Shown piece after piece: positions 1 to 64,000 of a stretch of DNA of 64,000 nt. The DNA is from Tubulanus polymorphus (Eukaryota; Nemertea; Palaeonemertea; Tubulaniformes; Tubulanidae), in the NCBI RefSeq assembly GCF_964204645.1, contig NC_134027.1, forward strand, positions 3,274,485 through 3,338,484, given 5' to 3'. The notes below the pieces were generated by a model. That model was not told the origin of the DNA. It ran no database searches and worked only from the letters and a program-made list of their open reading frames with translations. Made by a program: the position numbers and the translations under genes. Position 1 is the stretch's first letter; the number at the start of each line of letters is the position of its first letter.

Positions 1-3000
1 GTTCATTTAAGTTCGGCACAGCGTGGAGGAATTGTAACACTATACCATAATTCATCATAAACACGTCACCTTAGCGTCTGCTGCGCTCGTAAATCAAATT
101 TAAGCTGTTTGTATATGTCATATGTGAATAAATTTAATTACCTGAGAAATATCATTAGAATTTTTTTATTTTGTAGTTATATGATGGACTTTGTTTCTCC
201 AGTATCGATCAACATGGCATACCGTAACTCCTCTACACTGTATACGTCTTTTAACAACGATGGGAAAATTTTCCCTGCTGTTGACAAGAACAAATTACGA
301 CGGGCCGGACTGCCCAGTTGGTAGTCATTATGACCAATGTCACTGACATTGCGAGGGAACTAAAATCATCCATTCCAATTGATATAAGAGATATATAACA
401 TCTCGACCTGCAATTTCCAGAAAATACGCTACCATGGGGACAGTATATTCCGGTTACAAGACAACATCTTAGTGAAAAACGCTGAGAGTAAAACCTAACC
501 TTTCCAGTATCCAGACGTGACCGACAAATAGTTCGTTCGACAGGAAAACGAAATAAGCCCCGAGAAGAAGCTGAAAATAGATTGCCTGACGTCAACAAGA
601 ACAAAGACTAGATTGTAGATCAGCTAGCCATTTAGAGTTCAAATTATCCGTGATTTGCCAGTAGACTATAGTAGATTGGAAACAATTTACGCGAATGTCT
701 TTTTTCTACTCGGTGCCGATTTATCGTTTTGAATATTTTTTTTGAAATAGAATTGTGATTTTCGAATGAAATTGTTTTTCTCAGAAATACGAGGATTAAG
801 GGAACGACTTATGCGTTGTGACGGTTGGTTTATGCTCAGACGCGCATTTATGAAAATTACAATGCATCGTCACGAACGCTTGTGCTTCGAGATTAATTTG
901 TAAAAGGTTGAACGCGAATAATAATAAAATCTTAAGCAACATCCTCGTCAAAACTTTCTCCAAGAGGGGTTAGCGTGTCGTTCCTGGCGTTTGATATGTT
1001 TCCATAGAAACTGCAATAACAAGAATGTGTTTCTCATTGCTCGGCCATGTTCTCGGATTATTAGCTGGAAACGGTAAAATGCTGACATGACACCGCCTAT
1101 AAGAAACATTATTGAAGTTCCACATGAGCCCCCCATCGTTAAGTACAGCTATTAATACTAATAACAATTTCCGCCCGAAAGTGTTTTGGAATGATCAGGC
1201 AGATTTTCTACCAAAATTGTTCTAGAAAAGAGCGTAATTTGCACAGGTGTAGATTTTTTCGAGATTTCTTGCTGCCGCCCGTGGTGGGAGTGACTAATGA
1301 TAAAACGTAAAAACAAAAACGATATAAGCCGTCGTTCCCGAATACGTAGTTTTTTTTGCTAATGTGCCTGCCGAAACCGATCGCAGAATACCAGCGACGA
1401 TAATTTAGGTTCCAGTAAAAAGATGACGGGTGTTTGGTCAGGCGCAGAATATCTATAAATCCATATAAACGTGAACGTTACGGGGCCACGTTTTAGGCTG
1501 ATTTCTAGTCCAATACATTTTCTATATGCTATCTCTGTATTTAATTCGAGATAAATGGTACTTTAAAAGTTGTCTAGCAAACGCTTCTTGCATGCTCTCA
1601 ATAGCGTGAAAGTAATCCTTGGCAATCTTCAAATGGATGAGTTAGGTTACTGAGAGAAGTGATACCGTTCGTGTTTATGTTTATTGGTTAATGCATCAAC
1701 AATTCAGTGATTGCTATTTGATATATAAGGAGTGCGCTATATTCCCATATTCAGCCAGATATTTACCTAGCCAAAACTTATTCGGTTTATAGTCTGATTA
1801 TCGTTCTCAAAAACGTGTTTTTGAGTTTTGGTTAACCATCGTGTAACGACGAAGAACTGGCCGTAATGTGTATGATTAAAGTTATTTGTTCGTGGAAGTA
1901 AATTGGAAACGTTGTACATCTCTGAAACGGAATCTTCCAACGCTCGGATGTCATTGGAAGTATAATATCTTTAACCTATAATCATTAGTGCCTGGTGGTC
2001 GCGGAGGAATGTTTGCTTGATTGTAGCGTGTTGAGGTTGATATGGTGGATTTCGCCAAAAGCAAGGAACCGTGATTGATGGATGGAAGAGTTCGACAAAC
2101 GTAGATTCTCGCTCGTAAAATAAACTGACGGTATTGGGAAAAGAAAACCTACAAATTAGACCTAAGCCACGCAAACGAAGATAGAAATATGAACTGCGGT
2201 TGTTTTTTCTTTTTTATTTTTTTCCCCACAGGGAACTGCTCGTAATTCAATTTAAACGCACCTCGATAGCATTCGAGGAGACAAAATGATGTCAAATCCA
2301 CAGCTATCATACACGTTACAACAAACTAATACCGAGCAGAAATTGCATGCACGTCAGAGACCTAATTTTGGACGAAATGCATAATCACATTCAGACAACA
2401 TTTAGATGTCATATTCACAAGTGAATCACTCCGTTTTCTAACATTTCCACACAAGTAGGGAGATGAAGACTTGTGGGTATGCATTCTATACACGCTTTAC
2501 TGCATGTTTTACATTCTCGACAATCAATTGTAGTTGACATTTGGGTTTTTCATAGAGCTGCGAGATCAAATCGTGGTGGCTGTAATGATTGACGATGGGC
2601 GTCACTCCCCATCACAGGTAGAAAATTAGGAAAACAGATGATTTCATATAAATAGAAAATATCAAGCACCACACTTTCCCATGTCTATTTTTCCAAACTC
2701 ATTAATAGCTGTCTCGCACAAATAATTTATATGATGATTTAAAACGATCATAATCAGGTATAATTATGATGAAAGTATAGGTAATCAGGCCATCCACATG
2801 GAAATAATGATTACTCAATAACATTTTTGCATTTGCAAAGTTCGCATGATACGTGTCAGCAATGTTTCCTTTGTATTTTTTTTTCTAATGCTCGTAGGGC
2901 AAGATCGCATTTATCTAGATAAGTACATGTCGTTGACGATGTATTATCTTAAGTCTGATGCTGTTGTCCACTCTCAGTATGCATCGATAATGAATGTCTG

Positions 3001-6000
3001 TCGTTAATGTCAATTGGGAAACCTTCTTGGACAGTACCGTTAAAATACAGTTATCCGTAATTAGGTTTATATAAGTATTCCTCGAATGTACATTTCTATG
3101 ATATAAATGTCTACTACAGATTTAGATCACGGTACCCCATGGCCGAAAGGTTTATAAGATCACTCAGCGATTCAGTTCGCGGTTTATCTGACAGTTCTTC
3201 CGTGAATGTACTTACTCATGACATCAATTAGAATTGAGAAAAAAATAATTCGGTCGAAAAGGTCGCGAAAAAGTTGTATCGAATGACTCATGTCGTTATT
3301 GAACGGCTCCAGTTGAACCTCGAAATAACGACCTCGGAAGTGATTTCTAGGTAGATATAACGAACCATCGGTTATAACGAATGTATTTTCTTGTCTTCTG
3401 AATTTTGTTGTAACGAGTTTCCACCGTACTTAGATTGCCAGTTACTGACGAAAGATGCATTGCATGAACCGATGCATTCTTCGAGAGTCTATTCGTTTTA
3501 CATTGCTTTTGTTGATTGATTCGAGACAAACCTCAGCAGATTGTATGATTGAATTAAATCTGCAATTCTGATATCGCCAGGGCGCCGCTCTCCATACACA
3601 CACTTAACACTAAACACTAAATACATAACATCAGCGAATATTATTTCGAGGACTTCATTAATTGCTTTTTCTTTTCAAGATCGAGTAAACATCGTGTTAC
3701 TTTATTCTACCAAAATTATTACTGTGAAGATATGTGACTTGCAATAATTGAGTTGCTAATTTATGTGACTTCTGCGGTGAAATATGCGATCGAATTTAAA
3801 AACTAAGTAGAATCATATGAATCCATGGCAAATTTGGTCATTATTCGTTAAATCTTGCTCCGTCATTTCGTACACTGTGAATTTGACGAAGATACACTAA
3901 TAGTCGATTTTCCAAATATCAATTATCGCCGGATTTACAACTTAACACTATGTGTGCTCTATGACTCTAAACATGTATAACTAAGAACGGTTGCCCACAA
4001 GCATTGCGCAATTATAAAAGATGATGCTGTGAGCTAGTTAGAATGTAGCCAGGCTTTCAGAAACGTCACAATATTGACGACTAACGGATAATTACAGCAA
4101 ATATGCAATTAAATACGAAGTTATTGAAGATTCATAAACGATACGGAGAGCCTAGCCACAGCTCTGCGCAGATTAGTGGAATCTTCAGATTAAAAGAATT
4201 ACATTTTGAGCGGCAAGGCTTTAAAATACGTCGATGCCTCGTAGATGAAATAAACCTGATCGTGTCGATCCGTGTGAGCTCAGAGTTGATCTGCGTGACA
4301 ATTTTCTATTGTAAAATGATATGACTCCAGATTAAGAATTTCAAGTCGCAATCAGGCACATTTATCGTCCTTGAGCTATAGCTGTGTTGTCTCTTTTCTG
4401 CTGGCGCGTATAAACTTATTTTTATACAAGAAACTAATTAGATTTACTGCAATAGATAAACAGTCTGGCTTAGTTTGTAACAGGCAATTGAATACTTATT
4501 GGATTCATTTTCATACAACATGCATGAGAAAAAGAATTCATTTTCTGAGATCACGCGGTGCAAGATGAGTGACGGATTAGAATAAAAGGTTTGAAAGTAA
4601 TTTTTATGCGTGGCATCGTTCGTAGAGGGAGAATCGTCCAAGTGAAAAAAGGCCATCACATCAATTAAGCCTTTAGACGTTTGTCCGTCGTTTTATTTTT
4701 TGCGTGCAGTTGATAGTAATTAATCTTGTGTAGTACTTGTGTAGTACTCATAGAATACTTCCACTCCATCATCACACCTTGGATGGCAGAAGCCACTAAG
4801 CTTGAATATAAAACAAGCAACGTTTTCATGTCGTCCACAGGTGATGTTATCATAGTGATACACTCATTCTACCGCGTATTTCGCAGCATAATGGGCTGAG
4901 ATAGTAATAAACAAGGAGCGCATACGTCCAGAATTACTTTCATCGTCGTAGAAATGACAGTCAGGAACACAATTGATAATTTCTTACGAATAGGAGATGT
5001 ACTGGATATATGGAAAAATATATCGTGCGTCATTCCTGACGTCTAAAGAAGTTTTATGCACGGGCGTCATATAGGTCATGTTGTCCGCCAAGTGACCGTC
5101 AATCGCAACTTACGCATGGCAGTCAATATGACACGCCGTGACGTCACTTGAATATAACATCTACACCGTATCAAAAATATCATTAATTAAAACAAAATGT
5201 AATCCCAGTGAGGTCCCGTGGTTTTCGTTAAAGCATTGAATAAGACATTTTCTTTTCTTTCGTGTATACAATACCCGATCGTTCTATGAACTATTATTTT
5301 TGTCTGTATATTCTCATTCTAGGCTGTATATACCATTCTTTGAGAAATTATCGATAGGCCTATAGCTCCGATTATCTGAACAGCGTGGCGGTAGATATCT
5401 TGATGAGCTCCCGCGGAGACAAGCGAACAATTTTCACTGCTTAAATGGCGAGATATTGCGAGAAAATTGAGTTTATCATTCAATCATCGCGGCTGATATA
5501 AAGATCTGCGCTCACGTTATACATGAATGATGTGAGTAGTAAAAAATTGCCGTTTGATATATACGGTACTGACGGGTCTGGGCTACTATTTACCTAAACA
5601 ACTCTAAAAAACCGTTGAAAGATGATTATTTGCCTCGGGTAAATACTGGGGAATATGACACAAAGATGGTCAGTTTTTTCTCGATGAAGGTTCATCTTAC
5701 ACAACTCGAAAAGCGAATGACTATTCTTGAGAAAAACCGATATCAAAATGTCTAATCGCGATATATTCTATCGTAACAGATGAAAAAAGATGTATATAAA
5801 CTTGACTTTTCAAACTTACTTTAGATGACTAACCCCGTTGTTTCATGCAAGATAGCTGTGAAGCTCTTCGGGAGCTTTTCTTAGGCTTAGGCAAGATAAA
5901 GTCATAATAACCTTATTTCCGTGTTAATCAACCCAGTTGTGACTGGAATTAAATAGGAAAAACAGCGTATTTTTATCACAGATAAGTTCAGTTCCAGTCA

Positions 6001-8659
6001 GCACGGTACTAATCATATAATGGATACTTCTACTAAATTATGTGTTAATGCTGAACTTAACGGTGAAAGGTTGACCAGACAAGGGGATCGAGAATTTGTC
6101 GCCGAAATTTCGCTTCTCTTCTCTCTTTTACATCACCGGTGGGATGTCTACCACGATAAAACTGGTTCGTGATTCACGTTTTACAAGCTTATTTCCCTTC
6201 TCCGTCTAACGTATTAGGATTCACAATGCAGTATCGGGGCAATAAACGCCGGTCATGTATGAAGATTCCGTGATGATTAGCCGCCATGCTTATATTAGAT
6301 CAATGTAATATATCGCGGAAGTATTACTTTCATACTCTGAACCCTCGCTGATATACCTGCACCGAGGGAAGTCAGCTCGCTTAGGTTTATTGCCTTGACG
6401 ATTTCACAGTCATCTCTTTCTGATGCGATCATCGCTCGGGAACATAATGACGCTCGATAGGTTTACTTAAAAAAGACAACTCGATTCTCATTCAGTTCTG
6501 TGACCAGTGTTCGGCAGATGTTCGAACATGACTCCATTCCACTTTCATATATCAGCTAATAAGATAGTGAAATATCGTGCAGACCACGATGACATCAATG
6601 GCGCCACAGAAATGGTCCTAGCATCACTTTATAGTGATAAGATGGATATTTTATCAACTCAGCAACAAGCCATAAAACTACATTGAACGGCGAAAGATTA
6701 TGTTTTATTGCGGAAATGTATATTGTGAAAATTGCCTTATTTTTGGCTTCATTGTGCGCATCTTTATGATTTTACCACCAAGGCTTCATTCTATTTTCAC
6801 TTAATTTCCGAATGAATCTGTGTCGGCAGCTTCTTATCGGCTGCATCATGTCTACTAGCAATTTCGAAACGAAAATTGCGGGTAAAATAAATTCAGAAAA
6901 CCATTACACGTTGTGATCTCGATTTTCGTGCTTTCTCGTATATATGAGAAAATGTAGTGAACTAAGACGCTAACAAGATATCATCTCTCCTCAATACATA
7001 TATATTGTTGTTACATACGTACGAAATTGAATATAATAGGATGTGCAATGTGGATTAATTGCTAACTATATCGCAATGATAACATTGCCTTTGGCTGGAG
7101 ATGTATGTTTCTTCGATAGCCTGGTATTATGGTAAGTACACTTTAGGGATTCCTTCATCTCCCGCTGCTCATAAAACAAACTTCATGATGATAAGTGTGA
7201 TTACAAAAAGACGAGTCGCACCGAACACGAAAAACCACAGATGATTACTAACGGTATACCGACGAAAGTCTCCTCAGACGCTTTACGGCATTTTTAGTGT
7301 TTAGAAGAAAGAATGAAATTTATAATTCACTAAATCTCCTTGTTCAAAATTAGTAAAAGATGGATAGAATCGGTGGTTATTTTAGATTTTCATTGCCTCG
7401 GAAGTTCTAATGCGAAATGGTATATAAATATTCATTCGGGCTTCTTCGTGCTTTCTTCAAATACTCCAACCATATAAACGAGTCGAATGATGCTACTCGA
7501 TAGAGGTTCTAGGTCTTTAGTCGCGAAGATTTCGTAGCGGAGAATACGACGAAAATCGGCATAGAAGGTAAAGAGTCGAATATCGTCTCCGCGCAGATGT
7601 TTCCGTCGCAATCAATTAAGATGGTCGGATTCGGTTACAAAATATAGCGGCAAAGCTGTTTACTAAGCACAAAAAGAGTTATGACGATTACCTACTGATT
7701 TCTTTATTGTCTTTTTCTCTACACAAAAATGTGATTGATTACGATATCTTCGAGTCATAGAGGCTTATGATTAACATAAAATTTATTGTTTATAGATTTA
7801 TGATTTTATTGTATCTAATAAAATGTATTATCTGGCCACAGCAGATCCTTTGGTATTGTAAGTATATGCGTATATAAGCAGGAACTGTAGGTGCGTGGGT
7901 TTCTTTGCCGTTGACTTGGAAACGTTATTGTGCGGTTTGAAGCTCAGATGATAACTTTTTCTGTCATTCGAAACCTTGTCCGTGCTTATGATTCGTATTA
8001 ATAAAATATTAGACAGATCTATGATACCGTATCTTCTTGTCAAATGTCAATACAATATCTATCGAGGAACAGGCGCCCGCCGTCACATATCCGAGGGATT
8101 CATCAAAATCAAAACAGACCAACCATGATCATAACCTCATAACAGGTTCCCACTAATCAATCGATGGATTTCAGAAATTTCTCTGGGATATAAATAGCTT
8201 AGCTCTTAGACAAAGACATCTTACTCTCCATTGATATCACACTTTTTCCGCTTTTGGTTGTAGAACTTTTTCTGAATCCGGAATTCTACGATCCAGTGAT
8301 TACGAACGACCATGTTGTGTATGGTCTAGTTTTTGAATTTCACTATTGTTGTCATGATGATGTTAACAGATTGTAATACATATGATGTAAATGAACTGGT
8401 CACATCTGGTTGAAATTGAACATAAATATGGACAGTTATAAACCCTACTAAAATGTATCATATTCTTAATCACAATAATCGTTTTCGTGTAATTGTTTTT
8501 CGCACAGCTTCGGACTTCTTTCCATCTTTAAAATTCATAACCATCCATTGCGCTTTGACGTCGAGCTATTATCAACAATACACGGGTATATATCAATTAG
8601 CGCTAGTTCTGAGCAATTACAGTACGAAATATAGATATATAAACATCTTATGTACTCAC
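1..8659. other. Gene-poor AT-rich stretch
   Basis: I see no convincing gene here on either strand. Open frames are at most about 120 codons, show no family resemblance, and are not joined by plausible splice sites. No tRNA, rRNA or CRISPR-like structure was noticed. The stretch could contain distal regulatory DNA, non-coding RNA or decayed repeats, but nothing specific can be supported by reading. Confidence 0.6.
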
Positions 8660-8891
8660 CAAACTCTTCATCAAATTCGAATCCCTCAAAGCCAAAACCG
8701 GAGGAAGTTTCCGAGGGGATATCCCCAAACGTAATTTCACTGGCGTACTGGTTCAGATACTCCAATGACGTATCCGGCAACCAAGTAAAACAATTAAAGT
8801 TCAAAATTCGATTGTAACAAAACCCTGTATGAAATGTATACGAGCCTAATTCCCCGTATCGGAGGTGTTTCTTAGCGACCCGGTTAGCCAT
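8660..8891 (-). CDS. Possible first coding exon of an unknown gene
   Basis: An ATG at 8891 opens 77 codons (start MANRVAKKHLRYGELG, end FEGFEFDEEFG) that run into a good donor, G|GTGAGT, at 8660/8659, leaving phase 1. The end of the exon is acidic and rich in Phe and Gly. I do not recognise the family and could not find the next exon at lower coordinates. It may be the 5' exon of a gene with a long intron, an exon remnant, or a chance frame next to a donor-like sequence. The codon content looks more protein-like than the surrounding AT-rich DNA, which is the main reason to list it. Confidence 0.3.
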
Positions 8892-10516
8892 TCCAAACGA
8901 GTTGGAATTTTAGCGCCAAAACACGACGGCACGTCTGCCTTGAATCAATAAGCGCTTAGATACATGACGTTTCGCGAAATGTCGCTCAGAGCAGAACTCA
9001 TCAGATCTATAGAGAATATTCGTTAACAGAGTTGCATTGCTGAGAAGGCAATTATTTCAGGTTCCTGTTATTGTTGCATCCCACTTCCTCTCGCGGATAT
9101 TATGTTCACCGCCGCAACATCTGCGTGAGTACGCACAACGGGAATTTTATGTTCGTTACTGTCACCTACAGGACAATACCAGAACTGAAATAAATCTGGA
9201 CAAACGCCACAATCGATGCAAACAGTCAGCCAGTAAAACAGGTGAATGAGTTATCTCACTTTCATGTATCAAAATACAGCAGCCTCCTATCAGAAAATGA
9301 ATCCGAGAATATACGCATTGACGAAGGAAAAAGACGCCCCGATGCTCTATCATCGGAGACCATATGCATAGACAGAAGATAATCTGTTACTTTATCGGCT
9401 GCTTTTGACAGCATGAGCTATTTTCAAAATCACTTTCACGCTATCGGCGAGGTTTATATGAAAAGTACCCGCTTTCAATGTATTAAAAGCATGGGGGAAA
9501 ATTCCAAATTACATCGTGTTCAACTGTCACGTCATCATAGTTTCGGGACCAAAATCATTAATTTGATGTTTGGTGATGTAGATTCACAGCTTGGTCTTAT
9601 GCAGGTTGGGGTTTGCACGTTGCAAAGTCTCGATCCCATCACGTTCGAATCCCTGCCGAAAGACGTCGCTGCTCTGGACCTCATCCCGCTATGATACGAC
9701 AATTAATCAAATATTTTTATATCAATACATGTATAACCAATTTTTGTTTTTGTTCATCGGGAGGGAACGTGTTGATAAATCAAAATAAAGTCGTTTGTTC
9801 CATTCATGTTTGTTTTCATTCAACGCAGCTGTATCGATGATTGGTTGAAACATATAATTCATTTCATTACTTTCAGTAATATCAGGACACATTTCGCAAT
9901 TAATCAAAACATAGCACCTTTGACAATGAAACCTTTTGAAATAAAGACATTCGATCAAACCTGGAATATTTAGATATTCAAAAAGATGGTTAGTGGAGCA
10001 TCTACCTATCCTATTTATCCATAACCAAAATGGTAACCTAGTGAACAGTAGATTCTTATTCAAGGATAGAAATATCAAATTAGGTGTAAAACAAAATTTC
10101 AATCAAACATTCACAGGCAGCTGTGGAAAAACAACAAGAACAAATATTGCAATTGATATAAAGTGTTTTTTTTCAAAACGATTCAGTTGAGTAGTTCTAC
10201 AGCGCGTTGTTAGATAACAACGTTCTCTACTCAAATTGACCATCGGAAATTAGGTGTTTTTATCATGCGGATAGTAAAGGACAGGTTCGTATCTTTCATT
10301 CCAACTGAATTGTTTATTTAGTTCGAAAAAAAGAGTGCTTTTTCATAATGATATGTTTCTGCAGAACATGGTGGCTGTATGATTCCTTTTCGACTCAATA
10401 AGTCGAAAATTAACTCAAATAAGTCGAAGTTTCGAGTTTATTCAAGTAGGATTTCGAGTTCAAAAGTCGAAATTTCAACTTAAAATTTCGAAAAACCGCA
10501 ATGCTCTTCTCTACAA
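8892..10516. other. Intergenic region upstream of the giant mucin
   Basis: No supported gene. A 126-codon minus-strand frame at 9722-10102 is open but shows no recognisable motif or splice context. The last 130 bases (10380-10500) are unusual: they hold a cluster of AGTCGAA / TTCGAGT words, reported separately, and probably belong to the promoter of the mucin gene. Confidence 0.5.
10388..10494. promoter_or_regulatory. Clustered AGTCGAA-type words upstream of the mucin
   Basis: About 30 bp to 130 bp before the proposed mucin start lies a run of related words. It begins with an inverted pair (TTTTCGACT, 5-base spacer, AGTCGAAAA) and continues with AAGTCGAAG, TTTCGAG, TTTCGAG, AAGTCGAAA and TTTCGAAAA. 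Repeated TCGA cores at short spacing suggest a transcription-factor binding cluster or a small degenerate tandem repeat. The factor is unknown. Confidence 0.35.
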
Positions 10517-13500
10517 ATGGATCTATTGAAAAGGTGAATTTTCATGGTTGTTTAAAAAAAAAAAAATTTCGCAAATTTTCATTATTCTTTTCAGCAGGGC
10601 GTTGGTCATTTTTATTGTGTTACTTGTGCACACCACAAGCGCTATTTCATCACCGGTATGTCATACCGACACACTATGCACTACTTCATATGGATATGCT
10701 GAAAATAGCAGAAACATAATCAACCAGCCTTTCAGAAGTCTTGGTTTATATGGTCGGTGGGGCTACGCACAATGTCTATCTGCAAGGGGCGTTTATTACT
10801 TGAAACTTCTTTCAAATACCAGAGAACGAGGTAAAAGGACTCCAGTGTACGTTGCCGATATAACAGTCACATATTCTTGTGTGAATGAAGAATGCACGAT
10901 TGGTGTTAAGTACCAGATGAGGGATACATGTGCAGTTGGAGGTAAATCTGCCACACTTCATTATGCCAACGTCAAAATCAGTGCTAAATTCGATATGTTA
11001 ACATTTCATCACCCCGATGTAGCGTATGAATACATGTATTGGGCAAAAACAGTGTCTAGTTATGGATTTGATCCCATTAAGTTAAAATGTCGAGGAATGG
11101 GCTGCGAAAAACTGGTAAACCTTGGTAAGGCAGGGAAAAAACAACCGAACGTCTGTATAGTGGTAGAGGGATTAGTGTGTGGATTTTGCCATCCTGAAAG
11201 ATGCGATGCTAAATCAACCACAATAAAAACCACAACGACGAAGCTTACAACGTCAAAGAAACCAGAAACTACTACCGTAACGACGGAATCCAAAACTACA
11301 TCTCTAGAAACCACAGCTGCTGCTTTCACAGAGGCTACTACAAAACAGGCTAGTTTGAAATCTACTGCAGGAGGAACCCCATCAGCTGCTGGCACTGAGG
11401 TCACTACACAGGCGGCTGGATCAGCATCTACTGCAGGAGGAACCACATCAGTTGCTGGCACTGAATCCACGACACAGGCGGCTGGATCAGCATCTACAGC
11501 AGGAGGAACCCCATCAGCTGCTGGCACTGAATCCACGACACAGGCCGCTGGATCAGCATCTACTGCAGGAGGAACCCCTTCAGCTGCTGGCACTGAGGCC
11601 ACTACACAACCCACTGGAACAGCATCTACTGCAGGAGGAAACCCTTCAGCTGCTGGCACTGAATCCACTACACAACCCACTGGATCAGCATCTACTGCAG
11701 GAGGAACCCCATCAGCTGCTGGCACTGAAGCCACTACACAAGTGACTGGATCAGCATCAACAGCAGGAGGAACCCCATCAGTTTCTGGCACTGAATCCAC
11801 TACAAAAGCGACTGTATCAGCATCTACTGCAGGAGGAACCCCATCAGTTTCTGGCACTGAATCCACGACACAGGCCGCTGGATCAGTATCTACTACAGGA
11901 GGAACCCCGTCAGTTGCTGGCACTGCATCCACGACACAGGCGGCTGGATCAGCATCTACAGCAGGAGGAACCCCATCAGTTTCTGGCACTGAATCCACGA
12001 CACAGGCGGCTGGATCAGCATCTACAGCAGGAGGAACCCCATCAGTTTCTGGCACTGAATCCACTACACAGGCCGCTGGATCAGCATCTACCGCAGGAGG
12101 AACCCCATCAGTTGCTGGCACTGAATCCACGACACAGGCCGCTGGATCAGCATCTACTGCAGGAGGAACCCCATCAGCTTCTGGCACTGAAGCCACTACA
12201 CAAGTGACTGGATCAGTATCTACTGCAGGAGGAACCCCATCAGCTGCAGGCGCTGAATCCACGACACAGGCCGCTGGATCAGCATCTACTACAGGAGGAA
12301 CCCCATCAGTTGCTGGCACTGAATCCACGACACAGGCCGCTGGATCAGCATCTACTGCAGGAGGAACCCCATCAGCTTCTGGCACTGAAGCCACTACACA
12401 AGTGACTGGATCAGTATCTACAGCAGGAGGAACCCCATCAGTTTCTGGCACTGAATCCACGACACAGGCGGCTGGATCAGCATCTACTGCTGGAGGAACC
12501 CCATCAGCTTCTGGCACTGAATCCACTACAAAAGCGACTGTATCAGCATCTACTGCAGGAGGAACCCCATCGGTTTCTGGCACTGAATCCACGACACAGG
12601 CGGCTGGATTAGCATCTACAGCAGGAGGAACCCCATCAGTTTCTGGCACTGAATCCACGACACAGGCGGCTGGATCAGCATCTACTGCAGGAGGAACCCC
12701 ATCAGCTTCTGGAACTGAATCCACTACAAAAGCGACTGTATCAGCATCTACTGCAGGAGGAACCCCATCGGTTTCTGGCACTGAATCCACTACAAAAGCG
12801 ACTGGATCAGCATCTACTGCTGGAGGAACCCCATCAGTTTCTGGCACTGAATCCACGACACAGGCGGCAGGATCAGCATCTACTGCTGGAGGAACCCCAT
12901 CAGTTTCTGGCACTGAATCCACGACACAGGCGGCTGGATCAGCATCTACAGCAGGAGGAACCCCATCAGTTTCTGGCACTGAATCCACGACACAGGCGGC
13001 AGGATCAGCATCTACAGCAGGAGGAACCCCATCAGTTTCTGGCACTGAATCCACGACACAGGCGGCAGGATCAGCATCTACTGCAGGAGGAACCCCATCA
13101 GTTTCTGGCACTGAATCCACTACACGGGCGGCTGGATCAGTATCTACTGCAGGAGGGACCCCTTCAGCTGCTGGCACTGAAGCCACTACACAAGTGACTG
13201 GATCAGTATCTACTGCAGGAGGAACTCCATCAGCTGCAGGCACTGAATCCACTACACAGGCCGCTCGATCAGCATTTACTGCAGGAGGAACCCCATCAGC
13301 TGCTGGCACTGAATCCACGACAAAGGCCGCTGGATCGGCATCTACTACAGGAGGAACCCCATCAGCTGCTGGCACTGAATCCACTACACAGGCCGCTGGA
13401 TCAGCATCTACCGCAGGAGGAACCCCGTCAGTTGCGGGCACTGAATCCACGACACAGGCGGCTGGATCGGCATCTACTACAGGAGGAACCCCATCAGCTG

Positions 13501-16500
13501 CTGGCACTGAATCCACTACACAGGCTGCTGGATCAGCATCTACTGCAGGAGGAACCCCATCAGTTGCTGGCACTGAATCCACTACACAGGCCGCTCGATC
13601 AGCATCTACTGCAGGAGGAACCCCATCAGCTGCTGGCACTGAATCCACGACAAAGGCCGCTGGATCGGCATCTACTACAGGAGGAACCCCATCAGCTGCT
13701 GGCACTGAATCCACTACACAGGCCGCTGGATCAGTATCTACTGCAGGAGGAACCCCATCAGCTGCAGGCGCTGAATCCACGACACAGGCCGCTGGATCAG
13801 CATCTACTACAGGAGGAACCCCATCAGCTGCTGGCACTGAATCCACTACACAGGCTGCTGGATCAGCATCTACTGCAGGAGGAACCCCATCAGTTGCTGG
13901 CACTGAATCCACGACACAGGTGGCTGGATCAGTATCTACTGCAGGAGGAACCCCATCAGCTTCTGGCACCGAAGCCACTACACAAGTGACTGGATCAGTA
14001 TCTACTACAGGAGGAACCCCATCAGCTGCAGGCACTGAATCCACGACACAGGCCGCTGGATCAGCATCTACTGCAGGAGGAACCCCATCGGCTGCTGGCA
14101 CTGTATCCACTACAAAAGCGACTGGATCAGTATCCACTGCAGGAGGAACCCCATCAGCTGCAGGCACTGAATCCACGACACAGGCCGCTGGATCAGCATC
14201 TACTGCAGGAGGAACCCCATCAGTTGCTGGCACTGAATCCACGACACAGGCGGCTGGATCAGTATCTACAGCAGGAGGAACCCCATCATTTGCTGGCACT
14301 GAATCCACGACACAGGCGGCTGGATCAGCATCTACTGCAGGAGGGACCCCATCAGCTGCTGGCACTGAATCCACGACACAAGCGGCTGGATCAGCATCTA
14401 CAGCAGGAGGAACCCCATCAGTTTCTGGCACTGAATCCACGACACAGATGGCTGGATCAGCATCTACTGCAGGAGGGACCCCATCAGCTGCTGGCACTGA
14501 AACCACTACACAAGTGACTGGATCAGCATCTACTGCAGGAGGAACCCCATCAGTTTCTGGCACTGAATCCACGACACAGGCGGCTGGATCAGCATCTACT
14601 GCTGGAGGAACCCCATCAGTTTCTGGCACTGAATCCACGACACAGGCGGCTGGATCAGCATCTACTGCAGGAGGAACCCCATCAGTTTCTGGCACTGAAT
14701 CCACGACACAGGCGGCTGGATCAGCATCTACTGCTGGAGGAACCCCATCAGTTTCTGGCACTGAATCCACGACACAGATGGCTGGATCAGCATCTACTGC
14801 AGGAGGGACCCCATCAGCTGCTGGCACTGAAACCACTACACAAGTGACTGGATCAGCATCTACTGCAGGAGGAACCCCATCAGTTTCTGGCACTGAATCC
14901 ACGACACAGGCGGCTGGATCAGCATCTACTGCTGGAGGAACCCCATCAGTTTCTGGCACTGAATCCACGACACAGGCGGCTGGATCAGCATCTACTGCTG
15001 GAGTAACCCCATCAGTTTCTGGCACTGAATCCACTACACAGGCGGCTGGATCAGCATCTACTGCAGGAGGAACCCCATCAGTTTCTGGCACTGAATCCAC
15101 GACACAGGCGGCTGGATCAGCATCTACTGCTGGAGGAACCCCATCAGTTTCTGGCACTGAATCCACGACACAGGCGGCTGGATCAGCATCTACTGCTGGA
15201 GTAACCCCATCAGTTTCTGGCACTGAATCCACTACACAGGCGGCTGGATCAGCATCTACAGCAGGAGGAACCCCATCAGTTTCTGGCACTGAATCCACGA
15301 CACAGGCGGCTGGATCAGCATCTACTGCTGGAGTAACCCCATCAGTTTCTGGCACTGAATCCACGACACAGGCGGCTGGATCAGCATCTACTGCTGGAGG
15401 AACCCCATCAGTTTCTGGCACTGAATCCACGACACAGGCGGCTGGATCAGCATCTACTGCTGGAGGAACCCCATCAGTTTCTGGTACTGAATCCACGACA
15501 CAGGCGGCTGGATCAGCATCTACTGCAGGAGGAACCCCATCAGTTTCTGGCACTGAATCCACTACAAAAGCGACTGGATCAGCATCTACTGCAGGAGGAA
15601 CCCCATCAGTTTCTGGCACTGAATCCACGACACAGGCGGCTGGATCAGCATCTACTGCTGGAGTAACCCCATCAGTTTCTGGCACTGAATCCACTACACA
15701 GGCCGCTGGATCAGCATCTACAGCAGGAGGGACCCCATCAGTTTCTGGCACTGAATCCACGACAGAGGCTGCTGGATCAGTATCTACTACAGGAGGAACC
15801 CCGTCAGTTGCTGGCACTGCATCCACGACACAGGCGGCTGGAACAGCATCAACTGCTGGAGGAACCCCATCAGTTTCTGGCACTGAATCCACTACACAGG
15901 CCGCTGGATCAGCATCTACAGCAGGAGGAACCCCATCAGTTTCTGGCACTGAAGCCACTACACAAGTGACTGGATCAGTATCTACTGCAGGAGGAACCCC
16001 ATCAGCTGCAGGCACTGAATCCACGACACAGGCTGCTGGATCAGCATCTACTGCAGGAGGAACCCCATCAGCTGCTGGCACTGAATCCACTACAAAAGCG
16101 ACTGGATCAGTATCCACTGCAGGAGGAACCCCATCAGCTGCAGGCACTGAATCCACGACACAGGCCGCTGGATCAGCATCTACTGCCGGAGGAACCCCAT
16201 CAGTTGCTGGCACTGAATCCACGACACAGGCGGCTGGATCAGTATCTACTGCAGGAGGAACCCCATCAGTTGCTGGCACTGAATCCACGACACAGGCGAC
16301 TGGATCAGCATCTACTGCTGGAGGGACCCCATCAGTTTCTGGCACTGAATCCACGACACAGGCGGCTGGATCAGCATCTACAGCAGGAGGAACCCCATCA
16401 GTTTCTGGCACTGAATCCACTACAAAAGCGACTGTATCAGCATCTACTGCAGGAGGAACCCCATCAGTTTCTGGCACTGAATCCACGACACAGGCGGCTG

Positions 16501-19500
16501 GATCGGCATCTACAGCAGGAGGAACCCCATCAGTTTCTGGCACTGAATCCACGACACAGGCGGCTGGATCAGTATCTACTGCAGGAGGAACCCCATCAGT
16601 TTCTGGCACTGAATCCACGACACAGGCGGCTGGATCGGCATCTACAGCAGGAGGAACCCCGTCAGTTGCTGGCACTGCATCCACGACACAGGCGGCTGGA
16701 TCAGCATCAACTGCTGGAGGAACCCCATCAGTTTCTGGCACTGAATCCACTACACAGGCCGCTGGATCAGCATCTACAGCAGGAGGAACCCCATCAGTTT
16801 CTGGCACTGAATCCACGACACAGATGGCTGGATCAGCATCTACTGCAGGAGGGACCCCATCAGCTGCTGGCACTGAAACCACTACACAAGTGACTGGATC
16901 AGTATCTACTGCAGGAGGAACCCCATCAGCTGCAGGCACTGAATCCACGACACAGGCCGCTGGATCAGCATCTACTGCAGGAGGAACCCCATCAGCTGCT
17001 GGCACTGAATCCACGACAAAGGCCGCTGGATCAGCATCTACTACAGGAGGAACCCCATCAGCTGCTGGCACTGAATCCACTACACAGGCCGCTGGATCAG
17101 CATCTACAGCAGGAGGAACCCCATCAGTTTCTGGCACTGAAGCCACTACACAAGTGACTGGATCAGTATCTACTGCAGGAGGAACCCCATCAGCTGCAGG
17201 CACTGAATCCACGACACAGGCTGCTGGATCAGCATCTACTGCAGGAGGAACCCCATCAGCTGCTGGCACTGAATCCACTACAAAAGCGACTGGATCAGTA
17301 TCCACTGCAGGAGGAACCCCATCAGCTGCAGGCACTGAATCCACGACACAGGCCGCTGGATCAGCATCTACTGCCGGAGGAACCCCATCAGTTGCTGGCA
17401 CTGAATCCACGACACAGGCGGCTGGATCAGTATCTACTGCAGGAGGAACCCCATCAGTTGCTGGCACTGAATCCACGACACAGGCGACTGGATCAGCATC
17501 TACTGCTGGAGGGACACCATCAGTTTCTGGCACTGAATCCACGACACAGGCGGCTGGATCAGCATCTACAGCAGGAGGAACCCCATCAGTTTCTGGCACT
17601 GAATCCACTACAAAAGCGACTGTATCAGCATCTACTGCAGGAGGAACCCCATCAGTTTCTGGCACTGAATCCACGACACAGGCGGCTGGATCAGCATCTA
17701 CTGCAGGAGGAACCCCATCAGTTTCTGGCACTGAATCCACGACACAGGCTGCTGGATCGGCATCTACAGCAGGAGGAACCCCGTCAGTTGCTGGCACTGC
17801 ATCCACGACACAGGCGGCTGGATCAGCATCAACTGCTGGAGGAACCCCATCAGTTTCTGGCACTGAATCCACTACACAGGCCGCTGGATCAGCATCTACA
17901 GCAGGAGGAACCCCATCAGTTTCTGGCACTGAATCCACGACACAGATGGCTGGATCAGCATCTACTGCAGGAGGGACCCCATCAGCTGCTGGCACTGAAA
18001 CCACTACACAAGCGACTGGATCAGTATCTACTGCAGGAGGAACCCCATCAGCTGCAGGCACTGAATCCACGACACAGGCCGCTGGATCAGCATCTACTGC
18101 AGGAGGAACCCCATCAGCTGCTGGCACTGAATCCACTACACAGGCCGCTGGATCAGCATCTACCGCAGGAGGAACCCCATCAGTTGCGGGCACTGAATCC
18201 ACGACACAGGCGGCTGGATCAGCCTCTACTGCAGGAGGAACCCCATCAGCTTCTGGCACTGAAGCCACTACACAAGTGACTGGATCAGTATCTACTGCAG
18301 GAGGAACCCCATCAGCTGCAAGCGCTGAATCCACGACACAGGCCGCTGGATCAGCATCTACTACAGGAGGAACCCCATCAGCTGCTGGCACTGAATCCAC
18401 TACACAGGCTGCTGGATCAGCATCTACTGCAGGAGGAACCCCATCAGTTGCTGGCACTGAATCCACGACACAGGTGGCTGGATCAGCATCTACTGCAGGA
18501 GGAACCCCATCAGCTTCTGGCACTGAAGCCACTACACAAGTGACTGGATCAGTATCTACTGCAGGAGGAACCCCATCAGTTTCTGGCACTGAAGCCACTA
18601 CACAAGTGACTGGATCAGTATCTACTGCAGGAGGAACCCCATCAGCTGCAGGCACTGAATCCACGACACAGGCTGCTGGATCAGCATCTACTGCAGGAGG
18701 AACCCCATCAGCTGCTGGCACTGAATCCACTACAAAAGCGACTGGATCAGTATCCACTGCAGGAGGAACCCCATCAGCTGCAGGCACTGAATCCACGACA
18801 CAGGCCGCTGGATCAGCATCTACTGCCGGAGGAACCCCATCAGTTGCTGGCACTGAATCCACGACACAGGCGGCTGGATCAGTATCTACTGCAGGAGGAA
18901 CCCCATCAGTTGCTGGCACTGAATCCACGACACAGGCGGCTGGATCAGCATCTACTGCAGGAGGGACCCCTTCAGCTGCTGGCACTGAGTCCACTACAAA
19001 AGCGACTGGATCAGCATCTACAGCAGGAGGAACCCCGTCAGTTTCTGGCACTGAATCCACGACACAGGCGGCTGGATCAGCATCTACTGCTGGAGTAACC
19101 CCATCAGTTTCTGGCACTGAATCCACGACACAGGCGGCTGCATCAGCATCTACTGCAGGAGGGACCCCATCAGTTTCTGGCACTGAATCCACGACACAGG
19201 CGGCTGGATCAGCATCTACAGCAGGAGGAACCCCATCAGTTTCTGGCACTGAATCCACTACAAAAGCGACTGTATCAGCATCTACTGCAGGAGGAACCCC
19301 ATCAGTTTCTGGCACTGAATCCACGACACAGGCGGCTGGATCGGCATCTACAGCAGGAGGAACCCCATCAGTTTCTGGCACTGAATCCACGACACAGGCG
19401 GCTGGATCAGCATCTACTGCAGGAGGAACCCCATCAGTTTCTGGCACTGAATCCACGACAGAGGCTGCTGGATCAGTATCTACTACAGGAGGAACCCCGT

Positions 19501-22500
19501 CAGTTGCTGGCACTGCATCCACGACACAGGCGGCTGGATCAGCATCAACTGCTGGAGGAACCCCATCAGTTTCTGGCACTGAATCCACTAAAAAAGCGAC
19601 TGGATCAGCATCTACTGCAGGAGGAACCCCATCAGTTTCTGGCACTGAATCCACTACACGGGCGGCTGGATCAGTATCTACTGCAGGAGGGACCCCTTCA
19701 GCTGCTGGCACTGAAGCCACTACACAAGTGACTGGATCAGCATCTACTGCAGGAGGAACCCCATCAGCTGCTGGCACTGAGGCCACTACACAAGTGACTG
19801 GATCAGTATCTACTGCAGGAGGAACCCCATCAGCTGCAGGCACTGAATCCACTACACAGGCCGCTGGATCAGCATATACTGCAGGAGGAACCCCATCAGC
19901 TGCTGGCACTGAATCCACGACAAAGGCCGCTGGATCAGCATCTACTACAGGAGGAACCCCATCAGCTGCTGGCACTGAATCCACTACACAGGCCGCTGGA
20001 TCAGTATCTACTGCAGGAGGAACCCCATCAGTTTCTGGCACTGAAACCACTACACAAGTGACTGGATCAGTATCTACTGCAGGAGGAACCCCATCAGCTG
20101 CTGGCACTGAATCCACTACAAAAGCGACTGGATCAGTATCCACTGCAGGAGGAACCCCATCAGCTGCAGGCACTGAATCCACGACACAGGCGGCTGGATC
20201 AGTATCTACTGCAGGAGGAACCCCATCAGCTGCAGGCACTGAATCCACGACACAGGCGACTGGATCAGCATCTACTGCAGGAGGAACCCCATCAGCTGCT
20301 GGCACTGCATCCACGACACAGGCGGCTGGATCAGCATCTACTGCAGGAGGGACCCCTTCAGCTGCTGGCACTGAAGCCACTACACAAGTGACTGGATCAG
20401 CATCTACAGCAGGAGGAACCCCATCAGTTTCTGGCACTGAATCCACGACACAGGCGGCTGGATCAGCATCTACTGCAGGAGGAACCCCGTCAGTTGCTGG
20501 CACTGCATCCACGACACAGGCGGCTGGATCAGCATCTACAGCAGGAGGAACCCCATCAGTTTCTGGCACTGAATCCACGACACAGGCGGCTGGATCAGCA
20601 TCTACTGCAGGAGGAACCCCATCAGCTGCTGGCACTGAATCCACTACAAAAGCGACTGGATCAGCATCTACTGCAGGAGGAACCCCTTCAGCTGCTGGCA
20701 CTGAAGCCACTACACAAGTGACTGGATCAGCATCTACTGCAGGAGGGACCCCTTCAGCTGCTGGCACTGAATCCACGACACAAGTGACTGTATCAGCATC
20801 TACTGCAGGAGGAACCCCATCGGTTTCTGGCACTGAATCCACTACACAGGCGGCTGGATCAGCATCTACTGCTGGAGGAACCCCATCAGTTTTTGGCACT
20901 GAATCCACGACACAGGCGGCTGGATCAGCATCTACTGCTGGAGGAACCCCATCAGTTTCTGGCACTGAATCCACGACACAGGCGGCTGGATCAGCATCTA
21001 CTGCTGGAGGAACCCCATCAGTTTTTGGCACTGAATCCACGACACAGGCGGCAGGATCAGCATCTACTGCAGGAGGAACCCCATCAGTTTCTGGCACTGA
21101 ATCCACGACACAGGCGGCTGGATCAGCATCTACTGCTGGAGGAACCCCATCAGCTTCTGGCACTGAAGCCACTACACAAGTGACTGGATCAGCATCTACT
21201 GCAGGAGGAACCCCATCAGCTGCAGGCACTGAATCCACTACACAGGCCGCTGGATCAGCATCTACTGCAGGAGGAACCCCATCAGCTGCTGGCACTGAAT
21301 CCACGACACAGGCCGCTGGATCAGCATCTACTGCAGGAGGAACCCCATCAGCTTCTGGCACTGAATCCACTACACAGGCCGCTGGATCAGCATCAACTGC
21401 AGGAGGAACCCCATCAGCTTCTGGCACTGAATCCACTACACAGGCCGCTGGATCAGCATCTACAGCAGGAGGAACCCCATCAGTTTCTGGCACTGAATCC
21501 ACGACACAGGCGGCTGGATCAGCATCTACAGCAGGAGGAACCCCATCAGTTTCTGGCACTGAATCCACGACACAGGCGGCTGGATCAGCATCTACTGCAG
21601 GAGGGACCCCATCAGCTTCTGGCACTGAAGCCACTACACAAGTGACTGGATCAGCATCTACTGCAGGAGGAACCCCATCAGCTGCAGGCACTGAATCCAC
21701 TACACAGGCCGCTGGATCAGCATCTACTGCAGGAGGAACCCCATCAGCTGCTGGCACTGAATCCACGACACAGGCCGCTGGATCAGCATCTACTGCAGGA
21801 GGAACCCCATCAGCTGCAGGCACTGAATCCACGACACAAGTGACTGGATCAGCATCTACTGCAGGAGGAACCCCATCAGCTGCTGGCACTGAATCCACGA
21901 CACAGGCCGCTGGATCAGCATCTACTGCAGGAGGAACCCCATCAGCTTCTGGCACTGAATCCACTACACAGGCCGCTAGATCAGCATCTACAGCAGGAGG
22001 AACCCCATCAGTTTCTGGCACTGAATCCACGACACAGGCGGCAGGATCAGCATCTACTGCAGGAGGAACCCCATCAGTTTCTGGCACTGAATCCACTACA
22101 AAAGCGACTAGATCAGCATCTACAGCAGGAGGAACCCCATCAGTTTCTGGCACTGAATCCACTACAAAAGCGACTGGATCAGCATCTACTGCAGGAGGAA
22201 CCCCATCAGTTTCTGGCACTGAATCCACTACAAAAGCGACTGGATCAGCATCTACTGCTGGAGGAACCCCATCAGTTTCTGGCACTGAATCCACGACACA
22301 GGCGGCAGGATCAGCATCTACTGCAGGAGGAACCCCATCAGTTTCTGGCACTGAATCCACTACAAAAGCGACTAGATCAGCATCTACAGCAGGAGGAACC
22401 CCATCAGTTTCTGGCACTGAATCCACTACAAAAGCGACTGGATCAGCATCTACTGCAGGAGGAACCCCATCAGTTTCTGGCACTGAATCCACTACACAGG

Positions 22501-24194
22501 CGGCTGGATCAGTATCTACTAGAGGAGGGACTCCTTCAGCTGCTGGCACTGAAGCCACTACACAAGTGACTGGATCAGCATCTACTGCAGGAGGAACCCC
22601 ATCAGCTGCTGGCACTGAGGCCACTACACAGGCGGCTGGATCAGCATCTACTGCCGGAGGAACCCCATCAGCTGCAGGCACTGAGGCCACTACACAGGCC
22701 GCTGGATCAGTATCTACTGCAGGAGGAACCCCATCAGATGCTGGCACTGAATCCACTACACAAGCGACTGGATCAGTATCCACTGCAGGAGGAACCCCAT
22801 CAGCTGCTGGCACTGAGGCCACTACACAACCCACTGGATCAGCATCTACTGCAGGAGGAACCCCATCAGCTGCTGGCACTGAATCCACGACACAGGCCGC
22901 TGGATCAGCATCTACCGCAGGAGGAACCCCATCAGTTGCTGGCACTGAATCCACTACACAGGCCGCTGGATCAGTATCTACCGCAGGAGGAACCCCATCA
23001 GCTGCTGGCACTGAATCCACTACGCAAGCGACTGGATCAGTATCTAGTGCAGGAGGAACCCCATCAGCTGCTGGCACTGAATCCACTACACAGGCGACTG
23101 GATCAGTATCTACTGCAGGAGGAACCCCGTCAGCTGCTGGCACTGAAGCAACTACACAACCCACTGGATCAGCATCTACTGCAGGAGGAATTCCATCAGC
23201 TGCTGGCACTGAATCCACGACACAGACGACTGGATCAGTATCTACTGCAGGAGGAACCCCTTCAGCTGCTCGCACTGAATCCACGACACAGGCCGCTGGA
23301 TCAGCATCTACTGCAGGAGGAACCCCATCAGCTGCTGGCACTGAATCCACGACACAGGCGACTGGATCAGTATCTACTGCAGGAGGAACCCCTTCAGCTG
23401 CTCGCACTGAATCCACGACACAGGCCGCTGGATCAGCATCTACTGCAGGAGGAACCCCATCAGTTGCAGGCACTGAGGCCACTACACAGGCCGCTGGATC
23501 AGCATCTACTGCAGGAGGAACCCCATCAGCTGCTGGCACTGAGGCCACGACACAGGCCGCTGGATCAGCATCTACTGCTGGAGGAACCCCATCAGCTGCT
23601 GGCACTGAGGCCACTACACAGGCGGCTGGATCAGTATCTACTGTAGGAGGAATCCCATCAACTACCGAAACAACGACTACTCAAGCGATAACTTGTAACC
23701 CTGTTTGGTCACCAATCAGTTCCCGTATGAGTCCATACAAATTCAATATTGGTGGTGATAGCACGAAGGAAGGTTGGGCCCAGTGTATATCTTCTCCGGG
23801 GAAATATATATCTTTCCTGTATATGAAAGGTTTGACAAAGAAAAAAGTCGGTATCGCAAGTGTAACTTATACGTGTGATACATTCCCATGTAGTATACAC
23901 GTAACACTTGACCTAAAACCATGCAAAGCTGGTAGCACCACGTCGAAAATCCTCTCGAAGTCCGCTCTGCGTCTAACGCTTGGCAAATCGGCACTCTCCA
24001 GCTCGGGACCAGAAGATTACGAATATAAATTGGAATATCCCTCATACAGTGATTTTTCTAATTTCGGAACGATCTCTAAGGCATGCAAAGACGCAAGTGG
24101 AAAATGTGATTTCACATCTATATCAGAAGTCGATGGAAAGCCTCCACTTGTGTGTGTTGCTGTTTATGCAGAGATTTGCGGTTTATGTAATTAG
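10517..24194 (+). CDS. Giant secreted mucin-like protein with two homologous cysteine-rich caps
   Basis: Proposed CDS is join(10517..10533, 10595..24194), 4538 residues. The long frame lacks an upstream in-frame ATG, but a 17-nt coding exon (ATG at 10517, donor AAAAG|GTGAAT) joined to an acceptor at 10594/10595 gives a classic signal peptide, MDLLKSRALVIFIVLLVHTT. Residues about 28-209 form a cap with Cys at 28, 34, 66, 101, 106, 118, 171, 176, 193, 201, 204 and 209. A short Thr-rich linker follows, then 185 exact 22-residue units (about 41% Ser/Thr) from 11418 to 23627, then a second cap (about 23,690-24,191) with matching Cys spacing, ending ICGLCN. No transmembrane helix or GPI tail is visible, so the product should be secreted and heavily O-glycosylated. 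I recognise no VWD, CK or other standard mucin domain. The product probably contributes to a mucus, adhesive or cuticular secretion. An AATAAA at 24479 would place a MITE inside the 3' UTR. Ultra-long exon (13.6 kb). Confidence 0.85.
10534..10597 (+). other. Proposed short first intron with tandem NAGNAG acceptor
   Basis: GTGAATTTT opens the intron and TTCTTTTCAGCAG closes it. Two acceptors three bases apart, ending at 10594 and 10597, would both keep frame and give signal peptides starting MDLLKSRALV or MDLLKRALV. Intron length would be 61 or 64 nt, close to other short introns here (74 nt in LTA4H, 75 nt in the cysteine-rich gene). The alternative is a more distant first exon spliced to the same acceptor. 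Confidence 0.5.
11352..23691 (+). repeat. 66-bp tandem repeat array, 185 full units plus degenerate edges
   Basis: The unit encodes 22 residues, beginning GSASTAGGTPSAAG and ending STTQAA. Unit starts (GGA codon) at 11418 and 23628 are exactly 185 x 66 bp apart, and the phase at every 660-base step I checked is unchanged, so there is no net frame-breaking indel. Variation is concentrated at a few positions: SAAG/SVSG/SVAG/SASG; TES/TEA/TET; Q or K; and AA, VT, AT or PT at the end. Variants are linked, e.g. TEATTQ is usually followed by VT. The first (11352) and last (about 23,628-23,691) units are degenerate, as expected at the edges of an array homogenised by unequal exchange. Confidence 0.97.
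15941..18110 (+). repeat. Higher-order duplication within the mucin array
   Basis: A block of about 16-17 units starting at 15941 recurs from 17129, an offset of 1188 bp (18 units), with the same order of unit variants, including the rare ones (GTATCC start, CAGATGG, GCATCC). After about 16,600 the offset changes to 1122 bp (17 units), so one copy has gained or lost one unit. A third partial copy starts near 18581 (offset 2640 bp, 40 units, from the first). This points to segmental duplication of many units at once as well as single-unit change. Confidence 0.8.
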
Positions 24195-24207
24195 ATAAAA
24201 TTCTTAA

Positions 24208-24418
24208 GGCTAAAAAAAATTGATACCTCGTTTCTCCGCTCTGCTGAGCTTAAATGTTGACCCGGCCGGCCGCCTATCTACCCTATACATTACTTTTTTT
24301 TTAAATCGTGATCAATTTTACCATAACAGACCCGGCCACTATAGAAATGAACTGTTTACAAATTTTACAAAAATGACCCGGCCGCTGCGGAGAAACAAGG
24401 TATCATTTTTGTTTAGCC
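24208..24418 (+). mobile_element. MITE-like element, copy 1 (211 bp, TAA target duplication)
   Basis: About 32-bp imperfect terminal inverted repeats begin GGCTAAA and run to GTTTCTCCGC. The element is flanked on both sides by TAA. Internally it carries three GACCCGGCC words. The copy at 32020-32239 is its reverse complement and nearly identical apart from a 9-base insertion. Size, TIRs starting GGC and a 3-bp TWA target site fit a non-autonomous PIF/Harbinger-type element (inference). It lies between the mucin stop codon and the AATAAA at 24479, so it is probably part of the mucin 3' UTR. Confidence 0.8.
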
Positions 24419-25872
24419 TAACACACGCACATACATATACAATGGATTTCTATAATTGAATAGTATTAGAGCCATGATAATAAACACAAGCTTGCATTAT
24501 ATCGTGTATCGTCTTCAATTGCATTTCAACAAGGGATTAAGTGTTAGATCAGTAGGAATTGATTTAAGCGTACATCAACATGGTTCCTACAGAAGCATCG
24601 ATATGAAATTTGAGGGGTATTTGAGGGGCTTTTGAGGGTATGATCACCAAATTTGAGGGTCATTTTTCACGACGAAAACCTAATTGATACATAAAACAGT
24701 ACCAGTAGAATACTTATCAGCCCAAGCAAAATAAATTTAGGCACCTATGAATAACCTTAAATGAGCTTCGATTCGAAGCTCTTTTTGGTTTACTAGGCCC
24801 CGGTCCCATAATCATCGGACAATATTTGACTCGAAAGTTGTAACCTTGGAAAATGAACTGATTTCAGTCGAATCAAACTTTAAGGAAAGTTATGAAACTG
24901 GGTCTAGATATTGCATGATTATTTGACATTTTTGTCCATCCCGCACAATCCAGTGGAAATCCTTAATCGTTATGTAGGAACAATCGTTGCTGGATACAAC
25001 TTCGTTAGACTCGGTTGAATGTAGAACCGAAAGTGAGACATCTTTTTCATCTAGCACCAATCATGATAAATCAGTCATCTTTCCTGGAAACACAAAATGA
25101 CATCAGAAACGTGGCACCTTTATGCCAATACAACAAACACCAATTGCTTAATTACATTTTCTTTCATTTATACATGTAATTCATTTTTTACAATATCATT
25201 ATTTATAGCATTGAGCACAATGCAGAGCATGTTCTTGCACAATATTACTACATGTATGACGACTAGCGAACAATTTAGATGTGCACATATCATAGCCCTT
25301 GACTGAATTCAAATTTTGATTTTTCCCAATCACATGTACCGGTATTTGACAGATTGAAGACATGAATAATCTACAATGTAGTAGCAGAACTAAAATTTAT
25401 GAAGATAATATGACAATATTCGCATTTATCAAGCAAAGCTATAAACCAAACATTCCTATCATAATCAGAGTACTGTATCCTTTTGTTGAATAACATGCGC
25501 ATAGCTTAAAGATTCAACTGCATCTAAACAACTAGTTTTGCATTCGCCTTGTGGACACAAGAAGATTATCCCCAGACATCCCCAAAATAACCTCCGAAAC
25601 CTAGGTTCATCGAAATCTACTAACTTTGAATTCATAAGACATCATTGTGAAATATATTCACAGTACCGGTAAAAGGCCAAAATGTACAATTTGGAATCCA
25701 AAATGGCTACAAATAAACTTCATGTGGATGTGGTACAACTATAATGTCACTGCTGACTTTATCCATTTGTTTTGTTTTATCATCCGAATCTTTTGGTTTC
25801 CCTAGGCTAACCCTCTTGGATTGTCTTCATCCAGGGGATATAATTTCTGAAATTCTACTATCACAGTTAAAA
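24419..25872. other. Intergenic region between mucin and CRBN
   Basis: Contains a probable polyadenylation signal for the mucin (AATAAA at 24479-24484) and, toward 25,870, the 3' UTR of minus-strand CRBN. A run of TGAGGGG words occurs at about 24,611-24,652. No gene recognised. Confidence 0.6.
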
Positions 25873-28544
25873 CTAAACACAAGGTTCCCAATCATCCATC
25901 TCATCATCACTGTCTTCAAATTCTTGTTGAAGTTTAGGTATGACAGCTGATCGACATATTCCCCAAAACATCTCGGGTTTAAGCCCCTGCTTTTTATTAA
26001 CGACTGTAAATCTCCATCCCATATGATCAGAACAGTTTTTACACTCAGCTATAGTCCATGCATACCTTAAAAATACCAAGATACATATATTACGTACGTT
26101 ATTACTGAATGCCGTCTTGAAAAAGAAACTCAAGAATTAATTGATACCATACCCAGGAAACCAGGAGTGTTGAGAGCTTGGCCGACCTCGCAAATTCAAT
26201 GCAAATTCTTTGCGCTCACTGCTAACTGTAAACATTTCATGGACATAACCTCCGGGGTTGACGTACGTGCCCATTGGCCCTTGTACAGACATCGTGAAGA
26301 CTTCATTTTTGTTGAATATCATTTCTCCACAATCTCTACAGCACAAAACTGAACACTGGAAGTTTAGATCATTGATTTTGATAGCAGGAACAACAACCAA
26401 TATAGCGTACAATATTATCAGCATGGAAATCCAGTATGTGCACAATAGCAGAAACAAGGAAGATATTTTACCTTTTGCATGATAGCCAATTCACAACGCA
26501 GTCTTTGAACAGCAGAATCAATTGCTAATAGTTTTAATTTCAAATTATCATCCATCATAATATTTCCAGCGACCCAGAATGAAAACTCAACTGCATCAGA
26601 CGGCATTTTATCAGGTTCAAATGTATCACTCCAACTGGAGAATTCATCTTTCATTTTCTTCATCAAGCAATCCTAAAAATATGTCGACATCGTAACTCAT
26701 TATATATCTCACCATGATAAACAGAAAGCAGCAAATAAGAACCGATCTTGGTTTACCACGTCATAATTTTCATAAACCCATGGAGGCCACCATGTAGTGT
26801 ATGCTGCACCAAGTGCTTTTTTCTGTAACGAAAATGAGAATTTCAATCAATACAAAAGATCTTTTCATGCGTTACATAAACAACAAATATGAGAAATACC
26901 TTATGTCTATAGAAAGCGGCATTAAATTGCAGGTCATCAAACTGGACCGGTACAGGCCATACCGGTTCTTTCAATGTACGTTGAGACCGACATCGGGCGC
27001 CTTCCAAAAAATCAGGCAGAGATTTCTCAGCGAGTATCTTGACCTTAGCGAGTAGAGTCCTATAATAATCGAAATATTTACTAGATTAACAATTACCAAA
27101 AGCTCAATGCTGGGTAATGGTAATGAGACGTTCACATGAATAAAGGAAATTTTAATCATATCCAGTTATCCATATGTACGTACCCATCCACTTGGCGCCT
27201 TGTATCTAATATCTGAAATCTTTGCCTACCAGCAGCGATCATCCTTATAGATGAGATTCCAGAACGATCATCATTTTCTTCTTTGATTGACAGTATTTCC
27301 GCCGTTGTGCCGATTTTCGCATGAATTTCATCATACGTCGATTCGTTATAACTGAAAATAATAAGTGACTGTAAAATTGAATAAAAATAGATGTATGAAG
27401 CCAGGGCCAAGTTTCACAAAAAAGTTTAAATCTTAAATCGATTTAATTTCTTCATTAATTCAGTTTATCTTAAATCGATTTATGCCTTAATCCTTTTTGT
27501 GAAACTGGACCCAGAGCTATTGGGGATTAGATTAAGGAATCTTTTGATCTATCCACTTTTTTACCTCAAACAAACCAATCCAAAAGTTTTATCTAGTTCT
27601 AAGATGCGTTTGATCATATTAACAGTGGATTGGGCAAACACATGCAGCGGTAAAGTTTGTCCGGGAATCAGGATAACCCCGGGTAATCCAATAATAGGAA
27701 TAGATTGACACGAGTCATCATCGTGAATCGTTCGGCCGTGTAATTCTTCTAAATCTTCTCCTAAATACTGAAAAATCAAAGAATCAATTATCAGAAAATG
27801 ATTAAACAAATTCGGGAAATATAAAGTCTCGGGCCACTATCGTAGTCTTAAGACTAATTCAAGACCATCTTAGTTCTATAACCTAACAAATTAAGACCAT
27901 TTTTTGATAACGTTTCCACATTTTTTCACGTCAACATACAATAGGCCCAACATAAGCATTGTTACTGATCACAATCTGGACAGAGAATAAAATTCCTTAA
28001 ATTAAACACAATTTGTGCATGATGAATTCAGAGCTCCACGGTTCTACTATATGGCATGAATAGAGTATCAATACGGTATATTTCTAAAGACATTTTTCTA
28101 GAATTTTTAACACATCTTCAAGATTTTCCAAATTTTCCCTGACATCGCTATTCAACGGTGAGGCCCTTGAATTTCAACTTTTTTCACATCAATCTGATAC
28201 TTCTGAAAAATGAGTACCTACTGAATGAGCAACAGGCAATTGAACATTGAATGTCACTTCAGTATGAGATTGTCGTCTTGGTTGACGCAGAGAAGTTCGG
28301 CTAGTTCGCCGTTCCCCTTGACCTAAAGCTATAGTATTCACATGTGCTCCTGGTTCATCTACTTCTTCATCAACTATGAATAATAATCATAAAACTTAAC
28401 TATATACAAATACATGCAGTATTCAAAATAATAAAACTCAGGAATTCAGCCTTTTTGGGTCTTACTGTCTATTTCCAAAACATCTGCCTCTTCAAACTCA
28501 TCAGCAGGTATAAGAGGGAGTTCTTCTTCATCGTCATCAGCCAT
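25873..28544 (-). CDS. Cereblon, substrate receptor of CRL4 ubiquitin ligase
   Basis: Nine exons (28544-28466, 28373-28222, 27767-27565, 27351-27184, 27059-26900, 26822-26757, 26672-26472, 26355-26153, 26065-25873) keep phase throughout and give 474 residues (human 442). The acidic N-terminus is followed by the Lon-N domain (GRTIHDDDSC, ILIPGQTLPL, GTTAEI, GRQRF), the DDB1-binding helical part, and the C-terminal CULT domain. Zinc cysteines (CCRDC near 348-352 and CKNC at 419-422) and the imide-binding cage are present: H406, W408, W414 and W428 match human H378, W380, W386 and W400. The protein delivers degron-bearing substrates to DDB1-CUL4-RBX1. A second MITE-like element sits in the intron at 27352-27564. 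The SOUL-family gene lies upstream on the same strand. Confidence 0.95.
27404..27512. mobile_element. Short MITE-like inverted-repeat element in a CRBN intron
   Basis: The 109-bp element has terminal inverted repeats: GGGCCAAGTTTCACAAAAA at the left and TTTTTGTGAAACTGGACCC at the right. An internal direct repeat of CTTAAATCGATTTA also occurs. No clear target duplication. It has no coding capacity and belongs to a different family from the TAA-flanked elements. It lies wholly inside the intron between CRBN exons 3 and 4. Confidence 0.65.
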
Positions 28545-29282
28545 TATTTATTTCATGCAATGTTTTCTTTGCAGCGTGCGGATGCTAGACTGGCTTACAA
28601 CTAGGTTTGACTAAAAAATTACCACTATATTAAACTTAATAAGGCCACTTAATAAAGTGAAAGTACACCAATAAAATTCAATTTAATTCAATACCGTATC
28701 TGATTGTGGTGGCAGCACTATACGGTCGTATAACTCAGCGGCCAAGTGTGGTGATTTATTCCTACCATGAAATTAACCATATTATTAGAAACGAAACCGC
28801 CAAGGCGCGGGAGTAGACTTGTCACAATTGACAGTGAATGAATAGAACCAATGTCAATGCCCGACCCCGGGATCCCTGTACAATAAAAAAAAACCTGTTA
28901 CAGGACAATGGGGTTGGTCGTAGGCCTCAAGTCACAAGCCCAGTCAGGGCCCCCTTTTTGGTTTTTGCAAAAATAACAAAAACAGTAACAAATATAAGTT
29001 TGTCCTTTCGTTTCAAACGATCATTCTGAGAATGATCCAGCGGTTCCATTTTGTTAAAGCTTTGATCATTCGAATTTTCCAAACCTCCCTTATTTTTTCA
29101 AGGCTTCAAACTTTTTTTGCCAGCCTACTACAATCCAAAGATAACAAAACAGTCAAATGGATAATTTGGCACTATTTATTTCCGTAAGTACTCCCAGCAT
29201 TCAAAATGCATAATCATTTAGTAACGGTATCATTTGTATAATATTATAAATATAACCAGGTGATAAAAATTATCTTTAATCT
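28545..29282. other. CRBN upstream region and 3' flank of the SOUL-family gene
   Basis: No gene. At 28709-28727 there is an 18/19 match to a sequence upstream of RNMT (58310-58328), described under findings. The remainder probably holds the CRBN promoter/5' UTR and the 3' UTR of the next gene. Confidence 0.5.
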
Positions 29283-30431
29283 TTAATCTGTGACAGGTTC
29301 TAAACCGGCAGCAGTATTTTCTACATGCTGACTCTTTTTCACAATCCAACATTCATTTCTTCTATTCATCAATTTGAAAGGTGGATCATATCCAACGCTG
29401 TAAGTTTGGGGTTTTTCCTCCAAACATTCTTTATCTGCTTCTTCCAGTGAAGCCATCAACTTATCATTTTCTTCAACCCATGCTTGACCGCGAGCGAAAC
29501 CACCAAACCGCCTAAAATAAAAGAATTAAGTGTTAGGCAATGTGTACATGTATAAAACTTTTAGAATCAGAGGCCAAGAAAATTGTACCTGACAAATATA
29601 TCCATTGCAGGTATTTCTTGAATGTATACATCCTCTTCAGTTGGTTGTGGAATTTTACCATCTTCAAACAGTGATTCATTTAGAAAGAAAGATGTAGTGA
29701 ATATGATCTCAGTTTCAGGATCTGTTGACGGACCGAGTAATTCTATATTTATAATCACTGGTATCGTCATGTACAAAGTTTTTTCTGTAAAATAAATCAG
29801 CAAACAATACGAAAGGTTTCGCCCTACTCATTGTGAAATCTTCGGTCTTTTCTAACTCAGGTTCTCGAAGAACTACTCACTTTGATCATTGTTACCCTCA
29901 AGGTATCTGAGACACTTCATGAACCCTTCTGCTGCAGGATTCTTCTTAACAGTTGTTCTAATTGTACTGCTCACCCAAACCATTGGTTCATAATGCCGTT
30001 CTTCATAGTCAGACTACGAACAGATATTTAGATTGATCATTGCTACACTGAAGTACGTATTTTTCAATCCTCTCCCAACATAGTACAAGCTTAATATAAA
30101 TAAAGTTGCCACAAATTTAAGTTTTGTGTGATGAGCGAGTATATAGCCCCTTAGTTAGTTACCAAATCGTTGGTGGTAAGCTTTTTATAATCCGTCGGGC
30201 TTATACAAACTATTACATTGTAGTTAGTTACCTAATCGGATGGGCTTATAATAATATGTGGTTTGTGAAAATATCCGATCGTGAAACAAAGCCACTAACA
30301 GGTTACTGACTGATAGCCCCTTATAATATTATGATACATACGTGTTCCTTTGTTACTGTGTATTTAGGCTGCACAGGAGCTGCTAGGCCATTTGTCTTGA
30401 TAATACCCGAAACAGCTTTCAGAAAATTCAT
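29283..30431 (-). CDS. SOUL/HEBP-family heme-binding protein
   Basis: Four exons (30431-30342, 30013-29881, 29784-29589, 29511-29283) join in phase to 215 residues, the usual size for the HEBP1/HEBP2 family. Family signatures in order: YEERHYEPMVWVSS near the N-terminus, a central beta region (MTIPVIINIELLG), VYIQEIPAMDIFVR followed by FGGFA, and the C-terminal GYDPPFKLMNRRNECWIVKK. No signal peptide is visible, so it is probably cytosolic, with a possible role in tetrapyrrole binding or buffering. Whether it is closer to HEBP1 or HEBP2 cannot be decided by eye; the strong C-terminal NRRNE motif is shared. It lies just upstream of CRBN on the same strand. Confidence 0.9.
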
Positions 30432-31049
30432 CCCAGATCTTCCTTGCACACACCACTTGAAAAATACCAGATTGTCACACAGTAAGGTTAGGAGGGCTTA
30501 TTCGAACTCACTGTGCCACTAGTTCTGATCTGTTGACTGAAAGGCAAAGGTCATTTATTTATTAGCGCATGAGATAACCAAATTGGGTCACGTCTGGCGC
30601 CAGCAGGCCGATACAATAATTTTCTATTCAAAGCATGCACGCAGCAATAGTCTGGATACCAATAATAGCACCGGCCCCCCGGCGTCAACCTCGTCTGGGA
30701 TTTAACGTCTAGGCCTATGGGGCACCTACCGTACCGAACGATAAAACAGCAATGCTGGGGTGGGTAATATTAGTCAGTATCCCATCTGGTCTAGTACCTA
30801 GCCGTTGTTCCTCAGGGAACCCGTAACAACGACTGGTATTCAGACTCTCAGACTATATCCCATCACAAAGGAACGATCAGAATAAAGATTTATGGAATTG
30901 AATTGACTGGTATTCTAACTGTGGCACGCAAGTCATCAAATGTATTACCGCTAGACTGGTTGCCTATCCAATTCCGCGCCATGTGTAGACCGGTAACCAG
31001 TCTTACTCGCATGCCACAAAGAAACCCGTCATGCATGTGCTGCCTCGGG

Positions 31050-31091
31050 TTGGAGTAATCATTTGAATCAAGACTCAAATGATTACTCCAA
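31050..31091. repeat. Perfect 17-bp inverted repeat with 8-base loop
   Basis: Left arm TTGGAGTAATCATTTGA at 31050-31066 pairs without mismatch with 31075-31091 across the loop ATCAAGAC. As RNA it would form a stable hairpin on either strand. It may be part of a foldback element, or a microRNA-like or regulatory structure. Confidence 0.7.
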
Positions 31092-31819
31092 GCTCTGTTA
31101 TCGTTGGAGGAATGTACATGAACTAGCCTATTTGCCGCGAATTTAATTTTCGTTTGTGAAAATCCTCTCATTAGGCAATGAAATTCCTCTCTCAACACAA
31201 GCTTGGTTTTCGGCCTTAGGGCATCGCCAAGAATCGACTGGGGTGAAACAGAGTCCCTGATTGTTGTATTTGATATCCAGGTCATTGATTCACCGCAATC
31301 AGAACAAAAATATTTCTTTCGTTTGAAAGATTCATATTTCTAAGATTCTGATATCATATGATCATCAACTTGCGTTAGTATTGTTCATTGCGTTTTGAAT
31401 CATCAACCCCCTCAAATGAAGCACTCTTTTGATTTGATGTTTAATCAGTTTTCGCCTACTGAATTACATGAACGTTGATAAATATTTCTCGACTTCCTCC
31501 AAATCCAATTATCAATCATAATAATGAATTAATTAAGAATTCATAAATGTAAACATTCCCGGATTATGAGATCAATATTTGCCTGCAACACTCCATATGT
31601 AACATAAACCTCTCATCCCAAGTGTAGGGGTCTCGTGTAAAATAATCCCTGTGGAAGCTACTCGGACAACATACTCGTTTTAAAATCTGATACGACAAAC
31701 CAACCACATGTGTACTACTATCGTCTAGGTGATCAATATAGGATCAATATATGATCCCATTTCGTGATAACAATATTTTTTTTCTCATGGAAATTATTGT
31801 ACAATGAAACAAAATTAAA

Positions 31820-32002
31820 GGCTGAAAAAATCATACCCCTGTTTCTGTCAATCAGCTAGGTCATTTTGTAAACCACATTTAGTTTACAGCTGTCGGGTCT
31901 GTTAACTTGACCATGATTTTAAAAAAAGTAATGGGCAGGTAGGCGGCCGAACGGGTTTTAAAGCTCACCAGAAATGAGAAACAAGGTAGCACTGTTTTAG
32001 TC
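31820..32002. mobile_element. Degenerate MITE-like copy
   Basis: Related to the intact element immediately to its right: it starts GGCTGAAAAAATCATACC, keeps a GTCGGGTCTGTTAAC core and a GGCGGCCG segment, and ends with GTTTTAGTC followed by TAA. It is shorter and clearly more diverged than the two intact copies, so it is an older insertion of the same family. Confidence 0.6.
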
Positions 32003-32019
32003 TAATAGGCCCAATATAA

Positions 32020-32239
32020 GGCTAAACAAAAATGATACCTTGTTTCTCCGCAGCGGCCGGGTCATTTTTGTAAAATATGATAAAATTTATAAACAGTTCA
32101 TTTCTATAGCGGCCGGGTCTGTTATGGTAAAATTGATCACGATTTCAAAAAAAGTAACGTATAGGGTAGATAGGCGGCCGGCCGGGTCAACATTTAAGCT
32201 CAGCAGAGCGGAGAAACAAGGTATCAATTTTTTTTAGCC
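32020..32239 (-). mobile_element. MITE-like element, copy 2 (220 bp, TAA target duplication)
   Basis: Reverse complement of the copy at 24208-24418, nearly identical over its full length except for about nine extra bases near 32080 and scattered substitutions. TAA flanks both ends (32017-32019 and 32240-32242). High identity between copies 8 kb apart implies recent activity in this genome. Confidence 0.8.
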
Positions 32240-32415
32240 TAAGACAACTGATTTACCTAATATAGAATTCTGTTGAATAATAGATACGAAGTTTCGTCAT
32301 AACTCAATATCAATGTTTGCTTTCATTTCCCGAGCCATGAAAGCCAACCACACTTCACGGTTCTAAAGACACGCTGCTGGACACTCGGACAACTTAACTC
32401 TAACCAAAACTCAAA

Positions 32416-33279
32416 ATGCTATCCAGCTCCCGGGCATCAGTGGGAATGTTGATGTCCATATTTTTGTATTTCAGAACTGCACCAAAACTTTGCTGTGGTA
32501 AGTAAATAATATTTTGATGAGCGGTCAGGTTTTAGAAATGCCTAACCTTTTAGATAATCTGCACGTTTTATTGTGGTTCCTTCTTGTGGGCAATCTATGA
32601 AGCCTATACTTTTATCTATTTGGCAGCGAGTTGTCTTAACGGGTATTATTGGACTGAAATACCCGGTCGTGGAATTGTTGGAAACAATGATAAAATTGTC
32701 AATTATGTAACATTGGCGGAATGTGAACATCTTTGCGAAATCGAAACCAGTTTTCGTTGTGCATCTATAGAAATTCAACCCACTAACCAAATTTGCGCAA
32801 TGACAAAAGAAACCCGATGGACAGTTCCGGCTTCTTATGGAATAGACCAAGAGCCGTGGATTTATGCAGAGATTAGATGTTCAGGTATTCAGCGAAAATA
32901 TGATCATTAGAAATACATATACTATGTATAATGGCACGATGTCTTATCTAGACGAGTAAAAAAAATTTGGGAATTATGTTTTGTCTTTTTAATTCTTTTA
33001 GATAAAAAACGCGTTACGAATCAATGGTATGAGACGATATCACCACAGGTCACACCCGGAAATAAACGATCTCTGATTTCCGTTAGCAAAACCGCATCGA
33101 CACCCGAGTGCGCATTGATGTGCTCTTCAAATGACGCGTGTATTCTTTTCGCTTTCAAAAAACAAACCCCTGAAAACAGCGGTGAATGTTTCTTATACAA
33201 TTCTCATCCTTCTTGTGATCAATGCGGTATTCCGACAACCGCCAGTGAGAACAAGGTTGTTTATTTGATCAGAAATTGA
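32416..33279 (+). CDS. Small secreted protein with two PAN/apple-like domains
   Basis: Three exons (32416-32497, 32627-32884, 33002-33279), all phase-1 junctions, give 205 residues. Exon 1 encodes a hydrophobic leader (MLMSIFLYFRTAP) consistent with a signal peptide. Exon 2 is a PAN/apple-like module: aromatic start (CLNGYYWTEIPG), then LAECEHLCEIE, FRCASIE and ICAM. Exon 3 is a second, more diverged module (TPECALMCSSNDACILFAF, then CFLY and CDQC). PAN domains bind proteins or glycans outside the cell. One domain per exon with equal phases suggests exon duplication. No membrane anchor is visible. Specific function unknown. Confidence 0.75.
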
Positions 33280-33552
33280 TTGTCCAGTGCAGTCACCTGT
33301 GACAATTATCTAACCTCTCTTTATTCTTTATCGAGTTATCTATAAAAAAATGTGTATGGCCTACACTGTTCTAGATTTGTAATCGACGAGTAAATATTTG
33401 TTCTCTAGACATACTGAAATGCATAAGAAGTAATATATATGTTTGTAGACACGGTTCTAAATGAAAGAAGAATCATATGGAGTTTAGACGCGAAATATCG
33501 CTAAAAAGTTGAATAACTGTAGGTGTGAAAATACCGATCACTGGTGAAAATA

Positions 33553-33954
33553 ATGAAGAACGTTTATAAGTTTTGGGTGAAGCTTGCGGCCGTTATTGAT
33601 ATCGTGTTCACGATCCTTTTCTTTTGTCTCGGCGTCGCTGAAGAGGCTAAAAGCTGGACGACGTACCATCACTGTATGACCGCTTTTGTAGCAGCCGTGT
33701 TATACCAGGCGTTAACATTCAGTTTGATTTATGGACACCACGATTTGATTCTATCGTTGATTTTTGTGTTGATTCATTTTACCGGTTTGCTGTTAGCGAC
33801 TATCGCACTAGTACTGTGTTGTAACGACATGTCGATGAATCCAGTTTTCCAAAATATTTGGATAGCTGACGTCATACTGCTGATGGCGAATCTCGTTCTC
33901 GGAGGAATGACTGCTTTTAGCTGCGCTTTTCAATTATGTTTGAATATGTGTTGA
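33553..33954 (+). CDS. Orphan four-helix membrane protein
   Basis: A single open frame of 133 residues from ATG 33553. Hydropathy by eye shows four membrane helices: residues about 12-30 (AAVIDIVFTILFFCLGVA), 40-62, 67-92 and 103-130, with short loops and a positively charged N-terminus (MKNVYKFWVK). This resembles the topology of MARVEL-like or tetraspan proteins but I see no diagnostic motif, and the large tetraspanin loop is absent. There are no introns in the part seen; a 5' non-coding exon is possible. It lies between two genes for secreted proteins on the same strand. Function not assigned. Confidence 0.6.
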   Translation: MKNVYKFWVKLAAVIDIVFTILFFCLGVAEEAKSWTTYHHCMTAFVAAVLYQALTFSLIYGHHDLILSLIFVLIHFTGLLLATIALVLCCNDMSMNPVFQNIWIADVILLMANLVLGGMTAFSCAFQLCLNMC

Positions 33955-34410
33955 GGAGCACCAAATTTATCAATTGCTGATGGATTCGAGAAGCAAAAGA
34001 ATTGTACTAACGCTTTTACAACTTATATAGGCATATCATAAAAAAAACATGCCTTTATTGAACGTCGAACATTACACTTTTTATTTTCAATCATTTAGGC
34101 TAATAGTTGTACATATGTTGAATCGATTCACACCGAGCCCTCAGCTCTTGTAAATACGAAGGCATTTTATTTCATGAAAAAATTATCAGCCCGTACTTTG
34201 AATTGCTACTAATTTTCATAAAACAGCTGTCTTTTTATTTGAAATACAATCGCTATATTGTTTTTCGAGTTGATTAGCGTATATACGTCTTCGATGCGGT
34301 TTAATATTCAAATATCATGTTGCAATTTAGTTGCTACCAGTAAGGTTCATACATAGATATCCCAATTGGCTTACGTTCGTTTCACGGTGCGGTTGGTAAA
34401 CGTTAACAAA

Positions 34411-35022
34411 ATGGATAAATTCGTATTCATAATGCTAATATTGGTAACTGGAGCGAGTAGAAATAATGCTACAACCACGGTAAGATTTTACGACTAAGCG
34501 AAACAAATTTCCACTTCCTTTGATCAGTAAACTGAAAGAACTATATGGTTATTCGATTTCTCTATAATAGTCTATAAACGTGCGCAACTTTTTTACCCAT
34601 TTCTTCAGGCTCAGATCCCTCACTGGAGTACAGTCACTATCCATGGTAATATCACCATAGTACAACCTACTCCTGATGACACTAGCAAGGACGAGGTACT
34701 TCCTGCCGACTCAATGATGGTTATCAAACTTCAAGATATGTCCATCGCTGATATAGGACCCGTAGTATTCCAGCGATACCAAGTTGACGTGAGCTCGCAT
34801 AAGATATCCGTCCCGTTGCCTTATTCGGTGCAGGTCAACAACTTTCCCCACGGACGACCGATGCTATTCGTGTCCTGTGTTATAAATGTTGGCTGGCATC
34901 CCGATCGATTGAAAGGAGAATGGATACGTTCCGGAGATTATTACTCCACATCTTTTCACCAAGTCGATTCTTCACCTAACAGTGAAACGATAACAACAGA
35001 TATCACAGTTCGTAAGATTTAA
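34411..35022 (+). CDS. Secreted protein with a YbaY/YscW-like lipoprotein domain
   Basis: Two exons (34411-34479 and 34609-35022) join in phase 0 to 160 residues. Exon 1 is a signal peptide (MDKFVFIMLILVTGAS). Exon 2 resembles the bacterial YbaY/YscW family (Pfam YscW): a first strand with VTIHGNITI, an LPADSMMVIKLQDMSIAD segment where the family has PPDAxVTVxLxDVSxAD, a central VPLPYSVQV, and a paired-strand C-terminus. In bacteria these are periplasmic/outer-membrane lipoproteins. Here it is extracellular, spliced, and lacks a lipobox cysteine. AATAAA at 35064 is a likely polyadenylation signal. The biological role in animals is unknown; the assignment is by remembered motif and should be tested with profiles. 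Confidence 0.65.
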
Positions 35023-35148
35023 ATTGATATTTACTGAGACGTTTGTTCATAAATACAGAAGATAATAAATTCATGGATTATCATACCTGTATATATGCGT
35101 GTAATTTCTTGTAGTTGATTCGTAGATGATTTTAAGGTTCTGAGAATT

Positions 35149-38100
35149 TCATGATTTTATCGCCTTAATTATCGGAATATAAAACTGAGCCATTAGTGCA
35201 TCATCTTTAAGACACCGTTGGTAGTCCAAACAGCGCACCGTATCTAACAAACCAGTTGGAGGTAAACTCGAGTCTATGATTATTGGGATTACTCGTTTGC
35301 CAGTATTAAAAGCTACGCGCAACTCTGCCATGCATCTGGCGTCGTTGTAGTAATTTCGACTTAACACTGCTATCATTGTTTTAGACATGATAATGTCCTC
35401 CCTCGTTATATTAATAATTGAACTGCGGGAGTTCGCGCTATATCCTGGGTCGGGGTTTGTTGAGTAATTCATCCTGGTGGCTACGCTCGGTTTTTCACAA
35501 AGCAGGTCACAAAACGGTTGTTCTGCTGTTTCTAATAAAGCCACTAGTTCACATTGAACCCAAGCATCATCTTCTTCTGAACTCGAGATGAAAGTCTCAA
35601 ACTCAACGTACGCTTTTGTGTCGAGAGGGGAAACATTTTCCTGAAAATAAACGACTTTCCTTTTTATGTTTCACGATATCATTGGTTGGTTTTGAAGATT
35701 GAGTCAAAACTTACCTGGTCAATTGAATTTTGTTGTATATTAGGAGGAATAGCAATTGTACGTATCACACCGTTACATATGAATTTCAATTCCCCGCCTG
35801 TAAAGTTCTGTTCTAATGAACCGCCGTGTGTGGAAAGAACTGAAAGGTGCAACTTGTTATTATAGCTACAATGACACGTAATTCCGCACGAGTATTTCAA
35901 AAAAGGAAATTGTTTTAGCCGAATCAGATTTATAATTTCATCAACCCATCGCAAAGTTCGAAAAATATCTTCTTTATTCATTTTATCCTCGCCAATCGTT
36001 GTCTTTATTAAGTTTTGTCCAATCGATGCTTTCATTAATTCTAGTTTACAAAATACGCCAGGACCAAACTTAAATATACCACAATCCTTGAAGAGGCGAG
36101 GAGTAAAAGTTCCAATTGACATTTGGTAACATTTAGCCAAAAGGGTCAAAAACATAGCTTCCGGATAGAAATAACCAAAATCGAAATAAAAGTCGAGCGA
36201 AAGTTTGCATACCGGTAACACGGACTCGTTCACGCTTAACGGCAATCTATAAGGTACAATGAACATCTCTTCCGATTCGGTAGAGAACGGTATGATCAAA
36301 TTCACTGCTCGAAGGATGTCTAAAATACAATCTAAATCACCGACTGTATTTTGTAGCATAAAGCGAAGTAAAGCGGGCGATGTGACACCTGTACGACACA
36401 GCGAATTCCAAGCCGATTCTAGGTGTTTAGGAACGACTGTCAGATAGTTTCCGGCTAGTGATTCTACGCAATCGGCGAGAATCTGCGGTTCGAGTAAAAC
36501 GTAACGAAATAATCGAGGATCATTCGATTTGAAGAATATTTCTCCGTAATCATTAAAAAACTCCAGCATCCTTAGGAAATGAGCTTCTTTCTCAAATCCG
36601 ATGTCTTCTTTCATCTTCGACCACAAATCGAAATAACTAACGATACAATCACGGCGATAATTCCGTCTGATTGTTTTAACATAATCTAAAAATCCTAACC
36701 ACTTAACTGGTATCAAACGATTTGCGTATTCGGCTTCACGTGTAGTCTTTAGGATCATTTCTTTTAATTCATCGATATCCGTATCCCATCCATTGCATTC
36801 TCGATATCTATTTTCTAACGTGAACAGTGGACATTCATTTCGACTCGAGTTTAGAGCGAGACGTCCACCGAATACTGGATACAGTTCTCTCTTCATCATA
36901 GAAGCAATTCCATTAGTTTGATTGTTGTCTAACGATGCCCTATGTGTACCTATTAGAAATATCAACGAATCTCGATGGTGAGCATGGGCAAAAACAGAAT
37001 TCAACCAATAGAGGATTCGTTCCATTTGCCAATCTGGGCGTTCGTAAGCATCTTCTAGCGAGAAAACGACCAAATATATGGAATGCTTTGCCATAAATAT
37101 ATGGTGTCCCACATGGTACAATTCATTTCCCGAACAGTCCAACAGACAAAGTCTTTGTGGCCAGGTTGTTGGGTTGCTGCATTTTATATCCCAAATCAGC
37201 TGGGCGGGAACCGAATCATTTCGGATAAGGTAATGCCTGCGTATTTCCGATGCTATTGCTATCGTGCATCCTAATATAGCTAAAAACAAGTACCAGCCAT
37301 CGGTGAACAATGCAGTCCAAGAAAACCTCCATCCCATATATATTCCACCTAACATGCCTACCTCCCATCCATAAACGATCACCAATAACCTGCTGTGTCC
37401 GAATAGTCGTCTTAGTCTGTGGCCAAAAGTTAAACCCCTTACAAACGAAAATCCGTAGATAACTCCAGTGCATGTCGCCAGTAGTAATTCCGATTCGATT
37501 TTCATTGAAACCATCATTACTAACATTGTTAATGCCGAAGTAAGCGAACAGACACAAATCAATATTCGTCTTTTCATGTTATGGAATTTGCTCTGAATGA
37601 GAACGCCGAGGACAAAGCTCAAAAACAGGAAAATTATTTGCAGGATATTCATGATTTCGTTTTCGCCACTTTTTAGGTTGAAAGAATGAGTTTGAGCGAG
37701 TTGTGTAACGATTCCCTTGTAAGCTGGAGGAATTAGCGTACATAACGCTACGGCCATACCAGCTCTACCCCCAGTTCCCAGTGATGCGCTTAGCAATGCA
37801 AAAACTCCCGACGAGATGAAAGTGCGGGATAAGATGGCCCATAGCGCATCATACTTTTCCATCGTCCGAATTCCTGAACACATTTCTGGTAGCATTATCG
37901 TACTTATATAGTTTAGAATAACTAGGATGATCGCCAGTCCGTTGCCTTGGTTGAAACCCTCGATGTCATTTTTCCACAATATGGAAACTGGAACGACAGC
38001 TAACAGAAGTAACGGTGTAAAACCTAAACGTATTCCGTGTAAACATAACAGGATGAACGTTATTATACCGGTAATGAAAAAGGTCACCATCAATATAACT

Positions 38101-38504
38101 CCATTGAGTAAGAGTATGTATATCGGAGTTGCGATATGTGTCAAGAGATTACTCGTTCCTAGTATAGTGAAATACGAAGCAGCTTGTTGCACTTCAGTGT
38201 AGCGACTGTTGTCAATCTTTTTGTACGAACCATCAACAAAATATTGCTCGATTCCAAATGTGCTCTCTCCGTCTCTTTCTGAATGGGGAATTCCCATTAG
38301 TAATTTTCGCGAACTTGTTTTTCCGACTCCCGAATCTCCGAGAAACATAACTTTCCTGTAAGCACAAGTGATATTCCCAATTTTCATCGCATTTTCATAT
38401 TTCTCTTTAACTTCAGCGCCGTAGATACTCATTTCTTCTTGCGATAAGTTCAAGTTTTGCAGCGTTTTTGCCCTAATAGCCGCCATTCTTTCTGAACCTG
38501 ACAT
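35149..38504 (-). CDS. Roc(split by multi-pass membrane block)-COR-TIR protein
   Basis: Two coding exons (38504-35715 and 35640-35149), joined CAG|GAA in phase 0, give 1093 residues. The start MSGSERMAAI follows a probable 5'UTR splice acceptor at 38569. Residues 51-100 begin a Roc GTPase: P-loop GDSGVGKT (56-63) and switch-like STFGIE (81-86). From about 121 to 420 there are nine to ten hydrophobic helices. The Roc fold then resumes: LLDCSGNE (454-461, G3) and GTHRASLD (519-526, G4). A COR domain follows at about 590-920. The 3' exon is a TIR domain (935-1093) with FETFISSSEEDDAW, a DPG in the BB-loop region, IAVLSRNYY, and Glu1036 in CMAEL at the position of the NADase glutamate of other TIRs. 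No LRRs. Probably a membrane-embedded ROCO GTPase in innate-immune or stress signalling (inference). Confidence 0.85.
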
Positions 38505-38789
38505 GATCGTGTCGCCTTGTGAGAATATGATCCTCAGTTTAATCTGCAGATGATGAAACAACTTCCGCCTGGAAAGAGTATGCAGTATGCAGTATGCACA
38601 TGTATTTATACTCTTTCCATATATAATCACATAAATTGATAACAGCGGACAGATTCTATGACTAATCGGTGTCCTAAAAACCCGGCATCTGCGTCGATAA
38701 CCAATGGTAGCCGTCTAGAGAGTGTTTGGGGGAAACCGTGCGTTTTCTCTTTTCAGTAGTACAGCTCGTATAGCTGATCGGTGTACAGC
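38505..38789. promoter_or_regulatory. Divergent intergenic region
   Basis: This 285-bp gap separates the start codons of the Roc-COR-TIR gene (minus) and the cysteine-rich gene (plus). On the minus side a splice acceptor (CTCTTTCCAG, ending 38569) implies a 5' non-coding exon further upstream. On the plus side the segment from about 38,668 (GTGTCCTAAAAACCCGG) is duplicated at about 39,818, so the tandem duplicate copied promoter DNA too. Confidence 0.5.
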
Positions 38790-39557
38790 ATGCGCAGCAA
38801 CATGTTTCATGTACAATTCCTCGTCTTGTCATTCTTAGTCGTTACGGTATCGAGCCGTCAACCAAGAAGAGCGGGTGATCAGCCACCAGAAGGATACTGT
38901 CAGGATTTCAAATGGGGCGGAAAGATACGAGTCCATTGGTACGCGTGCTGTAATAATTGTAGAAGCGGTAACAAGACGGGTGTACCATGCGACGGGAAAA
39001 CTTATCATTCTGCATCTGCGTGTAAGTATGATTAGAACTGGTGCCCACTGGCGCCGATCACAGTTTTTATGACAATAATCCTCTCGTTGATTTTAGATAC
39101 ATACTGTGATGGTTGTGGAGTTGATTCCAAAGCAGGAGATGGAGCCAAACGCATGGCCGACAAGTTCGCATGTGGAGGTTGCAGGGGTCAAGACCAAATA
39201 GCCAAAGAGTGTGAAACTTGGTGGCGCAAAATCCCTGGCTTCTGTTGGTCATTTATCAAGTGTTTCGAAAAGAAATGCAAAATGGCGCACGGAAAAGGTG
39301 GACTTACGCCAAAATCATGTTACAACGGGATATGTGAGGCGGGTGAAACACCCGAGAACTGCCCCATGGATTGTTGTTACAAAAATAATCCTAAATGTGA
39401 TTGGACACTAACAAATGCTGGTAATAAGACATGTATTCCATTATGTTGTAGTCAGCCAGGATGCTGCAATGCGGCCGTGTCCATTGTCCAAGGCAATATC
39501 AGAATGTTGAGCCTGATTTTGTTTTCTTTGTTAGTTTCCCTTAAAATCTGTGAGTGA
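38790..39557 (+). CDS. Cysteine-rich secreted protein, probably GPI-anchored
   Basis: Two exons (38790-39021 and 39097-39557, phase 1) give 230 residues. An N-terminal signal peptide (FHVQFLVLSFLVVTVSS) is followed by a cysteine-rich region with CCNNC, CDGCG, CGGC, CCYKNNPKC and CCSQPGCC clusters. NGICEAGETPENCPMDC (about 183-199) resembles the C-x-NGxCxxGExxxNCPxDC pattern found in various extracellular proteins. The last 17 residues are hydrophobic (MLSLILFSLLVSL) with a short polar tail, fitting a GPI signal. The overall family is not recognised. It is divergent from the Roc-COR-TIR gene. A broken partial copy lies 250 bp downstream. Confidence 0.7.
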
Positions 39558-39807
39558 ATGAATATCTTTGTGTGGCCATTAAGAAAATACACGAATGTAT
39601 ATTTAAATTGTGGACGCGGTATTCGATTGAGGACCTATATTTACAATTCGCAAAAGTAGCATGATATTCTTCAATGGAATTCGGCGGAACATCGAAATGA
39701 CCCGTATTGCCAAAACGAAGGAAGACAATTTCCAATAAGCGAATAATCTAAAGCAGGCGCAGTTAATGCAGCGCCAAGATATGGCGAAATAAGGAAAGGG
39801 TCAGATA

Positions 39808-40070
39808 AGCAGATAAGTGTCCTAAAAACCCGGTATGTCAATGGCAATAGATAAGTCGATAATCAATGAGAGGTTTAGTGTTTAGGGGTAACTGTGTAAC
39901 TGTTACATTCAGGAGCAACATGTTTCATGTCGTTCTGGATCGTTGCGGTATCCAGTAGTCAACCAAGAGCGGATGATCAGCCACCAGAAGGATACTGTCA
40001 GGAATTCAATAGGGCGGAAAGATTAGTGTCCATTGGTTTTCGTGCTGTACCAGTTGTAGAAACGTTTTAG
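39808..40070 (+). pseudogene. Truncated duplicate of the cysteine-rich gene's promoter and first exon
   Basis: From GTGTCCTAAAAACCCGG through CAACATGTTTCATG and AGCCACCAGAAGGATACTG to a diverged GTTGTAGAAACG, the order matches 38,668-38,970 of the neighbouring gene. The copy has lost about 28 bases of the signal-peptide segment, carries further small deletions that shift frame, and stops at TTTTAG. Nothing corresponding to the second exon is seen before 40,325. It is a dead partial tandem duplication. Confidence 0.8.
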
Positions 40071-40325
40071 AGTGCATGGCCCAACGCATTCAAAATGTAC
40101 TCCGCTTTTACTAATAGAATTGTCTTACATTTGTTTTCGCAATAAGAATTCCTTTGAAGCACGATACACTGCTGTGGATAGTGAATTAGTCGTCCATATA
40201 CGCTTTGCTTACGAATCAACGAACATAAATTAAGTCAACATGACCGATATATAATATAATTTTAATATATTTTAATATGTTTCTTTCTATTCACTTATAT
40301 ATATAACGAGTGTGCATTGTTTAGT

Positions 40326-43300
40326 TTATCGGGATTTGAATCTTTTAAATGCTCTTGGTTCTACTTGTTTGCGGCCAAATCGTCTTTTTTGAGCTGTACC
40401 ATTTCGTTCATATGACGAGCGATCAGGTTTATTTTTAAATTTTCCTTGAGTGCGCAAAGCTCGTTTCCTTTTCAACCTGAAAGCCTGTAGAACACCAAAT
40501 ACATGTAATCAGTTATAAAACTTTACATAGAACAACTCAAGTATGCAGTAGTCCAACTTTGTGTTAAACTTACTTCAATAGCTTTTTGCCTATTTTCGTT
40601 CCAATTTTCTCGAAGTTCATCTGGATCTTCGGTAGCCTGGAAAAACTCTATTCCTTCTAAAAATAGAATCAGAAGTGATTGAAACAATGAATTCACCGAC
40701 AGAGAATACAAAGCATGCAAGACAGAATATTGTACCTTTTATTCTGATATCATCTATAGTAAAGAAAAACGTGTCTCTACAAGATTCCACAATCGTACCT
40801 TGGTTTTCATGAATATTACTACGAAAAGATCCAACATAATAATAGTTACAGTATATGTAATCCTAACTAAGAATGCACAAGAAAAAAGCGGTGTACACAA
40901 TGTATTTTCTCAATTTTTAATACCAGTACCTGCTGGAACCTTTTTCCTCAGTTTCATGTTCTATTTTGTCATTTTCGCTGGTATCCATGTTACATTTATC
41001 ACGCCATGACAAATCAACACTTTCACTCTTTCGATTTTCCGCCAAATTTGGCTTTGCTAAGAATTACGGTAAATATTCAAATGTTAAATAAGACCGCAAG
41101 ACCTACCATAACTTAACACCAAATAACACGAGCAAACTTAATGATAATTCTTATCTTACACACAATATTCAACTCACTCTTTTCAACAGTGGCTTCAGTG
41201 TTAGAACTATCTCCAAAGAATGAAAACGGTGTCTTTTCTGAAGAATCAATAGCATTTTTTAAGTCTGCAGCTACTTCGTAAAAACGTTCTTTCGATACTT
41301 CTGGCTCTGTCCTCACTTCAACTTCGTCTTCACCTAATTTTGATTTCTTCGATTTTCTGAAAAAGGTATACATGGACCCTGTGTAAAATATGAAGAATAA
41401 CAAACGCACATGATATTATGCTCAATCCATTATGCTCAATACTTTTCTGGTTTTAATTTAGAATCATTCTTGATCTCATATTTGTCATGATCTTCCCGAG
41501 TTGGATCATATCGAACATGTGTTGTGCTAGAAAAGAAAATAAATACATGTCCACATAAAAAATTTAGCGCCAAGAGATAAAGACAGTACTGTAACTACAT
41601 CAAGATACTCACCTTATATCGCTTTTCTTCCTCGATGTCATTAAAACTTTATTGCCTAAAATTCCTTTCAGTATATTCAGACTTCTTTCCTTTTCAGCCA
41701 CATTACATTCAGCAGTTTCAACATCTATCATAAACAAGATAAAAACTCTTGATTGTTACCAAAGCAAAGGTAAAGACATTATAGTCTCTTTAAGTTTGTT
41801 TCTCGAGTTACCTGAAATAAATTGCTTAAATTTTCTGAGCAAAGAATCCATAAGCACAATTAGAGTACGGCCACTGCTACATCTAATTTTTAAAAGTTCA
41901 GTTGCCACTTTATTTGAGAAATATGCGTCGTCATCATATTTTTCAAGAATTTTACAGTGCTCTAAAGAATGATTGTAATCACCGGGATGCTTTAAAGCAG
42001 CTATGCGCAACAAATCTTTACCAAGCCTCTCATTATTGGAAGCCATTTCAACGAGCAATTCAAACTCGCCAGACTTCTTCATTTTGTCTATGAACAGATC
42101 GATTTGACCATGTAAAGATTCGTTTTCTAGAAAAACAGATACCGTTCACATATTACAATTGAAAACACTCTTGAGTATCGAAGGAGTATGAAACAGTCAA
42201 ATAATTCATGTAATATGGTTCCATACTACATACCATCATCAGAAATATCTGCCAAAAACCGTTTATCCATTCGAAATCTCTCATCAGTGCCAATTTTATT
42301 TTGAAGTTTCATTAACTAAAAAAGAAAATTCTTCTTGTTATATATGATTATATCAATCTGTACAGTTTTTCTTGAATTATTAACTTCACCTACCTGCTGT
42401 CCAGATTTCCCTTCAAACTGTGGTCGCTCCCGGAACATATCCTGATTATCACTGTCACTACTTCCTGCATTATCGTCGTCTGAGTCATCGCTATCAAACA
42501 GCTTCGGTTTTGAATCTTCCACTTTTTTGTTTTTTGCAGACTTAACCTGATAATAAAACATTCATAGTTATTCAATCAATATCAACCATTTTTGGTACTT
42601 GATTTATTGATTAGAAATAATCTAGCAGTCAAGTCTTACTTTCTTGATTTTTGGTTGTTCTATATTATTGGTACTAACTTCTGGTAGAGACTCCATATCT
42701 TCATCTTCCGAGTCAAATACAACACGTTTGTTTAAAGGTTGTGAATCCTATCAATGAAAAATTAATACATGTACAATGTTCTTCCATTTCCTTTGCCTTA
42801 ATGATAATTTCATATTAAGTAATGAATGAGTGTTTACCACTTGCTTGAGAGCTGCTTGTATTGCCAATTTCTTAACTGATGCCTCCTTTCCACGTAGCCG
42901 CAAACTTTCAAGTCGTTTCTTGTTATCTAATTCATGTTTCTTTGCTGAAAATGTTACATTCAAGATTAAAACCTCTTTTATAAAACAAATGCATGTTTGA
43001 ATCTCAGGACTAACCTGCTGTTGTTTTCAGTAAATCTTCATTCGAATGGCCATTTTTGGAAGCTCCCTTAGAATCGTTTTTAATCACAGCACTTATCTGC
43101 TTTATATTTGTGGTATTTCTATCTCTGTCTTCCTCACTGCTAGAACTGCTACTTTCATCAGATGAAGATGGTTTTTGTGAGGTGCCAGATACAGTTTTGT
43201 CTGAATTAGTATTATCATTTTCACTGTGTTTAACTTTTGCATTCTTTTCTACATCACTACTATCTCTACTGCTACTTTCCGCTGATTTCTCATTAGTTTT

Positions 43301-44926
43301 TGAGCGGACTTTAGTTAGTTTTTTCGCCTTTCGCGTTTTATTCGGTAAAATCTTTGAATTTTCAACTATCGCATCTGTATCATCCGATGATGAACTAGGA
43401 TGGAGTTGAGAGTTAACTGACTTCTGTTTGGGGTTTTTACTGGCAACAATCATATCATCGGTGTCATCTGATGAATAATCAACGTCTTCGCCCTTTTTAC
43501 GCCAATTAAATGCATCATTTACCCCAACAACTTCAAAATCATTTGTATTATTCAATTTTCTGTCATTTAAATCTGATGAAATTCCACCTTTTATAGAATT
43601 TGAGCTCGAGTGACTAGAATTAGAAGTTGCTTTTTTACTGAACACATCACTCTGTTTGTCAACAACTTTATCATCAGAAGACAGCTCGTCACTAGAATCA
43701 GATGATGACGAGCTGCTCGAATCACTACTACTAGATTTTTTTACCGACTGTTTTTCAGTTTTGGTTTTTCCTTTTAAATGCCGAGTGTTTGAATCTGCAT
43801 CCGATGAATCGCTATCACTACTGGATGAATCTGAAGCTGGTTTTTTCACATTTCTAACAGTGGGTTTTTCATTGATCTTCTTGGTTTTTTTACTCGGTTT
43901 TTCATCTGAATCTGAATCTGATGAACTCGAATCTGAAGATGAAGAACTACTTTCAAACTTTTTCTTGGTGTTTTTCTCATGATGTTGCTTTTCGTGCACA
44001 TCATCTTCTATTTGCCACGTCAGGTTACTGATGTCGTTTCCCGCATTGATTTCATCCTCTTTTAATTTTCGAATGTTATGTACAAATTTTGAAGGGTTAA
44101 TCGTTATCGTTTTTCTTGCATCCGTTTCTTTTGATAAATGCATTATGGGTAAAGGTCGACCATATTTGCTGACTACCCAATCCTAGAAAATAGTTCACAA
44201 CGCATGAGATATATACCCGGTATATACATATAATTGAGATGTCTACAGTGAATTATCATTTTGAAATTTACATACCTTTTCCCCAGGAACTGAGTCACCC
44301 GGTTTAGCTTTAGGTATAAACTCGGGCGGTGGAGGTTTCGAAGCAGAACTATCAGTTTTATTGCGCTGCTCACGTTCCCTTCTTAATCTAAATCCATTCA
44401 TAAAATGAAGTACATTTTTAATGATTCCGTGTGCATTTTCTTCGAAAACGAACATAACAGAAACAATTAAACTCTTTTTACCTGTCGAGAAAACTCTCTT
44501 TAGCCAATTCGACTGTAATTTGTGCACCATTCCATTTTGTTTTGTTGAAGGTTTGGATACCTAAATTTACAAGTCAAAACCCATCATTATTAATCAACTA
44601 TCACTTTAAGAAAACTATTAAAAACTAAATTTCCCAACTTACATCTCTGAATACGATTTTCTTCGCCTTCAATATTCAAATGCGCAAAAGCATTAGTCAC
44701 ATTACCTGAAAAATAAAAATGAAACATAACTTCTGGTTGTTCATGACACTTATTTTCATGATGCAGAGATTTTTAGATAAAATGCCTTCGTACCTTCCTC
44801 ATCACGCCGGAGTTTTATTTCAACCGCAGTCACATCGCCGAACTGTTTGAATCTATCGGCTAAAGCATCGTCAGTGATATCAGAAAACAAACCACCGATG
44901 AACAAACGTTTCTTTTGAAATACCAT
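40326..44926 (-). CDS. NOL8-like nucleolar RNA-binding protein
   Basis: Seventeen exons keep phase: 44926-44794, 44705-44643, 44560-44482, 44387-44276, 44182-43015, 42944-42838, 42747-42640, 42546-42394, 42315-42234, 42126-41812, 41724-41613, 41526-41443, 41356-41178, 41056-40930, 40818-40736, 40656-40574, 40484-40326; 1048 residues. The N-terminal RRM (KRLFIGGLFSDI, then FAHLNI) is followed by the conserved LAKESFL and WVVSKYGRPLPIMHL segments, a long acidic Ser-rich region, FEGKSGQQ, IGTDERFRMDKRFL, VRYDPTREDHDKYE, and a Lys/Arg-rich C-terminus. These match vertebrate NOL8, a nucleolar protein needed for pre-rRNA processing that is linked to Ras-related GTPases. The 105-residue exon at 42126-41812 has no counterpart that I can recall in human NOL8. 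The gene is divergent from LTA4H. Confidence 0.92.
41812..42126 (-). other. Extra symmetric NOL8 exon (phase 1-1, 105 codons)
   Basis: It lies between the exon ending RFLADISDD and the exon starting DVETAECNVAEKERS, where human NOL8 has only a short acidic linker. It is predicted mostly helical (FELLVEMASNNERLGKDLL, then ATELLKIRC) and compositionally unlike the acidic Ser-rich neighbours. Both flanking introns are phase 1, so inclusion or skipping keeps frame. Acceptor TTTTCTAG and donor TTTCAG|GTAACT are good. Confidence 0.75.
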
Positions 44927-45851
44927 AGTTCAACACGAGAATCAATTCATCTGTCTGAAATAAACGTGTAGAAATAAACGTGAGAAACGTGTAGTAGGTA
45001 GCAATAAAATTCTTATCGAATTGACTTAAATATACTGAATGTTTTGATATTGGCAACTAATGAGAATCGACAGTAACAACAAATAGAGAATCGAGATACT
45101 TCAAACAATTATCAGAGAGGGGATTCCTTTTGATACTTACAAAATATGAGCATCAGTTTTATTTTAGTGAACCAAACCACGTTTTGAGCAATGAATTCAA
45201 TACAATTCAACTGAAACGCTACTGTGGCAATTGTGTTTTGAAATAAAACACGGAAACGGAATGGGACTCTATTTTTGAGGCCAAAGCCGTCGATTACGGA
45301 CGACGATTGATGTCACATGATCAAAATATGGCGAATTCCTTTTAACTTGAAAGTGAAAGTTTAGCGAATACGGTAATCGTTGAAACGTGCGTTACTCCGT
45401 TATTCAGGTAACTTAATGTGGAACTTAACAGTTTAATTAACTCCTTGAAATCTGACTGGGACACAGAGCTGAATTTAAAAATTAAACGGATTCGATGAGT
45501 TGAGTAAAAAACGACAGCCCCTGTCCTCGTCGTCAACTTCAGTCAGTTTCACTTCACTTCACTGAAGTCTTCAGTCTGCCGTGCCGGCGTCATTGTCCAG
45601 TTAAACTTTTAAGTATGCGGTGTCTGTATAGAATGAATGCCTAACCCTTAAGGATACTCACTAGAATTCACATAAAGTTTAAAGATGGCTTTTGACGACG
45701 AGCACGCAACTGACTGAGTACTAGTAGGCCTTATATGTATGCTTATACCATATGGTTAATGAACTTTCGATAATGAACGTTGCCAACAAGGATATGTTCA
45801 TTTTTTCTACGTTTTAACTTCAGTTTCATTTTTTCTAAGTTCAGTAAGAAG
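44927..45851. promoter_or_regulatory. Divergent NOL8 / LTA4H intergenic region
   Basis: The 925 bp between the two start codons contains no further coding sequence I can support. It probably holds both promoters and 5' UTR exons. An ATG-poor AT-rich stretch precedes LTA4H; the frame upstream of its ATG at 45852 is open but lacks another ATG. Confidence 0.4.
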
Positions 45852-48800
45852 ATGTCTGCTTTAAGCCCAGCTGATCCCAATTCATTTGCACTTCCTGAAC
45901 AATGGCAAACGAAGAAAATCCACCTTGATTTGGCAGTTGATTTTACCTCTGAAACACTCGATGGACGAGCGGATTTTGAAATAGAGAAGAATGCTGAGGA
46001 TTCACCCAATATATTGGTAAGTATCCAAGAAAATTGTTCTTAATTTCACTGAGACATTACTGAATATGGAGAAATTTTTTTCTTATTAAGACATTAGATA
46101 CACATGATTTGAGTATTGTGAAGGTGTCAGATAAGAGCTCTGGTGAACAACTAAAGTTTACTGTCGGTGATCCAGTTCTGTGTTTTGGTTCTAAACTTGA
46201 AATTCATCTACCAGCTGGTGTTGGTAAAAAGTAAGATCTTGTATGTTAGCTTATATCATATACAGATACGAAATATCAGGTGAGAAGGTTAATCATATAT
46301 TTAATGAACTGTTTTTAAGAATGACTGTGTCAGTGCATTACAAAACTTCTCCGCAAAGTACAGCCCTGCAGTGGTTAAAAGCTGAACAGACAGCTGGAAA
46401 AAAACACCCATATCTGTTCAGTCAATGTCAGGTAAATATATAGTATGCCTACATTGATCAGTGATAATGATAATGATCTAGTTAAAAGATGATAGAGTTT
46501 ATCATCAGTGATTGCTTATAATTTTAGGCAATACACGCTAGAAGTTTATTACCGTGCCAGGATACTCCAGCGATCAAAACATCCTACACAGCATCTGTAA
46601 GTGAGAAATCTATATCATGTCAAATAAATCGACTTGATAAAACTATAAGATATTTGAATCTAATATTGATACAGGTTATCATTACTTAGGCAATGTTTGT
46701 ATTTCAGATATCTGCACCAGTGGATTTAGAAGTGTTAATGAGCGCTGTCAAACAGTCAACTAGTCAAAATCCAACGGAAGCCACCCACAGAGTCCACACA
46801 TTTCATCAGAAAGTTCCAATTCCTAGCTATTTAATAGCAATTGTTGTTGGAGCAATTGAAAGCAGGTCTGATTTGATATATCACTACGAGAAAGTTATTT
46901 AAAGTTTCATCAGTATTTGTGTCAACATTTATAGAATTTTGACAGGAAAATTGGTCCACGATCTCACGTTTGGTCTGAAAAAGAAATGGTTGACAAAGCA
47001 GCTCATGAATTTGCCGAGGTGAAAAATTTTGTTACCATTCAAAAACAAAACATTATCAACATCTTAGTAAAACATGTGTTGGTACTCATTGGGGAACTAT
47101 TAACGGTTCTTTTGCAGACAGAGCAAATGATACAAACTGCTGAATCAATACTTGGTCCGTACGTTTGGGGAATCTATGACCTTTTAGTGTTACCACCTTC
47201 ATTCCCGTATGGTGGTATGGAGAATCCTTGCTTAACCTTTGTAACACCCACTTTATTGGTATGTATTTGGCGAACAATGATGTTTTTTTTTCTGATTCTG
47301 TTTTTTTTTGTTAACACAACTCAAATTGTTACGTAGGCTGGAGATCGTTCTTTGGCCGATGTTGTCGCTCATGAAATCACTCATAGCTGGACTGGCAACC
47401 TTGTCACCAACAAAACTTCTGAACATTTCTGGTGAGTATCGGTGAAATCATCAAACATTTCAATACCAGGGGTTCTTGAAATAATAATGGTAACAATACC
47501 ATTTTACACATACAGGCTCAATGAAGGACACACAGTGTTTGTTGAACGGAAAATAGCGGGGAAAATGCATAGCGAAAAACATCGGCATTTTTCTGCAGTC
47601 GAAGGCTGGAAAGATTTATCTGAATCTGTAAGTTTGAATTTTCTACATTATGCAGGTTAAATGAAGGGCACACTTCGTTTGTCGAGAGGAAGATAGTTGC
47701 ACGCTTGCGCGGAGAGCCACATCGACATCTGAGCCACATCGAAAGATGGAAGGATCTAATGGCTACAGTGAGATAGATGTGTTTTAGATACATTACCGGT
47801 TACCAGAATACATACCTTAGAAAATGTCCATCGTTTAAAAACTTTATGCCACGATTGAAAATTTCATTTTAGATTGAGCTGCAAGGGGCCACAAATCCAC
47901 TTACAAAACTTGTAACTGATTTGAAAGGTATCGATCCCGACGATGCTTTTTCATGTGTTCCATACGAGAAAGGGTCTTCACTGTTATTCTATCTTGAGCA
48001 AAAACTTGGTGGAGCCGGTTAGTATTATTACTTCTCTATAACAACTAAGGGTACATACAAAAACCTAACTGCAGTTGCGTATTTATGTCTATTTCCAGAG
48101 GTTTTCAATCCATTCCTTAGAGCGTACATTGAGAAGTTTAAGTATAAGAGTTTGGATACTGACGAATGGAAGGAATTCCTGTACAGTTTTTTCCATGATA
48201 AGGTGAAACTTGGATTTATTAAATGTGCTTTTCATGACTGTTAGCTAAATAATACAAAAGCTATAAAGTACCGATTCATTTTTAGGTGTCTGTGTTAGAT
48301 GAAGTAGATTGGAATGCATGGTTCTATCAACCAGGCATGCCTCCTGTAAAGCCAAAGTATGTACAGCCTCAAGCGTATTGAACTTTTCAAGAAGATTTTA
48401 TAAGTGACATTTTCTAATTTTTTTCAGTTTCGACACTTCTTTAGCAGATGTTTGCATTGCTTTATGTGAGAAGTGGAGCAAAGCTAGTGACAATGAATTA
48501 GACCAATTTGCCGCATCAGACATCGAAGGATTTTCATCTAACCAAATCAGAGAATTCCTGTCGTTGTTATTGTTAGAGGTAGAACTTGACAAGTAAAAAA
48601 ACTGATATGTTGAAATCCAACTGATGTTGATTTTTCACTTGAAAATCATCATTTTTCAGGCTCCGTTGTCAAGTATTAAAATGACGGCCTTGAAAGAATT
48701 ATACAAGATACATGAAATGCATAATTCGGAAATTAGATTCAGGTCTGTAATATCCTTATTATTTTTCATGCAAATGATATCTGTTTCTCATGTGCAGTCT

Positions 48801-49150
48801 ATGAAATAAATACCTAGTGTATAGAAATAAATTTCCATTTCAGGTGGCTTAGACTTGCGATAAAAGCCGAGCAAGATTTTGCCATTAAACCAGCATTAGA
48901 ATTTGTAACTGAACAGGGAAGAATGAAATTTACACGGCCATTATACAGGTTGGTATTAATCAGCGCTTTGTTATTACAGATTTCAGAAGTCAATTTAAAT
49001 ACTGGTAATTGATAGCAGTATTCGTTTTACTTCAGGGACTTGTTTAAGTGGAACGGATCTAAGAATGCAGCAGTTAAAAATTTCAACGAACATCGACCTT
49101 CCATGCACAATGTAACAGCTACGCTTATCGCTAAGGATTTACATCTTTAA
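45852..49150 (+). CDS. Leukotriene A4 hydrolase / aminopeptidase with duplicated exon 9
   Basis: Exons: 45852-46016, 46091-46230, 46320-46431, 46528-46596, 46708-46865, 46946-47018, 47118-47258, 47337-47431, 9A 47516-47627 or 9B 47656-47767, 47873-48017, 48099-48202, 48286-48356, 48428-48578, 48660-48742, 48844-48948, 49036-49150; 612 residues with one exon 9 (human 611). M1-family motifs: GGMEN (271-275), HEITH zinc site (H298, E299, H302) and third ligand E321 in LNEGHT, encoded in both 9A and 9B. Y386 matches human catalytic Tyr383, but human Tyr378 is Phe381. The QGRMKF substrate-carboxylate site (human R563/K565) is kept. It is a cytosolic bifunctional zinc enzyme of peptide cleavage and, in vertebrates, LTB4 synthesis. 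AATAAA is at 49217. Confidence 0.95.
47516..47627 (+). other. LTA4H alternative exon 9A
   Basis: 112 nt, starts in phase 2 and ends in phase 0 (donor TCT|GTAAGT). It encodes the third zinc ligand in LNEGHT, then [19 protein letters not shown] and ends WKDLSES. This version is the closer match to vertebrate LTA4H in its first half. Confidence 0.85.
47656..47767 (+). other. LTA4H alternative exon 9B
   Basis: 112 nt, with exactly the same length and phases as 9A (acceptor ATTATGCAG|G, donor ACA|GTGAGA). It also encodes LNEGHT, then [19 protein letters not shown] and ends WKDLMAT. Only 28 nt separate it from 9A, too few for an intron, so the two are predicted to be mutually exclusive. If both were retained with the spacer the frame would shift. 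Confidence 0.85.
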
Positions 49151-49216
49151 CTTTTTAACACTTCAACAAGAAGTCAAAACTATCAGTCAGCAGAGATGCT
49201 TGTAAACTTATGAGGG

Positions 49217-49222
49217 AATAAA
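49217..49222 (+). terminator. LTA4H polyadenylation signal
   Basis: AATAAA 67 bp after the LTA4H stop codon. The convergent BAP1 stop codon lies only about 330 bp from the LTA4H stop, so the 3' UTRs of the two genes are nearly back to back. Confidence 0.6.
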
Positions 49223-49476
49223 CTGAAGGATCATGAAAATCTATTTGTATTTGTGTCAATTTTTATTTCCAATATGGCAATTTCAAGGCGCAAGTGAGAC
49301 AAAGAAAACCCGATAAGAGTCTCCTCTGTTGGAGTATTTCTAACTAATCCTTCCCATCTCAGAAAGTGAATAAATAACAATACCTCGAGTATCTCAGATT
49401 AATATATTAAATAAAACGTTAATACACAACATTTAATATAAATGCAACGCGTTTTGTCACAAAAAACCTATGAATA

Positions 49477-52400
49477 TTATCGACGTTTCTTCGCACGCGC
49501 TTTTTTCTTTTTAGGATCAGTTTTACTGGTTGCAGTTTGACTGCCGTTGGTTGATGGTGTTTTACGTTTGCTCATCATCTGTTGTTCGATGAGGCCGGCT
49601 AAATGTCCCTGTTCAGCTAACATCGATAGAAACGTGCTGATGAAATGATCGTAATTATGAGTTCGTCGACAATCATCGGCCTAGAAAATATATATTTTAG
49701 ACTGTTTTAACAACCTACGACTTACCGATTAACGACCAAAAAATCTCACAAAAATTTACCTTATATTTTCGTCTCTTATCAACTTCATCCTGAAGTTTGG
49801 ATTCACAAGATGCTATCTCGCTTTCAACATTCTTCAATAAAGCCAACAAATCCTGCAAAGAGATTTTGATCAGATACTGTATAATTCAGAAACTAACAAG
49901 TTATTCAAATAATCATCAAATTTATACCTTAGGAGTAAATCCTTGATGACTGTTAAACTTTTCGCGTGCATCTTCAACAATTTGTCTAGTCGTACTGTCC
50001 AACAAACCTTGAGCTGCCTTCTCAAGGGTTAGTTCTTTATCACTATTAGAATCCATATCGTTAATTTTGCCGTCACATTTTTCCGGGGTACAGCGAAATG
50101 AATTATCTGTTGTTGACGAGGGAGATGTGAGTAAACTTGCCACTTCAGAAGCGGTGTCTGTACTTTCACTTAAAGTAGGTGAAACGATTAAATTGTTGTT
50201 ATATCGAGTATGAATCGCAAGTGGTTTTGTTATATCGGTATTTGCTAAAGTCGCAGGAATTATATGTTCACTGCCATCCTCGACAGAAATTGAAATCTGC
50301 AATCCGTTGTCTACTGATTCCAGTTTATTGCCTTTGATCCGGTCTATATCCATCGTATTTTCCTCAAAGTTTGATTTAGTGGGAGACTTAGAAATATCAT
50401 TCCCGATAGCAGTCTCCAATCTCATTGATTCAGTGTGATCTTTGATAGCCGTTTTGCTGTCATCATTGGATAAATTATCAGTTACCTTCACCATCTAAAG
50501 AGAGAAAAAAATGCAAGATTCATTCGCTTTTCCAGCATAGCTATTAGTATTAGGAGGGGTACGACAACTACTACACCGCAAAGATTTTTGAAAGAAATAT
50601 TTCGACTTTATAGTACTGTGATTTCAATTTAGGATACCAGTAACTGAAACTTATGTGTTTGTTGAGACTACACCCTAAATAAGCTAAAATGGTAGTATAA
50701 ATGCTATATCCTACAGATGCACAGCATGCCGCATCAATAATTTATGTTAGAACTTACGGAGAAGTGTTACAAGACTAATAGAGTATAAGGTTAAGGTCTC
50801 TATTTTGTCATATGAAAGAAATCACAGTCGAAATGTACAACAGGCCCCAAGCCACAAACTTGTCCAGTCCCTTAGCCCTCATTATCACACAAATTAAACA
50901 CAATAGATAGATGATCCTTCGATTCCGAACTGTTATTCGATTAAGATTAGGATGTACATTTAAACTGAAGTGATCTACAATACTTAAGAAATGAGATTTA
51001 GACATGAGATAAACTGATTCTAGAGATAGGTTAAAATGAAATTTTCAAGAAGCATATCAAATTTCCATGGCATTCACATGCACATATAACAATGAATAAT
51101 CTGCATCATACCTTGTTAGTATCCAGACGCTAGCCAAAATGGAAAAACACAGTTAGTTTTAAAGCTGACAAAGACATTCTGAATTCATACACATGACTAG
51201 GCTACATATATTATTCTTGATACGAAATAAACCTCTTGAATATTTTTAAAACTTCACCTCTGCAGTTCCATAATCATAAAATGTTATATCTCGATTATCT
51301 TAAGTTGAGACAAATGAAAATGACACATTTTCTTACCTGCTGGAGAGCTTCAAGAACAATCTGACGATTAGTTTTCAATGTTGTTAGCTTATGTTTCAAT
51401 TGTTGACGTCTATCTGGAACTACTGCCATCAGATTAAATCGGATATCATGATATGGCTCCCTGAAAAAATTAACAGATATGAGTGACATGTTTAGATGAT
51501 TCAATCCAAACTTGAATCTGAAACCAGTGTGATAAATAATTACCCGCCAGTTGCCATACCAAGTCGACCAGAAATGACCTGTCTAAATCGCTCGGTCCAA
51601 TCTTCTCCAACTGGTCCTGAAAATGTATTCAAACTAACGAAATGTACTACCATAAAAATATGAAATGTAAAGAAATAGTTGAAATGCGTTGTTTCAACTA
51701 ACCATGATCAATAGGATATTGTTTAAGACCATCTAATTCATATAAACGGCCATTGACAGGGACGTAGCTGACAAAATGAAATGCATCCATTGTTTTTGTT
51801 GTCGATATACCCTGCTGCTTTTCTTGCAAATTGTGCGGCTCAGGTCTGATGAAAAACAAAACAATAGATCAGAAATTACTATTTCAGTTTAAAATACTCT
51901 ACCAATAATAATTTAAATTCTCCAGACAAAATTTAATATTACCTAGCATGACTGTTATGAGCCCTCGCTAGTTCAGGCAAGTTTCCAATTGCATAACCCT
52001 TATCCTGAAAAAATGAAACAATTGTAGGATTTAGTGAATTTCTGCATGGCTTTTTCTGCGAATTATTCTTAACTGCAGCCTACCTCAGGGCTCATGATTT
52101 GACTGAAGTTTTTAAGCTCTGTTAATGTATCTCCAAGTTTGATCTGATCACAATTCAAAAGAACGCTAACGAGCGCATGAGTCGCACAGGAATTGGGGAT
52201 TACCTAAAAATAAGTTGTTAAAATATCCAAAGCTCAAGTAGCAACATATTTCATACGTATAGACTTAGGCCTGATAGCGGCAATACACACTTGCTGTGCA
52301 AAAAACATGTTGTTGAGGATTTCTTCATCTTTGACAAATGAATCTTCCTTCGTAATGATTTTTCTTCTTGCTCTGCGCTCTTCGATCCATTTGAAGAGAA

Positions 52401-52934
52401 AGATAAATCCATACACTGGACTGAAAATATAAAATCACAGGGGCTAAAATAACGAAATGATGAGCTCATTCGATACGTTTTTCTGGCAAAATACTTACCC
52501 CTCAATCGGCTTTTGCAGATCATATATTTCTTCAACTTGTATACAGTTGACTCCTGTAAATATAATTAGCAGGGAGTATAGACATAGCGGGGAATATAAA
52601 AAACCAAGATAATACCAGGACGAGAACGAAAAATGGCGGGCCCGAAGTCCAAGAAAAATATATCATTTTTCCAAGTTTTTTGAAGATTACTCCAAACTCA
52701 CCAAAGTCTCCGACAAGCAAGGTAAATAACCCTAAAAAGGAAAAATGTAACTGCGTTAAGAAAAATAATAGAAAGTCTGAAAAAAATTCATTTTAATTGA
52801 ATTTGTTTGTTCTTTAAAGATTTTAGTTTTTAAGATTCTGCCTGGCTGGGAAAAATTGCATTGGGCAACGATAATCTCTTACCAGGATCACTTTCTAACT
52901 CCAGCCATCCTCTACCAATAGTTGACTGATTCAT
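49477..52934 (-). CDS. BAP1/Calypso nuclear deubiquitinase
   Basis: Thirteen exons (52934-52883, 52731-52702, 52553-52499, 52420-52291, 52203-52084, 52004-51943, 51845-51703, 51616-51544, 51460-51337, 51129-51112, 50494-49928, 49852-49760, 49680-49477) give 556 residues (human 729). The UCH domain has oxyanion Q89, catalytic C95 (NSCATHAL), H173 (DAFHFVSY) and D188 (LYELDGL). ESTDTASE in the linker, the helical ELLALLK-type segment ([13 protein letters not shown]) and the C-terminal [21 protein letters not shown] match BAP1 rather than UCHL5, which lacks this linker. A Lys/Arg-rich tail ([11 protein letters not shown]) is a nuclear signal and nucleosome-binding extension. With ASXL it removes H2AK119 ubiquitin. 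Two micro-exons (30 and 18 nt). I do not see the NHNY-type HCF-1 motif of human BAP1. Divergent from SPATA2. Confidence 0.93.
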
Positions 52935-53426
52935 CTTACATCTGCCTGGTCATATCTGTTCAGGAGATGCTCTAAATGAAGAGGATCAGGCTAATTTATT
53001 TTTGTTAGGATCGAATTGAAAGTCTATCTTGTGGCGCCATCTTTTAGTGGTCCGAAACCTACTGCGGCATGCGAATGAACACGACGAGTGTAATGTCCAC
53101 CTTTCGAATTAAAACCTCCCTCTCTCAAAATGGTGTAAACAAAAGGTTAATTGGAACGACAGCTCTTCTGGAGGGTGTCAAATTTATCATTTTGTACGTA
53201 TATATCTAACCATATCGGAAGAATTCACAGACGTCCAACAAATAAAAATTCAAATCCTACAGTTTTATTATTCAATTGCTCCTGGTTTCCTTGAACTATG
53301 ACAAATAAAGCATATCATCACATTATGAGACATCAACATATTTTTTTTCTGTGTGACGTTACGAAATGATAGATTTTGTATATTTTCAGAGAATGTTATT
53401 GTAATTGAAGAACATTTAACCTATCC
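52935..53426. promoter_or_regulatory. Divergent BAP1 / SPATA2 promoter region
   Basis: About 490 bp separate the two start codons, consistent with a shared bidirectional promoter. It contains a GGCGCCATCTTTTAG segment at about 53,034 that resembles a YY1-like CCAT core. No coding sequence. Confidence 0.4.
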
Positions 53427-55296
53427 ATGTCCAATATGGGAGGCGGAGAAGAGGAGCTTACTTATGATTTCTTCATCAATGAGTATCGTAGTTGTATGGG
53501 TTTGAGTCAGCTGCACCAGAAAGCCGAATCAAGAATTGAGGCGCATGAAAACTTGTTGCAAATAATAGTCGATTGTGTTTATCAATTTCCGTTCAAAGTA
53601 TTTATCGTCGAATCGATGTTTAAGGATATGTTGAAACAGCCAGATGTTTCTTCTATGAGTTGCAAACATTTGTTCGTGTATGCTGAAAAATATGCCTTGA
53701 ATTTGTTACACCAACCGTGGAAGAATGAAATCAAAATAATAAAAGTAAGTTGGTACTAGAGTATTGTACATCAGGGCCACTTACCAAGGAAAAGTCTGGG
53801 AATTTTCTTTTCTTTAAAAAAGTCATGGAATTGTGTTGAGATTGCTAGATAGCGCAGGGTTGGGTTGACGGTAAACTTTTAAATATAAAGTATTTATATC
53901 GATTAATATCTATTTTCAGCAACATACCGGCGTATTTCAGAACATCTCGTGTTGCAGCGAAATTACGACGTATCTGTATCATCTCGGCTATTCATTCAAT
54001 GACGAGACTAATGAATATAAACTAACGAGGCATGTTGATCGCGAACAGCTCATAGCGTGTGCATTCGATTGTTTTATAGCGTTAGCGAAACTGGAATTCT
54101 TTACCGTGATTTACCGCGAACTGGAACGTTTTGGTTATACTTGGTTTCAGTTAATGATGACGATGGTGGCGGGACATATTCCAGCCAAATTCAGATCAGA
54201 GATGGTCGATTGGATTCACGATAATGTTACTCCAGAAAAAATTGTTAAGGTTAAGCGTCAAAATGCCAATCAGCGCGAGTTGGATGATATAACCGATGAA
54301 GATCTCTACGGATACAGCAGTTCCGAGCCAATTGTTGACGATGTTCTAGAATTTGCCTCAGCCGATGAGCATAGGAATCGTAGCTTCATATCACTAATGG
54401 GGGAAACAAATACAGGAAAACGATTTGATGTTAAGAGTCAGATGCGTCGACCTTCAAATGATTCTATTCTGTCTAAGTTAAGCAGTATAGATTCTGTGCG
54501 TTATGATATTGATCGCATGTTTCCGGAATCAGAACAGGAAAGTGATATGTCTATAGTACTGGATATTAAACAACCACCAATTATCAATGATGAACGATAC
54601 AGTGATTTACTGCATAACGATACGTGCAGTTTGAAAACGGGTCAACTGCTGAACGGCAATCGTAGTGATCGACATTTTAAACATTTGCCACCATCCCACG
54701 CATTGTCTGATTCGGTCGGTAGGGATCGTGAAAAATTAATGTCGAAATATCAAGAAAGTTTAGCCACCCGGGTGATAAATAAAGATTTGAATTTATCGGC
54801 TGAAAATCTGAAAGCCAACAGCCTCACCGATATCAATCAGAAAAAGTATATTTCTGCATCAGGAAATTTACGTCCTGAAAGACGCAATGTTATGTCCGAT
54901 ATTGTGTATGAACAGACACGTGAGGATTTTAAACCTCCTTCGTTTTTGCGCTCACAAAGCCATGATGTTTCACTGTCGATACTGTCTACTCAGAATGAAT
55001 GCCTAAAAGCGCGATCGTCTCTCAGTGCAAAACATACGGAAAATTCATTGTCAGAAAAAAATCTGTTGAAACACGATGATAAAACAATGTGGACGTGTGT
55101 ATTTTGCACAATGAAAAATGAACGATCTACTCAAATGTGTTCAGTTTGTTCAAAGAGTCGTTATAGAGGAGCTGAATGCACGAGATTACGATCTGGTGGT
55201 CGTGAATGTCCATACTGTACGTTTATAAATGATGAAAACAAAAAGATCTGTAAACAGTGTGAAAATGAACTGAGTAAATCATCAACCTATGTGTGA
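53427..55296 (+). CDS. SPATA2/Tamo-like PUB-domain adaptor
   Basis: Two exons (53427-53744 and 53920-55296, phase 0) give 564 residues. The N-terminal ~200 residues form the SPATA2 PUB-type helical domain, including LLHQPWKNEIKIIKQHTGVF where vertebrate SPATA2 has YPWKKEFRSIKTYTGPF. At about 231-242, DEDLYGYSSSEP matches the PUB-interacting motif that binds HOIP in SPATA2. A long disordered Ser-rich region follows. At the C-terminus there are two RanBP2-type zinc fingers (C499, C502, C513, C516 and C536, C539, C550, C553). Vertebrate SPATA2 bridges the deubiquitinase CYLD to LUBAC in TNF/NF-kB signalling; fly Tamo also has a RanBP2 finger. A putative polyadenylation signal is at 55586. Confidence 0.88.
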
Positions 55297-55585
55297 AATA
55301 TCTAAAACTTTTGGTTTTGGGGTATTTTAAAATAAGGCATAAGGCAAACAACAGAGAAGACTTTTTGCCTCTTGTACGATGATCATCCTTATTATTCATT
55401 TCAATTAAAGACAGTATAGGTAATCTTCATTCATTGTGCCAAATGTGTATAAATTCCATTGTTTGATTTGTTCATATAGCTGCTGACTAAGGATTTGTGT
55501 TTATGTTGGTTGCTGTAATCACTTAATCAATTATTGATTTATTTGTTAGTCCCTTACTAGGTGTTTACATATTTGGTTCTGCTAT

Positions 55586-55591
55586 AATAAA
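55586..55591 (+). terminator. SPATA2 polyadenylation signal
   Basis: AATAAA about 290 bp after the SPATA2 stop codon, followed by an A-rich run at 55609-55619. The convergent RNMT stop codon is about 175 bp further on. Confidence 0.55.
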
Positions 55592-55766
55592 CATAAACTC
55601 TGCTATACTAAAAAAAAAAGAGTTTGTTTCATACATTTGTGATATTTATTTATATCATTCATATTGATGGATCAGGATATTATCTTCAGAACAATAATAT
55701 GCATCTCAAAAGCAACTTCTTCATTGGGAAAATGTAAACAACAAATACATGCACCAACAATATTTA

Positions 55767-58210
<2,444 letters not shown>

Positions 58211-58997
58211 TGATAAATATTTCAAATAGGGCCTAAAAAATCTAAATTCTGTAAGTCAAGTTTTATTGCGGCAACGACCTTCAGTTCACTGCCCCCGTAA
58301 CCTGGATTAGTGGCAGCACCATACGGTCACCTACTTAATGGAATTTTCGCGCAGATGTCAGTTTCTGATCTTGAACTTGAACTTATATTTATTGCGCCAT
58401 ATATAACATTAATACATAGGATAAGACATGCAATAAATATACAGGACAAAACATTAAAGAATGACATTTAATGAAGAGTACATAATACATGTAGCATAAA
58501 AAAACAACAAAAGCTTATAAAAGAAACTCAATTAGAAAAGCGCCCTCAGTCTCAAAGCCAAGGAATTACTACGAAACGGAGTCGAGTCTTAGCTTAACCA
58601 AATCGCACACAATTGTAGAGATCGTTGTTATTGTAAGACATCAGAAAAGCGAATTTAGTATACCTCGGGCGTCTCTCGTCTTCAGTCTTGTGCTCTTGTT
58701 TGTTTTTTTTGTGTTCTTGTGCTCGTTTTTGTTTGTTTATTTTCTGTGTTCTTTGTATTACACTCTTTATATTTTGTACTGTGTATTGCTTTATTGTAAT
58801 TCTTTTACCGAGGATGTTATGTAACATTAGGAACGGTAAAGTTATTGAATTGAATTGATTAAAGATTGCAGGGTTCCACAATCCAAACCCTGGCAAGCGA
58901 GGTATACCAATTTCAGTCCGATTCTCACGTTTTACTGCGCTCCGAGTAAAATATCTTATGTGGAGCATTTCCGCTAGATTCGTTGAGTTTTACCAAA
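58211..58997. other. RNMT / FAM210A divergent intergenic region
   Basis: RNMT reads left and FAM210A reads right. At 58310-58328 is the sequence shared with the CRBN upstream region. A minus-strand frame at 58594-58968 is open but ends in a Lys/Gln/Glu-rich stretch and contains the AATTGAATTGAAT words common in the tails of dispersed repeats. I treat it as a repeat fragment rather than a gene. Confidence 0.4.
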
Positions 58998-60275
58998 ATG
59001 CTGCATCAAATTTATGGAAGTTTACGACAAGTGAGACTTGGTTTTATGGTGTGTCGGCAGTTTTCCAAGATGAAACATCCAGGTACATAGTTTAACTGCT
59101 TTAATTAAACCCATTTGTGTTGGATTAACCTCCTAAATCATATAGTCATTTATCTCACCGAGATATTACCCGGCCTCGCTTGCCAGTGGTGGTTTCCGAC
59201 CCCTAAACTGTGTATTCCTTATTTTCTGATGCTTCATCACGATATGCGGCTGTCATATTCCATGATTTTGATCTCCATAGATTAGCATGTATGATGAAAT
59301 ATTTAGTTTTCGTTTTTACAGCCATGTCAACAAACATCGAAGTGTTTAAGAGATCGAAGAATAAGAGCGTTCAGTCTGGAGTAAACAGCAGCAGAGACGA
59401 AAATAGATTATACGCTAAATATTTTCATACGCTATCAAAACGAAATGAAATCTTAGCACCTGCTCAACAAGTTTCCACAGGAAATGCATTTGTATCAGAC
59501 TCCTCATCAAAACAAAACTTTGACGATACAAATAATAACCTTTCACTTTATCAACGATTTAAAATGGCGTATAAAAAACATGGAAAGACTTTGATAGCAG
59601 TTCATGTAGCGACGTCTTGTGTGTGGTATAGCGCTTTCTATTACACTGTACAAAGGTAAGGAGTTCAGGTTTACAACATGCCAGTGATGGTGTCCAACTC
59701 CCTACCATTATATATTTCAAATTCGCCACTCCTGAATTTTCTGCATAGTCATATGAGTTCTAGTTTTACAACCGACTCTTTATAATCAAATCCATAAACT
59801 TATTATCCTTACTTCTCATCAACCTTGGCTATTTTCTAATCAAATTGAAAATGTCATTTCCTTCTCCGATTACAATTTTTGTTTTAAACCATGTCTAATT
59901 TTATGTTAAGTGCAAAGATTGATAGCATTGATGAATTCGCTCCAATCCTAAATCATAATTCTCTCTGTTTTCAGTGGTGTCGATGTAGTATCCTGGTTGG
60001 AGCATATGGGAGCTAGCGATACAATATTAAAACCTTTTAAAGTTGCTGGACTCGGCGATTTTGCCGTCGCCTATTTAATGTATAAACTGGCGACGCCGGC
60101 GCGTTACACAGTGACACTCGGTGGAACTAATCTGGCTATTAAATCATTGAAGAAACGAGGATACATCGAACAAGTATCGCAAGAAGATAAAATTCGATCA
60201 TTAATGAAAGAAAGTCGAGAAGTTTTAAAAGAAAAGAAAGATGATTGGAAAGAGAAAATTCAAAAACAAAAATAA
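58998..60275 (+). CDS. FAM210A-like mitochondrial membrane protein (DUF1279)
   Basis: Three exons (58998-59082, 59322-59655, 59975-60275) give 239 residues. The N-terminus is basic and free of acids (MLHQIYGSLRQVRLGFMVCR), fitting a mitochondrial targeting peptide. The DUF1279 domain starts at LYQRFKMAYKKHGKTLIAVH, has a membrane helix (VATSCVWYSAFYYTV), then VSWLEHMGA, the hallmark ATPARYTVTLGGT, and a C-terminal charged coiled coil (ESREVLKEKKDDWKEKIQ). FAM210A is an inner-membrane protein linked to mitochondrial translation and muscle/bone function in vertebrates. The C-terminal coil favours FAM210A over FAM210B. Confidence 0.92.
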
Positions 60276-61830
60276 TAACATCAATTAGGGAAGAATGTTT
60301 TTAAAAGTTCACAATGAGTAATATTTTTACAAGTGTGTATGCATGTTTATAATCCTAGATGTTCTGTAACTACCAGTCAATTCATATCATAATTGTTCAA
60401 TGAAATTTAAATGGATATTCTTATTTATCGCAGCCTGAAAACATGATTAGATTACACTTGTATGTGGATAATTCTGTAGTGTGTTTATTATTGTAGGGAA
60501 TCTGTTGAATGCTTGTATTTTTGCTCATGTTGAGCAAGTTTTCAGTTAATAAAATTAAAAATATTCAAACAAAAATGTCTATCATTTGATCAGTTTGATA
60601 CAGGTTTCAATATTTTCATATATCTTCAGCTGCTGAAGTGTGTATTACTGATGAAAAGATAACTTGCACGTACTGAAAGTTTGAAAATCCTCTGAGGGAA
60701 TGATTTACAATTGCTGGAAGCTAATCATTTCGGACACATTTTTCTGGTTAGAAGCTACATTGAATTATTCAGTTTTTTTAATAAAAATTTGGCATACTCG
60801 TAAATCTTGAAATCTGTGGAGACTTCAGTGACAAAAATACAAAAGATAACTCCATATGTTGTAGTAATATAGATTAACATTTTTCAAAGAAATTAATATT
60901 CCACAGTAGTTCTTTTCTTGGTCCCAAAATAAAAATCAGTTAAAAGCGACAGTCATTATTCTAATTGTGGTTAGTGTATATTAGAAAAGAAAAATAATCC
61001 CCAATCATTTCTTGTAGATGTTGATAGAATTATTCCATTTACAGAAATTAATTCTCAAGTCATAGTTTTCGGAAAAATGCTGGAAATCCGACTTGTAGTT
61101 CATACTAAAATCGTAATAACAATCTATGTTTAGTAAAGAATCAAGTATTTATTATTAATACATATGGAACTTCTTAATTTCCTTTTGATCATATTTTTGA
61201 GGTAACAGAAATATCTTCATAATACCAAGAGTATTAATAATCAATGATAATTATTCAAGGTAGGATTTCAAAAAGCAGCATATAATTAAGTACCAGCAAG
61301 AGGCGCCATCATAAAATCAATATAAATATTTCATCGACGGTACACTATTTCAAAGTGAGAGCTTTAGCTAAATACAGCAGTATGTTATATCATTCTTTAG
61401 GTCGTCTACCAATTCAGATCATCTGCAGTAGCACTTTGACTGAAAAAAATTGAAAAAGGTGTTTTACCACACCTCATAAGGGAACACTACTGCGTCATAT
61501 AATTACCGGTACGTCGTTTAATTATTATCATGGACAGTACATGGACTTGGTGCTTACACAGTAGGCTAATCAGACATAATTTACTCTATCAACAAATCAT
61601 AAATACATATTTTTTATGTGCATGAAAAAAAGACTACAAAATTTTTAACGTCTATTACACATACTGGTAGATAACGTATATTACACATAGACCGCTATGT
61701 AGGACACGTGAAGAGAAAAGTTTTTTCTATGTAGTTCAAGATCAAGAGTCTCTTAAGCATTATTCAGAGAATGATAGAGAGAAAAGGTACTTGTCCAAAA
61801 ACTAGACAAAAATCAGTTTAACTATCTGGT
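60276..61830. other. Convergent 3' flanks of FAM210A and the EGF/TSP1 gene
   Basis: AATAAA at 60548-60553 is a good polyadenylation signal for FAM210A. The rest is AT-rich, with no gene recognised; part of it should be the 3' UTR of the minus-strand gene. Confidence 0.6.
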
Positions 61831-64000
61831 TCATGTTCCAGCATACTTGTTTTTCATTTCGTTTTCTTTCTCTTTTTTCTTCTTCATTTCTATGCGTTCC
61901 TTGCTAAAATATGAATAGTTTTAGATCAAATAATTTCAAACTTGTAAAAAAGTATGTTGTATTGGAAACAAGATTTAAATCGATGGTACTATACCTGTGT
62001 ATATAATAGAGAGCTATAATCAGTATAACTAACAGAAGGAGGACACCTGCGACAATTGATACAATGATCACCCATTCTGGAATCCCATTAATACCGTTGC
62101 TTCCCTTTAAAAAAGAAGATACAGACATTATTGAGAGTATTGATGATATTCTTCACAGGCACAAGACCGATTGCATTGATCATTATCATTAGTTTTGAAC
62201 ATTAGCTTCAAATAATACCATGAATAAATACTAAATACTTACTGGTGTAGAACCTCCACCACCCCCTACACCACCGCCATTACCACCACCACCACCTACT
62301 GATGATTTTGGAGTGGTTCTTGTTGGCAAGTGAGTTGTTACAGTAGTATTATCAACCACTGGTACAATAACACTATTTGCAGGATTCACGTAAGTGGTTA
62401 GCAGAGCAGTGGTCGCTTTGCCAGTACTTGTTTTAATCGCTGTTTCAATATCAGTGGTCAGCAAAGCTTGTCTGTGAAGAAAGAAAAGGCGAATCTAACT
62501 CAAACAAAAGAAACTTTAAAATGAAACCCAATCGCATAATAATTTGTTGATAAAAACTAACGTGGTTCTGTTGTGAAAGATATAAGCCACTTGTTGCGAA
62601 CTGAGTTGATTTCCTGTGACTTGTCGCTTGCGTCTGCCAACACCATGAGACGAACGTGCCAACACGCATAATGGATTTGGATTCAAGGATTGTAATGAGA
62701 ATAGAATAACTGTCCGTGGTCGATGATTGACCATTATGTCTAATGGTGTATTCGGATGTAACGTGACCAAGGACGCATTTGTAAATTCCATAGTTGAAGG
62801 AGGTCTAAAATATGAAACATATTCATTTTCATCATACTACCAGGTAATGAAATACAAAACGTAAGAAAGACCGACACATGAACTTACTTATATGTGTTGA
62901 GACCGAGTAGATTACAACAGTAACCAACTGTATATGCACTAAAACTACAGTAGTTGTTCAATGATTGCGAAAGAATAGTGGTTAATTGTGATCTCATGGC
63001 ATTCATCTGTAATAAAAATATGTTTCAGTTTTGTATAGATCTAAATACAACTGTATACTGATAATCTTCACATGAAAACAAGAATCGTACCTTCATTGAT
63101 GTTGTGCCTTTCAAATGCAATTCCACCATGGTCTGTTTTTGGGTGTTCGTAACTGAATGAGAAAATAACAGTTAATGATATTTTTCATTGCTGTGGCTAA
63201 ACCTTAATGTGCATAATTTTCTACTATGTAATCAGTAGGTTGACCATGAATGAATATAATCGATTAATCAACTGTTAAATGAATGGAAATCAATGACTTA
63301 CGATAACAGAGTTTTCCACAGGGTTGTATTTCAATCATGTTGCCAACGCACATATTTCCGTGTCCAGCCGGTGTTGGATTTGTGCATGAACGTTGCCGCT
63401 TACGACTGCCATTACCGCATGATGATGAACAACTTGTATAGGGTGACCAAGCAGTCCATCCTCCATCACGATCTGTTCATAGGTGAACCCACAAATTAGG
63501 GATTTGGTTAAGGAATATCTACTATTCTATTATATTTCTCACAAGGTACTCACCACTGCAAATGTTATCAGGGCCTATTCGGTATCCATTTAGACATGCA
63601 CAACGGAAAGATCCAATCGTATTGATGCAAGTTCCACGACCACTGATTGTATCACATGGAGGAATAGCAGATTTACATTCATCAACGTCTTTAATAGAAA
63701 TATTATATTTTCCGTGTATTCTGACCGTGTAAGACTAGAATCAAAAACCCAGTACGAAATAAACTCACCCACGCATTTGAAGCCGGAAGCGGTATAACCA
63801 TATGGGCACAGACAAGTATCACCGGATAATAACCTGGCACACTTCTTATGTTGACATTGATTGGTATAGACAGATGAACATGTGACAATGGCTGAAATTA
63901 TAGACAGCTTGTAATACAAGAATCTAACTGTATATCTTTAAATGAAATAGAGAACCATGGTAAATCATACTTACGCGCACAAGTTTTAATGGCATTTATC
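61831..64000 (-). CDS. Type-I membrane protein with EGF and TSP1 domains (5' part outside window)
   Basis: Ten exons are visible on the minus strand: edge exon 64000-63975, 63891-63769, 63688-63554, 63472-63302, 63152-63091, 63006-62888, 62804-62562, 62471-62243, 62104-61995, 61903-61831. In order: an EGF-like module (CQHKKCARLL, CLCPYGYTASGFKC), a calcium-binding EGF (DVDECKSAIPPC, then FRCACLNGY), a thrombospondin type-1 repeat (GGWTAWSPYTSCSSSCGNG), a novel region with a furin-like site (RRKRQV), a Thr-rich then Gly-rich stalk, a membrane helix (WVIIVSIVAGVLLLLVILII) and a short, very basic cytoplasmic tail with KKKKEKE. The EGF exons have phase-1 borders, as usual for shuffled modules. 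It is probably a cell-surface adhesion or receptor protein. The gene continues beyond 64000, so the full architecture is unknown. Confidence 0.85.

Follow-up and report, generated by a model that had tools for sequence, protein, structure and literature searches.

A ribbon worm ROCO-TIR gene with a predicted polytopic membrane block between the two halves of its Roc domain

To our knowledge, work on ROCO proteins has dealt with them as switches that are soluble or peripherally attached, and the action of LRRK2 at membranes is debated. Proteins that combine ROCO and TIR parts have already been published: in the accessible portions of the respective reports, these are TLR/MyD88-like genes of Aplysia that include Roc and COR (PMC9334734), the actiniarian NG1 (PMC5094078), and a Chondrus TPR-ROCO-TIR protein (PMC11378527). 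The same portion of the Aplysia report names three membrane helices for one TIR gene, LOC101863390, and does not describe it as ROCO (PMC9334734). Variation in length within Roc is also on record, at least in the sections available: brown-algal ROC domains run from 77 to 467 aa through truncation or insertion (PMC11378527), and the length of switch I varies greatly among Roco proteins (PMC6337361).

The window, the whole stretch of 64,000 nucleotides of Tubulanus polymorphus DNA that we analyzed, carries a ROCO-TIR gene that lies on the minus strand throughout and has two exons (35149..38504). Exon 1 (35715..38504; 2,790 bp) is stop-free over 930 codons and holds the start codon, both Roc parts, the membrane block, and COR, in agreement with a sequence-only reading that had placed the two Roc parts in one uninterrupted 2.79-kb exon and the TIR in the next. 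The first Roc part (Roc-N, residues 51-100; 38205..38354) contains the P-loop GDSGVGKT (residues 56-63; 38316-38339) and a G2-like STFGIE. It is followed by a putative membrane block (residues 128-429; 37218..38123) of about ten hydrophobic helices, recognized by hydropathy, the helices of a low-confidence structure model, profile correlation, and charge pattern. The second Roc part (Roc-C, residues 447-590; 36735..37166) contains the G3 motif LLDCSGNE (454-461; 37122-37145) and, at the G4 place, GTHRASLD (519-526; 36927-36950), which is without the G4 aspartate; P-loop, G3-place, and G4-place motifs all sit at the residues from which they had been read (56-63 and 454-526). Downstream are the COR region (residues 591-919; 35748..36734), a phase-0 intron of 74 bp with GT..AG borders (35641..35714), and exon 2 (35149..35640), which encodes a TIR domain of 163 aa and the stop. 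Together, these features support a single gene in which a Roc domain split by a predicted polytopic hydrophobic block is followed by COR and then by TIR.

The NCBI model LOC141901616 isoform X2 (P0001, 772 aa) starts at the methionine of exon 1 and is identical through residue 764. Its tail, FFPHTAVH, placed at 35839, results from an alternative intron of 373 bp on the minus strand (35840..36212) that this predicted model implies; because the intron shifts the frame within COR, the isoform lacks the TIR. Elsewhere in the window, a gene for a small cysteine-rich, probably secreted protein (38790-39557, plus strand, apparently at least two exons) adjoins the ROCO gene divergently. A 66-bp tandem repeat (186 copies, 91% match) occupies 11360-23660 within a stop-to-stop frame of 4,554 aa on the plus strand (10530..24194), and the minus strand is open there too (4,206 aa); its unit would encode 22 Ser/Thr/Ala/Gly residues, perhaps in a giant mucin-like repeat exon.

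When exon 1 was searched against the genome (267.8 Mb, 77 contigs), three loci on three contigs matched, namely the window itself (C3) and loci on C5 (43% identity) and C1 (31%). The TIR exon matched at the same three loci, with 100, 44, and 32% identity, and the junction preceding it was phase 0 at each of them (as in NCBI model P0002 for C5, and by manual reading for L003/L006 on C1). P0004, the fourth homologue (951 aa; ENA contig, 502,501 bp), shows 32% identity across 913 residues and retains the block; no TIR was seen in this protein, whose C-terminal residues resemble intron read-through. The order read from the window thus has counterparts: Roc-N, a predicted block of about ten helices, Roc-C, COR, and a TIR exon are kept in one gene at three diverged loci, and P0004 has the same order without a visible TIR. 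Over the six pairs of homologues, Roc-C was best conserved (39 to 62% identity); the values were 28 to 54% for Roc-N, 31 to 43% for COR, and 16 to 34% for the block (with that of L003 just 16 to 18% identical to the others), and the short linkers and the N terminus were as low as the block. Third codon positions of the block were less conserved than the first two in all three genome pairs. A tree of 477 Roc and COR columns, drawn from seven sequences with long branches, separated the four split proteins from three other ROCO proteins of the genome (L017, L027, and L029) with support of 100 and placed P0004 outside the three Tubulanus copies with support of 91. Therefore, the block probably was present before the Tubulanus gene copies arose.

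These comparisons bear on whether the arrangement is an artefact, with the helix segment taken from another transcript, a misassembly, or a pseudogene behind it. Although isoform X2 is truncated and the gene model rests on genome sequence and predicted models, we regard this as highly improbable: the arrangement is common to three loci on three contigs and to the fourth homologue, the frames are open, codon positions show selection, and both P0001 and P0002 retain the block, with P0002 joined to the TIR exon. Misassembly and a wrong exon were rejected.

The Pfam Roc family matched the window protein at 33.8 bits (cut-off, 27) and its homologues at 36.2 (P0002), 34.4 (L003), and 52.8 bits (P0004). 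In all four, the match was divided into two stretches, which supports the proposal of a split Roc domain. When a profile of the four sequences was compared with solved structures, the Roc domain of LRRK2 was the best match (E, 6.1e-7), again in two colinear pieces: profile positions 40-81 aligned with residues 16-58 of LRRK2 chain 6oje_A and positions 435-536 with residues 65-160. Between these pieces, six LRRK2 residues stand against 353 profile positions in the split family. The N-terminal piece by itself was weak against LRRK2 (6.6 bits). Residues K62, T82, F83, and G84 of Roc-N were invariant in the four homologues, and the P-loop G-x4-GK[ST], the G2 threonine, and the G3 DxxG were kept in all of them. 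Distances from G1 to G3 were 398, 397, 377, and 413 residues (range, 377 to 413), against some tens in a continuous Roc domain, and Roc is accordingly not continuous in these proteins.

In Ras-like proteins, guanine is recognized by the G4 aspartate. At the G4 place, the four split proteins read GTHRA, GTFKA, GTNKS, and GTRKA, none of which has the aspartate ([NT][KH]xD); GTHRASLD of the window protein occupies this place, where LRRK2 reads GTHLD. Of the original description of the protein as a GTPase, the Roc domain is supported, with G1, G2 threonine, and G3 kept in all four homologues; guanine specificity is not. Absence of the G4 aspartate suggests a weak preference for guanine, so that switching may be slow or open to several nucleotides, or Roc may have a mainly structural role.

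For comparison within the same genome, we searched it with Pfam Roc and obtained 95 matches, three of them in frames of at least 1,000 residues (L017, L027, and L029), which were followed as controls. The three split-family loci were absent from the 95 because neither half of a split Roc scores well by itself, and further split Rocs would likewise escape. Like the window protein, the controls carry Roc-COR within one long frame; Roc was over the Pfam cut-off in all three and COR-A only in L029. Unlike the split family, they have a short G1-G3 distance (46 residues in L017, 84 in L027, and 46 in L029, whose G3 was located by hand), the G4 aspartate (GTKLD, GTHAD, and GTHAD, respectively), LRRs (over cut-off in L017 and L027, under it in L029), and no membrane block. 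L027 (2275-5313, minus strand, G000 C9) is an LRR-Roc-COR gene with an acidic insert at the place of the membrane block; it resembles the split family in being interrupted between G2 and G3, but its insert is short.

Loss of the G4 aspartate in four of four split proteins, when it is present in three of three other ROCO proteins of the genome, raises the question of whether Roc has decayed, leaving a membrane-anchored scaffold whose Roc-COR dimerizes and positions the TIR without GTP switching, while the block only fixes the compartment. The residue that follows DxxG in the split family (N, N, S, or D, never Q) and the weak match of the N-terminal half to LRRK2 point the same way. However, the P-loop, G2 threonine, and G3 are intact throughout, Roc-C is the best conserved part of the protein, LRRK2 itself has R after DFAG, and G4-G5 motifs vary among Roco proteins, as stated in the accessible part of PMC6337361. 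We therefore treat a decayed Roc as possible but rather unlikely.

Hydropathy was scanned as a mean over 19 residues. At a threshold of 1.2, eleven hydrophobic segments fell within residues 114-417 of the window protein, ten of them from residue 136 on, and at 1.5, eight separate segments remained in the block. A predicted structure placed ten long helices at residues 128-429, at low confidence (mean pLDDT, 39.6; pTM, 0.29; residues 1-478 below 50). The nine to ten helices first proposed between the Roc motifs are consistent with these counts of eight to eleven segments, depending on the threshold, and ten in the model. A Roc fold with both halves cytosolic requires an even number. Ten is the best count; it is not proven, because one fixed threshold gave ten, nine, eight, and nine segments in the window protein, P0002, L003, and P0004, and with counts varying among homologues, evenness is not established. 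Under a ten-helix topology set on the window protein and transferred to the homologues through the alignment, the ratios of Lys/Arg inside to outside were 12:5, 17:2, 7:2, and 16:5 in the same order, and 8:5, 10:2, 4:2, and 7:5 once the two end segments were removed. Hydropathy profiles of the block correlated in six of six pairs (r, 0.50 to 0.71), exceeding the maximum of 98 shifts per pair (0.35 to 0.48), with the alignment itself favoring agreement.

Its size (∼300 aa) and maintained hydropathy pattern could also mean that the block is the main unit, a membrane receptor or transporter-like sensor of a ligand, ion, or lipid that acquired Roc halves and uses Roc-COR-TIR as output. That it evolves faster than Roc-N, Roc-C, and COR fits, as sensor parts may do so, although plain anchors are also expected to change faster. 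Pfam searches (E ≤ 1) identified no family in the block, either in the window protein or in its homologues, and no free-standing copy was found in the genome at E ≤ 1 by a search of limited sensitivity, which also missed the block of L003. We consider such an origin improbable.

COR lies directly after Roc in the split proteins, as in ROCO (Roc-COR) proteins. The COR-like region noted earlier was recovered, though weakly: Pfam COR-A scored 17.9 bits in the window protein (cut-off, 35.3) and was below cut-off in three of the four homologues. Exon 2 is a TIR domain, as first read, with Pfam TIR_2 scores of 39 (window), 34.1, and 43.7 bits for the three TIR exons (cut-off, 28). The glutamate E1036 (residue 106 of exon 2; codon 35323-35325), noted at the usual NADase position, is present and invariant in all three exons. 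However, it does not single out an NADase, because TLR6 and TLR10 also align glutamate there; MyD88 has glutamine. Among solved structures, the closest to a profile of the three TIRs were those of TLR6, TLR10, and MyD88 (E, 4e-7 to about 1e-5); E values were 0.005 to 0.085 for an NAD+ hydrolase, a TIR named as an ADP-ribosyl cyclase, a TIR associated with CRISPR, and TIRs of plants. Given this nearness and the glutamate shared with TLR6, an NADase TIR is at most possible, and we dropped NADase activity as the default output. Membership in the Toll-like receptors was rejected as well, since the protein has no LRR (Pfam, E ≤ 1) and eight or more hydrophobic segments, not one helix.

Our preferred reading, to which we assign a probability of roughly 0.57, is a membrane-embedded ROCO-TIR protein, an innate-immune or stress receptor or adaptor with joined Roc halves, a COR dimer, and TIR output. 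The block would have entered Roc between G2 and G3, in the loop that follows switch I. If there are ten helices, both Roc halves would return to the cytosolic face and assemble next to the membrane into one nucleotide-binding domain; COR would dimerize it, as in other Roco proteins. A change in nucleotide state or in the state of the membrane domain could then alter the dimer and bring TIR domains together, and the clustered TIRs may recruit MyD88-like or other TIR adaptors. In this way, nucleotide state, membrane sensing, and TIR output may be coupled, as the sequence-only reading had proposed. The block would serve as anchor and possibly as sensor, and the most likely function, judged from sequence, is that of an innate-immune or stress receptor or adaptor fixed in the membrane. 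More tentatively, and with considerable doubt, receptor, switch, and TIR adaptor might be one chain, in which a change in the ten-helix domain sets the nucleotide state, perhaps no longer strictly that of guanine, and so TIR assembly; this would be a receptor class not yet described. If the preferred reading is true, this is a natural ROCO protein threaded through the membrane, in which a Ras-like fold accepts a polytopic insert behind switch I; the states of membrane and nucleotide could be studied together with TIR output in one chain, and the known designs of animal TIR signaling would be broadened. The nucleotide-switch domain of this small ribbon worm family is a relative of the one in LRRK2, the Parkinson's protein.

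Relative to its Roc-COR relatives LRRK2, LRRK1, and the C. tepidum Roco, the window protein has a ∼ten-helix hydrophobic block inside Roc, lacks the G4 aspartate, ends in a TIR, and contains no LRR, ankyrin, or kinase family (Pfam, E ≤ 1). Its TIR is nearest to those of TLR6, TLR10, and MyD88, yet follows Roc-COR, and a TLR has one membrane helix where this protein has about ten predicted ones. The published ROCO-TIR proteins likewise join Roc-COR and TIR in one chain; they bear LRR, kinase, death, EF-hand, Mbt, or TPR parts, and the accessible portions of their reports name no membrane helices within Roc (PMC9334734, PMC5094078, PMC11378527). Brown-algal ROC inserts are described as non-conserved sequence, with no membrane helices named in the portion available (PMC11378527), as opposed to the hydrophobic block here. 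The sequence-only reading knew of no described protein with this order; ROCO with TIR was already published, whereas open-literature searches found no description of a Roc split by membrane helices. Given the variation in switch I length, the brown-algal inserts, and the acidic insert of L027, the G2-G3 place is tolerant of inserts, and what is new is the kind of insert, predicted membrane helices. Because inserts at the same place occur in L027 and in print, we treat the non-continuous Roc as a variant feature, and the protein is a variant of the ROCO family rather than a plain member.
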